From NCBI GenBank assembly GCA_018267475.1, contig JAFDYI010000021.1, forward strand, positions 1-55,105: 55,105 bases of DNA, given 5' to 3'. Positions 1 through 55,105 of the stretch are shown one piece after another. A program made the position numbers and the translations under genes. A model generated the notes under the pieces. The model saw nothing but the letters and a program-made list of their open reading frames with translations, had not been told where the DNA came from and did no database searches. Within the stretch, counting starts at the first letter, position 1, and the number at the start of each line of letters is the position of its first letter. The DNA comes from Bacteroidota bacterium (GTDB taxonomy: Bacteria > Bacteroidota > Bacteroidia > B-17B0 > Aurantibacillaceae).

Positions 1-391
1 TGTTTGACGAGGCGTATAGTTTCTTTTTTTATACTTTCTTTAAAAGAAGATAAAAGGTTTTTTTTTTTCATACTTTTTTTTGTCGCAAAAAAGTATGCAA
101 AAAGCCACCACGAAAACCAACCAGAAGCTTTTGTTTTTCGCACAGGGCTGCACCACCACAGCCACAAAACTTCTGGTTCGCACTTTTCGTGGACGCCTGC
201 CGCACTATTTTTTTTTGAGAACTACCCAAAAACAGCGCGCAAGCCGGGCAAATCACGGAGCAGATAGGCTTTGCGCGTAGTAGATTGATTGGGCTTGTTT
301 TTTGTTTCTTTTTCATCTAAGGAAAAAGAAAGTAAAAAGATTTTTTCTTTACAACGGGTGCTGAGCGGAGCCGAAGCGCCAAGCGCTCCCC
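1..391. other. Gene-free left end: interspersed repeat and hairpin
   Basis: No convincing gene lies here. Short ORFs on both strands are low-complexity and sit inside the repeat at 115-350. A hairpin with an 11-bp stem (CATACTTTTTT/AAAAAAGTATG) occupies 69-97 and looks like a terminator or part of the repeat unit. The stretch 361-390 is GC-rich with short inverted repeats, for example GGAGC at 367-371 and GCTCC at 385-389. It lies just after the stop codon of the minus-strand T9SS gene and may end its transcript. Confidence 0.7.
115..350 (+). repeat. Interspersed repeat, left copy (inverted match to the window's right end)
   Basis: Read on the plus strand, 115-350 matches the reverse complement of 54866-55105. 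The first 63 bases (115-177 against 55043-55105) are identical. The remaining ~170 bp are clearly homologous but contain substitutions and small indels. Conserved landmarks include GACGCCTGCCG, GCGCGCAAGCCGGGCAAATC and the block around TTTCTTTTTCATCTAAGG. The element has no recognisable transposase. It resembles a dispersed intergenic repeat family rather than an IS end. The left copy continues towards position 1, and the matching part of the right copy is cut off by the window edge. Confidence 0.85.
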
Positions 392-2344
392 CTACCGCAG
401 CAACTCAAAAAAACCTTTTAATATTTTTTGTGTGTTATCTGTTTTAGTTAGGTTTATGATATAGTAATAAGTACCAACGTCTGCTGCTTGTTTGTTGGCT
501 TTTCCGTCCCATAAAAGTATTTGAGGGTTGTTAGCATCTATGCTTTGTTGCCCGCTTATCATTTCGTTGCCCCAGCGGTTTAGTATATGCCAGGTTATAC
601 TTTGATAATAATACGGCGTTATGCTCAACACATCGTTTATACCATCACCATTAGGCGTAAATACGTTAGGCATAAACCATAATAAACTATCTTCTACTAC
701 TATGGTAGTATAAGCCGTATCAGAACATACAGGCAATGTGTTATAGGCTATAAGAGTGATGCTGTATGTACCGGGTGTTGTAAACGTATAGTTTATATTT
801 TTACCGTGCTGCACCGTACCATTTATATACCAGTTTTGTATGTTGGTGGTATTGTTGTAATCATAATCTTGAAAAGACACAGCAAGAGGCACTAAGCCTA
901 GGGTAGGTTGTGCCGATATAGTAGCTTGGGCAGGGTTTATTTGTTTAATACTAAACGTGTCGGTATATAAGCAGCCTAAGCTATCTCTTACATTTAGAGT
1001 GTATTGCCCTTGTGTAAGATTAGAGAAGGTGGCGGCATTTTGCATAGAGCCTCCATTTAAGTTATACCAGTATGTATGGTAGCATGGGTTAGGTTTAATA
1101 CTTAATACCCCTTGCGTACCCCCACATATAGCCGTAGTGGCAGCTATGCTTAGGGGCTTAATAGCGTTAATTACCCGTGCATACTCGGTGTGCATACAGC
1201 CGGCAGTATCTTTTACATAGCATATATAATTGGTTATGCTTGGCACGCTGCTTATATTTATTTTAGGGTTAGCAACAGAAGCATTACTCAGCCCGGTAGC
1301 AGGATACCAAGTATAGCTTGCATAACCGCTTGTAGCCTGCAACTGCACAGTGTTGGTGTTACAAAAAGTATATACTCTTGTGCTATCTGCATTGGGTGGT
1401 GTAGCTGGGCAAGGGGTGCTGTAGGCGAGAACGAAGGAAGATGTAAAGTTGTTGCCCGAAGATGTTCCAGATACATCAATAAAAAAATTATTTGCATTAT
1501 TTTGTAAATAAGACTTAATATTTACTATTGCGTCAGTAGTATCTAAAAACGGAGTATTACTATCATCTCTTAACCCATGCAGGGTATCGTTTTGGTAATA
1601 AAAACTTCCTGCCCCATTTCTCCAGTTAGAGCTATGATAAACGCACGAAGATTGATTAATTGTATCTATATTGAACGAACCTATCCCTGAATTAATTTGA
1701 TATTGCAAATATGGTGCTACTGTAGCGTCTACACAGTTTATGGATAGAGCCACATCTTTATTCGTATCTATATTATTTAGGTTATTAAAATTAAAGCCCA
1801 TACTTGGCACTTCATAATTAGTACTATTGAGTTCTAATGCCATATTTATAAGACTGTAAGTACTATTTTCATATATAAGGAGTAAAAAAAAACTATTATA
1901 ATAGTACGTAGAATAACATAATCCTATTTTTTGAGCATAGGTTATTACTTTATTATTACTATTATGAGTTAGAGAGGTTACATCTTTTAAAACAATGTAT
2001 GACGGTGCAGCCGCAGATTCTAAAAAAAAATAAGGGGTTGCGTTGTTAGATGAATCGAACTGTATTAGATTATTATTGTACTTAAAAGGAAAAGGGGCGT
2101 CTTCAGGGAAAGAATGTTGGCGGTCGCATGTAAGTTTTATAGAAAATAAAAAAGCTTTTTTTAACAGGCATCCCACGGGTACAACATTATTGAAATATAT
2201 AGTGTCTGGCGACATCCAATCTAAATAATTATAAGTCATCCCATCAAAAGAACAGCCCCCCTTAAATGTATTTTGGTAATAAAGGAACTGCGCTTGGCTT
2301 ATATAGGTTGTATAGAGGAAAAGTATGGTAATAAAACATCTCAT
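392..2344 (-). CDS. Secreted PKD-domain protein with type-B T9SS (CHU_C) sorting domain
   Basis: A 650-residue surface or secreted protein. It starts with a signal peptide (MRCFITILFLY..SQA). The middle has a long unassigned beta-rich region and Ig-like segments. A PKD-like domain lies near residues 470-555 and the last ~95 residues form the gliding-motility-associated C-terminal domain, with FTPNGDGIND and the WDGKANK/YYYIINL block. That domain is the type-B sorting signal recognised by the type IX secretion system. I chose the start at 2344, not the longer frame from 2425, because the signal peptide begins there and a TATCTTTG box sits at 2371-2378, inside the longer frame. The function beyond surface location is unknown; an adhesin-like role is inferred. 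Confidence 0.88.
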   Translation of the reverse strand: MRCFITILFLYTTYISQAQFLYYQNTFKGGCSFDGMTYNYLDWMSPDTIYFNNVVPVGCLLKKAFLFSIKLTCDRQHSFPEDAPFPFKYNNNLIQFDSSNNATPYFFLESAAAPSYIVLKDVTSLTHNSNNKVITYAQKIGLCYSTYYYNSFFLLLIYENSTYSLINMALELNSTNYEVPSMGFNFNNLNNIDTNKDVALSINCVDATVAPYLQYQINSGIGSFNIDTINQSSCVYHSSNWRNGAGSFYYQNDTLHGLRDDSNTPFLDTTDAIVNIKSYLQNNANNFFIDVSGTSSGNNFTSSFVLAYSTPCPATPPNADSTRVYTFCNTNTVQLQATSGYASYTWYPATGLSNASVANPKINISSVPSITNYICYVKDTAGCMHTEYARVINAIKPLSIAATTAICGGTQGVLSIKPNPCYHTYWYNLNGGSMQNAATFSNLTQGQYTLNVRDSLGCLYTDTFSIKQINPAQATISAQPTLGLVPLAVSFQDYDYNNTTNIQNWYINGTVQHGKNINYTFTTPGTYSITLIAYNTLPVCSDTAYTTIVVEDSLLWFMPNVFTPNGDGINDVLSITPYYYQSITWHILNRWGNEMISGQQSIDANNPQILLWDGKANKQAADVGTYYYIINLTKTDNTQKILKGFFELLR

Positions 2345-2370
2345 TTTTAAATAATGCTTGGCTGGCGCTC

Positions 2371-2378
2371 CAAAGATA
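2371..2378 (-). promoter_or_regulatory. -7 box TATCTTTG of the type-B T9SS gene
   Basis: On the minus strand this is an exact TAnnTTTG match. It leaves a short leader of about 20 nt before the ATG at 2344 and excludes the upstream in-frame start at 2425. Confidence 0.6.
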
Positions 2379-2511
2379 GTAAAAAGGATGGCGAAATAAA
2401 ACAACCTGCCCCCTTTATCTTTCAAGACGCCCCTAAAAAGGCGGCTTTTTTGTGGTTGACATACTAGTGGAAACGTATTTTATTTTTTAGAAATCATATC
2501 CGCTTAATCGT

Positions 2512-2519
2512 TATTTTTG
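2512..2519 (+). promoter_or_regulatory. -7 box TATTTTTG of the RNase H gene
   Basis: An exact TAnnTTTG match ending 9 nt before the ATG at 2529. Transcription would begin only a few bases upstream of the start codon, which rules out the in-frame TTG at 2517. Confidence 0.6.
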
Positions 2520-2528
2520 TGCTTGCGT

Positions 2529-3134
2529 ATGAAAAAAAAATACTATGTAGTATGGGCAGGAAGAGAAACAGGTATCTTTGATACATGGGATAGTTGTCAA
2601 AAACAAATCACCAATTTTGCAGGCGCTTTGTACAAATCATTTAAAACAAAAGAAGAAGCCCAGCAGGCTTTTAATGAAGGATACTCCAAGATGCCTCAAA
2701 AAAACAAGACCTCCCTTTTAGTAGGAGCACCCATATCGCAAAGCATTTCGGTTGATGGCGCATGGAACACGGCCACCGGTGTAGCCGAATACCAAGGTGT
2801 AGAAACACAAACCAAAAAAATACTTTTTAAAGCCGGCCCTTTTGATGATGGCACCAACAACGTAGTGGAGTTTTTGGCTTTAATACATGCGCTGGCTTAT
2901 TGCAAGCAACATAACTTAAATATACCTATATACTCCGATAGTCGCACGGCTATTTCTTGGTTAAGACAAAAAAAAGCAAAAACAAGTCTTAAAAAAACGA
3001 CCAAAAATCAAAAAATTTTTGAACTCTTGCACCGTGCAGAGAAGTGGCTGCACGAAAACACCTATGAAAACAAAGTACTAAAGTGGGAAACAGAATGTTG
3101 GGGCGAAAACCCTGCCGACTTTGGAAGAAAATAA
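2529..3134 (+). CDS. rnhA: Ribonuclease H with N-terminal hybrid-binding (viroplasmin) domain
   Basis: A 201-residue type 1 RNase H that cleaves the RNA strand of RNA-DNA hybrids during replication and R-loop removal. Residues ~3-45 (YYVVWAGRETGIFDTW, YKSFKTKEEAQQAF) form the RHBD/viroplasmin hybrid-binding domain common in Bacteroidota enzymes. Residues ~70-201 are the catalytic domain. All four carboxylates of the DEDD site are visible: D76 (SVDGAW), E114 (NNVVEF), D137 (YSDSRTA) and D197 (ENPADFGR). The start at 2529 follows the -7 box. It is followed after 6 bp by a glycosyltransferase and may share its transcript. Confidence 0.93.
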   Translation: MKKKYYVVWAGRETGIFDTWDSCQKQITNFAGALYKSFKTKEEAQQAFNEGYSKMPQKNKTSLLVGAPISQSISVDGAWNTATGVAEYQGVETQTKKILFKAGPFDDGTNNVVEFLALIHALAYCKQHNLNIPIYSDSRTAISWLRQKKAKTSLKKTTKNQKIFELLHRAEKWLHENTYENKVLKWETECWGENPADFGRK

Positions 3135-3140
3135 TTGCAC

Positions 3141-4010
3141 ATGAAAATAAGCGCCTGCACCATAGCTCGAAATGCCGTAAAATTTGATTATCCGATAGTA
3201 GAATCGATAACATCTATCTTGCCTTTGTGCGATGAGTTTGTTGTAAACGTGGGTTTTTGTGATGACGGCACCTTAGAGCGAATTCAAAACATAGCATCTC
3301 CTAAAATAAAAATAATACAAAGTCAGTGGGACGATTCTTTGCGCGAAGGAGGCAAACTCTTAGCCCTTGAAAGCAATCGGGCTCTTGATGCGGTAAGCCC
3401 CGATAGCACCTGGGTGTTTTACCTTCAAGCCGACGAAGTGGTACACGAAAAGTATATAGATACCATTCGTAATGCCATGGAAACGCATCAAAACAATTTG
3501 ATGGTAGATGGGTTGCTGTTTCATTACACACACTTTTACGGAAATTACCACTACGTAGCTAATTCCAGGCGTTGGTATAGAAATGAAATTCGTGTGATAC
3601 GCAACAACTCACAAATACGTTCCTATAAAGATGCACAGGGTTTTAGAATAAGAGACAAAAAGCTGCAAGTAAAGCCCATTGATGCACAGATATATCATTA
3701 TGGCTGGGTAAAATCGCCGCAGGCACAACAAGAAAAACAAAAAAATTTTCATAAGCTGTGGCATAGCGATGAACAAGTAAAAAAAATGGTGTCGCAAGCC
3801 AACGAATACGATTATAATACGATTGACAGCCTTCAACTTTTTGACGGCACACACCCCAAAACCATGTTGCCGCGCATTGCTCACCAAAATTGGGATTTTG
3901 TTTTTGATACCAACAAGATTAATATGACGATTAAAGAGAAGATGTTGGCGCAAATAGAAAAATACACGGGCTGGAGGGTAGGCGAAAATAAAAATTTTAA
4001 AATCATATAA
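3141..4010 (+). CDS. Family 2 glycosyltransferase-like protein
   Basis: A 289-residue protein of the GT-A fold, glycosyltransferase 2 type. The N-terminus has the family's strand and first loop (MKISACTIARNA), a CDDGT segment near residue 36, and a YLQADE motif near residue 96 in the place of the metal-binding DxD region. The C-terminal half is rich in aromatic and basic residues (GWVKSPQAQQEKQKNFH). It has no signal peptide or membrane segment, so it is probably cytoplasmic. The donor and acceptor cannot be read from the sequence. The ATG at 3141 is preferred over the TTG at 3135 that directly abuts the rnhA stop. It lies 6 bp after rnhA and 6 bp before the AraC-type regulator. Confidence 0.82.
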   Translation: MKISACTIARNAVKFDYPIVESITSILPLCDEFVVNVGFCDDGTLERIQNIASPKIKIIQSQWDDSLREGGKLLALESNRALDAVSPDSTWVFYLQADEVVHEKYIDTIRNAMETHQNNLMVDGLLFHYTHFYGNYHYVANSRRWYRNEIRVIRNNSQIRSYKDAQGFRIRDKKLQVKPIDAQIYHYGWVKSPQAQQEKQKNFHKLWHSDEQVKKMVSQANEYDYNTIDSLQLFDGTHPKTMLPRIAHQNWDFVFDTNKINMTIKEKMLAQIEKYTGWRVGENKNFKII

Positions 4011-4016
4011 AACACG

Positions 4017-4811
4017 ATGGGACTCATAGCTGCGCTGTCGGATATTGATAAAAAACCACGAACGGTTTTTGTGATGCACGAAAAATCGGAGAAACTGATA
4101 CCGCTGCACAAGCACAACAAAGGGCAATTAAGCTATGTAGAAGGAGGGATAGCGTATATAACCATAGGGTTAAAAACTTACGTGGTGCCGGCGCATCATT
4201 ATTTATGGATACCTAAAAACACCCCTCATGTACTTAGGGTAGGCTACTCGGCCACGGTATTGCGGTCGCTTTTTTTTTACGCACATGATGATAAAAAACA
4301 TGCGTTTTATGAAAAACTAGGCATTTACCCTGCTAGCGAATTGCTAATACAAATGATTAGTTATACCGAACGCTGGGACGGAAAAAGCGTAGGCGAAAAA
4401 GACAGCAATTTTGAGTTTTTAGTGGCTATCAAAAACATTTTACCTAAATTAAATAATCAATCGTTAGCTATTGTATTGCCCGTTACCGAAGATGAGCGCT
4501 TGCTAAAAATACTACGCTATTTAGAAAAAAACATAGCCCATTCAATAACACTGCACGATATCAGCATGAAGTTTAATATGAGCGAACGCTCTATCTCGCG
4601 TTTGTTTCAAAGCAATATGCACATCTCTTTTTTACAATACTTAAAAACCTTACGTATCATAAAAGCTACCGAACTTATTTTAAAAACAAAACAAACAGTA
4701 AGCGAAATTGCTTTTAGTGTAGGTTATGACACCTTGGGCGCTTTTAGCAATACTTTTTATGCTTATACCCATGCCCGCCCTTCAGATTTAAGGCGCAATC
4801 AAAAATTATGA
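4017..4811 (+). CDS. AraC-family transcriptional regulator with cupin sensor domain
   Basis: A 264-residue regulator. Residues ~20-100 form a cupin-like ligand-sensing domain (LIPLHKHNKGQL, a PxHxYLWIP segment). Residues ~165-264 carry two helix-turn-helix motifs: HDISMKFNMSERSISRLF, then VSEIAFSVGYDTLGAFSNTF with the family's closing RPSDLRR. The ligand and targets are unknown. It is the third gene of a tightly packed group (6-bp gap) and ends 6 bp from the convergent apaG. Confidence 0.9.
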   Translation: MGLIAALSDIDKKPRTVFVMHEKSEKLIPLHKHNKGQLSYVEGGIAYITIGLKTYVVPAHHYLWIPKNTPHVLRVGYSATVLRSLFFYAHDDKKHAFYEKLGIYPASELLIQMISYTERWDGKSVGEKDSNFEFLVAIKNILPKLNNQSLAIVLPVTEDERLLKILRYLEKNIAHSITLHDISMKFNMSERSISRLFQSNMHISFLQYLKTLRIIKATELILKTKQTVSEIAFSVGYDTLGAFSNTFYAYTHARPSDLRRNQKL

Positions 4812-4817
4812 GGGTGT

Positions 4818-5210
4818 TTAGTTAAGCTTTGCTTGTAAAATCATAACAAACTCCGGTATTTTTATTTCAAATTCTTTTTCATCAAAAAGGCGCAACATGG
4901 TATAAAAACCACTCATTTTCCCTGCATCGCTCTTAAAGCTGCAACCCGATGTGTAGGTGTATATTTGGTTGGGTTCAATAACGGGCTGCACACCTACCAC
5001 TCCTTTTCCGCTTAATTGATTAAACTCTCCGGTGCTGTCGTATATATCCCAATGGCGTTTTAGCAGTTGTATGCTGTAGTTGTTTTTGTTTTTGATGCTG
5101 ATGGTGTAAAGAAAAAAATAACGACCGAAATGAGGCTTGCTGTGAGTCGCACTGTATTGAGTTTGCACCGATACCTCAACACCCGATGTTATGGAACTTG
5201 AATCATTCAA
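4818..5210 (-). CDS. apaG: ApaG-domain protein
   Basis: A 130-residue single-domain ApaG protein with a fibronectin-III-like beta fold. Family features include SGVEVSVQTQY, the FFLYTISIKN strand, a RHWDI block, GKGVVGVQPVIEPNQ and YTSGCSFKSDAGKMSGFY. ApaG was linked to magnesium/cobalt resistance in enterobacteria, but its biochemical role is unsettled. The frame opens with a TTG at 5210. No downstream ATG lies upstream of the conserved domain, so the TTG is the likely start. It follows the proline dehydrogenase gene with a hairpin between them and converges on the AraC gene. Confidence 0.9.
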   Translation of the reverse strand: MNDSSSITSGVEVSVQTQYSATHSKPHFGRYFFLYTISIKNKNNYSIQLLKRHWDIYDSTGEFNQLSGKGVVGVQPVIEPNQIYTYTSGCSFKSDAGKMSGFYTMLRLFDEKEFEIKIPEFVMILQAKLN

Positions 5211-5248
5211 AGTAAAAAGATGCTACTAAGATAACTATTTTATTAAAA

Positions 5249-5262
5249 CACCACTCGTGGTG
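5249..5262 (-). terminator. Hairpin terminator downstream of proline dehydrogenase
   Basis: A perfect 6-bp stem CACCAC/GTGGTG with a 2-base loop. On the minus strand it is followed by TTTTAAT. It lies 35 bp past the proline dehydrogenase stop and before apaG, so it probably separates the two transcripts. Confidence 0.5.
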
Positions 5263-5296
5263 CCAACTTGTTTTTTTAAAAACATCGCGTAAAAAA

Positions 5297-6466
5297 TTAA
5301 CTCTTTTCCTTTCTTCGTTTTTTTTCTTTTATGATGAGAGAGAGCTCGCGGCCTGTTTGCCCTTTTACAGAAGTGTTTTCTTGTGCGCGGCGCAGCAAAT
5401 AAGGCAATACCTCTTTTATAGGGCCGTAGGGCACGTACTTTGCTACATTGTACCCCGCTAATGAAAGGTTGTAGCTAATGTGATCGCTCATGCCTAGTAA
5501 CTGTGCGAAATAAATGCGAGTATCGTTAGGCGCTATTTGATGTTGCTGCATCAGTTGTGTAAGGTATAAACTGCTTTGTTCGTTATGCGTGCCGGCGCAA
5601 ATGCTTACATGCGAATTGTTTTTTACACACAATTCCAAAGCCCTGTTGTAGTCCGCGTCGCTGCCTTCTTTATTGACTTGTATAGGCGATGGGTATCCTT
5701 TTTCAGAGGCTCGTTTGCGTTCTTTTTCCATATAGGCGCCGCGCACCAATTTGGCTCCAATGTGGTAGTTTTTTTCTTTGGCATCTTTAATACATTGCTC
5801 TAAGTATAGGAGTCTATCGTGCCGGTATAACTGGTAGGTATTAAAAATAATAGCTTGTTGTTGGTTGTATTGTTCTTTGTTTTCGGTAGCCAAATCATCA
5901 ATGGCAGGCTGTATCCAGCTTTCTTCTGCGTCAAAAAATATCGGCTTTGAAAAAGAATGGGCTTCTTTACAAATACTTTGTACTCGTTGTTTTACGCGCT
6001 GCCATTCATGTTGTTCGGCGGGGCTTAAAGATTGTTTAGCGCTTATCTTTTCTAGCAAAGCAAACCGAGCTAAACCGGTAACTTTAAATACACAAAAAGG
6101 AATGTGGGCATCGTTTTTAGCACGATGTATCGTTTCTATAATTTCGTTGGTACAGGCATCAAAATCTACTTCGGTTTCTTTACCTTCTACCGAATAATCT
6201 AATATAGTACCTATATTGTATTTCGCTAATTCTTGTATGGTTTGGTTGCAATCGGCTATGGTTTCGCCTCCTACAAATTGTTTGTAAATAGTGTTTTTTA
6301 TGAGTCTTTTTATAGGCAAGTGCAAGCTGAGAGCAAGAGGGGTGAAAAAACTTCCCAGTTTTACTACAGTAGGGTTACCAATAATTTTGAATAGTTGGTA
6401 CGAGCGACTTAAATCCTGATTGTTTTTAGAGATAAATGCTTTTTCAGTATCGTTAAATGAAATCAT
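5297..6466 (-). CDS. Proline dehydrogenase
   Basis: A 389-residue FAD-dependent proline dehydrogenase that oxidises proline to pyrroline-5-carboxylate. This is the monofunctional form: there is no fused aldehyde dehydrogenase domain. Visible family features include LVRGAYMEKER with the following KGYPSPIQ, FDAEESW, ICAGTHNEQSS near the end of the barrel, and the C-terminal YVPYGPIKEVLPYLLRRAQEN active-site region. I start it at 6466 because the promoter box at 6488-6495 overlaps the longer frame. It is divergent from aroB. The gene for the partner dehydrogenase is not in this window. Confidence 0.93.
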   Translation of the reverse strand: MISFNDTEKAFISKNNQDLSRSYQLFKIIGNPTVVKLGSFFTPLALSLHLPIKRLIKNTIYKQFVGGETIADCNQTIQELAKYNIGTILDYSVEGKETEVDFDACTNEIIETIHRAKNDAHIPFCVFKVTGLARFALLEKISAKQSLSPAEQHEWQRVKQRVQSICKEAHSFSKPIFFDAEESWIQPAIDDLATENKEQYNQQQAIIFNTYQLYRHDRLLYLEQCIKDAKEKNYHIGAKLVRGAYMEKERKRASEKGYPSPIQVNKEGSDADYNRALELCVKNNSHVSICAGTHNEQSSLYLTQLMQQHQIAPNDTRIYFAQLLGMSDHISYNLSLAGYNVAKYVPYGPIKEVLPYLLRRAQENTSVKGQTGRELSLIIKEKKRRKEKS

Positions 6467-6487
6467 AAATAGAATCAATTCGGTGCT

Positions 6488-6495
6488 CAAAAGTA
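6488..6495 (-). promoter_or_regulatory. -7 box TACTTTTG of proline dehydrogenase
   Basis: An exact TAnnTTTG match on the minus strand, 21 nt before the ATG at 6466. It defines one side of the divergent promoter region shared with aroB. Confidence 0.55.
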
Positions 6496-6540
6496 AAAAA
6501 AAGCACGTAAAATGAAGGTTTTTTTAATGTAAGCTATTTG

Positions 6541-6548
6541 TACCTTTG
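6541..6548 (+). promoter_or_regulatory. -7 box TACCTTTG of aroB
   Basis: An exact TAnnTTTG match with only 6 nt before the ATG at 6555. The aro transcript is predicted to be leaderless or nearly so. Confidence 0.62.
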
Positions 6549-6554
6549 TGCGCT

Positions 6555-7616
6555 ATGCAAATAACGGCTACAGGATATACTATATACTTTGAGGAAGGGC
6601 GCTTTTCGCTGCTTAAAGCATTTTTATCGGAGCAGGTGTTTTCTTCTATTTTTATTTTATGCGATACCAATACAAAAAAAGAGTGCTTGCCCATCTTTCT
6701 AAAAAAAATACCGAAACTAAAAAACACCGCTATCATCACCATACCAGCCGGCGAAAAACACAAAAACCTGCATTCGGTCGAGATGATTTGGGGTTTTTTA
6801 ACCCAACATCAGGCCGATAAACAATCGTTACTCCTTTCTTTAGGCGGCGGCGTAGTGAGCGATATAGGAGGCTTTGCAGCTGCTACGTACAAACGCGGTA
6901 TGTCGGTAGTGCATATACCCACCACCTTATTGGCTATGGCCGATGCCTCGGTAGGCGGAAAAAACGGCATTAATTTTAAAACATATAAAAATCACATAGG
7001 CACTATTACGCAGCCCCTTGCTGTATTCATCTATAAGCCATTTTTAAAAACGCTACCGCCGCGCGAATTGAAAAATGGTTTTGCCGAAATACTAAAAGCC
7101 GCATTGATAGCCGATGCCTCACTTTGTAAAAAAATATATGCAGAAAAAAAAGCATCCTACACCTCTCATATAGTACGTGCTGTTTCTATAAAAAACGCCA
7201 TTGTACAAAGCGACCTGTTAGAGCATCACGCCAGAAAAGTATTAAACGTAGGGCATACCGTAGGGCACGCCATAGAAAGTTATTTTATGTATAAAAAAAA
7301 ATACTTGTTACACGGCGAAGCCGTAGCTATAGGTATTTGTGTGGAGTTGTGTTTAGGAAAAAACAAAGGAATTACTCAGGCAAAAACAGCTATGGATGCT
7401 GTGTTATGGATAAAAAAACAATATACTCTACTTCGTTTTTCAAAAAAAGAAATAGAATGTTTGATAGAGCTTATGCAGCAAGATAAAAAAAACAAAGGAG
7501 GCCGTTACTGTTTTTCCTTACTAAAAAAAACCGGGCAAGCCCTTATTGATATACCGGCTACAGACAGCGAAATACGAAATGCTTTCTTGCTTTACAACAA
7601 CATCGCGCATGGGTAG
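6555..7616 (+). CDS. aroB: 3-dehydroquinate synthase
   Basis: A 353-residue NAD- and metal-dependent enzyme that converts DAHP to 3-dehydroquinate, step two of the shikimate pathway. The NAD-binding LSLGGGVVSDIGGFAAATYKRG segment is complete in the sequence. Further family blocks are HIPTTLLAMADASVGGKNGIN, the metal-site region ELKNGFAEILK, and the metal-ligand histidines in LNVGHTVGHAIES and LLHGEAVAIG. The start at 6555 follows the -7 box. The last 8 bases overlap the start of aroA, so the two enzymes are likely translationally coupled. Confidence 0.95.
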   Translation: MQITATGYTIYFEEGRFSLLKAFLSEQVFSSIFILCDTNTKKECLPIFLKKIPKLKNTAIITIPAGEKHKNLHSVEMIWGFLTQHQADKQSLLLSLGGGVVSDIGGFAAATYKRGMSVVHIPTTLLAMADASVGGKNGINFKTYKNHIGTITQPLAVFIYKPFLKTLPPRELKNGFAEILKAALIADASLCKKIYAEKKASYTSHIVRAVSIKNAIVQSDLLEHHARKVLNVGHTVGHAIESYFMYKKKYLLHGEAVAIGICVELCLGKNKGITQAKTAMDAVLWIKKQYTLLRFSKKEIECLIELMQQDKKNKGGRYCFSLLKKTGQALIDIPATDSEIRNAFLLYNNIAHG

Positions 7617-8853
7617 TGTTACAGTATCACATCTTACACAAATTGTAAAAGGTTGCGTAAACGTACCTTCCTCTAAAAGTGTCAGCAACAGGCAATTGCT
7701 GCTGCGCACTATTTTTAATATGGACCACCGCCCTATTTTTTTTTTATCAGAGGCGCGCGACACACAAATTTTAAAAACTATTTTAGAAAATAAAAATGCA
7801 AAAGAAATAAACGTACACGATGCCGGTACGGCAGCTCGTTTTTTAACTGCGTATTTTAGCTGCGTAGAGGGCGAGCGCATTATTACCGGCACTCTGCGTA
7901 TGCAGCAACGCCCTATCGGCGCTTTAGTGGCGGCTTTGCAAAAATTGGGGGCAGATATAGAGTATGTGCAACATGAAAATTTTCTTCCTATAAAAATACG
8001 TGGAAAAAAACTTGCAGGCGGAAAAATAGAGGTAGATGGCAGCATCAGCTCGCAGTTTCTGTCGGCCTTGTTGCTAATAACGCCTTTGATGGATAAGCCC
8101 TTAGAGTTGCACATCGCAAACCAACCCGTTTCCGCTTCTTATGTAGAGATGACTTTGAAAATGATGCAGCAATGGGGTATTGCCTGCACAAAAAACAACA
8201 ACACGGTGTGGGTAGATAATAAAAAATCATCTATGCATTTCCCTATGGGAGATATTGTTTCAGAGGGAGATTGGAGCGCGGCTTCGTATTTTTACAGCAT
8301 TATGGCTTTGGCAAAAGAAGGAGAGATACGCATCAACAGATTAAACAAAAATTCGTTGCAGGGTGATAGCGTGTGCGCTGCACTCTTTCAATCGCTTGGA
8401 GTACATACCCGTTTTTACGAAGATCACCTTCTTTTAACTAAAAACAAGCATAGCGCCTCTTCTTTTTTGTATAACTGCATTTCTTGCCCCGACTTAGCTC
8501 CAACTTTAGCTTTTTGTGGAGGCGGAAAAAATATAAACATGACTTTGCAAGGTCTGCAAACCTTATCTGGTAAAGAAACCGACCGGGTTCGTGCCTTGCA
8601 ACAAGAATTACATAAAATGCAGATAAGCAGCAGCTACCAAAATCACAGTTTGTCGTTTCAAGCCCACAACACAAGCTTGCCCGCAGCCACCTTTGAGAGC
8701 TACAACGATCACCGTATGGCGATGGGTGCAGCGCCCCTGGCCTTATGTTTACCCTCGGTAAGTATCAATAATCCGGAAGTAGTAGAAAAATCGTTTCCTC
8801 ATTTTTGGGAGGAATTAAAAAAGATAGGCTTTTTAATTTCAAAATCTTTGTAA
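7609..8853 (+). CDS. aroA: 3-phosphoshikimate 1-carboxyvinyltransferase (EPSP synthase)
   Basis: A 414-residue EPSP synthase that joins phosphoenolpyruvate to shikimate-3-phosphate. Both halves of the two-domain fold are present: PSSKSVSNRQLLL (substrate lysine), DAGTAARFLTA, QQRPIGALVAAL, SSQFLSALLL, EGDWSAASYF and the C-terminal YNDHRMAMGAAPLAL. It is slightly shorter than typical enzymes (~427). I start it at the ATG at 7609, which overlaps the aroB stop (ATGGGTAG), rather than at upstream in-frame codons inside aroB. The operon ends before purC, which has its own promoter. Confidence 0.95.
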   Translation: MGSVTVSHLTQIVKGCVNVPSSKSVSNRQLLLRTIFNMDHRPIFFLSEARDTQILKTILENKNAKEINVHDAGTAARFLTAYFSCVEGERIITGTLRMQQRPIGALVAALQKLGADIEYVQHENFLPIKIRGKKLAGGKIEVDGSISSQFLSALLLITPLMDKPLELHIANQPVSASYVEMTLKMMQQWGIACTKNNNTVWVDNKKSSMHFPMGDIVSEGDWSAASYFYSIMALAKEGEIRINRLNKNSLQGDSVCAALFQSLGVHTRFYEDHLLLTKNKHSASSFLYNCISCPDLAPTLAFCGGGKNINMTLQGLQTLSGKETDRVRALQQELHKMQISSSYQNHSLSFQAHNTSLPAATFESYNDHRMAMGAAPLALCLPSVSINNPEVVEKSFPHFWEELKKIGFLISKSL

Positions 8854-8883
8854 AAAAAGAACCCCTCTATATACGAAACTTCT

Positions 8884-8891
8884 TATTTTTG
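8884..8891 (+). promoter_or_regulatory. -7 box TATTTTTG of purC
   Basis: An exact TAnnTTTG match with only 4 nt before the ATG at 8896. There is no room for a ribosome-binding site, so a leaderless transcript is predicted. Confidence 0.65.
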
Positions 8892-8895
8892 CACG

Positions 8896-9846
8896 ATGAA
8901 CACACTTACTCAAACTCATTTTTCGCTTCCTCATCAAACCGCTTTTTACAAAGGCAAAGTACGCGATGTGTACACCATTAAAAATCAATATTTGGTAATG
9001 GTAGCCTCCGACCGCATTTCGGCTTTTGATGTGGTATTGCCTAAAGGCATTCCCTATAAGGGGCAGGTACTCAATCAGGTAGCGGTACATTTTTTAAAAG
9101 CCACTCAGGATATTGTGCCTAACTGGCTTATGGCCAGTCCGGATCCGGTGGTTTCGGTAGGAAAAATGTGTTACGCTTTTAAAGTGGAAATGGTTATACG
9201 AGGTTATTTGGCCGGCCATGCTGCGCGAACCTACCAAAGCGGCTTGAGGCATCTATGCGGAGTAAGCCTGCCTGAAGGTTTAAAAGAAAACGATAAATTG
9301 CCGAAACCCATCATAACCCCTACCACCAAAGCATCAGAGGGGCACGACATGGATATTTCTCGGGAAGAAATTTTAAAACAAGGCATTGTAAGCCAAGAAC
9401 ATTACGAACAATTAGAAGCCTATACCCAGGCTTTGTATCAACGCGGCAGCGAAATGGCCGCTAAGCAAGGTTTGATTTTAGTGGACACTAAATACGAGTT
9501 TGGTTTAGGAAATGATGGGCGCATTTACCTGATAGATGAAATACATACGCCCGACTCATCGCGTTATTTCTATGCCGAAGGCTATGCAGAAAGACAACAA
9601 AAAGGCGAGGCTCAAAAACAGCTAAGCAAAGAATTTGTACGTCAATGGCTTATTGCTAATGGGTTTCAAGGAAAAGAAGGCCAGAATATACCCGAAATGA
9701 ATGAAGATTGGATTCGTGAAATTTCAGAACGCTATATAGAGTTATACGAAAAAATAACCGGAGAAACTTTTGTGAAACACCCTACGGAGCACCTTTTACA
9801 ACGCGTAGAAACCAATATTAACCATTATTTACAAACATTAAGCTAA
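8896..9846 (+). CDS. purC: SAICAR synthetase (phosphoribosylaminoimidazole-succinocarboxamide synthase)
   Basis: A 316-residue enzyme that condenses CAIR with aspartate using ATP in de novo purine synthesis. It belongs to the longer, eukaryote-like form. Visible blocks are [60 protein letters not shown] and [11 protein letters not shown] followed by [14 protein letters not shown]. The start at 8896 is the only ATG before the conserved block and lies 4 nt after the promoter box. It stands alone between the aro operon and a small orphan gene. Confidence 0.95.
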
Positions 9847-9853
9847 AACATTT

Positions 9854-9883
9854 TTGCTAAAACCGATGCTATTTGTATTTTCG
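9854..9883 (+). promoter_or_regulatory. TTG-N19-TATTTTCG promoter of the small acidic orphan
   Basis: TTG at 9854-9856, a 19-nt spacer, then TATTTTCG at 9876-9883, one base from the TAnnTTTG consensus. The ATG of the orphan is at 9906. Confidence 0.45.
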
Positions 9884-9905
9884 CATCGCAAATAAAGAAC
9901 TTAAT

Positions 9906-10262
9906 ATGGCACAAATACACATTACCGGAATAGATTACGTAGAACTAAATCAAGAACAAGTGGAGTTTAGCTACAAACCTGATGTACCAAAATTAAAATT
10001 GGTAGGAACCATTTATGAAGCTAGCGAAGAAAGCGAAGACGACGATATACAAAGTGTGGTTTTTTTAACTCAAAACCAACTTAACAAAGTGTTGTCTGAT
10101 AAAGAAGTGGAGTTAAAATCGGTAGATGACGGAAAATGGCAAATACAAAAACCATTAAGTCGCGAGCAAATACGCAAAATAGGATTAGTATCTCTGGAGA
10201 GCGAATACTTAGGCGATCTTGGCGAATACAAATGCTTTGAAGTTACGAACGTAACTTTTTAA
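9906..10262 (+). CDS. Small acidic protein of unknown function
   Basis: A 118-residue cytoplasmic protein that I do not recognise. It has no signal peptide, membrane segment or cysteine-rich motif; the single cysteine is near the C-terminus. The middle is strongly acidic (EASEESEDDDIQ). The rest alternates short hydrophobic and charged stretches, as in a small beta-rich domain. The ATG at 9906 is preferred over the upstream frame from 9873 because the promoter box overlaps that extension. It lies 31 bp before the TPR kinase on the same strand, so a shared transcript is possible. Confidence 0.7.
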   Translation: MAQIHITGIDYVELNQEQVEFSYKPDVPKLKLVGTIYEASEESEDDDIQSVVFLTQNQLNKVLSDKEVELKSVDDGKWQIQKPLSREQIRKIGLVSLESEYLGDLGEYKCFEVTNVTF

Positions 10263-10293
10263 AAATTACTTTTTTAAACCTTTGTTGTATTTT

Positions 10294-12108
10294 GTGCTAA
10301 AGAATTTGGGTTGGTATTTCCTTTTTTTCTTTCTTTTTAGTATCCATGTTAATTTAATGGCTGCTCAAGGCAGCGAGGTTAAGAGTTCGCTTCATGAAAC
10401 AACATTGCCTATACAGGATAGGATTAAAAACGCCAAATATACGGTTGAAAAAAAATGCGAGGTAGGCGAATATACCCAGGCAAAAAAAATAATAGAATCC
10501 TTAAAAACAGAAGGGGAAGCTACCCACAACAAAGAGCTTGTTTTTATTTCTTATGATTTATTAGGCGATGTAGCTAAGTGTCAAAAAAATTATTCGCAGG
10601 CATTACAGCATTATATAAGGGCTTCAGACTCGTTAGCGGCAAACCATTTCTGGAGAAACTTGTGTAACACCTATATTGATTTATTGGAATTATACCGAAT
10701 ACTTATTAATAGACCCGAGGCACTTAAATACGGGCAAAAAGCACAACGAATTTATCATACATATCAACTTAACGATTCTTTAGTTTTAGCAAGAATATAT
10801 CATCGTATAGCTGCTGTCGATAATGAGTACGGCCCTGCTTCTAGAGCCGACTCTTCTATTGTATATTCGCGCAAAGCACTTTCTATCAGTCGGGCATTAA
10901 ATAATGCTTCGCTTATGGCTATTTCGTATAATGAGTTAGGGTATAGTTTTCATCATAAAAAAATAATAGATAGTGCTGAAATGTATTATCAAAAAGCAGA
11001 AAATATTTGGATAAAAATACACTCAAGCTACGCGATTAATGCGATGCACAATAAGGCAGCTTTATATGCTGAGTTTAATTTTAAAACCAATCAAATAATA
11101 CCGCTATATCTATCCATTGTAAAATTGGTAAAGGATAATAAGTACGATTACAACTTAAATAATGTATATTTTAGTTTAAGCGATTTATATGAGAAAAAAA
11201 GAGATTTTAAAAAAGCGCTTTTTTATATGGAACGATATCATGAAGAAGACGTTTTATATGTGAAAAAAATATGGAAATCTGAAATAAATGAAATTGATGA
11301 AAAATACCATAATGAAAAATTGCAACAAGAAATAAAAAACGATGAAGCTCAATTAAAGCTATCCACATTAACCATTAAACAGCAGCAAAGCGAGAATAGA
11401 CAGGCTTTTATGGCGTTGTTTGCTACCATACTTTTTTTAGCACTTTTATTTGCATTGGTATATTTAATATGGAAGCAAAACAAATTATTAAAGCAAAAAA
11501 ACAAAGAAAAAGACGTGCTTATACAGGAAATTCATCACCGCGTAAAAAATAACTTGCAATTTGTAAGCTCACTTATCAGTCTTCAAATACACGCTTCTCA
11601 AAGCCAGCATGATATTCATTTGTTAAACGATATGTTTAAACGAATTAAAGCCATGTCGCTGGTACATGGAATGTTGTATAAAAATAATGTGGAAACAAAT
11701 GTGGATATGAAAATATATTTAACGGAACTGATTACGTTAATTGATGAGCTAATAAATACAAAAAAAATACCGATTGAGTTTAGCTTAAACATAGATAGCA
11801 TTATGTTGGATTCTCAAAAAAGCATTGCCTTAGGTATTATGGTTTCAGAATTAGTTTCTAACTCCATTAAATATGCTTTTAGTCCCCATGCCGAAGCCGT
11901 AATTGGAATTAACTTGCATCAAAAAGAAAAACATTGTTTTTTTACTTATTACGATAACGGGGGGGGAATGCACGATGCCCATATTGACTCTAAAGGATTG
12001 GGTATGAGGTTAATAAAAATTTTTTCAAAACAATTAAAGGGAGATGGTAGATTTGAAAATAAACAAGGTTTGCATTTCCGTTTAGTTTTTAATACAGATA
12101 AAGTATGA
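10294..12108 (+). CDS. TPR-containing sensor histidine kinase (HisKA_2 type)
   Basis: A ~604-residue membrane kinase. An N-terminal signal sequence is followed by tetratricopeptide repeats (about residues 50-310) that would face the periplasm. A short coiled coil comes next, then one membrane segment at ~372-393. The kinase core has the HisKA_2 box QEIHHRVKNNLQFV (phosphoacceptor histidine at 414 or 415), the N box LVSNSIKYAF and the ATP lid GLGMRLIKIF. This architecture is common in Bacteroidota kinases paired with LytTR regulators. The start is uncertain: GTG at 10294 or TTG at 10282. Its last 4 bases overlap the response regulator gene. Confidence 0.88.
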   Translation: MLKNLGWYFLFFFLFSIHVNLMAAQGSEVKSSLHETTLPIQDRIKNAKYTVEKKCEVGEYTQAKKIIESLKTEGEATHNKELVFISYDLLGDVAKCQKNYSQALQHYIRASDSLAANHFWRNLCNTYIDLLELYRILINRPEALKYGQKAQRIYHTYQLNDSLVLARIYHRIAAVDNEYGPASRADSSIVYSRKALSISRALNNASLMAISYNELGYSFHHKKIIDSAEMYYQKAENIWIKIHSSYAINAMHNKAALYAEFNFKTNQIIPLYLSIVKLVKDNKYDYNLNNVYFSLSDLYEKKRDFKKALFYMERYHEEDVLYVKKIWKSEINEIDEKYHNEKLQQEIKNDEAQLKLSTLTIKQQQSENRQAFMALFATILFLALLFALVYLIWKQNKLLKQKNKEKDVLIQEIHHRVKNNLQFVSSLISLQIHASQSQHDIHLLNDMFKRIKAMSLVHGMLYKNNVETNVDMKIYLTELITLIDELINTKKIPIEFSLNIDSIMLDSQKSIALGIMVSELVSNSIKYAFSPHAEAVIGINLHQKEKHCFFTYYDNGGGMHDAHIDSKGLGMRLIKIFSKQLKGDGRFENKQGLHFRLVFNTDKV

Positions 12109-12785
12109 GCCCAAAAATTTTAATTATAGACGACGAGGTTTTAATAGCAGAAGATATAAAAGATATGTTAAATGCGTTGAAGTATAAAAATATTTTTTTG
12201 TCGCACACCAAAGAAGATGCTATAAATAAAATAAATACTTGGAAGCCCGATGTGGTATTATTGGATATACGTATGGAGCAGGAAAAAGACGGAATTGAAA
12301 TCGGTACGTTTTTATTGCGACATCATTTGATGCCTTTCATATATATAACGGCACATTCTGATATTTCAATGATTCAGGACATCGTAAAAACAAAGCCTTT
12401 TGCTTATCTCACTAAACCTATCAATAAGAACCAATTACTTACAAATATCAGTTTGGCTCTCGCTTATTCTCAGCAAAAAAAAATTACCGTAAAAGATGGG
12501 TACAACTATCTTGTTATTCAACATGAAGATATTTTGTACATACAAGCAGAATCTGTTTATCTTACTGTTGTTACTAAACAAAAACGCCATATACTTAGAA
12601 AATCACTTAAAGCCATTTCGGAAGAATTGAACGATGCTGCCTTTATTCGCACTCATAAAAGTTTTATTGTAAACAGCAAACACATTACTAATTACACTTC
12701 TACAGAGGTTAATTTATTGAACACCTATAATATCCCTATTTCGCGAACCTATTACGATTTTTTTAAAAGAGAAATAACAAAGTAA
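12105..12785 (+). CDS. LytTR-family response regulator
   Basis: A 226-residue two-domain regulator. The receiver domain (~1-118) has IIDDEVLIAEDI, phosphoacceptor D54 in VVLLDIRM, a conserved threonine in YITAHS and lysine in YLTKP. The C-terminal LytTR DNA-binding domain (~125-226) has ILYIQAESVYLTVVT, LRKSLKAISEEL and FIRTHKSFIVN. The ATGA overlap with the upstream kinase gene indicates translational coupling and a cognate pair. The nearest downstream gene is a T9SS adhesin with its own promoter, so it is a possible target; that is an inference only. Confidence 0.93.
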   Translation: MSPKILIIDDEVLIAEDIKDMLNALKYKNIFLSHTKEDAINKINTWKPDVVLLDIRMEQEKDGIEIGTFLLRHHLMPFIYITAHSDISMIQDIVKTKPFAYLTKPINKNQLLTNISLALAYSQQKKITVKDGYNYLVIQHEDILYIQAESVYLTVVTKQKRHILRKSLKAISEELNDAAFIRTHKSFIVNSKHITNYTSTEVNLLNTYNIPISRTYYDFFKREITK

Positions 12786-12914
12786 CCGCTTCCTTGTTTT
12801 TAAACAAAAATATCCGTTTGTTTTATCCGGTATAGTTCCTCTCTTTTTTTATCGCCTTATATACAAAGTCCTGCATTTGGCAACATTTTTTAAAAAGGAT
12901 ATAGAGGTCCATTT

Positions 12915-12922
12915 TACTTTTG
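12915..12922 (+). promoter_or_regulatory. -7 box TACTTTTG of the LamG adhesin
   Basis: An exact TAnnTTTG match 19 nt before the ATG at 12942. The 156-bp intergenic region upstream contains a short TTGTTT/AAACAA inverted repeat at about 12796-12809 and two ATCCG copies, which could bind a regulator. Confidence 0.5.
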
Positions 12923-12941
12923 CCGCATAAACAAAAAAAAT

Positions 12942-15479
12942 ATGAAGAAAATTTTATTGACAGCTTTAGCATTTACTTGTTTAAGCTCGATGGCTCAGAC
13001 GAAAGCCGCCCTTAACTTTAACGGAACTAATAATTATGTGCCCACGGTTAGCACGGGTACACTTAGTTTTACTGAAAGCGACAATTACACGCTTGAAGCT
13101 TGGATAAACCCTAGTGGATTTAATGGTCTTGCAGGAATAATCAGTAAATATCAAAACTGGGGATCTAATGGCTATACCCTTAGATTATCGGGTACAGCCC
13201 CTTATACCGGGATAAATTTTGACGGGTATCAAACTGCTCCTGGGGTACTTACTGCAGGTACCTGGTATCATATTGCGGCAGTAAATAATGGAGGTACGAG
13301 AACATTGTACGTTAATGGGGTGTTAGTATCATTATCTAATATAGGACACGTTGCGGTGCAAGCCAATAGCGATTCTCTTATGCTGGGGGTAGATTATAAA
13401 ACTAGTGGCCGTTATTTTAAGGGAACAATAGATGAGGTTCGCATTTGGAATGTTGCTCGTTCACAAAGCCAAGTACAGACCGATATGTGTTCCACGACAT
13501 CAAGTGTTCCGGGCCTACTGGTTTATTATAATTTTAATAACGGAATTCCTAACGGGAATAATACTTCTATTACAAATGTACCTGATGTAACGGGCAATGG
13601 ATATAATGGTACATTAGTTCATTTTGCATTAACGGGAACGACTTCTAATTTTGTCAACGATGTTCTACCTGTTGCTATCAATCCTGCATCAGTAACAATA
13701 ATTTCCGCCGAATCGACTACTTTAACGGCAAGTGGAGCTAGTTCTTATACATGGAGCACCTTAGCCACTACAAATTCTATTGTTGTAGCGCCAATGATGA
13801 CTACCGTATATACGGTAACAGGCACTAATGCTCAAGGGTGCACGGCAACAGCAACAAGCACCTTGGCAGTAAATGGGGCTGCCTTAAATTTTAACGGAAG
13901 CGCTAATTATATTAACGCTACTAATGCTACTGTATTTAGCTTTACTGAAACAGGGCATTACACGCTTGAGGCTTGGATAAATCCTAGTGGATTTAATGGT
14001 CTTGCGGGAATAATCAGTAAATACCAAAGTTTTGGAACCAATGGTTATACTCTTAGATTATCGGGTACAGCCCCTTATACCGGGATAAATTTTGACGGGT
14101 ATCAAACTGCTCCTGGGGTACTTACTGCAGGTACCTGGTATCATATTGCGGCAGTAAATAATGGAGGTACGAGAACATTATATGTTAATGGAATGGCGGT
14201 ATCTTTAACGAATGCTGGACACGTATCCGTACAAGCTAACAACGATGTTTTAACATTAGGGGTGGATTATCTATCTTCCGGTCGTTATTTTAATGGTACT
14301 ATAGATGAAGTACGTATTTGGAATCGCGCCCTGTGTGCTACCGAAATACAAAACAGCATGAATGCAGAGTTAAGAATGCCCCAAACAGGTTTAGTAGCTT
14401 ATTACCCATTTAATGAAGGCTTGGCAGGAATTAGTAATACAACTGTTACCGTTGCAGCCGATTCATCGGGAAATGGGTATAATGGTTCGCTAACCAATTT
14501 TACTTTAAACGGCACTACCAGCAACTGGGTAGCCCCCGGTGCCGTAACTACCGGCAGCTACGCTCCTGCTTATGTAGCTCCTACTATTGTTGTAAGCGGT
14601 AATACAAGTTTTTGTGTAGGGGGTACAACTACCCTAACAGCCGGTAATAACGTAAATACTTACACTTGGACGCCTGCTGCCAGCACAGCTTCTATAACGG
14701 TAAGTCCTACAGTTACCACTTCCTATTCGGTAGTAGGTACTACCAGCGTAGGTTGTGTGTCTAAAGTGACGGTTACAACAGTTACTGTAAATGCCTTACC
14801 CAATGTAACCGCCATGGCTACTTCTACCGCAATCTGTACAGGCAATAGCGATAGCTTACGAGCTACAGGTGCTGTAAGTTACGCATGGAATACATCTGCT
14901 ACTAGCGCCAATATAAGCGTTAGCCCTACCGCAGCCACTTCTTACACCGTAACGGGCACCGATGCTAATGGTTGTGTAAACACCGCTACAGTAGCGGTAA
15001 ATGTAAATGCTTTGCCTACGCTTTCATTAACGGCCTCATCGCCCAGCGTATGTGTAAACGGCACCCCTATCACTTTAACCGGAAGCCCCGCAGGAGGCGT
15101 ATATAGCGGTACTCATGTAAGCGGCAACACCTTTACCCCCACTGCAGCTACCGGTACTTTTAATGTAGTGTATAGCTATACCAATAGCACCACTTCTTGT
15201 TCTAATAAAGACAGCGTGGCTTTAGTAGTAGATGCTTGCACCGGCATAGCCCGTTATGCACAAAACAATTTATCTGTTTACCCCAACCCGGCCAGCAACC
15301 AAGTAACGGTACAAGCCAGTAGCGAGTTAGGAACGGTTACGGTTTACAACGCTATTGGACAAGTAGTAGAAGTGCTGCAAGTAAAAGACACCCAAACTCA
15401 ATTAAACGTAAGTGCTTATGCTTCGGGCATTTATACCATATTAACCCAAGGTACTTATATCAAGTTTATTAAGGATTAA
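12942..15479 (+). CDS. Two-LamG surface adhesin with type-A T9SS sorting domain
   Basis: An 845-residue secreted protein. A signal peptide (MKKILLTALAF..SMAQ) precedes a LamG/concanavalin-like domain (~25-230), an Ig-like segment (~245-310) and a second LamG domain (~311-520). Several Ig-like repeats follow, rich in Ser, Thr and Val (~545-760). The last ~75 residues (LSVYPNPASNQVTV .. YASGIYTI) form the type-A T9SS C-terminal sorting domain. LamG domains usually bind glycans or proteins, so adhesion or polysaccharide binding is inferred. The two LamG copies share a 128-bp identical DNA stretch, a sign of recent duplication or gene conversion. A terminator follows. Confidence 0.9.
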   Translation: MKKILLTALAFTCLSSMAQTKAALNFNGTNNYVPTVSTGTLSFTESDNYTLEAWINPSGFNGLAGIISKYQNWGSNGYTLRLSGTAPYTGINFDGYQTAPGVLTAGTWYHIAAVNNGGTRTLYVNGVLVSLSNIGHVAVQANSDSLMLGVDYKTSGRYFKGTIDEVRIWNVARSQSQVQTDMCSTTSSVPGLLVYYNFNNGIPNGNNTSITNVPDVTGNGYNGTLVHFALTGTTSNFVNDVLPVAINPASVTIISAESTTLTASGASSYTWSTLATTNSIVVAPMMTTVYTVTGTNAQGCTATATSTLAVNGAALNFNGSANYINATNATVFSFTETGHYTLEAWINPSGFNGLAGIISKYQSFGTNGYTLRLSGTAPYTGINFDGYQTAPGVLTAGTWYHIAAVNNGGTRTLYVNGMAVSLTNAGHVSVQANNDVLTLGVDYLSSGRYFNGTIDEVRIWNRALCATEIQNSMNAELRMPQTGLVAYYPFNEGLAGISNTTVTVAADSSGNGYNGSLTNFTLNGTTSNWVAPGAVTTGSYAPAYVAPTIVVSGNTSFCVGGTTTLTAGNNVNTYTWTPAASTASITVSPTVTTSYSVVGTTSVGCVSKVTVTTVTVNALPNVTAMATSTAICTGNSDSLRATGAVSYAWNTSATSANISVSPTAATSYTVTGTDANGCVNTATVAVNVNALPTLSLTASSPSVCVNGTPITLTGSPAGGVYSGTHVSGNTFTPTAATGTFNVVYSYTNSTTSCSNKDSVALVVDACTGIARYAQNNLSVYPNPASNQVTVQASSELGTVTVYNAIGQVVEVLQVKDTQTQLNVSAYASGIYTILTQGTYIKFIKD
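13179..13306 (+). repeat. LamG internal repeat, copy 1 (128 bp identical)
   Basis: This stretch is base-for-base identical to 14052-14179. Flanking DNA of the two LamG domains is similar but has many synonymous changes. Confidence 0.9.
14052..14179 (+). repeat. LamG internal repeat, copy 2 (128 bp identical)
   Basis: Second copy of the 128-bp identical segment, 873 bp downstream of copy 1 and in the same reading frame. Confidence 0.9.
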
Positions 15480-15500
15480 ACATGCTCTGTTTATTAGTTG

Positions 15501-15532
15501 CAAAGAAGCCCCTGCACGCAGGGGCTTCTTTG
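15501..15532. terminator. Strong bidirectional terminator
   Basis: A perfect 14-bp stem, CAAAGAAGCCCCTG pairing with CAGGGGCTTCTTTG, around a 4-base loop, with T-rich DNA on the plus side. It lies 21 bp after the adhesin stop and 27 bp from the end of the convergent ssb gene, so it can serve both. Confidence 0.9.
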
Positions 15533-15559
15533 TTTTGTAAAGGATAGAAAAGAGCACTT

Positions 15560-15889
15560 TTATTGCTTGCTTCCCAACAGCAGCATATCGCTTAACTGTA
15601 TTTCGGTACTATAGCGTTTCACGCCTTCTTTATCCACATAGTTGTTGTTTATCAACTTGCCTTCTACCGCTATTTCGCTGCCTTTTTGGGCGTACTTGCA
15701 TATTCTTTCGGCTAATGCGCCCCAGGCTATAACGTTGTGCCAGGTAGTGTCGGTTACTTTTTCTCCTTTTTTGTTTTTGTAGCTTTCATTAGTAGCCAGC
15801 GATAGGCGCACTAGTTTTTTGTCGCCCTCAAAGGTTTTAAGCTCAGGGCTGTTGCCTACATGTCCGATTAATGTTACTTTGTTTTTCAT
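15560..15889 (-). CDS. ssb: Single-stranded DNA-binding protein, short form
   Basis: A 109-residue OB-fold SSB. It has the family start KNKVTLIGHVGNSPELK, the VRLSLATNES strand, DTTWHNVIAWG and the KGSEIAVEGKL block. It ends right after the OB fold (LLLGSKQ). The flexible linker and acidic tail that recruit replication partners are missing. In this phylum the main SSB normally has that tail, so this is probably an accessory copy. It is divergent from a zinc-ribbon gene and near a restriction-modification system. Confidence 0.92.
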   Translation of the reverse strand: MKNKVTLIGHVGNSPELKTFEGDKKLVRLSLATNESYKNKKGEKVTDTTWHNVIAWGALAERICKYAQKGSEIAVEGKLINNNYVDKEGVKRYSTEIQLSDMLLLGSKQ

Positions 15890-15932
15890 GGTGTTTTGTT
15901 TTTATGGGTTAATAATTAAAAATTTGATGCTG

Positions 15933-15940
15933 CAAAATTA
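15933..15940 (-). promoter_or_regulatory. -7 box TAATTTTG of ssb
   Basis: An exact TAnnTTTG match on the minus strand, leaving a ~40-nt leader before the ATG at 15889, longer than most in this window. Confidence 0.5.
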
Positions 15941-15994
15941 CAGCGCCTTTTCTTGCGTATTCGGTATTTAACCATTTCTATACGAATAAAACTA

Positions 15995-16014
15995 TTTGTA
16001 ACCGTTTGTAACCG
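15995..16014 (+). promoter_or_regulatory. Tandem operator-like repeat TTTGTAACCG x2
   Basis: Two perfect, adjacent copies of TTTGTAACCG (15995-16004 and 16005-16014) in the ssb/zinc-ribbon divergent region. The second copy supplies the TTTG (-33-like) element of the zinc-ribbon promoter. TATTTGTAACC recurs at 16491-16501 in the methyltransferase promoter, so a common regulator is possible. Confidence 0.5.
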
Positions 16015-16024
16015 AATTTTTTTA

Positions 16025-16032
16025 TATCTTTG
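16025..16032 (+). promoter_or_regulatory. -7 box TATCTTTG of the zinc-ribbon gene
   Basis: An exact TAnnTTTG match with 4 nt before the ATG at 16037 and a TTTG element 16 nt upstream. It rules out the longer frame from 15953 and predicts a leaderless mRNA. Confidence 0.65.
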
Positions 16033-16036
16033 TTGT

Positions 16037-16399
16037 ATGATTGAAAAGCGCCTTTGCTTAGATTGCCAAGAGCCGATTAAAGGGCGGGCTGACAAAAAAT
16101 TTTGTTCGGATTTGTGCCGTAATAATTACAACAACAAATTAAATGCCGATAGTACCAATTATGTGCGCAACATCAATAACATCTTACGCCGCAACCGCCG
16201 TATTATGGAAGAACTAAATCCCGTTGATAAAACCAAAGTGCACAAAAGTAAAATGCTTGAAAAAGGTTTTGACTTTACCTACCATACCAGCTTGTACAAA
16301 ACCCAAAAAGGAACCATATATTATTTTTGTTATGAATACGGCTACTTGCCTTTAGAGCATGATTTTTATTTTTTGGTAAAAAGAAATAATGAGAGCTAA
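16037..16399 (+). CDS. Zinc-ribbon protein of unknown function
   Basis: A 120-residue protein whose N-terminus has four cysteines in CLDCQEPIKGRADKKFCSDLC, a treble-clef or zinc-ribbon knuckle like that of DUF2116-type proteins. A basic region follows (NNILRRNRRIMEEL), then a C-terminal aromatic domain (GTIYYFCYEYGYLPLEHDFYFLV). It probably binds zinc and perhaps nucleic acid; the function is unknown. It is divergent from the short ssb. A decayed fragment of a second copy of its C-terminal coding region follows immediately. Confidence 0.8.
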   Translation: MIEKRLCLDCQEPIKGRADKKFCSDLCRNNYNNKLNADSTNYVRNINNILRRNRRIMEELNPVDKTKVHKSKMLEKGFDFTYHTSLYKTQKGTIYYFCYEYGYLPLEHDFYFLVKRNNES

Positions 16400-16401
16400 A
16401 A

Positions 16402-16440
16402 GGAGGAGCTATATACTATTTTTATTATGAATATGCTTAG
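16402..16440 (+). pseudogene. Remnant of a second zinc-ribbon gene (C-terminal piece)
   Basis: In frame +2 relative to the preceding gene, 16402-16440 reads GGAIYYFYYEYA and then a stop. It aligns with GTIYYFCYEYG of the intact protein (DNA 16405-16437 against 16310-16342, about 26 of 33 bases). Several differences are synonymous (TAT/TAC), which suggests the copy diverged as a working gene before truncation. No start or upstream part remains. Confidence 0.6.
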
Positions 16441-16488
16441 ATATTTGTTCTTTTTTCTTTCAGTTGTTGCCAATCTCGTACTAAGTCG

Positions 16489-16496
16489 TATATTTG
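16489..16496 (+). promoter_or_regulatory. -7 box TATATTTG of the methyltransferase
   Basis: An exact TAnnTTTG match 31 nt before the ATG at 16528. It overlaps TATTTGTAACC (16491-16501), also present upstream of the zinc-ribbon gene. A related TTGTAACCA occurs inside the methyltransferase gene at 16715-16723. Confidence 0.5.
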
Positions 16497-16527
16497 TAAC
16501 CATTGTATAAGGTTAAACTACTTGGTT

Positions 16528-17766
16528 ATGAATGAATATTTAACGCTCTCCGAAGCCTCTGAACTCATAGGTAAAAGCAAAGAAACGCTTAGGCGATGGG
16601 ATAGAGAAGGCAAGTTGTCTGCTGTCCGTGAACCAATGAGTAACTACCGTGTCTATAAACGAGAACAAGTTGAAATGCTGTTTGCTGACTTTGTTAATCA
16701 CGATGCTGAAGATGTTGTAACCAATTATGTTGAACCGCATAATGAATATACTGTCTTGGAATTGTTTGCCGGTGCCGGTGGTTTGGCTGTCGGAATGGAA
16801 AAAGCAGGCCTGAATTGTGTTGCGTTGAATGAAATTGATAAATGGGCTTGTCAAACGTTGCGAAAAAACCGTTCAAGTTGGAAAGTCTTGGAAGGCGATA
16901 TTAAAGCATTTGATTTCTATGAATATCATAACAAAGTTGATGTCGTTACTGGTGGGTTTCCTTGTCAAGCGTTTAGTTACGCAGGTAAAAAATTAGGTCT
17001 TGCAGATGCAAGAGGAACGCTGTTTTATGAGTTTGCAAGAGTTGTCAAAGAAGTGAACCCTCCGATTTGTATTGGCGAAAATGTCCGTGGTTTGTTAAGT
17101 CACGAAAACGGTAAAACCTTGCAAGGAATGATTTCAATTTTAGATGAGATTGGTTACAACGTTGTTCCTGTCCAAGTGCTGAAAGCCATAAATTACAGAG
17201 TGCCACAAAAAAGAGAACGTTTGATTTTAGTTGGAATTAGAAAAGATATTGATTTACAATATGAGTATCCTAAACCGCACAAGAAAATATATAATTTAAG
17301 AGATGCCTTGAAAAAAGGCGAACTATTTGATACAAATGTGCCAAAGTCAACTGGTGCAAAATATCCACAAAGCAAAAAAGTTGTTTTAGATTTAGTTCCG
17401 CAAAAAGGATATTGGCGTGATTTGCCACTTAAAATTCAAAAGGAATTTATGGGTGGTAGTTTTCATTTAGGTGGTGGAAAAACTGGAATTGCAAGGCGAA
17501 TAGGTTGGGATGAACCTTGTTTGACTTTAACTTGTAGTCCCGCACAAAAACAAACTGAAAGATGTCATCCTGATGAAACTCGTCCGTTTACTGTTCGTGA
17601 GTACGCACGAATACAAACCTTTCCTGATGATTGGAAATTTGAGGGTTCAATGGCCCAACAATACAAACAAATCGGAAACGCAGTTCCCGTTAATTTAGGA
17701 ACAGAAGTTGGCTATTCAATTGTGAAGTTTTTGAACCAATACTATAACTTGTCAAAGCCTAAATAG
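16528..17766 (+). CDS. HTH-fused DNA (cytosine-5) methyltransferase
   Basis: A 412-residue type II modification enzyme. Residues ~4-50 form a MerR/excisionase-type winged helix (LTLSEASELIGKSKETLRRW). The rest is a C5-methyltransferase: motif I LELFAGAGGLAVGME, motif IV GGFPCQAFSYAG with catalytic Cys146, motif VI GENVRGLL, motif VIII QKRERLILVG and motif X QIGNAVPVNLG. It should protect DNA from the endonuclease encoded tail-to-tail; their 3' ends overlap by 25 bp (17742-17766). The HTH domain may let the enzyme repress its own promoter, as known for some C5 enzymes with HTH extensions. Valine codons are mostly GTT/GTC, while neighbours prefer GTA, which suggests transfer. Confidence 0.92.
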   Translation: MNEYLTLSEASELIGKSKETLRRWDREGKLSAVREPMSNYRVYKREQVEMLFADFVNHDAEDVVTNYVEPHNEYTVLELFAGAGGLAVGMEKAGLNCVALNEIDKWACQTLRKNRSSWKVLEGDIKAFDFYEYHNKVDVVTGGFPCQAFSYAGKKLGLADARGTLFYEFARVVKEVNPPICIGENVRGLLSHENGKTLQGMISILDEIGYNVVPVQVLKAINYRVPQKRERLILVGIRKDIDLQYEYPKPHKKIYNLRDALKKGELFDTNVPKSTGAKYPQSKKVVLDLVPQKGYWRDLPLKIQKEFMGGSFHLGGGKTGIARRIGWDEPCLTLTCSPAQKQTERCHPDETRPFTVREYARIQTFPDDWKFEGSMAQQYKQIGNAVPVNLGTEVGYSIVKFLNQYYNLSKPK

Positions 17767-18506
17767 TAGCTGTAATTTTCAAAAGTTATTTGGTCTAAGA
17801 TGCTTCGTTTGCTTTTCTTAATCCCTGATTTTAATTCATCCAATGCAGAATTTTCTGCAATAGCTTCACTTTTGCCAGCTGATTTTAGATAGTCTTTGAT
17901 AGCAACTGGTAACATCCTATAAAGTTGAAACATTGCATCATCTTGTCCTGAAAGTAAAGCGTAAAACTGGTCGCCTGAAATTTTATAAACTCTGCTGTGG
18001 CTGTATTCTTTACCGTTAATGTCGCCACTCCACAACTCACAAAAACTGCTTTTTGCTAAAATCTGAACCCAATAGCATTTTGCCTTTTTGTAGTCGTTTG
18101 CGTAACGAGCCAATTTTTGAAACAGTGCTTCAGCTGCACTGCTGTTCATTGTGTTGTGTTTGTTTTTGATATCGGCAAACAAAGTATCGTCTTTGGCTTT
18201 GATGTCATAGCCACTCAAATTATCTGCTTGATAACCTTTTATACCGCCAAAAATTTGTTCGTGAAAAGTCCCGATTGAATTGTTTATTGATTTGTCAATT
18301 TGCCTCAAAATCTCTGATTGAATAAGACTTTCCTCGTCTATATCGTTAAACTTTGCATCAAAGGTCAGTTTAATGGTATCAACTTTGTTTGAGTAAAAAT
18401 TCTTTTTAGTGATGTTGTTTTTAGCCTTCAAATATGCTTTATGCAAGTTGCCAATACAATCCAATAAATGGTCGTCCGAGATGAAGTTTACATATTTATT
18501 TTTCAT
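17742..18506 (-). CDS. Type II restriction endonuclease, Eco47II/Sau96I family
   Basis: A 254-residue endonuclease. The central block GTFHEQIFGGIKGYQ, GYDIKAKDD and FADIKNKHNTMNSSAAEAL is typical of the Eco47II family. It provides a PD-(D/E)XK-like core, with a D in GYD and D-x-K in ADIKNK at about residues 98-113. Characterised relatives cut GGWCC or GGNCC; which one applies here cannot be read directly. The gene faces the methyltransferase and their coding ends overlap. No separate controller gene is present. A TACCTTTA sequence at 18532-18539 on the minus strand may be its -7 box. Confidence 0.85.
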   Translation of the reverse strand: MKNKYVNFISDDHLLDCIGNLHKAYLKAKNNITKKNFYSNKVDTIKLTFDAKFNDIDEESLIQSEILRQIDKSINNSIGTFHEQIFGGIKGYQADNLSGYDIKAKDDTLFADIKNKHNTMNSSAAEALFQKLARYANDYKKAKCYWVQILAKSSFCELWSGDINGKEYSHSRVYKISGDQFYALLSGQDDAMFQLYRMLPVAIKDYLKSAGKSEAIAENSALDELKSGIKKSKRSILDQITFENYSYYLGFDKL

Positions 18507-18581
18507 TCAATTCTATCAAATTTGTCAGCCGTAAAGGTAGCATTAAAAGTTAATTTAGATTAGCTTCAAGCTCCAGTATCG

Positions 18582-18616
18582 CTCTAAGCGAGCTGCCAAC
18601 GATTGACTCTAAGCGA
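18582..18616. repeat. Direct repeat CTCTAAGCGA at the restriction-metH junction
   Basis: CTCTAAGCGA occurs at 18582-18591 and again at 18607-18616, where it contains the metH stop codon. A GCTGCC follows both copies at different distances. It looks like a partial duplication of the metH 3' end left by insertion or deletion next to the restriction-modification genes. Confidence 0.45.
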
Positions 18617-21600
18617 TGATAGCATTTAGCTGCCGTTGCATGCTTTCTTCCGAAACATTTTTTCTTTTTGCATAATCTGCAACTTGTTCTTCCGTTATTT
18701 TCCCTATGCCAAAGTAGTGCGCTTGCTCATGGGCAAAGTACAAACCGCTAACGGCAGCCGTTGGGTACATAGCCATACTTTCTGTAAGTTGTAAGCCAAT
18801 GTTTTGTTCTACGGATAAAAGGTTCCAAATAGTTTGTTTCTCGGTATGGTCTGGCTGTGCGGGGTAGCCCGGTGCCGGACGAATGCCTTGGTATGTTTCT
18901 TGTATCAATTCGTCGTTCGATAAGTTTTCATTTTTTGCATAAGCCCATATTTCGGTACGAATTTTTTTGTGCATCAATTCGGCAAAAGCTTCGGCTAATC
19001 GGTCGGCAAGGGCTTTCAGCATAATGGCTGAGTAGTCGTCAAATTCTTTTTCAAAAGCAGCTACGTGCTTTTCAATACCGAAGCCGGTAGAAAGGGCAAA
19101 AGCACCTATGTAATCGGATTGTGTTTCTTTAGGGGCTATAAAATCGCTCAGTGCTATGTTGTATTGTCCTTGTGGTTTTTTTGTTTGCTGCCGCAGGGTA
19201 TAGAATACGGTACCTTCTTTTTCGCCTTGCAAATAAATATCGTCATGCACAGTATAAGCCGGATATATACCTATTACAGCGCGAGCGGTGAGCCATTTTT
19301 CAGATATAACGTGTTGCAGCATTTTTTTAGCATCATTAAATAATTTTTTAGCCTCAGGGCCGCGCTCTTTATCGTCAAAAATTTTAGGGTATGAGCCTTT
19401 CATTTCCCAACTATGAAAAAAAGGAGTCCAGTCTATGTATTCAGCAATTTCGGAAAGGTTGTAGTCTTCAAATACTTTTGTTCCTGTAAAAGCAGGAGCA
19501 TTTTGAGTTTTTTTACTCCAATCTATAGGAAATTTATTAGCGCGCGCTTCTTCCAGCGAAATAAATTTATTTTTTGATTGCGCATTTTTATTTTGCTCTC
19601 TCACACGCTCATATTCTTTGTTTACTTCGGCTATAAAAGGGCTGCGCAACTCGGAAGAAATTAAGCTGCTTGCCACCGGCACCGATTTTCCGGCATCGTT
19701 TACGTGCACTACCGCATGTTTGTAATGCGGAGCCACCTTTACGGCTGTATGTACTTTTGAGGTAGTAGCTCCGCCTATAAGCAGGGGGGTTTCAAAGCCT
19801 TGCCTTTCCATCTCTTTAGCTACGTGCACCATTTCGTCAAGCGAGGGGGTAATAAGGCCGCTTAATCCAATAATATCTACTTGTTGTTTTTGTGCTTCTT
19901 CTAAAATTTTTTCGCAAGGCACCATTACTCCTAAGTCAATAATTTCATAATTGTTGCAAGCCAATACGACACCTACTATGTTTTTTCCTATATCGTGTAC
20001 GTCGCCTTTTACGGTGGCTAGCAAAATTTTTCCGTTATGTTTTTGTACATGGCCATACTTCTTTTTTTCTTCTTCCATGTAAGGCAGTAGGTATGCTACT
20101 GCTTTTTTCATAACGCGAGCGCTTTTTACTACTTGTGGCAAAAACATTTTTCCGCTTCCAAATAAATCGCCTACTACATTCATTCCGTCCATCAAAGGGC
20201 CTTCAATAATAGAAAGTGTTTTTTCATATAACGGGCGACACTCTTCCACATCTTGTTCAATATAGTCGGCAATGCCTTTTACTAAAGAGTGTGTGATGCG
20301 TTCTTTTACGGTTCCGCTTCTCCATTCGGCTTCGGCTTTATGCTCTTGTGTGTCTATCTGTTTTCCTTTTAATTCTTCGGCTTTTGTTATCAGGCGTTCG
20401 GTGGCATCATCTCGTCGGTTTAGCAACACATCTTCTACTAATTCTAACAGGTCTTTTTCTATTTCGTCATACACCATTAGTTGAGCCGGGTTTACAATAC
20501 CCATATCCATTCCATTTTTTACAGCATGAAACAGAAAGGCTGAGTGTATGGCTTCGCGCACATGGTCGTTTCCACGAAAGGAAAAAGAGGCATTACTTAC
20601 GCCGCCGCTTACTTTAGCAAGGGGTAAATTTTCTTTTATCCATTTGGTAGCGTTAAAAAAATCAAGTGCGTTGAGGCGATGTTCTTCCATACCGGTTGCC
20701 ACCGGGAAGATATTAGGGTCAAAAATAATATCCTGTGCAGGAAATTGTACTTGATTCACTAAAATATCATAGGCTCTTTTGCAAATATCTATACGGCGTT
20801 GCAGGGTATCGGCTTGCCCTACTTCATCAAAAGCCATTACAATAACGGCTGCCCCATATTGCCTAACTTTATGCGCTTGTTCTATAAATTTTTCTTCTCC
20901 TTCTTTTAATGAGATAGAGTTTACTATGGCTTTTCCTTGTACGCATTTTAATCCGGCTTCTATTACGCTCCATTTGCTGGAGTCAATCATAATAGGTACA
21001 CGCGAGATGTCGGGCTCGGAGGCAATCAGATTCAAAAAGGTAGTCATGGTGGCTTCGCTATCCAGCATGCCTTCGTCCATATTGATGTCTATTACTTGCG
21101 CTCCGTTTTCTACTTGTTCGCGCGCAATGGATAAAGCCTCTTCGTATTTTTCTTCTTTTATCAGGCGAAGAAATTTTTTAGAACCGGTAACGTTGGTACG
21201 TTCTCCTACATTCATAAAATTACTTTCGGGGCGAAGTGTCAGCGCTTCCAGTCCGCTTAGATGTAGTAAGGTATCGGCTTGTGGTTTTTTGCGTGGCTGT
21301 GATTTTTTTGCAATTTCGGCTATGCGTTTAATGTGGTCGGGGGTGGTGCCACAGCAGCCGCCTACTACGTTTAAAAATCCTGCTTTTAAAAAATCTTCTA
21401 TTTGGTGCCCCATTTCATGCGCATCTTGGTCGTACTCGCCAAACTGGTTGGGCAAGCCGGCATTGGGGTATGCGCTAATAAAAAAAGGAGCTTTTTGAGA
21501 TAATTCTTCTAAATACGGGCGCATATCTTTAGCACCTAAGGCGCAGTTAAGCCCAATGCTTAATAAATCAACGTGCGATACGGAGTTTAAAAATGCTTCG

Positions 21601-22277
21601 GTTGTTTGTCCGGACAGGGTGCGGCCGCTGGCATCGGTAATGGTTCCGGATACCATTACGGGTATTTTTTTATTTATTTTTTCTCCATAATTTTGAATGG
21701 CAAATAGGGCGGCCTTGGCGTTAAGAGTATCAAAAATAGTTTCTACCAGCAGCAAGTCGGCGCCTCCATCTATCAAGCCTCGCACCTGTTCGGTATAGGC
21801 TGCTACCAATTCATCAAAAGTAATTGCACGGTAGCCGGGGTCGTTTACATTAGGGGATAGCGATAGGGTTCGGTTGGTTGGGCCCATAGCGCCTGCTACC
21901 CAGCCTTGTTCTTTTTTTGCCGGGTTTTCTTGACGCCATTCGGCTAAAGCCTCTTGCGCCACCTTTGCCGATTGCCGGTTTAGCTCATATACCAAGTCTT
22001 GCATGTCATAATCGGCCATCGCTATAGAGGTACCGCTAAAGGTATTGGTTTCAATAATATCGGCTCCTGCTTCTAAGTATTGTTTATGAATCGTTTTTAT
22101 GATATGCGGCTGTGTAATGGATAATAAATCGTTATTTCCTTTTACATCTTTATGCCAGTTTTTAAACCGTTCGCCGCGGTAGTCGCTTTCTTGCAATTGG
22201 TATCGCTGTATCATAGTACCCATGGCACCGTCAATAACCAGTACGCGCTTTTCTAATTCTTTTTTAATATTAATCAT
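18609..22277 (-). CDS. metH: Cobalamin-dependent methionine synthase
   Basis: A full-length 1222-residue enzyme that moves a methyl group from methyl-tetrahydrofolate via cobalamin to homocysteine. All four modules are present. The homocysteine domain (~1-335) has the zinc cysteines in [12 protein letters not shown] near residue 308. The folate domain (~345-610) has [16 protein letters not shown]. The B12 cap and binding domain has [11 protein letters not shown], with the cobalt-ligand histidine near 759. The C-terminal AdoMet reactivation domain has [15 protein letters not shown]. No cobalamin riboswitch is visible: the region upstream is under 80 bp and holds a -7 box. It ends next to the restriction genes. 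Confidence 0.97.
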
Positions 22278-22291
22278 AATTTTAAGAAGTG

Positions 22292-22299
22292 CAAAGGTA
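22292..22299 (-). promoter_or_regulatory. -7 box TACCTTTG of metH
   Basis: An exact TAnnTTTG match on the minus strand with 14 nt before the ATG at 22277. Confidence 0.58.
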
Positions 22300-22354
22300 C
22301 ATAAAGTATGCTTATGAGGGCTTTATGTATTTTTTGTTTAGATGCTGTTTTTAG

Positions 22355-23857
22355 CTACACGCCCAGTATAATTCTAAAAGTAGTGCCTTTGTTGAGTTCC
22401 GATTGTTTTACAAAAATTTTACCGTTGTGGTAGTTTTCTATAATGCGTTTACAGAGCGATAAGCCCATACCCCAGCCCCTTTGTTTAGTGGTGTAGCCGG
22501 GTTCAAAAACGGTTTTCAGCTTGTTTTTTGCAATTCCTTTTCCGGTGTCTGAAATATCAATATATACTTTGTGCTGTTGTTTGTGCAGGCTTACGGTAAT
22601 TTTTCCTTTTCCGTCCATCGCATCTATTCCGTTTCTACAGATGTTTTCTATTACCCATTCAAACAAAGGCACACACAAAAGCGCTTCAATAGGTTCTTGT
22701 TCTTTGTTTTCTAGTATAAATTGGGTATTTTTTGAGCTTCTTTTTTTGAGATAATCCAAGGCGTGTTGTAAAATATCGTGTACGTTTTCGTTGGTGAGTG
22801 TGGGTTGCGAGCCAATTTTAGAGAAACGGTCGGCAATGGTTTGCAGCCGGTCCACATCGCGATTCATTTCTAAAACGACAGAGGGATCTATAGTCGTTTC
22901 TTTTAAATACTCTATCCACGCCATAAGCGATGATAGCGGCGTACCCAGTTGATGTGCTGTTTCTTTGCTCATGCCTACAAAAACTAAATTTTGTTCGGAA
23001 TTGCGTGCCGTACTAAATAGGGCATAGGCTATAAGCAAAAACAAAGTAATGATGAGCAACTGTATGTAGGGAAAGTAGCGCAATTGCTTGAGGGTAGAAG
23101 ACTCTTCATAAAAAATATAATTTTTTATACCATCGCCCAAGTCAATTTCTATAGGCGGGTTTTGTTCTTTAATGTTGAGCAGAATGTGTTGCATTTTATC
23201 GGTATCAGCTATTGTTTGCTCGTCTATATTACCATAGGCTATAATGTTTTTTTGAGTGCTATCGGTGTATAGCACCGGCACCGAAGCACTGTTTATCACT
23301 ACTTCAGAAATAAAGGACTTTATTAAACTGTCAAACACTAATTTTATTTGATAAAATATCTTAGAGTTTTTGTAGTAGATGTAGTTTTTTTTCCCGCGCG
23401 CATACTCGCTCTCTATAGGGGCGTACAGCATTTTCATTTCTGCAAGTTGGGAGGACAGGTAGGCTGTATCTTTTTGTTTGATGCTATCTAAGTTTCTAAA
23501 ACTTACGATCTTACCTTCGTTATTGGTCATAATAACGGGCACGGTACTATTATCTTGCAGCACGCGAATAGCGAAACTTAAATCCACAAAATTTTTACTA
23601 AACTCTTTCGTAGCTTCGGCATATAGCTCTACTTTTTTTCGTTCTTCGTTTCGTATTTCGGTAAACAATTCGTTGGTCGTTTTTACCAAGTTGGCTCGTT
23701 TTTGCACAGCCCCTGCCCATAGTTTTACTTTTTCTTTTTCGTTAGATGAAATCTTGTGCACAATTTGTTGCGAGTACCAAAGAGATAGTAAAACAATAAG
23801 CATGGCGCATAAGGCCAGCCACCACTTCCATTTTTGTTTTTTTTGATAGATGCTCAC
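22355..23857 (-). CDS. Membrane sensor histidine kinase
   Basis: A 500-residue kinase. One N-terminal membrane segment (~12-30) and a second near 265-283 bracket a ~230-residue periplasmic sensor region of unknown ligand. The cytoplasmic core has an H box (SKETAHQLGTPLSSL, histidine near 300), an N box (ENICRNGIDAMD), G1 (DTGKGIAKNKL), a YTTKQRGWGMGL lid and a final GTTFRI. The HQLGTP form of the H box is typical of a Bacteroidota subfamily. No response regulator is adjacent. The start codon is GTG at 23857, supported by a -7 box 5 nt upstream. It is divergent from gmk. Confidence 0.9.
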   Translation of the reverse strand: MSIYQKKQKWKWWLALCAMLIVLLSLWYSQQIVHKISSNEKEKVKLWAGAVQKRANLVKTTNELFTEIRNEERKKVELYAEATKEFSKNFVDLSFAIRVLQDNSTVPVIMTNNEGKIVSFRNLDSIKQKDTAYLSSQLAEMKMLYAPIESEYARGKKNYIYYKNSKIFYQIKLVFDSLIKSFISEVVINSASVPVLYTDSTQKNIIAYGNIDEQTIADTDKMQHILLNIKEQNPPIEIDLGDGIKNYIFYEESSTLKQLRYFPYIQLLIITLFLLIAYALFSTARNSEQNLVFVGMSKETAHQLGTPLSSLMAWIEYLKETTIDPSVVLEMNRDVDRLQTIADRFSKIGSQPTLTNENVHDILQHALDYLKKRSSKNTQFILENKEQEPIEALLCVPLFEWVIENICRNGIDAMDGKGKITVSLHKQQHKVYIDISDTGKGIAKNKLKTVFEPGYTTKQRGWGMGLSLCKRIIENYHNGKIFVKQSELNKGTTFRIILGV

Positions 23858-23862
23858 TGGTA

Positions 23863-23870
23863 CAAATGTA
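23863..23870 (-). promoter_or_regulatory. -7 box TACATTTG of the sensor kinase
   Basis: An exact TAnnTTTG match on the minus strand, 5 nt before the GTG at 23857. It lies back to back with the gmk promoter 20 bp away, so the two transcripts start within about 40 bp of each other. Confidence 0.6.
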
Positions 23871-23890
23871 TAAAATCAAAATTAAAAAAG

Positions 23891-23898
23891 TACCTTTG
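23891..23898 (+). promoter_or_regulatory. -7 box TACCTTTG of gmk
   Basis: An exact TAnnTTTG match with only 3 nt before the ATG at 23902, the tightest spacing in the window. A leaderless mRNA is predicted. Confidence 0.65.
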
Positions 23899-23901
23899 CG
23901 T

Positions 23902-24471
23902 ATGCAAGAAGGAAAACTTATTATTTTTTCGGCCCCATCGGGCTCAGGAAAAACAACTATTGTGCGGCATTTATTATCTAAAATATCGGATAAATTACAA
24001 TTTTCTATATCCGCCACCAGTCGCCCCCAACGCGGGGTAGAAGAAAACGGTAAAGATTATTACTATTTGTCTTTAGAGGAGTTTAAACAAAAAATAAAAA
24101 ACAATGAGTTTTTAGAGTGGGAAGAGGTGTATGCCGGCACCTACTATGGTACCCTTCGCAGTGAGGTAGAGCGTATATGGGCGCTGGGTAAGCATGTTAT
24201 TTTTGATATTGATGTGCAAGGCGGGCTTAATTTAAAACACCAATTTGGTAATAAGGCCTTAGCCATATTTGTAATGCCCCCTTCTATAAAAATTTTGGAA
24301 GAGCGCCTTAAACTACGTCAAACCGATAGCTTTGAAAGCATTAACCTGCGCTTGGAAAAAGCAGAAAAAGAACTGCAAACAGCCAAACTGTTCGATCGCT
24401 TTATATTAAACGAGCATATAGAAGTTGCTTGCGAAGAGGCGGAGAAGGTAGTACACGCCTTTTTAGAGTAA
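23902..24471 (+). CDS. gmk: Guanylate kinase
   Basis: A 189-residue enzyme that phosphorylates GMP to GDP. It has the P-loop FSAPSGSGKTT at residues ~8-18, the GMP-binding SATSRPQRGVEENGKDYYYLS, EWEEVYAGTYYGTLRSEV and the IFDIDVQGGLNLK strand. Length is normal. The start at 23902 is chosen over the upstream in-frame ATG at 23866 because the promoter lies between them. It is convergent with ubiE, 14 bp apart. Confidence 0.95.
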   Translation: MQEGKLIIFSAPSGSGKTTIVRHLLSKISDKLQFSISATSRPQRGVEENGKDYYYLSLEEFKQKIKNNEFLEWEEVYAGTYYGTLRSEVERIWALGKHVIFDIDVQGGLNLKHQFGNKALAIFVMPPSIKILEERLKLRQTDSFESINLRLEKAEKELQTAKLFDRFILNEHIEVACEEAEKVVHAFLE

Positions 24472-24485
24472 GCGTTTGATATATT

Positions 24486-25205
24486 TTATTTTTCAGCTAC
24501 ATAAATGCAGGCTATACCCAGAGTCAGTTTTTTGAAATACACTTTTTGGTACCCGCACTGCTGAAGGATGTCGCAAAAATGCGCGCCATACGGAAAAACA
24601 GCTACCGATTCGGGTAGGTACGAGTAGGCCCTGCTGTCTTTTGAAAACAATTTGCCCACCATAGGCGTTACGTACTTAAAATAGCCTTTGTATATCCAGC
24701 TAAAAAAGCCCGATGGTTTTGAAAATTCAATTACAACAAGAGTGCCCCCTGGTTTTAAAACGCGAAGCATATCTTGCAAGCCGGCTTCTAAATGCTCAAA
24801 ATTGCGCACCCCAAAACCTACGGTAACAGCATCAAACGTGTTATTAGAAAAAGGCAAGTGCTCGGCATCAGCTATTTGCAATTCAATATTTTTTTCAAGG
24901 TTTTGTTTTTTTATTTTTTCTTTACCTACGGCCAACATACCTTCCGAAATATCCACCCCTACTACTTTTTGTGCTCCGGTTTTTAACGCTTCTATGGCAA
25001 AATCGGCGGTGCCGCTGGCCACATCTAAAATGTATTTTGGTTTTTTTTGCGTCAGTATTTTCACTGCTTTTTTGCGCCAGCCCTTGTGTATGCCCATCGA
25101 TAACAAGGAATTTAAAAAATCGTAACGAAAGGCAATGTTATCAAACATTTGTGCTACCTGCTCTTTTTTGGCTTGCGTTTGGTTGTAGGGGGTTACCTGG
25201 TTCAT
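24486..25205 (-). CDS. ubiE: Demethylmenaquinone methyltransferase
   Basis: A 239-residue SAM-dependent methyltransferase of the UbiE/MenG family that makes menaquinone, the usual respiratory quinone of this phylum, from demethylmenaquinone. It has MFDNIAFRYDFLNSLLSMGIH, the SAM motif LDVASGTADFAIE, VVGVDISEGML, AVTVGFGVRNFEH and GGTLVVIEFSKP. The ATG at 25205 is chosen because a TACCTTTG box at 25212-25219 overlaps the longer frame that begins at 25214. Confidence 0.93.
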   Translation of the reverse strand: MNQVTPYNQTQAKKEQVAQMFDNIAFRYDFLNSLLSMGIHKGWRKKAVKILTQKKPKYILDVASGTADFAIEALKTGAQKVVGVDISEGMLAVGKEKIKKQNLEKNIELQIADAEHLPFSNNTFDAVTVGFGVRNFEHLEAGLQDMLRVLKPGGTLVVIEFSKPSGFFSWIYKGYFKYVTPMVGKLFSKDSRAYSYLPESVAVFPYGAHFCDILQQCGYQKVYFKKLTLGIACIYVAEK

Positions 25206-25211
25206 AAGTTG

Positions 25212-25219
25212 CAAAGGTA
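25212..25219 (-). promoter_or_regulatory. -7 box TACCTTTG of ubiE
   Basis: An exact TAnnTTTG match on the minus strand with 6 nt before the ATG at 25205; leaderless or nearly leaderless. Confidence 0.63.
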
Positions 25220-25308
25220 CTATTTTGATTGTATTTTTAGATAATCCCTATCTTTGAAACCACTTTAAAAAAAATAAGATATAGGCACCATCACATATTT
25301 GTTTACAA

Positions 25309-25887
25309 GTGAAAAAAATAGGTTTATTTTTTGGTTCGTTCAACCCCCTGCATACGGGGCATTTGGTTTTGGCTAATTATATGCTTTCTTTTACCGACTT
25401 GCACGAAGTGTGGTTTATAGTATCGCCACACAACCCTTTAAAAGAAAAACAAAGTTTGTTGGCGCAGCACCACCGCCTGCAAATGGTGCAAATAGCCATA
25501 GAGGGGCATTCTCGTTTTAAAGCAAGCGACATAGAATTTAAGTTGCCACAACCTTCTTACACCATTCATACGTTGGCGCATTTAAAAGAAAAATATCCTA
25601 AAAAAACATTTTGTTTAATTATGGGTATGGATAATTTGCAGCATTTTGATAAATGGAAAAATTACGAACAAATTATAGCCCAGCATCAATTGTATATCTA
25701 TCCGCGCCCTAATGCTCATGCCGGTATTTTTGCACAGCACCCGCAGGTGGTGCTAACCCAAGCTCCTATAATGGATATATCTTCTTCGTTTATACGCCAA
25801 GCTATTGCTCAAAAAAAAGAAGTTCCCTTTTTTATGCCCGAAAAGGTGGCCGCATACATAGAGGAGATGAATTTTTACAAAAAATAA
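25309..25887 (+). CDS. nadD: Nicotinate-nucleotide adenylyltransferase
   Basis: A 192-residue nucleotidyltransferase that adenylates nicotinate mononucleotide in NAD synthesis. The N-terminal GLFFGSFNPLHTGHLVLA holds the HxGH nucleotide-binding motif. WFIVSPHNPLK, IMGMDNLQHFDKW and the C-terminal DISSSFIRQ (SxxxxR motif) complete the family pattern. The start codon is GTG at 25309. It is convergent with sprA across a 77-bp gap that contains only a weak CCTC/GAGG hairpin. Confidence 0.94.
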   Translation: MKKIGLFFGSFNPLHTGHLVLANYMLSFTDLHEVWFIVSPHNPLKEKQSLLAQHHRLQMVQIAIEGHSRFKASDIEFKLPQPSYTIHTLAHLKEKYPKKTFCLIMGMDNLQHFDKWKNYEQIIAQHQLYIYPRPNAHAGIFAQHPQVVLTQAPIMDISSSFIRQAIAQKKEVPFFMPEKVAAYIEEMNFYKK

Positions 25888-25964
25888 AAAAGCCAAAATA
25901 TCCTCTTCAATGAGTGAGGAACATATCAAGGGCGCCTAATGCAAAACGGTTTTATATGTTGAAC

Positions 25965-28900
25965 CTACTGTATTACAAACCGCAAGCTAAACCCGGCATT
26001 GGTTATTTGCGTAGGGAATGAAGTAGAAATAACGGGGTTGTTAATGGTTCTATCGTAGTAGAAACGTAGGTTGATAGTGGGGGTAAGCGCATACGATAAG
26101 GATATTTTAATGGTGGTAATGTTTTGCCCGTTGCTTACCTGGTTAAGTTGAGCAAACTTATCTGTAAACGAGTGGTCAGTGTTTTCTTTGTATATATCTA
26201 CTGCCTGGCGTAAGATAGATTGCGTCTTTCGGAGCGATAGGGTAACGGTAGCTAACAAATCGCTTTTGAGCGATTTGCCTCGTATTTTTATTTTTTTAAT
26301 TTCTAGCTGAGGTAAGGTATAGTTTACCCCTATGTTATACTCGTTGCTGTTCATCTCCATTATTTGCGGCACGTTTGATGATAAAGACATCATGCGGTCG
26401 CGTTTTATTTCAAAATTAGCTCCTAAGCCTTTCATCTTTCCTTTGTCCACCAACATCATATTTACTTTTATTAGCGGCGAAAAAGATTCGCTTATGTTTA
26501 CGGTATTGATTACATATTGTGATACAAAGTTTGATGAGGTAGTGTCTGACGTTCGGGCTCCTCCCCCTGCTGCATAGGCCTGGTTGTTGGTGTAGTTGCC
26601 ATAGCTTAGGGTAGAGTGGTAGCCGTGTGTAAGCACAATAGATTTGAACCATTTTTTTACAAAAGGAAGTTTTCCTAAACCATCAAAGGTTACATTCCAA
26701 CCCGGTAAAGGCAAGCGCGAGAATGGATTTTTGCTTACCGTTTTAGCCTTATCGCTGGTAGAGGTGTAGGCTTGCACAAAAGAGTTGATTACTACATCTT
26801 GCTGGTTTAGGTTATATCCATCGTAATATCCGTTTTCGTTGGTATGCTTTGCGTTTGAATTTAGAGAATTTAGCTCTTGCGAATACTGCCCGCGCAAAAA
26901 CAGGTATCGTTGAAAGTTAGAATTATCGTAAGAACCGTCCGTATTTGTTTGGCTAAAAGCCGTAGCAATAGAAATAACAGAAATGCTGTAATTACCGCCA
27001 AACACAGGCGAGTAATGGGTATATCCGGGGTTGTATGTGTGGTTTATGGAATCATGATAGCCAATAAAATAACTTTCGGTTTGGGCGTGCGTCATATTAC
27101 CGCTTAGTGTAATTTTTAAGCTTTTTATAGGTTCTATATTGGCATTGTAGGTAAGGGTTTGGGTTTTGGTATGTAGGTATTGGGTAGAAAAGTTCTGTCG
27201 GTGCACCAGCCAGTTGTTTGCCTCGGCATCGTGCACCACGCCCGTTCGTGGGGTTAATACTTCATTGATACCGTCGTTAAAACCGGGCATGGTTCCTTGG
27301 TTTCCTCCAAACACAAAGCCCGGGCCGGGGGCCCCTATACTACCGGCATTATTAGACATACCCAGTATGCTTGAGGTAGGCGCAAAGCCGGGTAGGGTAG
27401 TTCCTTGCGTAACGTTGTAATTGCCCTGTATTTGTTTTACCGTCATCAATACACGGGCTAGGTAGTCAAAGATTTCTAAAGGGTTGCTGTCGCTTTTTTT
27501 AGCGCTGTCTGGTTTAGTTGCTTGGTTGGGTTGCTGGGTAGTACCCGGTGGCGGCTGTCCCGGCGGGGGCTTTTTGCCTTTCGGGTTTTTGTTGTTTTTA
27601 TCGTCTTTTTTCTTTTCTTCTTTTTTAGGCTTGGGCAAGTTTTGATTCAAACGCTTTAGGTAGGGTATTTTATTGTATAGGTTCACCATGTTTAGCTGGG
27701 CGGTATAACCTTGTGTTTGCGTATTTTGAATGGTGTTTCCTACACTATCTACCGAAAAAGGCCGGCGCAACCATTGGTAGTTTCCTGCATACTTTACCGA
27801 TGCTTGCTGTATAAAATCTAAAGCCGGTATTTTATTAAGCGGCAGGGTTATATTGATGTTCGTTGTTTGTTGGTAGTTGGTATTGGTACCGCCTTTTACC
27901 AGTAAGTTTTTGGTTACTAAATTTTTCTCGGCGGAGGTTACGTTTCGGCCTGTATCATACATTTCTAATACGCGGCCAATGTTTACTGCGGTAAAATCTA
28001 TTTTGATGTTTTTAGTTAAATTCCACTTGGTAGCGTAGTTTCGGGTAAGGTTAAACGTTTTGCTGTATTGGGTTTGTGTAAGTAAGGGATCGGTGCTTGT
28101 TTCTGATGAAATATCGCGGGGCTTCATTTCTAAATAGGTTCGTATTACGGAGTTGCTAAAGTTAAATTGGGTAGGGAAGGGGGTAATGCTCATATCTTTA
28201 ATAAGAGCCAGCCAGGGGCTTTGCAGCAGTTTAGAGGGCGATTTTTTGAAAGGCTCTATAGGTTTAGCTTGTAATTGGTAGTTGTAGCTTAGCAAGCCGT
28301 TGTAGGTACGGCTTTCGCTGTGGTCGGTGGTTACATTTCGTTTAAAGATGCGTGTGTAGGCATACGTAACCGAAAAATTTTCTATATCCCAGGGGTACAT
28401 TTTGGTTTTGTTTTTCCCTCGTTGTTTGCTTACATTGGTAAAGTTATAGCCTTGTTGCAGGGTGTGGTCAATAGCTCGTTGTTTTATGAGCGTTACTTCA
28501 TTATCGTTAAAATAGTTGTTTTTGGTGTTTATTTGATTCATCAATATATCGCCATTGGTAGGGTCGTACTGGGGTACTAAGTCGGTAACCGATTGTTGGA
28601 AAAAGAAAGGCAGGTTTACATGCCAATCTTTAGGTAAAAACTTAGCTAACTGAAAGGTGCCGCTAAGGGCGTACTGCTGTGTGGTGTTTCTACTTCGGTC
28701 GGTCGGTTTCACATCTATCCCACCAAAGAAGGGCGTGGCATACTGTCCGGAAAAAGACAGTTGCCCAAAGTCAGCGAGTTTGGCGGTTACACGAGCCATT
28801 ACGGCTTGCCCTCCATGTTGGTTAAAGTCGGTAACGCGCAGCTCGTCCACCCACACTTCGGCGCTTGTAGGTCTTGGGTTCATGGGGGTAAGTGGGTTTA

Positions 28901-31900
28901 AAACGCCTATCATCACGCTGGTAATGGCTCCCATATTAGGATTACCCACTACGCCAATAATGTGCGGCGCGCCTGTTTCGGAGGTGGTGCTAACGGTGTA
29001 CGAGCCGGTAGAGATGTTTCCTCCGGAGTTGGCGTTTCTTAAAAGTTTTAAGTTTTCTACTTCTTCTAAGTTAATAATTACTTCGTTGGCAGATGGCCAT
29101 ACCTTGCTGCGGTCGGCGTCGTTGTTGTTGTCGTAGTAACCCGGTGGGGTAAGCTGCACCGGCACTTCGTACAGGTAATAGTTGTTGGTAAAGTCGCTGC
29201 CTATGCGTACAAACAAATGCACATCGCCATTGTTTAGGGGTTTATTGTCTAGCTTTTCTCCATGCACAAATAAGCGAATTTTTTTATACGAACGAAAATC
29301 GTTGGAGATGTTTTTGTAGATGGCGCGTGAGTCCCCGTCTTTTAAATTATCTACTTGCATAGAAAGCGATTGCTCGTTCATCAATACCAAGTTGGTAGTT
29401 TGCACGTTTTGCTGTTGGTTAATGCCGGGCGGAAGCACATAATCTATAGGGGTGCGTGTTCCATTTTCTTGGTAGCTTACCCCTGAGGTAATAAAGGTAG
29501 TTTGCTGACTGGTTATTAAGCCTCCGGTGGGTATAGATAAGTCTTGTTGGTAGTTACGCCAATCGTTTCGCACCAGCTCCAAACGGGCAAAGCGCATCAC
29601 TACCGGGGCGCTAAAGTTTTTTACAAACATACGCATAAAGCGAATGGAGTTATACCCTTCTATAGAGCCTATTTGGGCATCGTAGTTGGTAATCGGAATT
29701 TTAAATTGATAAAAATTGATAGTGCGTTGCACGCCGTCTGGCCCTTGTTTGGTGATAGGTACTACGTTTACAATATAGTTGTTGCCCACGTTGTTTACGT
29801 TTATATCTTGAGGCGTAACTTTTATTTTGTATTGATAGTAGCTTTCGGCTTGGTTTAAGGTGTTATCGCGGTTTATATCTTCAATATCGGGTATGGTGGT
29901 TCCTACGGTAGAGTAGCCTCCTTGGTTTTGCCCTTGGTATTGGTTGGGGGTGGGTGAGTTTCCTTCTAAGTGGTTGTATGATTTGTATCGGTATAAGGTG
30001 TTGGCAACAAAGGTGGAGGTGGTGGCCATATTGTCGTAGTCATCACCACGATAAAAATGGTAATTATCGCCCGATGGATCGGAAAAAGCAGTAGAGTTGG
30101 TAACACCCAGTCCGGTAAGGGAGGCGGTATAACCGGTAAAAAAAGTTTTTTCGTCAGCATCTTTATAGCAATCAAGCCCTACATCTTGCACCGGGCGCGA
30201 TGCGGTATTGATGTCAAATGCGTTTACTAAAGGTGGGGTAGAGGGCGAGCGTCCCCAAGCTGTTTTTTGCAGCAGGTGGCTGGTATCTGTTCCACTGGGT
30301 GGAATGCCGTTTTCGTACGACATATATCCGTCTCTTAAAATATCCTCCGAAATGTTTCCTAAGTTAAAGTACAGTTCGCCATTGGTAGGGGGTGGTTGGT
30401 GAAAGGTGTTGTATTGCGATTGACTTTGGTTGTTGTAATCTTCATTGAACGGGTCCATCATCCAAAATTGTATGTATTCGATATTGGTTGCTTGAAAATC
30501 GTTGGTGGTAAGGCTGCGCATAATACCGGCCCAACGTGTTTGGGGTTTGTTTAGCACAATGCTTCCCAATGTGTTTGATTGCGCCACATCAATACCGGCT
30601 GAAAAAGGAGTAGCTTTGGTATCAAAATTGTAAGGGCCTCTTTCTGAGGGGTAATAAGCCAAATCCAACATAGGTAAAAGTTGGGGTTGATTGTTAGGGG
30701 GTGTTTTTTTAGGGAATAAATCGTTTTCAAAAAAGGCTTCCATATAGTGGTTGCTTTGCACTACGGTAGTTACCTGAGGCGGGGTGATGCCTGATGCTTG
30801 TTGATAAAACACCGATTGATCTACGTTGTACCAAGCCAGTTTGGCTCTGTTTTTACCCCAACGTAGGCTGTCGTTGGCAAAGGCGCCGCCGGTTTCCGGA
30901 AATAAAAAGGGTTGTTGGTCGGGTATGGAGGAGAAAGCCCAAGAGGAGGCTGTGCGCAAGTCAATAGTAGAAATGCTTCCTTCAAAATCGTCAATATAAG
31001 AGGTTCCGCCATTGCTGCTTATGGCGCGTGCGTGGCCGGGTATTAGGTCGGCAGCTTCTCCGGCTACGTTTATAGAAGATTGCTCTTTGGTTTTTATTAG
31101 CGGGATACGGTTGATTAATCGGGTAAGCCAAGGAGCATTTGCGGTATAGTTTCCATCTATTCCCAACATGGTGTTTGATACGGGCTCGTCGCCAATGTTT
31201 ACTTTTTGGGTAAGGGGGCGTTCGCCGTAATGCAAAATGGTGCCACCCAAATTTAGGTTTTTACTGTATTTGTAATCAAAACGGGCACCCATCATGCTTT
31301 TTTGTTGCACATTAAATAAGGAGTTGTTTTCAGCTGTAATTTGTATGTTTTGCCCTGAGTTTAAAACGCTTTCGTTAATAATTTTTACGCGGCCCAAGTT
31401 GTAATCTACGGTGTAATCTACGTTTTCTACTAAGGCTACGCCCCCTGCGGTTACTTTTACAGAACCCTGCGGAATGTTCATGGCATTTAAAGAAAACTCA
31501 TTGCTGGTAGCCGACTGATAAGAGCCTTTTAGCTTATAACGGTCTTTATTGGGCAACTGCTGCGCCGATACTTTGGTACTATCATACAATTCCTGAAAAA
31601 TATAATTTTGAATATCCGGCCAGTGGTTGGTTTGCTCGTCGGGCGTAAAGGCCTGTAAAAGGTCTTTACCAAAAGGCTCTACGTGCGTAAAATATACGCG
31701 GCCGTTTTGTTGGTTTACCGTTACATTAGGTATAAAATCATATACTCCGTCCGGAAACAAATCTTGGTTTTGGTTGATGCGGTCTAAGCCCATTTTTTGT
31801 ATGAGCAGATGCCCGTCCATAGAGCCGTAGGGGATATAAGGAATATCTACCCCTGTTTTTATGTTATTGTAAAAAACTTGCAGTTGAAAATTGGTTTGAC

Positions 31901-33602
31901 TTAAAGAGTAAGCGCCCAAACTATACACGTTTTTCATCATCAAATCCCACATGGGTATTTGTAAGTGCACCTGCGTGCTTTTTAATAGTTTCATTACCAG
32001 CATTTGGTTGGCCGAAGGAAATTGATCAGAAAACTCTCCTACTTGATATACTTTGCCCCCTAAGGTGTATTGATACGAAACCATCAACACTTCGTCGTAG
32101 TTAAGAGCGGTATTTAATGAAATATAACCTAAGCGGTTGTTGAGGTAATAATCGCTGGCGGGGTCTAAACGGCGGGCACGGGTTAGTATTTCAAACTCGC
32201 GGCCTACATTAAAGTTGGGGCCGTTGGTGCCTTGTGGCGCAGTAAGGCTGGAAACGGCTGTGTTGTATTGTCTGTTTTTGACCAAGCCGGGTTGTGTTGG
32301 GTTTGTAGAATCTACTAATAGTTGGTATAAATTATTGATGGTGTTTCGCGGGTTTTTGGAGCCACCCGACATACTGTCTTGTATGTTGTAACTTGGATTT
32401 CCGCTGTTGGTATTTTGGCGGTATATGTGGCTGGTGTCTTCGCCTAAATCAGAAAAACCGGCTATGTTGCGGGCTTGTGTAAATTGGGCTGTTTTATTGG
32501 TTACCCACACTTCTATTTTAGTGATTTGTATAGGTGATGATACAATGGGAGGGTTGCCTACCCAGGTGCTGTAATTATCTCTAAACCATTGCCCTAAAAA
32601 GTAGTGGCGGTTGGCCTCATAGTTATCAGCTTGCACGGTATAGGTCATGGTTTGAGCGCCGTTTTGTATGTTGAGCTGGGTTTTTTTACCTCGTTGTTGT
32701 GCTGCCATGGCTATTACCGATAATTTACCAAACTGCATGGTGGCTTTTACACCAAACAAGGTTTGACTTCCTTGTATCAGCGAGCTGTTAAGAGGTAAAC
32801 TTACGTTACCGGCTTCTACTTTTTTTAATATATCATCTTCATCGCCGGCCCATTGCAGTTTTACTTGGTTTTCAAAATCAAAAGAAGCTTCGGTGTTGTA
32901 GTTCATCATCAGCTTCATTTTGGTGCCAATATTTCCAATCAAATTCATTTGAATTTTCATATTGAAATTAAAGTTGGTGATTTTGCGTTGCTTTACCGGT
33001 ATGGCCGGGTTTTGGTTTCGGTTGGTGATGGTACCAAAGTCTAGCTCGGCGCTTCCGGTAGGTCTAATGTCCACGTTATTACCTCCAAACAGTCGGTCAA
33101 ACAGTTCGCTGTTTACTTTTATCATAGGCACCAGGCGTCTTTTGGTGGGGTCGCTTTTAGAGTCGGCTTGTATGCGCGATTTCCAATAGCCTTTTACCAT
33201 CTGTCTAAAGCGGTAATCTTGGTATTCTTCCTGAGTCATATACGTAGGAGGGCGGTAATTCAGGTCGCCCATTTTTTGGGTAAAGGTATAGCTGCTATCG
33301 GCGGGGTTGTAATCGGTAGTGGTTTTTATGTTGCCCGGGCTATTGAGCTGCATGGGGTTTGTGGCGTTATATACAGGCTCTCCATATCCATTGTCTTTTA
33401 TGGGATAGTGCAAATCGCTATTGGTTACCGGAGGGGCTGCCGGAGGAGTATCGTTTGGCATTGTTTTTGTGAAGGGGTTGATAGCTTGCTTGCCTGAACG
33501 TTCGGGTAGGAGGCGTCCTGTTTTACTACCCGAAAAGGTAATAACCGAAAACAGAGCCGTTGCCGACCCTACGATTAAGGTATTTTTTAAAGCAGCGTAC
33601 AC
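25965..33602 (-). CDS. sprA: SprA, outer-membrane translocon of the type IX secretion system
   Basis: A 2545-residue giant beta-barrel protein. In well-studied relatives SprA forms the 36-strand pore through which T9SS cargo crosses the outer membrane, and it is needed for gliding. The sequence shows an N-terminal hydrophobic signal region, long strand-rich repeats, the conserved block around YIDDFEGSISTIDLRTASSWAF near residue 860, and a terminal strand ending in SLRFVIQ. A Lys/Pro/Gln-rich low-complexity linker occupies about residues 1980-2040. The start codon is GTG, 3 bp after the ruvA stop. The ruvA-sprA order is conserved in Bacteroidota. Two likely cargo proteins, with type-A and type-B signals, are in this window. 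Confidence 0.95.
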   Translation of the reverse strand: MYAALKNTLIVGSATALFSVITFSGSKTGRLLPERSGKQAINPFTKTMPNDTPPAAPPVTNSDLHYPIKDNGYGEPVYNATNPMQLNSPGNIKTTTDYNPADSSYTFTQKMGDLNYRPPTYMTQEEYQDYRFRQMVKGYWKSRIQADSKSDPTKRRLVPMIKVNSELFDRLFGGNNVDIRPTGSAELDFGTITNRNQNPAIPVKQRKITNFNFNMKIQMNLIGNIGTKMKLMMNYNTEASFDFENQVKLQWAGDEDDILKKVEAGNVSLPLNSSLIQGSQTLFGVKATMQFGKLSVIAMAAQQRGKKTQLNIQNGAQTMTYTVQADNYEANRHYFLGQWFRDNYSTWVGNPPIVSSPIQITKIEVWVTNKTAQFTQARNIAGFSDLGEDTSHIYRQNTNSGNPSYNIQDSMSGGSKNPRNTINNLYQLLVDSTNPTQPGLVKNRQYNTAVSSLTAPQGTNGPNFNVGREFEILTRARRLDPASDYYLNNRLGYISLNTALNYDEVLMVSYQYTLGGKVYQVGEFSDQFPSANQMLVMKLLKSTQVHLQIPMWDLMMKNVYSLGAYSLSQTNFQLQVFYNNIKTGVDIPYIPYGSMDGHLLIQKMGLDRINQNQDLFPDGVYDFIPNVTVNQQNGRVYFTHVEPFGKDLLQAFTPDEQTNHWPDIQNYIFQELYDSTKVSAQQLPNKDRYKLKGSYQSATSNEFSLNAMNIPQGSVKVTAGGVALVENVDYTVDYNLGRVKIINESVLNSGQNIQITAENNSLFNVQQKSMMGARFDYKYSKNLNLGGTILHYGERPLTQKVNIGDEPVSNTMLGIDGNYTANAPWLTRLINRIPLIKTKEQSSINVAGEAADLIPGHARAISSNGGTSYIDDFEGSISTIDLRTASSWAFSSIPDQQPFLFPETGGAFANDSLRWGKNRAKLAWYNVDQSVFYQQASGITPPQVTTVVQSNHYMEAFFENDLFPKKTPPNNQPQLLPMLDLAYYPSERGPYNFDTKATPFSAGIDVAQSNTLGSIVLNKPQTRWAGIMRSLTTNDFQATNIEYIQFWMMDPFNEDYNNQSQSQYNTFHQPPPTNGELYFNLGNISEDILRDGYMSYENGIPPSGTDTSHLLQKTAWGRSPSTPPLVNAFDINTASRPVQDVGLDCYKDADEKTFFTGYTASLTGLGVTNSTAFSDPSGDNYHFYRGDDYDNMATTSTFVANTLYRYKSYNHLEGNSPTPNQYQGQNQGGYSTVGTTIPDIEDINRDNTLNQAESYYQYKIKVTPQDINVNNVGNNYIVNVVPITKQGPDGVQRTINFYQFKIPITNYDAQIGSIEGYNSIRFMRMFVKNFSAPVVMRFARLELVRNDWRNYQQDLSIPTGGLITSQQTTFITSGVSYQENGTRTPIDYVLPPGINQQQNVQTTNLVLMNEQSLSMQVDNLKDGDSRAIYKNISNDFRSYKKIRLFVHGEKLDNKPLNNGDVHLFVRIGSDFTNNYYLYEVPVQLTPPGYYDNNNDADRSKVWPSANEVIINLEEVENLKLLRNANSGGNISTGSYTVSTTSETGAPHIIGVVGNPNMGAITSVMIGVLNPLTPMNPRPTSAEVWVDELRVTDFNQHGGQAVMARVTAKLADFGQLSFSGQYATPFFGGIDVKPTDRSRNTTQQYALSGTFQLAKFLPKDWHVNLPFFFQQSVTDLVPQYDPTNGDILMNQINTKNNYFNDNEVTLIKQRAIDHTLQQGYNFTNVSKQRGKNKTKMYPWDIENFSVTYAYTRIFKRNVTTDHSESRTYNGLLSYNYQLQAKPIEPFKKSPSKLLQSPWLALIKDMSITPFPTQFNFSNSVIRTYLEMKPRDISSETSTDPLLTQTQYSKTFNLTRNYATKWNLTKNIKIDFTAVNIGRVLEMYDTGRNVTSAEKNLVTKNLLVKGGTNTNYQQTTNINITLPLNKIPALDFIQQASVKYAGNYQWLRRPFSVDSVGNTIQNTQTQGYTAQLNMVNLYNKIPYLKRLNQNLPKPKKEEKKKDDKNNKNPKGKKPPPGQPPPGTTQQPNQATKPDSAKKSDSNPLEIFDYLARVLMTVKQIQGNYNVTQGTTLPGFAPTSSILGMSNNAGSIGAPGPGFVFGGNQGTMPGFNDGINEVLTPRTGVVHDAEANNWLVHRQNFSTQYLHTKTQTLTYNANIEPIKSLKITLSGNMTHAQTESYFIGYHDSINHTYNPGYTHYSPVFGGNYSISVISIATAFSQTNTDGSYDNSNFQRYLFLRGQYSQELNSLNSNAKHTNENGYYDGYNLNQQDVVINSFVQAYTSTSDKAKTVSKNPFSRLPLPGWNVTFDGLGKLPFVKKWFKSIVLTHGYHSTLSYGNYTNNQAYAAGGGARTSDTTSSNFVSQYVINTVNISESFSPLIKVNMMLVDKGKMKGLGANFEIKRDRMMSLSSNVPQIMEMNSNEYNIGVNYTLPQLEIKKIKIRGKSLKSDLLATVTLSLRKTQSILRQAVDIYKENTDHSFTDKFAQLNQVSNGQNITTIKISLSYALTPTINLRFYYDRTINNPVISTSFPTQITNAGFSLRFVIQ

Positions 33603-33605
33603 GCT

Positions 33606-34199
33606 TTACAAATTCTTTAGTGCGGCTTTTATGAGTACTTCCACGTTTTCGGTAGCTATACCCTGTTGTTTGGTCGCTTTTTCTACTGCTTTTTCGGCAG
33701 CGTTGCGAGCAAAACCCAATGCCACAAGAGCAAGTAACGCTTCTTCTTTGTTTTTATTGTATGTGGGGGCCAAAATTTGTGAAATACCGCCCTCGTGCTT
33801 ACCCAGCTTGCCTTTTAGGTCCACCACAATGCGTTGGGCGGTTTTTTCGCCAATGCCTTTTATACTTTTTAGCAGGGCTACGTTGGCGGTGTTTACGGCT
33901 CCGGCTATCTCAGCTGCCGATAGGGAGGAGAGCATGAGCATGGCGCTGGCACCTCCTACTCCCGATACGGATATTACTTTGCGAAAAATATCGCGCTCAT
34001 CGGCATCAAAAAAACCGTAGTAGCGTGGGTTGTCATCGCGCACAAAAACCTGTTCTACAAATAGTTTGCACTCGGTTATATCGTTTAGTTTGGTGTAGGT
34101 GTTTAGCGAAATCAGCAGCGCGTAACCCACGTTGCCGGCTTCAAGCACGGCGTAAGTAGGACTTTTTTCGCTTATTTTTCCTTTTATGTAATCAATCAT
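33606..34199 (-). CDS. ruvA: Holliday junction branch migration protein RuvA
   Basis: A 197-residue DNA-binding subunit of the RuvAB branch-migration complex. The N-terminal OB domain (MIDYIKGKISEKSPTYAVLEAGNVGY) is followed by tandem helix-hairpin-helix motifs (FRKVISVSGVGGASAMLML and LKSIKGIGEKTAQRIVVDLKGKL) and the small C-terminal RuvB-contact domain (EALLALVALGFARNAAEKAV). It is the first gene of the ruvA-sprA transcript, with a TATCTTTG box 17 nt upstream. Confidence 0.96.
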   Translation of the reverse strand: MIDYIKGKISEKSPTYAVLEAGNVGYALLISLNTYTKLNDITECKLFVEQVFVRDDNPRYYGFFDADERDIFRKVISVSGVGGASAMLMLSSLSAAEIAGAVNTANVALLKSIKGIGEKTAQRIVVDLKGKLGKHEGGISQILAPTYNKNKEEALLALVALGFARNAAEKAVEKATKQQGIATENVEVLIKAALKNL

Positions 34200-34216
34200 T
34201 TTTTTAGGTAGGGGTG

Positions 34217-34224
34217 CAAAGATA
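34217..34224 (-). promoter_or_regulatory. -7 box TATCTTTG of ruvA-sprA
   Basis: An exact TAnnTTTG match on the minus strand, 17 nt before the ruvA ATG at 34199. Confidence 0.55.
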
Positions 34225-34330
34225 AAATTTTTAAGATTTTTTAGACCTTTGGAGTTATTTTTATTTTAGCCTAAAAAAACAATCAAAAATGCTATTTAGT
34301 TTGGGTTTTTATTAAAATGGCCGGTAGCTA

Positions 34331-34374
34331 AAAAAAATACCACGCCGACATGAAAAAGGCGTGGTATTTTTTTT
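34331..34374. terminator. Strong terminator after the THX-like gene
   Basis: Left arm AAAAAAATACCACGCC (34331-34346) pairs with right arm GGCGTGGTATTTTTTT (34358-34373) around an 11-base loop. Both orientations end in a T run. It lies downstream of the minus-strand THX-like gene and upstream of ruvA, and separates the two transcripts. Confidence 0.88.
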
Positions 34375-34450
34375 GAAAGGTTTTTTAGCCTTATACCAAC
34401 AAAGTCAAATAAGGTGAGTTATTTGAGAAGGGTATTATTTGGCCGCTTTT

Positions 34451-34579
34451 TTAGCTGTTTTTTTTTACTGCTTTTTTAGCTGTGGCCTTTTTAGCGGTTT
34501 TCTTTTTGCGCGGGCGCAAAACGCCATGTGAACCGATGTGAATTTTGCCGCGTTTGGAACGTTGATCTCCTTTTCCCAT
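34451..34579 (-). CDS. Small basic ribosomal protein, THX-like
   Basis: A 42-residue, extremely basic protein. The start MGKGDQRSKRGKIHIGSHG matches the small-subunit THX (bTHX) family of Bacteroidota; a Lys/Ala-rich tail follows. The ATG is at 34579. In the sequence as given, a run of nine A residues on the coding strand (34457-34465) makes the frame end as KKNS at 34451. With eight A residues it would continue as KKTAKKAAK to a stop at 34435-34437, which fits the preceding TAKKATAKK pattern better. So there is either a one-base sequencing error, a true frameshift, or slippage at the run. Confidence 0.8.
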   Translation of the reverse strand: MGKGDQRSKRGKIHIGSHGVLRPRKKKTAKKATAKKAVKKNS

Positions 34580-34730
34580 AAATTTTATTTTTGTTTATGG
34601 CAGTAAAAATACTTAATTTTTTGTAATTAGGTTGAATTTGTGTTTTTTTTGTGTTGCGGCTTTTAGTTTGTCTGTGCTACGAGATGTATTTTTTTTATAA
34701 AATGCTAGCGAAATAAGGGTAAACAAAAAA

Positions 34731-37700
34731 TTATTTTTCAATGGTATTAAAATACTCATTTACTTTTTGGCGGTAGTAGGGCGTCATATCTGGCGGTATG
34801 GTTTTTAGCAGTTCGGTTTCTTTTTCTTTTATTTTTTGATACTCTAAAAAAACAGCGGGGTTGGTGTAGTCTTGGTTTTTGGCTTCGTTGCTTTTTCTTT
34901 TTTCATCTTGCTCTTGTTCGCGTTCTGCTTTTTCACTTTCCAAAAGTTTAGTCATAATTTCTTGTTGTCTTTTAATGGTTTCTTGGGTAATGCGTTTGTT
35001 TACTAAGTCGGTTTCGGTTTCTTCCATTTTGTTTAAGATGTCGCCACCGGGTTGCGAGCCCCCGTTTTCTTTTTTCATTTTTTGCAAGGCTTCTTGCATG
35101 CTACGTCTTAGGGCTTCTTGTTCGGCCGCCATTTTGGCTAAACTTTCGCTCATGCCGGGTGTATTGCCGTAGGGGTTTCCTCCTTGCCCGTTGGGTTGCC
35201 CGGGCTTATCACCGGGTTTTTTGCCTCCTTGTTGTTGCCCTTGTTCCAGCATTTTTTTCATTTGTTCTATTTGTTTGTTTAGTTGTTCTTGCATTTTGCG
35301 CATGCTGCTCATGCTGGGGCTGGAGTTGTTGCTGGGTTTTTGCCCTTTACCGGGTTTTTTACAAGAATTGCTTCCTCCCGATTTTTGATTTTTCTGCGCT
35401 TTCATTTGCGCTTGCATTTGTTCTAAGGATTCGTTTAGCATAAGAGCTAAATTGTTTACAGAAGTCATGGCACTTCGGGTTCGTATTTGTGCTTCTCCGC
35501 TGTTGCGTTCTTCTAAGGCCGATAATGATTTTTTCATGTTCATTTTTACCGCGCTTATTTCACGGTTTATGTGTGCCGATACTTTTGGGTTTCTTTTACT
35601 TAAAGCAAATAGGCTGTCTTCTATCATTTTGCTGTCGTCTTGTAATTTTTTTTGCGTTTGGGCCAAGCTGGTATAGCGTGGGTCGTTGGTTTTTGTTTTT
35701 TTTATGTTGTTGTTTAAGTCTTCTAACGAAAAAGAAACGTAAAGCAGGTTTTTCATTATTTGCCGCAACGCTTCCGTGTCTTCTCCTTCTTGTTCCTCTT
35801 GCATTTGTTCTGCTGCTTGTTGCATTTTATCGCTCATTTGTTGCATTTGTTCTGCTGCCTGTTGCTGTGGTTTCGAAGCTCCTTTTTGGTTGTTTTTTTG
35901 AAGTTGCTCGGTAGCATTTTGTTGCTGTTGCGATGCGTTTTGTTCTTGTTGTTTGGTGTCGGGTAGGGGCAATTGATTTTCTAAGCTTTGGTTGAGCTCT
36001 TGCATTTTTTGGATGTCTTTTTTTATATCTTCAAAACTTTTGTTCAATTCATTTTGTTTCTCTAAAGCGGTTTTGTTTTTATCTTCTTTGTTTTCCCCAT
36101 TTTTTTGTTCAGCATTTTTGTTATCTGATTTGGTGTCTTCCTTTTTTTTGTCGTTAGCTTTATTGTTTTCGTTTTTTGGGTTATCGTTTTTATTATTGTC
36201 TTTTGTTTTTTCAGAATTGTTTTTTTTGTTTTCGGTTTCTTGGCTTAGTTGTTCTTGTTTTTGCGCTAATTCTTTTAGTTTATCGGCTGTTTTTTCTAAT
36301 TTTTCTTGCACTTGCATTTGTTTAAATTGCTCTAAAGTTCGGTCTAATTCTTTTTCAATGTCTTTGTTTTGCAAATCCATTTTTTCTAAGGTTTCTTGCA
36401 CTTTATTTTTGTCCATTTTATCCATTAGTTTTTGTAACTCATCAAATGCTTTTTTCATTTCAGGAGTCATGATTTCGTTTAGCAGTTTTTCAAGCTGTTG
36501 TTGTTTTTCTAATAGATTTTCGTTGGGTTGTTGGTATTTGTTTTGTTCTTGATTGTTTTGCTCGTTTTTTTGATTTAGTTCGTTTATTTTTTTCTCCAGT
36601 TCTTTTTGGTTTTTCATGAGTTTTTCTAACTGTTTTTTTTCATCATAAGTTAATTGTTTTTTTTCTAAAATCTTTTTGTTTAAGTCGGCTATTTCTTTTT
36701 GAAGTTCTTTGCTTTTTTTCAAACTTTCCTCCAAGTCTTTTTCTAGTTGATGGTTGTTTTGTTCGTTTTGTTTTTCTAAATCTTCAAGGGTAGGGGCTTT
36801 AAAAACGGCTATATTTGTTTTACTTGATTTTGCACCGTGCACTCCGTCGTTATCCCATATTTCAAAATAGTATTCCACTTTATCGCCCGGCTGCAAATTC
36901 ATTTTTGCTATGTCTATATAATGCACAAAAGGCTGCGTGCTTTGATTGACTTGCAGGGGCATAGAATAATGCTGTTCTTCCTCATTTTTGCTTTCTTTGG
37001 CAGTATATATTTTGTATTTAAAATCAAAACGACTAAAGCCATAATCGTCTTTTATATTACCCGAAAAATAAATCACATCGGTTCGCAAAGAATCTGTTTT
37101 TTCGTGCATCTCTATTGTAGGGTAGGTATCGGGTATTACATTGATAGTGTACGGAATAGAATCGGATTGAGGCACCATTTTGTTGTGTGTACTAATGTTG
37201 TACATAGCGCTTTGCATAAAACGTTTGCTGAACAAAAATTTATTTTCTGCTTGTGGTTTTAGGTTGATAGAGGAGTCCATAAAGCGCAGCCAAATACCAT
37301 CGCTGTTTTTTGTGTTAAACGTCCAGGTTATTTGTGTGCCTTGTGGCACCAACATATCGCCGGTGTTGTTTATTGTTTCGCCTTTTTTGTGCAGATAGGC
37401 GGGGTATTTTAGTGAAGCTTCAAAACCTAAAAGAGTAGGTTTGGGTAGAACCGTAAGAGTATATATTTTTGAACGAAACCCGCCGCCCGATAGTTGAAAA
37501 TCTATATTTTGTTGCACATTTTTAAAAACGTAACGATGTATTTCTTTTTGTTTATCCAACTTAAATTCGTTTCCATTTATTAACACAAAAACTTCGGAGG
37601 GAATTTCACTTCCATTTATTTTTACGTTTAACTCAAAATCTTGCTGCTGTATGGCTTGTAGGTTTTTATTTTCAATATTAAATTGAAAGGGGGCTTCTTT

Positions 37701-38279
37701 TTCGAAATAGGTATTGTAGTGAATGAGGCGCGTAGTACCGGTGCCTAAAATTTTTTTATTTACAATTAAAATAGCGAGCAACAAAACAAAAGGTATGAGG
37801 GCGTATTTTATGTGTTTTCGGTTTTCACTTAAATCTATTGCTGCTGTGAAAGGAACGGGCTTTAGTTCCATAGTTTTTTGATGAATGCTGGCTTGCAGCA
37901 ATTCCAGCGAGGCGTGTTGGTTTGTTTCAGATTGCAGTTGCAGCACGTTCAGCACTTTATCTTGCACGTTACTAAAATGATTTCCTATAATTTTTGCTGC
38001 TTGCTGATAGCTTATAATAGCTCCAAAACTATTTAGTTTTAGTAAGGGAATGGCAATGTATTTTCCTAAAACAAACAAGCTGCTGCCCAAAAAGCTATAA
38101 AATAAAAAAGCGCGTATATAGCTGTTAAATTCAGCAAAATACTCCAACACACTTACGCTTAGATAAAACAGCAGCAGCAACCCAGCAGCATACAGCAGGC
38201 CTTTTATGAGTTGGTTTTTGTAATACTTGCGTATAAACTCATCTAGCTTTTGTAAAAGGATATTCTCGTCTGGAGTCAT
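34731..38279 (-). CDS. DUF4175 family membrane-anchored coiled-coil protein
   Basis: A 1182-residue protein of the Bacteroidota DUF4175 family. The N-terminus has membrane segments at about 23-43 and 51-72 and a third near 160-176. An Ig-like beta-rich region (~180-500) follows, then a very long Glu/Lys/Gln/Asn-rich coiled coil (~505-1000) and a Gln/Gly/Pro-rich region near the end. The function is unknown; the architecture suggests a periplasmic or envelope scaffold. It is divergent from the MCE gene, with a TACTTTTA box at 38293-38300 as a likely promoter. The low-complexity composition produces long spurious ORFs on the opposite strand. Confidence 0.85.
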   Translation of the reverse strand: MTPDENILLQKLDEFIRKYYKNQLIKGLLYAAGLLLLFYLSVSVLEYFAEFNSYIRAFLFYSFLGSSLFVLGKYIAIPLLKLNSFGAIISYQQAAKIIGNHFSNVQDKVLNVLQLQSETNQHASLELLQASIHQKTMELKPVPFTAAIDLSENRKHIKYALIPFVLLLAILIVNKKILGTGTTRLIHYNTYFEKEAPFQFNIENKNLQAIQQQDFELNVKINGSEIPSEVFVLINGNEFKLDKQKEIHRYVFKNVQQNIDFQLSGGGFRSKIYTLTVLPKPTLLGFEASLKYPAYLHKKGETINNTGDMLVPQGTQITWTFNTKNSDGIWLRFMDSSINLKPQAENKFLFSKRFMQSAMYNISTHNKMVPQSDSIPYTINVIPDTYPTIEMHEKTDSLRTDVIYFSGNIKDDYGFSRFDFKYKIYTAKESKNEEEQHYSMPLQVNQSTQPFVHYIDIAKMNLQPGDKVEYYFEIWDNDGVHGAKSSKTNIAVFKAPTLEDLEKQNEQNNHQLEKDLEESLKKSKELQKEIADLNKKILEKKQLTYDEKKQLEKLMKNQKELEKKINELNQKNEQNNQEQNKYQQPNENLLEKQQQLEKLLNEIMTPEMKKAFDELQKLMDKMDKNKVQETLEKMDLQNKDIEKELDRTLEQFKQMQVQEKLEKTADKLKELAQKQEQLSQETENKKNNSEKTKDNNKNDNPKNENNKANDKKKEDTKSDNKNAEQKNGENKEDKNKTALEKQNELNKSFEDIKKDIQKMQELNQSLENQLPLPDTKQQEQNASQQQQNATEQLQKNNQKGASKPQQQAAEQMQQMSDKMQQAAEQMQEEQEGEDTEALRQIMKNLLYVSFSLEDLNNNIKKTKTNDPRYTSLAQTQKKLQDDSKMIEDSLFALSKRNPKVSAHINREISAVKMNMKKSLSALEERNSGEAQIRTRSAMTSVNNLALMLNESLEQMQAQMKAQKNQKSGGSNSCKKPGKGQKPSNNSSPSMSSMRKMQEQLNKQIEQMKKMLEQGQQQGGKKPGDKPGQPNGQGGNPYGNTPGMSESLAKMAAEQEALRRSMQEALQKMKKENGGSQPGGDILNKMEETETDLVNKRITQETIKRQQEIMTKLLESEKAEREQEQDEKRKSNEAKNQDYTNPAVFLEYQKIKEKETELLKTIPPDMTPYYRQKVNEYFNTIEK

Positions 38280-38334
38280 AAATATGGAACGCTAAAAGTA
38301 GTAAATAATTGTGATTTTTTTGTAAAAAAAATGC

Positions 38335-38342
38335 TAATTTTG
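38335..38342 (+). promoter_or_regulatory. -7 box TAATTTTG of the MCE gene
   Basis: An exact TAnnTTTG match with 6 nt before the ATG at 38349; leaderless or nearly so. It excludes the in-frame ATG at 38331. Confidence 0.62.
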
Positions 38343-38348
38343 TTGGCT

Positions 38349-39353
38349 ATGAATTTTAGTAAAGAAACCAAAACCGGTATAGTGGTAGTGGTCGCCATTT
38401 TTATTGTAATATATGGCTTTAATTTTTTAAGCGGTATTGACTTATTCAAAAAAAGCAATACTATTTACGCTGTATATAGCAAAACTGATGGTTTGATGGA
38501 GGCAAACCCGGTGCTCATAAATGGTGTAAAGGTAGGGCAAGTACAAAAAACCAATTTAATGCAGTACCAAGGAGAATACAAAGTATTGGTTACTATGATA
38601 TTGTCTAACAAAAAATTACAAATACCTAAGGGAAGCGTTGCTAAACTCATATCTTCCGATTTATTGGGCTCTAAAGCTATTGATATAAAAATACTACCCA
38701 ACAGCAACGATTTTATACACGATGAAGACACTCTAAAAGGAGATGTAGAAGACGATTTAAAAACTTCGGTAGATAAGCGCCTTACTCCCTTGCAAAAAAA
38801 AGCCGAAAGTCTTATTTCTTCTATTGACTCGGTAATGCAAGTAGTGCAGGCTGTTTTGAATGAAAACGTACGGAAAAATTTAATAGCCTCTTTTGATAAC
38901 CTGCACAACTCGCTTATTTCATTGCAGCATGCCTCCTCCAGCTTAGATGGTATTATGAGCGGCGAAAAAGCCACTATAGCCCAAATTCTTCGTAAGGTAG
39001 AATCCTTGGCCTCAAACCTTGAAAAAAACAATGGTAAAATAACCAATATACTCAGCAATTTTTCTACGCTTAGCGATAGCTTAGCAAAAGCCAACATCAA
39101 AAATACGATAGAACACGCCAACATGGCCATTGCACAAGCCAATACCATGCTGGAAAACATCAATAGCGGCAAAGGCACCTTAGGAAAACTGATAAAAAAC
39201 GACTCTATTTACAACAACCTAAATCGCGCCAGCGATGATTTGGATAAGCTTTTAGTAGATTTGAAAGAACATCCGAAACGCTATGTAAGCATATCGGTGT
39301 TTGGTGGAAAAGACAAGTCTAAAAAGAAAGATAAAAAAAATAAAGTAAAATAG
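38349..39353 (+). CDS. MCE/MlaD-domain lipid-transport protein
   Basis: A 334-residue inner-membrane-anchored MCE protein, the periplasmic substrate-binding part of lipid transporters such as Mla. A membrane segment spans ~9-27 (TGIVVVVAIFIVIYGF). The MCE domain is at ~33-115 (YAVYSKTDGLMEANPVLING, then VKVGQV and DLLGSKAIDI). The rest is a helical stretch (~130-320) expected to form the oligomeric tube or stalk, followed by a lysine-rich tail. The permease and ATPase genes are not in this window. It starts a five-gene plus-strand run; the Fe-S gene follows after 6 bp. Confidence 0.9.
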   Translation: MNFSKETKTGIVVVVAIFIVIYGFNFLSGIDLFKKSNTIYAVYSKTDGLMEANPVLINGVKVGQVQKTNLMQYQGEYKVLVTMILSNKKLQIPKGSVAKLISSDLLGSKAIDIKILPNSNDFIHDEDTLKGDVEDDLKTSVDKRLTPLQKKAESLISSIDSVMQVVQAVLNENVRKNLIASFDNLHNSLISLQHASSSLDGIMSGEKATIAQILRKVESLASNLEKNNGKITNILSNFSTLSDSLAKANIKNTIEHANMAIAQANTMLENINSGKGTLGKLIKNDSIYNNLNRASDDLDKLLVDLKEHPKRYVSISVFGGKDKSKKKDKKNKVK

Positions 39354-39359
39354 CCTTAC

Positions 39360-40667
39360 ATGATTTCAACTATTGTATTTGTTTTATTAGCAACAGCAAG
39401 CACTTCCTTCTTTATATGGAATATAAAAAAAGTGCGACGCAACATCTTGTTAGGTAAAGAGGTTGACCTAAGCGACAACCCCTCTAAACGCCTAAATACC
39501 ATGTTGCGCGTAGCTTTTGGGCAAACAAAAATGGCGGCTCGTCCGGTGCCTTTTATCTTGCACTTATTTGTATATGTGGGCTTTGTGCTCATCAATATAG
39601 AAGTAATGGAAATGTTGGTAGATGGCTTGTTTCATACCCACCGCGCTTTTTCATTTTTAGGTTCATTTTATAATTTCTTAATAGGTTTTTTTGAAATCCT
39701 TGCCTTTTTAGTAACCTTTGGTTGTGCTGTCTTTTTAATTAGAAGAAATGCAGTACACGTAAAACGCCTGGTAATGAAAGAGCTAAATGGCTGGCCTAAA
39801 ATGGACGCCAACATTATCCTTTGCTCCGAAATTATTTTGATGAGTGCTTTATTTATTATGAATGCCTGCGATCAAACTTTGCAAGCAAGAGGAGCTGAAC
39901 ACTATATAAAAGCAGGAAGCTTTCCTATTTCGCAATTTATAGCACCCTTTTTTAGCGGAATGAGCAATGGAAGTCTTGAGTTTATTGAACGTTTCTGCTG
40001 GTGGTTGCACATCATCGGTATTTTTGGTTTTTTAAATTACTTACCCTATTCCAAACACTTTCATATTTTGTTAGCTTTCCCCAACACATACTATTCCAAC
40101 CTAAATGCTAAAGGAAAATTCAATAATTTAGATAGCGTTACCGATGTGGTAAAACCCAATTTTGATCCCAGCTACCAACCCACAAGCGATCCCAACAACC
40201 CACAACGCTTTGGCGCCAAAGATGTATTTGATTTAACCTGGAAACAATTATTAGATAGCTATACCTGTACCGAATGCGGCCGTTGTACTTCTTCTTGTCC
40301 GCAAAACATAACGGGCAAGCTTTTGTCGCCCCGTAAAATAATGATGGATACGCGCGACCGCCTTACCGAAGTGGGAAAAAATATAGATGCCAACGGCGGT
40401 ACTTTTGTTGATGATGGTAAATCTTTATTAGGCGATTACATCACTGCGGAAGAAATTTGGGCTTGCAACACCTGCAACGCCTGTGTGCAAGAGTGCCCTG
40501 TAAATATCGATCCGCTATCTATCATTGTTGATTTGCGCCGCTATTTAATTATGGAACAAAGTGCAGCCCCTACGGAGTTAAACGGCATGTTTACCAATTT
40601 AGAAAACAACGGGGCACCCTGGCAATTTTCTCCTGCTGATAGAGCTAACTGGGTTAATGAACAATAA
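39360..40667 (+). CDS. Membrane (Fe-S)-binding oxidoreductase subunit, HdrC/HdrE-like
   Basis: A 435-residue protein. The N-terminal ~240 residues hold about five to six membrane segments. The C-terminal half has two [4Fe-4S] ferredoxin motifs: CTECGRCTSSCP starting at Cys303 and CNTCNACVQECP starting at Cys369. This layout resembles fused HdrE/HdrC-type subunits that pass electrons between the quinone pool and a CCG-domain partner. The partner is encoded 490 bp downstream, after an unrelated gene. The physiological substrate is unknown. Confidence 0.85.
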   Translation: MISTIVFVLLATASTSFFIWNIKKVRRNILLGKEVDLSDNPSKRLNTMLRVAFGQTKMAARPVPFILHLFVYVGFVLINIEVMEMLVDGLFHTHRAFSFLGSFYNFLIGFFEILAFLVTFGCAVFLIRRNAVHVKRLVMKELNGWPKMDANIILCSEIILMSALFIMNACDQTLQARGAEHYIKAGSFPISQFIAPFFSGMSNGSLEFIERFCWWLHIIGIFGFLNYLPYSKHFHILLAFPNTYYSNLNAKGKFNNLDSVTDVVKPNFDPSYQPTSDPNNPQRFGAKDVFDLTWKQLLDSYTCTECGRCTSSCPQNITGKLLSPRKIMMDTRDRLTEVGKNIDANGGTFVDDGKSLLGDYITAEEIWACNTCNACVQECPVNIDPLSIIVDLRRYLIMEQSAAPTELNGMFTNLENNGAPWQFSPADRANWVNEQ

Positions 40668-40676
40668 AATTTTACG

Positions 40677-41141
40677 ATGGAAACGGTAAAACAAATTATT
40701 TTAATAATAGGAGGCTTAGTTGGCACAATAAGTTTGCCGATAGGCTTGTATCAATATCATCGTCAGCAAAAATTCAAACGATTACAAAACTTGAGTTTTA
40801 TATGGCGTAAGTTTATTGATAGCCAAGAACTTTTAGAATTATTCGATTTGATGAACAGTGAAAAAATAGAAGAATTTTCTAAACAAGAATATAGCAAATC
40901 CAAACTAAAATACCTTGCTTTATTAGAGGAAGTAGCTCTTTTTGTGAAAGAATTTGAAGTAGATAAAGAATACGCTTCGTATCTTTTTTACTGGCATTTT
41001 TATTTTGTTTTTAATGAAAAAGAAGCATTCCGTAAAGCCTTTTGGAACCATATAGATGAGTTACGTGATGTAGATGCTTCCAACTCTCATTGGGAAATTT
41101 CGAAACAATTTGCAAAAGGCTGCAAAAAAATACACCAATAA
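40677..41141 (+). CDS. Single-span membrane protein of unknown function
   Basis: A 154-residue protein with one N-terminal membrane segment (~5-24, IILIIGGLVGTISLPIGLYQ) and a helical cytoplasmic domain (~28-154). The stretch LKYLALLEEVALFVKEFEVD and the following aromatic segment recall small DUF4760-like proteins; this is a weak similarity judged by eye. It sits between the two subunits of the Fe-S oxidoreductase, 9 bp after the first and 15 bp before the second, and should be co-transcribed with them. It has no iron-sulfur or redox motif. Confidence 0.75.
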   Translation: METVKQIILIIGGLVGTISLPIGLYQYHRQQKFKRLQNLSFIWRKFIDSQELLELFDLMNSEKIEEFSKQEYSKSKLKYLALLEEVALFVKEFEVDKEYASYLFYWHFYFVFNEKEAFRKAFWNHIDELRDVDASNSHWEISKQFAKGCKKIHQ

Positions 41142-41156
41142 AAAAATGGTACACTT

Positions 41157-41948
41157 ATGGATAACACAATACAAATAAAAACAATGGCTGAATTGGCCGC
41201 CAGTGGCGAGCAGCCCGATGTGCTTTTTTGGGTAGGCTGCGCCGGCAGCTTTGACGATAGGGCTAAAAAAATTACGCGCGCTATTGTACGCATATTAGAC
41301 CATGTAAAAATAAAATTCGCTATTTTGGGTATGGAAGAGTCTTGTACCGGAGACCCCGCCAAAAGAGCCGGAAATGAGTTTTTGTTTCAAATGCAGGCTA
41401 TGCAAAACATTACTACGCTTAATAATTACAATATAAAAAAAATTGTTACCGGCTGTCCGCATTGCTTTAATACGATAAAAAACGAATATCCTTCTTTGGG
41501 CGGCAGTTATGAAGTAATACACCATACCCAATTAGTACAACAACTCATAAGCGAGGGCAAACTAACGGTACAAGGGGGCGCCTTTAAAGGAAAAAAAATT
41601 GTGTATCACGATCCCTGCTATTTGGGTAGAGCTAATGATGTGTATGAGGCCCCTCGCGATGTTATAAAAAGTTTAGACGCTGATTTGTCGGAAATGAAAC
41701 GCAGCCGTGAAAAAGGTTTGTGCTGTGGGGCAGGTGGAGCACAAATGTTTAAAGAAGCCGAAAAAGGTACTAAAGAGGTAAACGTAGAGCGTGCCGAAGA
41801 GGCTTTGGCAGAAACACCTGATGTGATTGCAGTAGGTTGCCCCTTTTGCAACACAATGATGACAGATGGAGTAAAACATTTTAATAAAGAACAGCAAACA
41901 AAAGTGTTAGATGTAGCCGAGTTGGTGGTGCAAGCCAATAATTTATAA
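41157..41948 (+). CDS. CCG-domain (Fe-S) oxidoreductase subunit, HdrB-like
   Basis: A 263-residue soluble subunit with two cysteine-rich CCG domains of the HdrB/GlpC/LutA type. The visible motifs are VLFWVGCAGSFD, GMEESCTGDPAKR, IVTGCPHCFNTIKNEYP, YHDPCYLGRAN, EKGLCCGAGGAQMF and AVGCPFCNTMM. In the family these cysteines bind an unusual [4Fe-4S] cluster that handles thiol or organic-acid redox chemistry. It should work with the membrane Fe-S subunit encoded at 39360-40667. Confidence 0.9.
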   Translation: MDNTIQIKTMAELAASGEQPDVLFWVGCAGSFDDRAKKITRAIVRILDHVKIKFAILGMEESCTGDPAKRAGNEFLFQMQAMQNITTLNNYNIKKIVTGCPHCFNTIKNEYPSLGGSYEVIHHTQLVQQLISEGKLTVQGGAFKGKKIVYHDPCYLGRANDVYEAPRDVIKSLDADLSEMKRSREKGLCCGAGGAQMFKEAEKGTKEVNVERAEEALAETPDVIAVGCPFCNTMMTDGVKHFNKEQQTKVLDVAELVVQANNL

Positions 41949-41981
41949 AGCAAAAAACGATTTTAACAACAACAAATAAAA

Positions 41982-43769
41982 ATGAAAAGAAAAATTTCAT
42001 TAGAAGAAATACTTATACATATTTTTTCTTGGCTTATCATATTGATTGCAGGATACTTTTATTTAGAACGAACCCTTCCTTTTGATGCCGCTTTTTATTC
42101 GTTTCGTATAACGGAAACAAAGTGGTTTTGTATAGATAATTACCGCTATGGCGTACAGCATACGCAACTGTTGCCTTTGTTGCTTATGATAATGGGTTGC
42201 TCATTAAAAACTTTTTTAATATCGTACTCTGTATCTTTTGCCCTTTGTAATTACATCATCGCACTTATTATCCTGTATGGCTACAAAAACAGCAAACTAG
42301 CTTTGGGCTTGGTATTAGCAAGTGTGCTGGCCTATATGTATAAATTTTTCTACCCTGTTTCAGAAATTCATTCTATCACCGCTCCTCTTTTTTTGTTTGC
42401 GGCACATGTATTTCATTATCCCAACAAAAAAAATAATTTTATGTATTTTTTTATTACGGCTGTAATCATTACTTGGACCTTATTTATTCATGTTATTAGT
42501 GTTATTCCGGCGCTGTATGTTTTGGCGTATTACTATGCTTATACCAAAAAATTAAAAGAAAACGCGCCCATTCTTGTTTTTGCTTCTGCGTATTGGGTAC
42601 TTGTTTTTTGGTTGTCAAAAACATTTTTAACAACAAAATACCTTGCTAGCAAAATGATAGGTTTAAAAGAACTGGTACAATTTATTAAAAACCCTAACGA
42701 GGCTTTTGGCTACATGTATTTTAAAGAAGAATTTTTAATGAATTATTTGCCATTAGAAATTTTAATTTTATGCTGCTTGCTCTTTCTTTTGTTTAAAAAA
42801 GAGTGGCTTCAAGTTTTGGTTTTGGTAGCTTTTTTAATAGGCACTTGGTTTGTTATTATGGCATATAACTTACATCATGATGCGCCTATTGTATTGATGA
42901 ATTACTATGGATTGTTCGGTTTTTACTGCGCTTTTCCTTTTTGTGTTTATATTTTTGATTTTATATCTAAGAAAAAATTTGTCTTGGTTTATGCTGCTTT
43001 AATGGTTTCTTCGCTATGGGGCATTATTCGTTGTGGGGCTTTTTTTACCGACCATATAAATTATATTAAGCGAGTAACTGCTCAAACAAAAAATGCTAAA
43101 AACATAGTGTCATCAGCCAATATCCCTTGGGATTGCATTTGGGTTTCTTGGGATTTAAGTTTTGAAAGTTTGTTGGCATCTTCCATACAAAACCCTGCTT
43201 GTAGCAAAACTTTTTTTACCAGCGATACCGATTCCATCATTCATGGTTTTTACAACTCGCCCAATCCAAACGATTTTTATAATGTGTTTTTTTCGCCCCG
43301 CTGGTTCATGCCTCCTTTTCAAAACAGCAGGTATTATCAAATAGCCCCTTCTGGCTATCAATGGCTCAATACCCTGCAAGACTCTTCTTTTAATGAGCAA
43401 GAGTTATCTAAAAAAAATGTACTTATTTCTTCTGAAAAAAATACGGTATATCTTTTCAAAAACAGATTTAGGTTTATCCCTATTACGGTTACTAATAAAA
43501 ATAATTTTAAAATTCCTTCTATACCCAGTTATTTAAAACAAGTAAGACTTTCTTACCATGTGTATGATAGAAAAAATAAATTGCTTTTTCATGACGGAAG
43601 GCGCAGCACGTTGGAAAGTGATATTGAGCCCAATGGGAGTATTGAAACCGGCCTTTGCATAGATTGCTCGCAACTGAGGCGCGGCGTTTATTATATTGAT
43701 GCCGACGTAGTAGTAGAGGGCAGCCGTTGGTTAGGCATTAATCAACGAATAAAAATAGTATTGTTGTAG
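41982..43769 (+). CDS. Polytopic membrane protein of unknown function
   Basis: A 595-residue protein with about ten hydrophobic segments in residues ~12-360 and a soluble C-terminal part (~370-595). The layout resembles GT-C-type glycosyltransferases, with a membrane core and a C-terminal extracytoplasmic domain. No clear catalytic motif is visible, so this is a guess from shape only. The final segment is beta-rich (VRLSYHVYDRKNKL, GVYYIDADVVVEG). It follows the CCG-domain gene by 33 bp. Confidence 0.75.
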   Translation: MKRKISLEEILIHIFSWLIILIAGYFYLERTLPFDAAFYSFRITETKWFCIDNYRYGVQHTQLLPLLLMIMGCSLKTFLISYSVSFALCNYIIALIILYGYKNSKLALGLVLASVLAYMYKFFYPVSEIHSITAPLFLFAAHVFHYPNKKNNFMYFFITAVIITWTLFIHVISVIPALYVLAYYYAYTKKLKENAPILVFASAYWVLVFWLSKTFLTTKYLASKMIGLKELVQFIKNPNEAFGYMYFKEEFLMNYLPLEILILCCLLFLLFKKEWLQVLVLVAFLIGTWFVIMAYNLHHDAPIVLMNYYGLFGFYCAFPFCVYIFDFISKKKFVLVYAALMVSSLWGIIRCGAFFTDHINYIKRVTAQTKNAKNIVSSANIPWDCIWVSWDLSFESLLASSIQNPACSKTFFTSDTDSIIHGFYNSPNPNDFYNVFFSPRWFMPPFQNSRYYQIAPSGYQWLNTLQDSSFNEQELSKKNVLISSEKNTVYLFKNRFRFIPITVTNKNNFKIPSIPSYLKQVRLSYHVYDRKNKLLFHDGRRSTLESDIEPNGSIETGLCIDCSQLRRGVYYIDADVVVEGSRWLGINQRIKIVLL

Positions 43770-43777
43770 CCTTTTGT

Positions 43778-43966
43778 TTAATTTTTTGTTCCCAAAAAAG
43801 GTTCTGTGTGGCTTAATCGTATCACCTGCAGCGATTTTGAGTAATTCAAAATAGTTTGAATGGTGAAGTGGCTGGGGCCAAAGTCGTCGGCTAAAACGCT
43901 TATTTTTTTAGCTTTTTTAGTTTTGTGACGAGATGTTGATTCGGTTAAAGTAGTAGTTTTTATCAT
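43778..43966 (-). CDS. Small conserved-looking protein of unknown function
   Basis: A 62-residue protein with a basic, Thr/Ser-rich N-terminus (about 20 residues) and a compact domain ISVLADDFGPSHFTIQTIL followed by NYSKSLQVIRL. The second half looks like a short folded or helical peptide rather than random ORF. It converges on the large membrane protein gene (8-bp gap). No clear promoter box is seen upstream. Confidence 0.55.
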   Translation of the reverse strand: MIKTTTLTESTSRHKTKKAKKISVLADDFGPSHFTIQTILNYSKSLQVIRLSHTEPFLGTKN

Positions 43967-44065
43967 AGGCGTGTATTCATTTAATAAAGATGTTTATGTT
44001 TGTATAACGCCGTTTATTCTGTTTTATTGTGTAAAAACAAAAATGTTGAAAAAGACCGCCTTTTG

Positions 44066-45349
44066 TTAATTTCGCTTGCCTACTACCAATTCTATTAAAT
44101 CCTTTTTTTGCCAGTATTTTTGCGCTATTTCTCTTATTTGCTCGGGTGTTGCCTGCTTTACCGCGTTAAAATAGGTTTCGTAATAGTCGTATGATAAGCC
44201 AAACTCCCAAATAGCCCTATACTTATCGGCTAAGGAAAAAGGGCCGTCGATACTTCGTAAAAAATGCCCTAGCATGTAGTTTTTTGCAATTTTTAACTCT
44301 TCGTTGGGTACCAATTGGTTTTGCAGTATATCTATCTCGGTATAAATTTCGCTTAAAGCAGCTTCTGTAACTTCAGAACCTACCTCGGTACTAATATAAA
44401 AATACCCATCATGCACTAATGAGGATAAGCCCGATCCAATGCCGTACGTATAGCCTTTATCTTCTCTGATATTGGCCATAAGGCGCGAACCAAAATAACC
44501 TCCTAAAATAGTATTGGCTATTTGAAATAAAAAATAATCGGGGTGCCTTTTGTTGAATAGGCGCCGCCCAATACGAATGGCCGATTGCACCGCCTCTTTT
44601 TTTTCTAAAAAGTGAATAGTTTGTGTGGTGCCTTGCGCTTCCGGGTATTTTTTTAAAATATCAGAAGGAGCCCCCCATGCTTCTTTTCCAAAATGTGTGT
44701 TTAGCAAATCTTTTAAATTGGCAGGCAGCTTGCCTGCAACTAATAAGGTACAGTGAGCGTGTGTATAGTGCTTTCGGTAGAAGGCATTAATTTTTTCGCG
44801 GGGGGTATTGGAAAAATCTTCAAGAGTTACTTCCAGCCCGTACGGATGTTTTTTTCCAAATAGCAAGCCGCCAAACTCGCGCTGTGCCAGGGTGCTTACT
44901 TTTTGCGAAAGGGTTAGAAATTTTTGTTTTTTATTAGTAAGGTGGGTGTTTATTTCTTCTTGAGGGTAGCTAGCGTTTTTTATAATATCTTCTACATACA
45001 CTAAGGTGCTTGCCAAGTGTTTGTTAAGAGAAAAAAGAGATAAATAGGCGTAATCTTGCCCAACCGAGGTTTCAAAAAAAGAGCCATAAAAGTCAATCCC
45101 TTCTGATAATTGGTTGGCGTTGTAGGTAGCGGTGCCATTTTCTATTAAAGACGATGCGGCCCCTGCAATTAAAGGGGCATCTTGATAGTATATGCCGGCT
45201 CTAAAAATAAATTCGATACGGGTTATATCCTGACTGCCGGCGTTAATAGTATGTACGGGTATGCCGTTGTCCAACACAAAATGTTCGGCCTGCTGAATAG
45301 GAATGGCATCAATGGTTTTAAAATCGGGAGCTTGTGTTCGGTTTAGCAT
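44066..45349 (-). CDS. M16-family peptidase-like protein, non-catalytic subunit
   Basis: A 427-residue M16 (pitrilysin-type) protein. It keeps the family's two-repeat fold: HFVLDNGIPVHTINAG, ASSLIENGTATYNANQLSE, a YTHAHCTLLVAGKLP stretch and the RLMANIREDKGYTYGIGSG block near residue 300. The zinc motif HxxEH is absent; its place is taken by AGAASSLIENG. In bacterial M16 pairs such a subunit assists an active partner. That partner is encoded 6 bp upstream in the same operon. No signal peptide is seen. Confidence 0.9.
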   Translation of the reverse strand: MLNRTQAPDFKTIDAIPIQQAEHFVLDNGIPVHTINAGSQDITRIEFIFRAGIYYQDAPLIAGAASSLIENGTATYNANQLSEGIDFYGSFFETSVGQDYAYLSLFSLNKHLASTLVYVEDIIKNASYPQEEINTHLTNKKQKFLTLSQKVSTLAQREFGGLLFGKKHPYGLEVTLEDFSNTPREKINAFYRKHYTHAHCTLLVAGKLPANLKDLLNTHFGKEAWGAPSDILKKYPEAQGTTQTIHFLEKKEAVQSAIRIGRRLFNKRHPDYFLFQIANTILGGYFGSRLMANIREDKGYTYGIGSGLSSLVHDGYFYISTEVGSEVTEAALSEIYTEIDILQNQLVPNEELKIAKNYMLGHFLRSIDGPFSLADKYRAIWEFGLSYDYYETYFNAVKQATPEQIREIAQKYWQKKDLIELVVGKRN

Positions 45350-45355
45350 ATTTTT

Positions 45356-46594
45356 TTAGTTCTTTTTTAAATAATAAAGTGTGGAGCAATTCTCTTTCTG
45401 AAAAATTTGGTTGGCTGCTTTTTTAATATCCTGAGCTGTAATTTTTTGATATTTTTGAGATTCTTGGTTAATCAAATCGGCATCGCCCAGAAGCTCTGAT
45501 ATAGCTAAGTTGGTAGCTTTATTTAACACGTCGGCTTCCGAAAAAAGCAAGGCTGATTCGGTTTTGTTTTTGCATTTTTGCAGTTCGTCTTCGCTTACTA
45601 AAATCGTTTTTATTTTGTGTAACTCTTCTTCAATACCTTGTTCGGCTTGCTCTACAGAAATACCCTCGCTTAGCTTGCCGGATATCACAAACAGTCCTTT
45701 ATCCATATCGCCCATTACATACGCCGATATGTCTGAAAATAGTTTTTTGTCTTTCACTAATTCTTTATATAGGCGCGAGGAGTTTCCTCTTGATAAAATA
45801 TCGGATAGCATATCGGTGGCATGGTATTCTTCGTCTATACGGGCGCACATGTGGTAAGCTTTGTATAAGGCATTTTGAGGTACGTCTCTATACACGGTAA
45901 GGCTGCGTTCTTCTGTTTGTATAGGTTCTTGAGGCAGCTTGTGTATGGTTTTTGCTCCTGCTTCAATAGGCTCAAACCATTTTTTTGCTAAGTGCAGCAC
46001 GGTTTCTTTTTCTACATTTCCGGCTACTACTAAAATGGCGTTAGCAGGGCAATAATGTTGTTTAAAAAAAGCTTTCACATCGCTCATCACCGCATTTTCT
46101 ATATGCGAAATTTCTTTTCCAATAGTGCTCCATTTGTAAGGATGCGTTTGGTAAGCTAGTGGGCGCAGCAGCAGCCATACATCGCCGTAGGGTTGATTCA
46201 GGTAGCGTTGTTTAAACTCTTCAATTACCACATTGCGTTGTACCTCTAAACTTTTATCGGTAAAGGCAAGGCTTAGCATACGGTCGCTCTCTAACCAGAA
46301 AGCAGTTTCTAAATTATCGGCTGGCACGGTACAGTAATAATTGGTAATGTCGTTGGTGGTAAAGGCGTTGTTTTCTCCGCCTACTAATTGCAGAGGCTCG
46401 TCGTAGCTGGGTATGTTTATGCTGCCCCCAAACATAAGGTGTTCAAACAAATGGGCAAAACCGGTTTTGTTTTCATTTTCATCGCGCGCCCCTACATTGT
46501 ATAAAATGTTTACACAGGCCATGGGCGTGCTTGTATCTTTATGAATGATAAGGGTAAGGTTGTTTTTTAAAATAATTTTTTCAAATTCAATCAT
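45356..46594 (-). CDS. M16-family zinc metallopeptidase, catalytic subunit
   Basis: A 412-residue M16 peptidase with the inverted zinc motif HLFEH at residues 48-52 in GFAHLFEHLMF. A downstream glutamate in the VIEEFKQRYLNQPYGD region likely completes the site. The second-repeat region includes MLSDILSRGNSSRLYKELV. It lacks a signal peptide. It forms a heterodimer-type pair with the inactive subunit that follows after 6 bp. Its ATG overlaps the stop of a candidate 46-codon upstream gene (ATGA). Confidence 0.93.
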   Translation of the reverse strand: MIEFEKIILKNNLTLIIHKDTSTPMACVNILYNVGARDENENKTGFAHLFEHLMFGGSINIPSYDEPLQLVGGENNAFTTNDITNYYCTVPADNLETAFWLESDRMLSLAFTDKSLEVQRNVVIEEFKQRYLNQPYGDVWLLLRPLAYQTHPYKWSTIGKEISHIENAVMSDVKAFFKQHYCPANAILVVAGNVEKETVLHLAKKWFEPIEAGAKTIHKLPQEPIQTEERSLTVYRDVPQNALYKAYHMCARIDEEYHATDMLSDILSRGNSSRLYKELVKDKKLFSDISAYVMGDMDKGLFVISGKLSEGISVEQAEQGIEEELHKIKTILVSEDELQKCKNKTESALLFSEADVLNKATNLAISELLGDADLINQESQKYQKITAQDIKKAANQIFQKENCSTLYYLKKN

Positions 46595-46731
46595 GCGAGG
46601 GTACTATTTTTTTTTAATGATAGCGGGGTTCTTTTAAGAAGATAGATGTTTAAGGTGTTTTTTACTACGTAATTTTCTTGCTCATATTTAAAAATAAAAA
46701 CACAGAAAAGGATAGAGAATAATTTCAACAT
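46591..46731 (-). CDS. Candidate 46-residue hydrophobic peptide upstream of the M16 operon
   Basis: An ATG at 46731 opens a 46-codon frame whose TGA overlaps the M16 start as ATGA. The peptide begins with a hydrophobic stretch (MLKLFSILFCVFIFKYEQEN) and ends basic. A near-consensus box TATCTTTA lies ~17-24 nt upstream on the minus strand. It may be a real small membrane peptide, a translation-coupling leader, or chance. Only the overlap and the promoter-like box support it. Confidence 0.35.
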   Translation of the reverse strand: MLKLFSILFCVFIFKYEQENYVVKNTLNIYLLKRTPLSLKKNSTLA

Positions 46732-46913
46732 ATTTTTTGCGAGGTAAAGATACACAATATCTATAAGCACGTGATGTTAAGCTGTGTTTTTAGTGCAGCC
46801 TTTGTTGCTGTATTTCGTAAAACAGGGTATATACCCACTATAGTTTCTATATTTGGGTTGCAAATACGCCCCGTATTTATTTTTAATGAGGGCTATTAAA
46901 ATAATAGCTACTT
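46595..46913. other. Intergenic region between the M16 operon and rodA
   Basis: This 319-bp divergent region has no gene beyond the 46-codon candidate at 46591-46731. It holds the rodA promoter box at its right end. I see no RNA structure or repeat of note; it is AT-rich with ordinary short inverted repeats. Confidence 0.6.
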
Positions 46914-46916
46914 TTG
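46909..46916 (+). promoter_or_regulatory. -7 box TACTTTTG of rodA
   Basis: An exact TAnnTTTG match with 6 nt before the ATG at 46923; it excludes the in-frame TTG at 46914. Confidence 0.62.
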
Positions 46917-46922
46917 CTTGAT

Positions 46923-48227
46923 ATGAGCAGTCGCAATAGCTACAACCCCTTTGCCAATGTGGATAAGATTTGTTTGCTGTTGTATTTTTTATTGGTTTTT
47001 ATGGGCTGGCTTAATATATATGCGGCCGTTTATAACGAAGACCACAAAAACATTTTTGATTTATCACAAAAATACGGCAAACAACTTATATGGATAGGAA
47101 GCGCCTCTATATTAGGGCTTTTTATTTTGTTGATAGATGCTGATTTTTACACCGTATTTGCGTATTTTTTTTATGCTTTTTTCTTGTTGCTGTGTATAGC
47201 GGTTCCTTTTTTAGGAAGAGAGGTAAAGGGCAGCCGCTCTTGGTTTCGTTTGGGCGATTTTGGCATTCAGCCTGCCGAGTTTATGAAGTTTGCGGCTAAT
47301 CTGGCTCTTGCTAAATTTTTAAGTAATACCAATCTTCAAATAGAGCAACGCTCCTTCGGCTTCCAAGGTTTTTTAAAAAAATATAGAAGCACTATTATCG
47401 CTTTGGTTATTATTGGACTTCCTTTGCTTATCATAAAAAAATTACAAGATGAAACGGGCTTGGCTATTGTGTTTGCGGCCTTTGTTTTTTCTTTGTATCG
47501 CGAGGGACTTTCTATTAATTATTTATTATTTGGCTTTGCTGCTACGGTGCTTTTTGTGTTGGCTTTGTTGGTGGATAATACGCATTTGTTTATGGCAATA
47601 GGTGCCATCGCTATATTAATGTTGCTGTTTATACGTCGTAATAAAAAAAATATCTTTTTGTTGGTGCTGATGAGTTTGCTGGCTTGTGGCATTGTAAAAG
47701 GTACTTCTACCATGTATCAAAAATTAGAAGAGCATCAAAAAATACGTATTGATGTGTTGCTGGGGCGGGGCTCTATCAACTTAAAAAAAGAAGGTTACAA
47801 TGTTAATCAGGCTAAAATTGCTATTGGCAGCGGCGGCTTTTTAGGGAAAGGCTATTTGCAAGGCACACAAACTAAGTATGATTTTGTACCGGAACAGGAT
47901 ACCGATTTTATTTTTTGCACGGTGGGCGAGGAGTGGGGCTTTTTAGGAAGCTCTTTTGTTATTGTATTGCAACTTTTTTTAATTTTAAAAGTAATTATCA
48001 TGGCCGAACGGCAGCGCTCTGACTTTAGCCGTATTTATGGTTATGGCGTAGCCTCTATTTTATTTTTTCACCTGGCTATTAACGTGGGTATGACTATTGG
48101 CTTAGTGCCGGTTATTGGCATTCCACTGCCTTTTTTTAGCTATGGAGGATCTTCCTTATGGTCATTCACTATTCTTCTTTTTATTTTTATAAAATTAGAC
48201 GCGAACCGACTTAGTATTTTAAGATAG
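46923..48227 (+). CDS. rodA: Rod-shape determining protein RodA (SEDS glycosyltransferase)
   Basis: A 434-residue polytopic membrane protein of the SEDS family that polymerises peptidoglycan during cell elongation together with a class B PBP. It has GSRSWFRLGDFGIQPAEFMKF, the catalytic-loop region with FVPEQDTDFIFCTVGEEWGF, and the terminal GIPLPFFSYGGSSLW. About ten membrane segments are visible. The genes for its usual partners (mreBCD, pbp2) are not in this window; in many Bacteroidota rodA ends that cluster, but here it stands alone. RodA is favoured over FtsW by these motifs and length. Confidence 0.9.
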   Translation: MSSRNSYNPFANVDKICLLLYFLLVFMGWLNIYAAVYNEDHKNIFDLSQKYGKQLIWIGSASILGLFILLIDADFYTVFAYFFYAFFLLLCIAVPFLGREVKGSRSWFRLGDFGIQPAEFMKFAANLALAKFLSNTNLQIEQRSFGFQGFLKKYRSTIIALVIIGLPLLIIKKLQDETGLAIVFAAFVFSLYREGLSINYLLFGFAATVLFVLALLVDNTHLFMAIGAIAILMLLFIRRNKKNIFLLVLMSLLACGIVKGTSTMYQKLEEHQKIRIDVLLGRGSINLKKEGYNVNQAKIAIGSGGFLGKGYLQGTQTKYDFVPEQDTDFIFCTVGEEWGFLGSSFVIVLQLFLILKVIIMAERQRSDFSRIYGYGVASILFFHLAINVGMTIGLVPVIGIPLPFFSYGGSSLWSFTILLFIFIKLDANRLSILR

Positions 48228-48257
48228 TACCTTGCTTCTTGTTAGAAACGACCGCAT

Positions 48258-48295
48258 AAAAAAGGCCGCTTTGTTAAGCAGCCCTTTTCTTTTTT
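48258..48295. terminator. Terminator between rodA and nrdA
   Basis: An imperfect hairpin AAAAGGC-c-GCTT-tgtt-AAGC-a-GCC-c-TTTT followed by a T-rich run on the plus strand. It lies 31 bp after rodA and 15 bp from the end of the convergent nrdA. Confidence 0.65.
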
Positions 48296-48309
48296 TAGTG
48301 TAAATAGTA

Positions 48310-50733
48310 TTACGAACCACAAGAATCGCAAGCATCTGGGTTATCTAACGAGCAGGTTAGCTGTGCTTGTTTTTCTTCTTCCGATAGTTCTTTTGTTTGT
48401 CCGCGCTCTACCAGCAGTTGGTCTTCGTTTCCTAGTACAGTAGCATTTTCTTTCTCAAGCAGGGCGCTTTGATCCACTGTAAATTTAATGGCATCGGCAG
48501 CGGCTTTGGTACGTAGATAGTACATACCTGTTTTTAAACCTCGTTTCCAAGCGTGGAAATGAGCCGAGCTGAGCTTCGCAAAGTTAGCATCTTGTATGAA
48601 TAGGTTTAAGGATTGAGATTGGTCTATATAGGCGCCGCGGTCGGCAGCCATATCAATAAGGGTACGTTGTTTTATTTCCCAAACGGTTTTATAAATGGCT
48701 TTTATGTTTTCGGGTATTTCGGCAATGTTTTGTATGGAACCATTTTCGGCAATGATTTTGTTTTTTAAGGTATCGTTCCATAAGCCTAATCGTACTAAAT
48801 CTTTTAGCAGGTGTTTGTTTACTACTACAAACTCGCCGCTTAGTACCCTGCGTGAGTATATGTTTGACGTGTAGGGCTCAAAACATTCGTTGTTTCCTAA
48901 TATCTGTGAGGTAGAGGCGGTAGGCATAGGTGCCATAAGCAGGGAGTTGCGTACGCCGTATTTTTTTATTTCTTCACGCAGCACGTCCCATTCCCAACGG
49001 GTGCTGGGTGTTACGTTCCACATATCTTGCTGAAAAATGCCTTGGCTTATGGGCGAGCCGGCGTAAGTTTCGTAGGGGCCATCTATTTTTGCTAAGTCTT
49101 TACTGGCTGTAAGGGCGGCATAGTATATGGTTTCAAAAATTTCGCTGTTTAGCTTACGGGCTTCTTCGCTATCAAAGGGGTAGCGCATTAAAATAAAGGC
49201 ATCGGCCAGGCCTTGCACTCCTAAGCCTACGGGGCGGTGGCGCATATTGCTGTTGCGGGCTTCGGGTATGGGGTAGTAGTTTCTATCAATTACTTTGTTT
49301 AGGTTTTTGGTAGCTACGTAGGTAATGTCAAATAATTTTTGGTGGTCAAATTCTCCTTTTTCGGCATTTACAAAACGAGGCAGTGCTATAGAGGCTAAGT
49401 TGCACACCGCTACTTCATCGGCGCTGGTGTATTCAATAATCTCGGTGCATAGGTTAGATGATTTTATGGTACCTAAGTTTTGTTGGTTTGATTTGGCGTT
49501 GGCCGAGTCTTTGAATAGCATGTAGGGGTTTCCGGTTTCTATTTGCGATTCGATGATGGCAGCCCATAGTTCGCGTGCGGGTATTTGGCGGCGGTAGCGT
49601 CCTTCGGCTTCGTACTGGGTGTACAATGTTTCAAAGGCTTGGCTGTGGCAGTCGCTTAGGCCGGGGCACTCGTTGGGGCACATCAGGCTCCACATACCTT
49701 GTTCTTCTACTCGTTTCATAAATAAATCGGGTATCCATAGGGCGGTGAACAAGTCGCGGGCGCGCATTTCTTCTTTGCCGTGGTTTTTGCGAATATCTAA
49801 GAAGGTGTAAATATCATCGTGCCAGGGTTCTAAATACACGGCAATAGATCCTTTTCTTTTTCCTCCGCCTTGATCCACGTAGCGAGCAGTTTCGTTAAAT
49901 ACTTTTAGCATGGGTATGATGCCGTTGGAGGTGCCGTTGGTTCCTTTTATATACGAACCGGTGGCGCGCACATTGTGTATGTTTAGCCCAATACCTCCGG
50001 CGCTTTGCGAAATTTTAGCACATTGTTTTAGGGTGTTGTATATGCCGTCAATGCTATCGTCTTGCATTTGCAGTAGGAAACAAGAACTCATTTGAGGCTT
50101 GGGTGTGCCGGCATTAAATAAGGTAGGGGTGGCGTGTGTAAACCAGCGCTCGCTCATAAGGGTATAAGTTTCAATAGCGGAGGCAATATCTTCTTTGTGA
50201 ATGCCTATGGCTACGCGCATAATCATGTGTTGCGGGCGTTCGGCTATTTTGCCGTTCATCTTTAGCAGGTATGAGCGCTCTAGGGTTTTAAAACCAAAAT
50301 AGTCGTAACCAAAATCGCGATCGTATATAATAGAGGAGTCCAGTTGTTGGGCGTGCTCTTGTATAATTTCATATACATCGTCGGCAATAAGCTGGGCGCG
50401 TTGATTGGTTTTGGGATCTACGTATTGGTATAAGTCGTGCATGGTTTTTGAAAACGACTTTGTGGTGTTTTTGTGTAAGTTAGAAACGGCTATACGGCTT
50501 GCCAGTACTGCATAATCGGGGTGGTTGGTAGTAAGTGAAGCGGCTGTTTCGGCTGCCAGGTTATCTAGCTGTGTGGTGGTAACGCCGTCAAATAAACCTT
50601 CAATTACCTTCATGGCTACTTTAATGGCTTCTACGTGGGTGGGTTCTAAGCCGTAGCATAGTTTTTGAATGCGTGCGGTAATCTTGTCAAATTTTACCGT
50701 TTCTCTGGTGCCGTCTCTTTTTATTACAAACAT
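48310..50733 (-). CDS. nrdA: Ribonucleoside-diphosphate reductase, alpha subunit (class Ia)
   Basis: An 807-residue catalytic subunit that reduces ribonucleotides to deoxyribonucleotides. The N-terminal ATP-cone ([18 protein letters not shown]) is the allosteric activity site. Catalytic features are the redox cysteine in [12 protein letters not shown] near residue 217, the N-x-C-x-E triad in SSNLCTEII near 427, and [20 protein letters not shown]. The C-terminus ends in CDSCGS, the swinging cysteine pair that accepts electrons from thioredoxin. It follows nrdB on the same strand after a 197-bp spacer that contains a hairpin. Confidence 0.96.
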
Positions 50734-50882
50734 ACTGGAAGTTTTTTTTGGTTTTAATAGGTTTATTTTGGTCTATGCAAATTACAATTTGATGGTCTTT
50801 ATTTTTAGTGTTTTTTTTATTTTAATTAACAATGTGCGTTTCATTTCTTTAGTTATCTGATTTTCAAAAGGTTAAAATCCCC

Positions 50883-50900
50883 ATACGAAGTTTTTTCTTC
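50883..50900 (-). terminator. Hairpin in the nrdB-nrdA spacer
   Basis: ACGAAG-TTTTTT-CTTCGT forms a 6-bp stem with a 6-base loop; CCCC and GGGG flank it and could extend a larger fold. It lies ~30-50 bp after the nrdB stop. It may end or attenuate the nrdB transcript before nrdA. Confidence 0.4.
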
Positions 50901-50930
50901 GTTATACGCTTTTTTTAGGGGTATTAGCCT

Positions 50931-51905
50931 TTAAAAGTCTTCGTCTAAATTAAAATTATTGTTGTCGGTTTTGCTTTTGGTGGCAACCCCTGCTTTTTGA
51001 TATTCGGCCACGCGTTTTTCAAAAAAGTTGGTTTTGCCTTGTAGCGATATCATTTCCATAAACGGAAAGGGGTTTGAAGCGTTGTAGTATTTGGGGCAAC
51101 CCAAGGATACAAGCAGGCGGTCGGCTACAAATTCAATGTATTGACACATCAGGTCGGCGTTCATTCCTATAAGGCGTACGGGTATAGCATCTGATACAAA
51201 TTCTTTTTCTATGCTTACGGCATTGGTAATAATTTCGGTTATTTTGGCAACCGATACTTTGTTTACTAATTGGCTGTGCAGCAGGCAAGCAAAATCGCAG
51301 TGCAGGCCTTCATCACGACTAATCAGCTCGTTGCTAAAGCTTAGGCCGGGCATTAAGCCGCGTTTTTTGAGCCAAAAAATAGAGCAAAAAGAGCCTGAAA
51401 AAAAGATGCCTTCTACGGCAGCAAAGGCTATCAGGCGTTCGGCAAAACTTCCGTTGTTTATCCACTTTAAGGCCCATTCGGCTTTTTTGCCTACGCAGGG
51501 CACGGTATCAATAGCGTGAAACAGTTTGTCTTTTTCGGCGGGGTCTTTTATATAAGTATCTATTAGTAAAGAGTAGGTTTCGGAGTGAATGTTTTCCATC
51601 ATTACTTGAAAGCCATAAAAGCAGCGGGCTTCGGGGTATTGCACTTCGTTTAAAAAGTTGATGGCTAAGTTTTCGTTTACAATACCATCGCTGGCAGCAA
51701 AAAAGGCTAAGACGTGTTTTATAAAATGCTTTTCGTCTGCATTTAGTTTGGTTTCCCAATCTTGTATATCCGAGGCAAGGTCAATTTCTTCGGCAGTCCA
51801 AAAGCTGGCTTCGGCTTTTTTATACATATCCCAAATATCTTTATGTTTTATAGGGAACAGTACAAAGCGGTTTTTGTTTTCGATTAATAAGGGTTCTTGT
51901 TTCAT
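50931..51905 (-). CDS. nrdB: Ribonucleoside-diphosphate reductase, beta subunit (class Ia)
   Basis: A 324-residue di-iron subunit carrying the tyrosyl radical. It closely follows the eukaryote-like R2 pattern: D42 in WTAEEIDL, E104 and H107 in ENIHSE, the radical tyrosine Y111 ([10 protein letters not shown]), E in [10 protein letters not shown], and ExxH in [10 protein letters not shown]. The C-terminal acidic tail (FNLDEDF) is the peptide that docks onto the alpha subunit. It is transcribed ahead of nrdA. Confidence 0.96.
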
Positions 51906-52217
51906 AGTATTATATATATAGTGGTGTTATACGGGTTCTTTTTTTGTGTTTACAAAACAAGTTTAAAAAAACTGGTGCGCAAAAAAAAACCATTAACACT
52001 TTGTACACACTTTTAAACAGCAAACATTTGTTTAGGCGGCTAAGTACTCTGATTTACAAAAGGTTGCTTCATTTCTGAAAAAATATAAAAACTATTTTAA
52101 AAAGCTATTGCACGTTTGATATAAAATAATATGAGGTTTGTTTTTTTAAGCCTGAGCGGCCTTTAAACTTATTGGTACAGCACTATTTTATCTTGCTTTA
52201 TGTGAGTGCTATCAGGG
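51906..52217. other. Intergenic region upstream of nrdB
   Basis: This 312-bp stretch holds no ORF I can support. Near nrdB is an alternating TATATATATA run (51911-51920). Its minus-strand reading, CCACTATATATATAATAC, resembles only the left half of an NrdR box, so regulation by NrdR is possible but weakly supported. Farther out lie an ACACTTTGTACACACTTTT stretch and AT-rich DNA. The last ~80 bp follow the minus-strand barrel-like gene and show no clear terminator. Confidence 0.5.
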
Positions 52218-52838
52218 TTATTTCCTTTTGTCTATTATTCCAAATTTAAAACTAATTCCAGAGCAAGGCCAAATTGGGTTAAAAGTATAATGAGTATTAA
52301 AACGAGAATAAAAACAGTTTACAGACACATATACGTCCATGTGTTTGTTTACTATATATTTTAGCCCAATTTTACCCGTGTAAGCTAAATCAAAAGATTT
52401 CTCGAATGTGTTTGTCCCATATTTACTAATAGCGGCATAGGAATCTTGATTATATAATTTTAAATAATCATTTTGATTACTTGCGCCAGAGGGGAAAGGA
52501 TTGGTTCCGATTACCCCAACAATCCCGACCCCTGCTATTAATTTTACTCTGCTTTTACCTATATATAAAGTATAATCAAGCGGCATTAAAACCCTATTAA
52601 ACCCTCCAATTGGAGGAAAGCCAAGCCCTAATTTTGCGCTATGATATAAGTATTTTTTTACGAAAAAAATACGCTCATAATTTAAGGAATACACAAGTCC
52701 GGCTCCGCCTAATTCAAGGGAGATGTTATTGTGGGGTACATATTTTTTATTGACGCATAATGTGTCTTGTGCCTTGGCATTAAAAACAAAATAAAAACTG
52801 CTTAGAATACAAACAAGTTTGATTGTTTTTTTTCTCAT
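52218..52838 (-). CDS. Secreted outer-membrane-barrel-like protein of unknown function
   Basis: A 206-residue protein with a signal peptide (MRKKTIKLVCILSSFYFVF..KAQ) and alternating beta-strand patterns (ISLELGGAGLVYSLNYERIFF, VKLIAGVGIVGV, GLKYIVNKHMDVYVSVNC). This resembles a small outer-membrane beta-barrel. The final strand ends in FKFGIIDKRK. It is the last gene of the four-gene minus-strand cassette, 3 bp after the lipoprotein gene. The specific function is unknown. Confidence 0.75.
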   Translation of the reverse strand: MRKKTIKLVCILSSFYFVFNAKAQDTLCVNKKYVPHNNISLELGGAGLVYSLNYERIFFVKKYLYHSAKLGLGFPPIGGFNRVLMPLDYTLYIGKSRVKLIAGVGIVGVIGTNPFPSGASNQNDYLKLYNQDSYAAISKYGTNTFEKSFDLAYTGKIGLKYIVNKHMDVYVSVNCFYSRFNTHYTFNPIWPCSGISFKFGIIDKRK

Positions 52839-52841
52839 ATT

Positions 52842-53615
52842 TTACTTAATGTAAACTTGTTTAGTGGCTTGATAAAAAATGGGAAAACAAAACCGTTTTC
52901 CTCCAAACATTTGCATATTATTCTTTAAGCAAAAAACACCAATAAACCCTTGCCCTGAAACTAAAGCTGAAAGTTCTGAACTGGAAAAAGAAACAGAGTT
53001 TACCCCTATGTGTAAAGAATGAACAACATCATTTGTACCTCCATCATCTATACCTATTGTTATTTCATCTGCACCATTAATCCCTGTTATTTGCAGCGTG
53101 TTTTGTTGTGATTTGTAAATAGTATCAGGCAATAAAGCATATCCGGTATATGAGGGCATATTATTGGTATTAGTATAGGTAAAAGACGGAATAGAACCCG
53201 ATCCCGTTACAGCCCAAGTGTAGGGTGGATTAACATTATTATTACTTGAGGCAGTATCATGATAGCCAATGGGGTTTGAATTAAACACATAAGGAATGTT
53301 ATTTAGCGAAACCGTACCTCCGAATACCGGAAACGCATTTGATGCTTGATAAATAGGTTGTTGCATAGGGGTAGTTTGAAAGTTTTTAAGATATATTGGG
53401 GAGGAAGTAAAAAAAACATTCCATCCTAATACTGATAAAGAATAAATAGTTGATCCTACTATGTATTGTTGCCCTACAATTTGAAGTTCCCCATAGTGAG
53501 CGGTAGTATCTGTGTTTGGATTGTTGTTATTACTATTAGTAGTTGTGTTTTTCTTACACATGCAAAAAATAAGCATAAGTAAAACGGTTGCGGTTGTATT
53601 AAATATTTTGTTCAT
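52842..53615 (-). CDS. Putative lipoprotein of unknown function
   Basis: A 257-residue exported protein. The leader ends in a lipobox-like LMLIFC, with Cys18 or the nearby Cys20 as the lipid attachment site. An Asn/Thr-rich linker follows (KKNTTTNSNNNNPN), then a beta-rich domain with no motif I recognise. Likely anchored in the outer membrane and surface-exposed or periplasmic. It lies 3 bp before the barrel-like gene and 46 bp after the 99-residue gene. Confidence 0.78.
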   Translation of the reverse strand: MNKIFNTTATVLLMLIFCMCKKNTTTNSNNNNPNTDTTAHYGELQIVGQQYIVGSTIYSLSVLGWNVFFTSSPIYLKNFQTTPMQQPIYQASNAFPVFGGTVSLNNIPYVFNSNPIGYHDTASSNNNVNPPYTWAVTGSGSIPSFTYTNTNNMPSYTGYALLPDTIYKSQQNTLQITGINGADEITIGIDDGGTNDVVHSLHIGVNSVSFSSSELSALVSGQGFIGVFCLKNNMQMFGGKRFCFPIFYQATKQVYIK

Positions 53616-53661
53616 CTTTCTATTCTGCTATTGTTATTATTACTTCCATTTTTATTAAGAA

Positions 53662-53961
53662 CTATTTTTTTACCACACTATAATTTTGGAATACACATAA
53701 TGGTTCCATCAAAATTAACTCATCTTCAAAATATCCGCAAGGTGCATTATTTTGAGTAGGATCCGTATATAAATTCCTTTCGGGAATAGGCATGCTTTCG
53801 CCTTGATTTATTCCTACTTTTAAAAAATCGTTATTTAACCTCGTTCGATAATACCAGTATCTTTCATGTAGAATATCGGACGGAGCAAACTGAGCCGTTA
53901 TTTGGCTGCATAAGAAAATAAAAATAAGCAGTGGAAAATAGCAGCATATTTTTTTATTCAT
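53662..53961 (-). CDS. Short secreted protein, possibly truncated
   Basis: A 99-residue protein with a clear signal peptide (MNKKICCYFPLLIFIFLCSQ..TAQ). The mature part starts ILHERYWYYRTRLNNDFLKVG and GESMPIPERN, which resembles the N-terminus of larger Bacteroidota secreted proteins. It then ends early at FQNYSVVKK. It may be a truncated relative of such a protein or a complete small secreted protein. Its start overlaps the upstream lipoprotein gene by 4 bp (ATGA), so it is translated with it. Confidence 0.65.
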   Translation of the reverse strand: MNKKICCYFPLLIFIFLCSQITAQFAPSDILHERYWYYRTRLNNDFLKVGINQGESMPIPERNLYTDPTQNNAPCGYFEDELILMEPLCVFQNYSVVKK

Positions 53962-54494
53962 GGTGTAATGGTTATTTCGGTAAATACTAAGTCATAATAG
54001 TTGCCATTGTTATCAGTTCTGCATAATTTCAAAGCGCTTCCGTATAATTCTTTAATAGTAAAAGTAGTTGGGAAGTTAGGAAATAAAAAGCCTTTGGAAT
54101 AATAATTTGGAGAGGTTGATGGTGGAGCGGGGACTCCTCCCCATTGGTCGTAAAAATTTACTTCTTTGTTGTTGTTGCCAAAACTTACAAAGCCATTTTC
54201 ATTAGTGTCATACAGCATGAAATCAATATAGGCAGATTGACCACCTTGAGCTGGTTCGTTGTCTATTTCGAGCACGTGAGTATAATTGGGTGTTGCGGTG
54301 TTCGTTACGGAATAAGTAAATTTACTCATACTATCTATACCATTTATTTTATAGCTTTTTAGCTGCCATTTTTTACAAATTCTGGTTGTTACGCTTTCGG
54401 TAGATATAAAAGGGTCATCAGGGTATTTATGGCAACTTCCGCATAAAACAGCTATAGTTGCCAATATAAAACCTATATTTGGTGCTTTTTTCAT
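53958..54494 (-). CDS. Lipocalin-like lipoprotein
   Basis: A 178-residue lipoprotein. Its leader ends in the lipobox LCGSC (Cys21). The mature part has the start KKWQLKSYKINGIDS typical of lipocalin-like Bacteroidota lipoproteins and a beta-rich body ending ALKLCRTDNNGNYYDLVFTEI. Ligand unknown. It is the first confidently called gene of the cassette; a promoter lies about 150 bp upstream at 54646-54676. Confidence 0.75.
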   Translation of the reverse strand: MKKAPNIGFILATIAVLCGSCHKYPDDPFISTESVTTRICKKWQLKSYKINGIDSMSKFTYSVTNTATPNYTHVLEIDNEPAQGGQSAYIDFMLYDTNENGFVSFGNNNKEVNFYDQWGGVPAPPSTSPNYYSKGFLFPNFPTTFTIKELYGSALKLCRTDNNGNYYDLVFTEITITP

Positions 54495-54513
54495 TCTTGC
54501 TATTTTATAAAAA

Positions 54514-54636
54514 TTACTTCTTTAGTTTTTTCAATTCAATGTTTTCTTTTTGCAGAGTTTCTACTTTTTTGTTTGGCTTTATCACGTATAGGGTAAGCTC
54601 TTTTGTTTTTCCGACCTTTGATAAGATAGCAGGCAC
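54514..54636 (-). CDS. Candidate 40-residue peptide in the cassette leader
   Basis: A frame from GTG 54636 to TAA 54514 encodes a Lys-rich peptide with a helical, coiled-coil-like C-terminus (KKVETLQKENIELKKLKK). A second overlapping frame from ATG 54640 to TGA 54536 (34 residues, MSACYLIKGRKNKRAY..) starts 5 nt after the -7 box, in the leaderless position. Only one, or neither, may be translated; the pair could also be one frameshifted gene. Stop lies 19 bp before the lipocalin-like gene. Confidence 0.3.
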   Translation of the reverse strand: MPAILSKVGKTKELTLYVIKPNKKVETLQKENIELKKLKK

Positions 54637-54645
54637 TCATAAATG

Positions 54646-54676
54646 CGAATATACTACAATATTTTGGTAAAAGCAA
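54646..54676 (-). promoter_or_regulatory. Promoter of the lipoprotein cassette (TTG-N20-TATATTCG)
   Basis: On the minus strand TTG (54676-54674), a 20-nt spacer and TATATTCG (54653-54646, one base from TAnnTTTG) give both Bacteroidota promoter elements at normal spacing. Confidence 0.5.
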
Positions 54677-54865
54677 CTTTTTTTAGAAAATATGTTGAAA
54701 AATTATTTTCGCCGGGTTATTTTTTTAAGACATTTTTTAGTGCAAAAAAAACGGCAGGTAGAGATAAAAAAAATGATTCGTGAGAGGAGGTTTTCAGCAG
54801 CGATAGCCGCATGCGAGCATAGAAGCGGTCGTAAGGCTTTGCGAAGCATGTCGGCGGTTTTCTGC

Positions 54866-55105
54866 AAAGAAAAAATCTTTTTTATTTTCTTTTTCCTTAG
54901 ATGAAAAAGAAACAAAAAATCAAGGCAAATCAATCTACTGTGCGCAAAGCCTAACGACTCCGTGATTTGCCCGGCTTGCGCGCTGTTTTTTTTGATAGTC
55001 CTCAAGAGAAACTAGTTCGGCAGGCGTCCTCGAAATGTGCTTACCAGAAGTTTTGTGGCTGTGGTGGTGCAGCCCTGTGCGAAAAACAAAAGCTTCTGGT
55101 TGGTT
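54866..55105 (-). repeat. Interspersed repeat, right copy (truncated by the window edge)
   Basis: This is the inverted counterpart of 115-350; the terminal 63 bp are identical to 115-177 read on the other strand. Homology stops inward at about 54866, in a run of A and T (CAAAGAAAAAATC), where the two flanks become unrelated. The outer part of this copy lies beyond the window. Confidence 0.85.

Follow-up and report, generated by a model that had tools for sequence, protein, structure and literature searches.

What do the four closely packed genes at one end of this contig encode, and do they form a unit of their own? The window, i.e. the whole stretch of 55,105 nucleotides analysed here, is an entire contig (C13) of a 2.76 Mb, 99% complete genome (G000), and the four-gene operon adjoins the contig end. 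A preliminary description had seen here four tight minus-strand genes behind a two-element promoter, each product bearing a signal peptide or lipobox, and had taken them for an accessory envelope assembly of proteins without a recognisable name. The genes are listed below, with letters referring to the protein families to which we assign them:

53958-54494, minus strand: gene B (P0001), 178 amino acids, a predicted lipoprotein
53662-53961, minus strand: mini-C (P0002), 99 amino acids, a signal peptide followed by the N-terminal module of family C
52842-53615, minus strand: gene D (P0003), 257 amino acids, an Asn/Thr-rich predicted lipoprotein
52218-52838, minus strand: gene E (P0004), 206 amino acids, a small outer-membrane barrel-like protein

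The open reading frames (ORFs), the ATGA overlap joining P0001 to P0002 and the gaps of 46 bp (P0002-P0003) and 3 bp (P0003-P0004) were all verified. The sequences, read by eye, contain lipobox-like cysteines in P0001 (..VLCGSC-HK) and P0003 (..IFCMC-KK) and ordinary signal peptides in P0002 (..ITAQ-F) and P0004 (..AKAQ-D), in agreement with the claim of an export signal on each product. In Pfam and NCBIfam scans none of the four proteins reached a family threshold, which indeed leaves them without a recognisable name; PADLOC and PHROGs returned nothing for them, and Rfam produced sub-threshold matches only on 51900-55105. We thus agree that this is a compact, accessory envelope operon with two lipoproteins and a small barrel. 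Whether the genes stay together elsewhere had been named as a check, and the same families do co-occur in other genomes, so that the grouping exceeds chance. Two outcomes had been named as fatal to the idea, namely that the genes be found only apart or belong to well-known unrelated families; neither was observed. The operon is not, however, a complete unit: the remnant of a further gene, A, sits between promoter and operon.

We therefore propose, with a probability of about one half, that the four genes are what is left of a conserved Bacteroidota surface cassette, A-B-C-D(-E), in a reduced version that is presumably still expressed. Of A, the window retains the last ~30 residues, and of C a signal peptide and a ~40-residue module; B, D and E are whole. 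In the full cassette, as comparison shows, B is encoded just before C and one or two D lipoproteins just after it, with E present in some copies.

This proposal starts from P0002, which matches only the N-terminus of proteins of ~700-870 amino acids carrying a type IX sorting domain (family C). It is 48% identical over residues 18-59 to the 811-residue C protein of genome G014, retrieves relatives by BLASTP at 9e-11 and 2e-15, and matches a C profile built without the window at E 3.3e-18 over residues 7-72. The best decoy for this profile, a 102-residue ORF (E 2.4e-6), itself resembles another C stub. Within P0002, the conserved part is:

53761-53880, minus strand: C N-terminal module (YWYYRTRLNNDFLKVG..GES.P..ER), E 8.4e-21, module positions 5-44 of 46

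Instead of a full-length C with its toroid core, the window thus holds the residue 7-72 match only. No further C sequence was found after P0002 in any frame searched; P0002 has no Pfam match to Por_Secre_tail, and the frames around its end no significant sorting-domain profile match. Neither a second C N-terminus nor a full-length C was found in G000. A four-residue resemblance to C behind P0002 ("NAPC"), noticed by eye, was dropped, the frame searches for further C being negative. What had been called a short secreted protein is therefore the N-terminal piece of a family of large type IX cargo proteins.

The remaining three proteins were placed by the same membership test, in which window-free profiles were run against the four window proteins and 948 non-member ORFs together with their reversals. 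P0001 matched a B profile of 33 proteins at E 2.9e-24 (best decoy 3.6e-4), P0003 a D profile of 20 proteins at E 6.4e-36 (best decoy 9.7e-4), and P0004 a profile of five relatives built without it, two of which are paralogs from the window's own genome, at E 1.9e-27 (best decoy 0.13). The B, C and D seed sets came from collection loci only, with family members picked using earlier profiles; the HMMs used for synteny in the genomes of the family were iterated on sets containing the window's proteins. Alignments comprised 63 of 70 C ORFs (7 of at least 1000 amino acids left out), 30 of 34 B ORFs plus P0001 (4 short ones left out), and 17 of 22 D ORFs plus P0003 (2 short and 3 dissimilar ones left out). 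Positions agree with the cassette: the B-family lipoprotein lies directly upstream of the C gene on the same strand, and the D-family lipoprotein downstream of it.

Pfam matches in family B were all weak, with GH43_C in 2 of 31 members (best E 0.025) and Lipocalin_4 in 1 of 31 (E 0.0085). P0001 itself had no Pfam match in this family scan, which gives the label "lipocalin-like" weak support. The model of P0003 (pLDDT 72.9) is beta-rich, with two beta-sandwich domains. Its second half, the better predicted one, resembles an Ig/fibronectin-like sandwich (best Z 8.2 over 94 residues, rmsd 2.5), a score about in the range that the tool calls common; the predicted fold names no function. As to E, the genome encodes two paralogs of P0004, one of them between A and a gene for a 731-residue type IX protein; E also lies between A and C at locus L135 and on contig C15 of genome G270, and in the window it stands last, after D. 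The location of E between A and C or type IX genes elsewhere points to the barrel as a recurrent, not universal, member of the cassette.

How widespread is this arrangement? The order A-B-C-D was found in G014, G022, G104 and others. A scan of the named collection with the C alignment gave 112 relatives, of which 80 were kept; a scan of contigs with a single C protein gave no relatives. Among 79 kept loci (L182 was left out, the ORF caller giving no C_N gene there), 40 have A upstream, 22 have B adjacent to C, 11 have D downstream and 1 has E. A is upstream in 35 of the 46 kept loci whose first C ORF has at least 600 amino acids and in 0 of 23 where it has 380-599; the remaining 10 are shorter. 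A-C pairs occur in Kordia algicida, Aquimarina sp., Chryseobacterium limigenitum and Taibaiella koreensis, and Saprospira grandis has a 489-residue C alone. At E <= 1e-6, the C module is present in 45 of 395 genomes sampled across the class; with the 46-position module model, 42 matches were obtained in 29 of the 87 genomes of the family, and among the seven genomes of the genus the window's own is the only carrier. Unannotated envelope genes in many Bacteroidota families can thus be tied to this cassette, and with A-C carriers among cultured species genetic testing is possible. We found no description of the cassette in the literature searched; the coverage of that search was limited and we make no claim that the cassette is unpublished.

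In the same comparison, family A comes out as secreted and tail-fibre-like, with a coiled coil at its C-terminus. Upstream of P0001, in the place and on the strand expected from the cassette, the window holds no whole A gene but only the following:

54514-54636, minus strand: gene A remnant, a GTG-started 40-residue ORF whose last ~30 residues match the A C-terminal coiled coil

This remnant is the best A-profile match across the six frames of the whole window (E 1.1e-5, obtained with an A-tail profile iterated on the cassette loci of the family). The only A with a body in the genome is on contig C1, where it is cut by the contig end.

The A remnant is part of a longer element that also contains the promoter:

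54646-54677, minus strand: promoter-like pair, GTTG at 54677-54674, a 20 nt spacer and TATATTCG at 54653-54646
54495-54700, minus strand: repeated leader (promoter and A-tail remnant), present at five loci of the genome

According to PMC9723704, the Bacteroidota -7 box has the consensus TAnnTTTG, from which TATATTCG differs by one mismatch; the proposed two-element promoter is present as a Bacteroidota-type pair. A sigma-70 scan found fewer sites than in shuffled sequences, as expected for a promoter that is not of the E. coli kind. Copies of the leader on contigs C12, C21, C18 and C11 are 95%, 89%, 91% and 82% identical to that of the window, and in the alignment the core, GTTG-N20-TAyATTCG followed by the A-tail remnant, is near-identical across the five loci. 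Elsewhere in the genus, five of the 6 other genomes gave no more than short matches (at most 57 bases) and the sixth gave none. The genes that follow the leader differ from locus to locus: B, mini-C, D and E in the window; a B-like lipoprotein gene and a 104-residue ORF on C12, where a more damaged C-like fragment follows the B-like gene; a 320-residue sorting-domain protein on C18; a lipoprotein fragment (from reading the raw sequence) and a 100-residue ORF, fragments only, on C21; and a 311-residue lipoprotein on C11. Reading the aligned copies shows an A-tail frame that is open from GTG at three of the five loci, without a start on C12 and frameshifted on C18. With this frame broken in some copies, the shared element seems to be DNA rather than a peptide. 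Transcription of the four genes probably starts at this leader, which also precedes other genes at four loci.

A reduced cassette may of course be a dying one. Tandem duplication and recombination at the 3' end of A and the 5' end of C would have broken an old cassette, leaving P0002 as a dead stub and the leader as repeat-borne debris, with B, D and E perhaps surviving for now. We consider this possible, and it is the main and a serious rival. A is almost gone and C has lost more than 85% of its length; the broken A-tail frames on C12 and C18, the damaged C-like fragment beside the B-like gene on C12 and the fragments on C21 all fit decay. Recombination products are visible elsewhere, in G034 as a fusion of C_N to the A-tail accompanied by several B copies and in G365 as a near-identical tandem copy with a stub. 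The frame of P0002, however, is uninterrupted and includes a signal peptide, and none of the module residues that are invariant or near-invariant in the family is missing from it. Moreover, the window's reduced order recurs in another family, where G270 encodes an A-tail ORF of 57 residues, B, a mini-C of 77 residues and a lipoprotein.

Mini-C genes recur. In the 87 genomes of the family, the frames holding the 42 module matches have at least 500 amino acids in 24 cases, 160-251 in 4 and at most 131 in 14, the range between 251 and 509 being empty; some of the 14 short frames are partial matches or lie at contig ends, and two hold stops. We looked at 12 minis, those in hand and not a random sample. 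Three of them continue into frameshifted C, as decay would have it, and 9 have no trailing C sequence worth counting; among these 9, three show only the start of the next copy and L143 only a marginal 19-residue match (0.0013).

Decay is also opposed by the signs of strong purifying selection on mini-C in two other genomes. Loci L133 and L196 share the order B, mini-C, B, longer C, and in both the mini-C stop overlaps the start of the next B. Over 36 codons of the module, the two minis differ with dS 0.91, dN 0.06 and dN/dS 0.06 (Fisher's test on the mini-mini counts, p about 5e-6), and each mini compared with the longer copy of the same genome gives dN/dS 0.07 and 0.11; these values describe those two genomes and 36-38 codons, P0002 standing outside the comparison. 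At L143, synonymous sites are saturated, with a pN of 0.16. Mini-C signal peptides cannot be aligned, yet the module is kept. The matching breakpoint suggests that the truncation shared by L133 and L196 is ancestral. If so, constraint has acted on the mini; that two old copies were truncated recently and independently of each other is less likely.

Do these results make mini-C a functional secreted microprotein, e.g. a competitor or chaperone of the C toroid or a ligand of B, for which reduced cassettes are kept? The dN/dS values of 0.06-0.11, the module retained behind unalignable signal peptides and the grouped frame lengths all argue for it, but we regard it as unlikely: the genome of the window has no full C as a target, the selection result concerns few codons of one lineage, and several of the short frames are partial, at contig ends or interrupted by stops. 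A broader version, which we put forward tentatively and hold to be rather doubtful, is that the ~40-residue module is a stand-alone secreted microprotein forming with B, and sometimes with an A-derived coiled-coil peptide, a selected reduced surface system that arose more than once, the repeated leader driving it along with other loci encoding mostly secreted or lipid-anchored proteins.

What the cassette might do depends on C. A model of an 818-residue C (63 sequences, pLDDT 81.0, pTM 0.79) has a helical core. Most of the structural matches that cover it are toroids of GH9: 3h7l (Z 10.5, rmsd 5.5 over 359 residues), 5e2j (Z 9.7 over 319) and 5dgr (Z 9.4 over 363), although Z of 9.4-10.5 is below the level that the tool advises for helical folds. 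Foldseek alone gave no match to the model at E <= 0.001. The C model aligns over 319-363 residues with structures of GH9 glycosidases, which are (alpha/alpha)6 toroids, but C has no sequence-profile relation to them: PF00759 is matched by 0 of 63 members, and HHalign against 23 GH9 proteins gave a probability of 1.9%. We therefore rejected GH9 membership, suggestive as the fold is, and describe C as having a predicted toroid-like fold, to which we assign no activity. C is thus a widespread secreted family whose core has no convincing Pfam family among the 63 members and, by profile, no PDB relative except for the sorting domain. Invariant acidic residues are E95, D124 and D147, with D80 nearly so (L120 numbering). 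One of the 63 members carries RTX calcium-binding repeats (Pfam), and a match of C to phrog_4564, of unknown function (5.9e-4 over 25 residues), was taken as chance.

Known systems offer partial parallels. C resembles type IX cargo with a type A sorting domain, as 30 of the 63 C proteins scanned match PF18962 (Por_Secre_tail); the window itself encodes the type IX translocon protein SprA (2291 bits) and its genome has 88 sorting-domain matches, but P0002 has lost the domain. Secreted proteins beside an outer-membrane barrel have a precedent in the pairs SprB-SprF and PG1035-PorP of type B cargo, whose PorP/SprF barrels are 14-stranded and of the FadL type, according to PMC9143113. C, however, carries a type A domain, and P0004, with 206 amino acids, has no PorP/SprF family match in Pfam or NCBIfam, only a match to OMP_b-brl below cut-off (E 0.03). 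Sus-like systems place lipoproteins beside outer-membrane proteins in one operon, as here, but the four products have no SusC/SusD match in Pfam or NCBIfam and, by reading, P0001 and P0003 lack the canonical lipoprotein export signal. This surface-export signal, C-X-K-(D/E)2 after the lipoprotein cysteine as given in PMC5080379, is absent from C-HKYPDD of P0001 and C-KKNTTT of P0003; the lineage may use another signal.

Putting these elements together, the full cassette would most likely present C, a large toroid-like protein sent out by type IX secretion in most members, at the surface beside lipoproteins B and D. B and D would be held by lipid in the outer membrane, with E as a small barrel beside them. 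Gene order further suggests that C may dock on B through the module, since B and the module lie side by side whether the cassette is full or reduced; full C also follows B, so that a B-module pair would remain after any truncation of C. The window has lost the presumably outward parts (the bodies of A and C) and retains B, the C module, D and E. P0002 may keep the contact with B without the outward-facing body of C and, having no sorting domain, should stay periplasmic or lipoprotein-bound after Sec export. Taken singly, the steps (cargo, lipoprotein partners, barrel, recombination) all belong to known kinds; what is unusual is that C has repeatedly been reduced to an N-terminal module, apparently under selection, and that five loci share the leader. 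The locus hints at a way in which a large type IX cargo can be pared down to a short secreted peptide with its partner lipoproteins left in place.

Two other readings of the reduced cassette fare poorly. The compact gene order and the envelope signals would suit a self-standing new assembly of two lipoproteins, a short secreted protein and a barrel, but this is very unlikely, as all four families belong to a larger cassette and the four-gene set without A and C is unseen in close relatives, the module being confined to one genome of the genus. Equally improbable is a polymorphic toxin-like array with C as effector, B and other lipoproteins as immunity proteins, and stubs and extra copies produced by recombination. 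Several B copies beside C stubs recall such arrays, but what is left over here is the N-terminus, not variable C-terminal tips, PADLOC found nothing, and the 63 C members contain no known toxin domain in Pfam, the RTX repeats in one aside. A role in defence or toxin immunity found no support in PADLOC or Pfam.

Beyond the leader lies the interspersed repeat that had been noted as a neighbour of the operon:

54863-55105, no strand assigned: interspersed repeat at the contig end, with inverted copies at the other contig end (window 115-353)

The segment 54640-55105 of the window has 28 matches in its own genome, itself included, and the inverted arms, 115-240 and 54980-55105, are 89% identical.

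The window itself encodes the export channel for type IX cargo, since it contains a full-length SprA/Sov translocon gene (TIGR04189, 2291 bits). An ORF at 12942-15479 carries a type IX sorting domain at its end and contains two direct repeats of 300 nucleotides each. The features concerned are:

115-353 and 54640-55105, interspersed repeat (28 genome matches)
13063-13362 and 13936-14235, the two direct repeats (88% identical)
25971-33356 (minus strand), SprA/Sov type IX translocon gene

Several contigs, including that of the window at both of its ends, terminate in or beside the interspersed repeat, and the repeat is thus a site of assembly breaks.

Among relatives, locus L054 (genome G034) holds copies of the lipoprotein genes B and D in an array, together with a 200-aa ORF in which the N-terminus of the sorting-domain protein C is fused to the coiled-coil tail of the tail-fibre-like protein A. 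This fusion is a visible recombination product. At L309, a 226-aa lipoprotein and the C N-terminus are present as similar tandem copies, the latter as a stub in one copy and as an 809-aa protein in the other; the lipoprotein, which occupies the position of B, matches the B profile weakly in one copy (5e-6) and not at all in the other.

The core of C is distributed more widely than the cassette, as proteins of 389-489 aa with this core but with neither a sorting domain nor a neighbouring A were observed at L166, L169, L178 and L192, their hosts being Saprospira grandis, an Archangium MAG and a Bdellovibrionales MAG.
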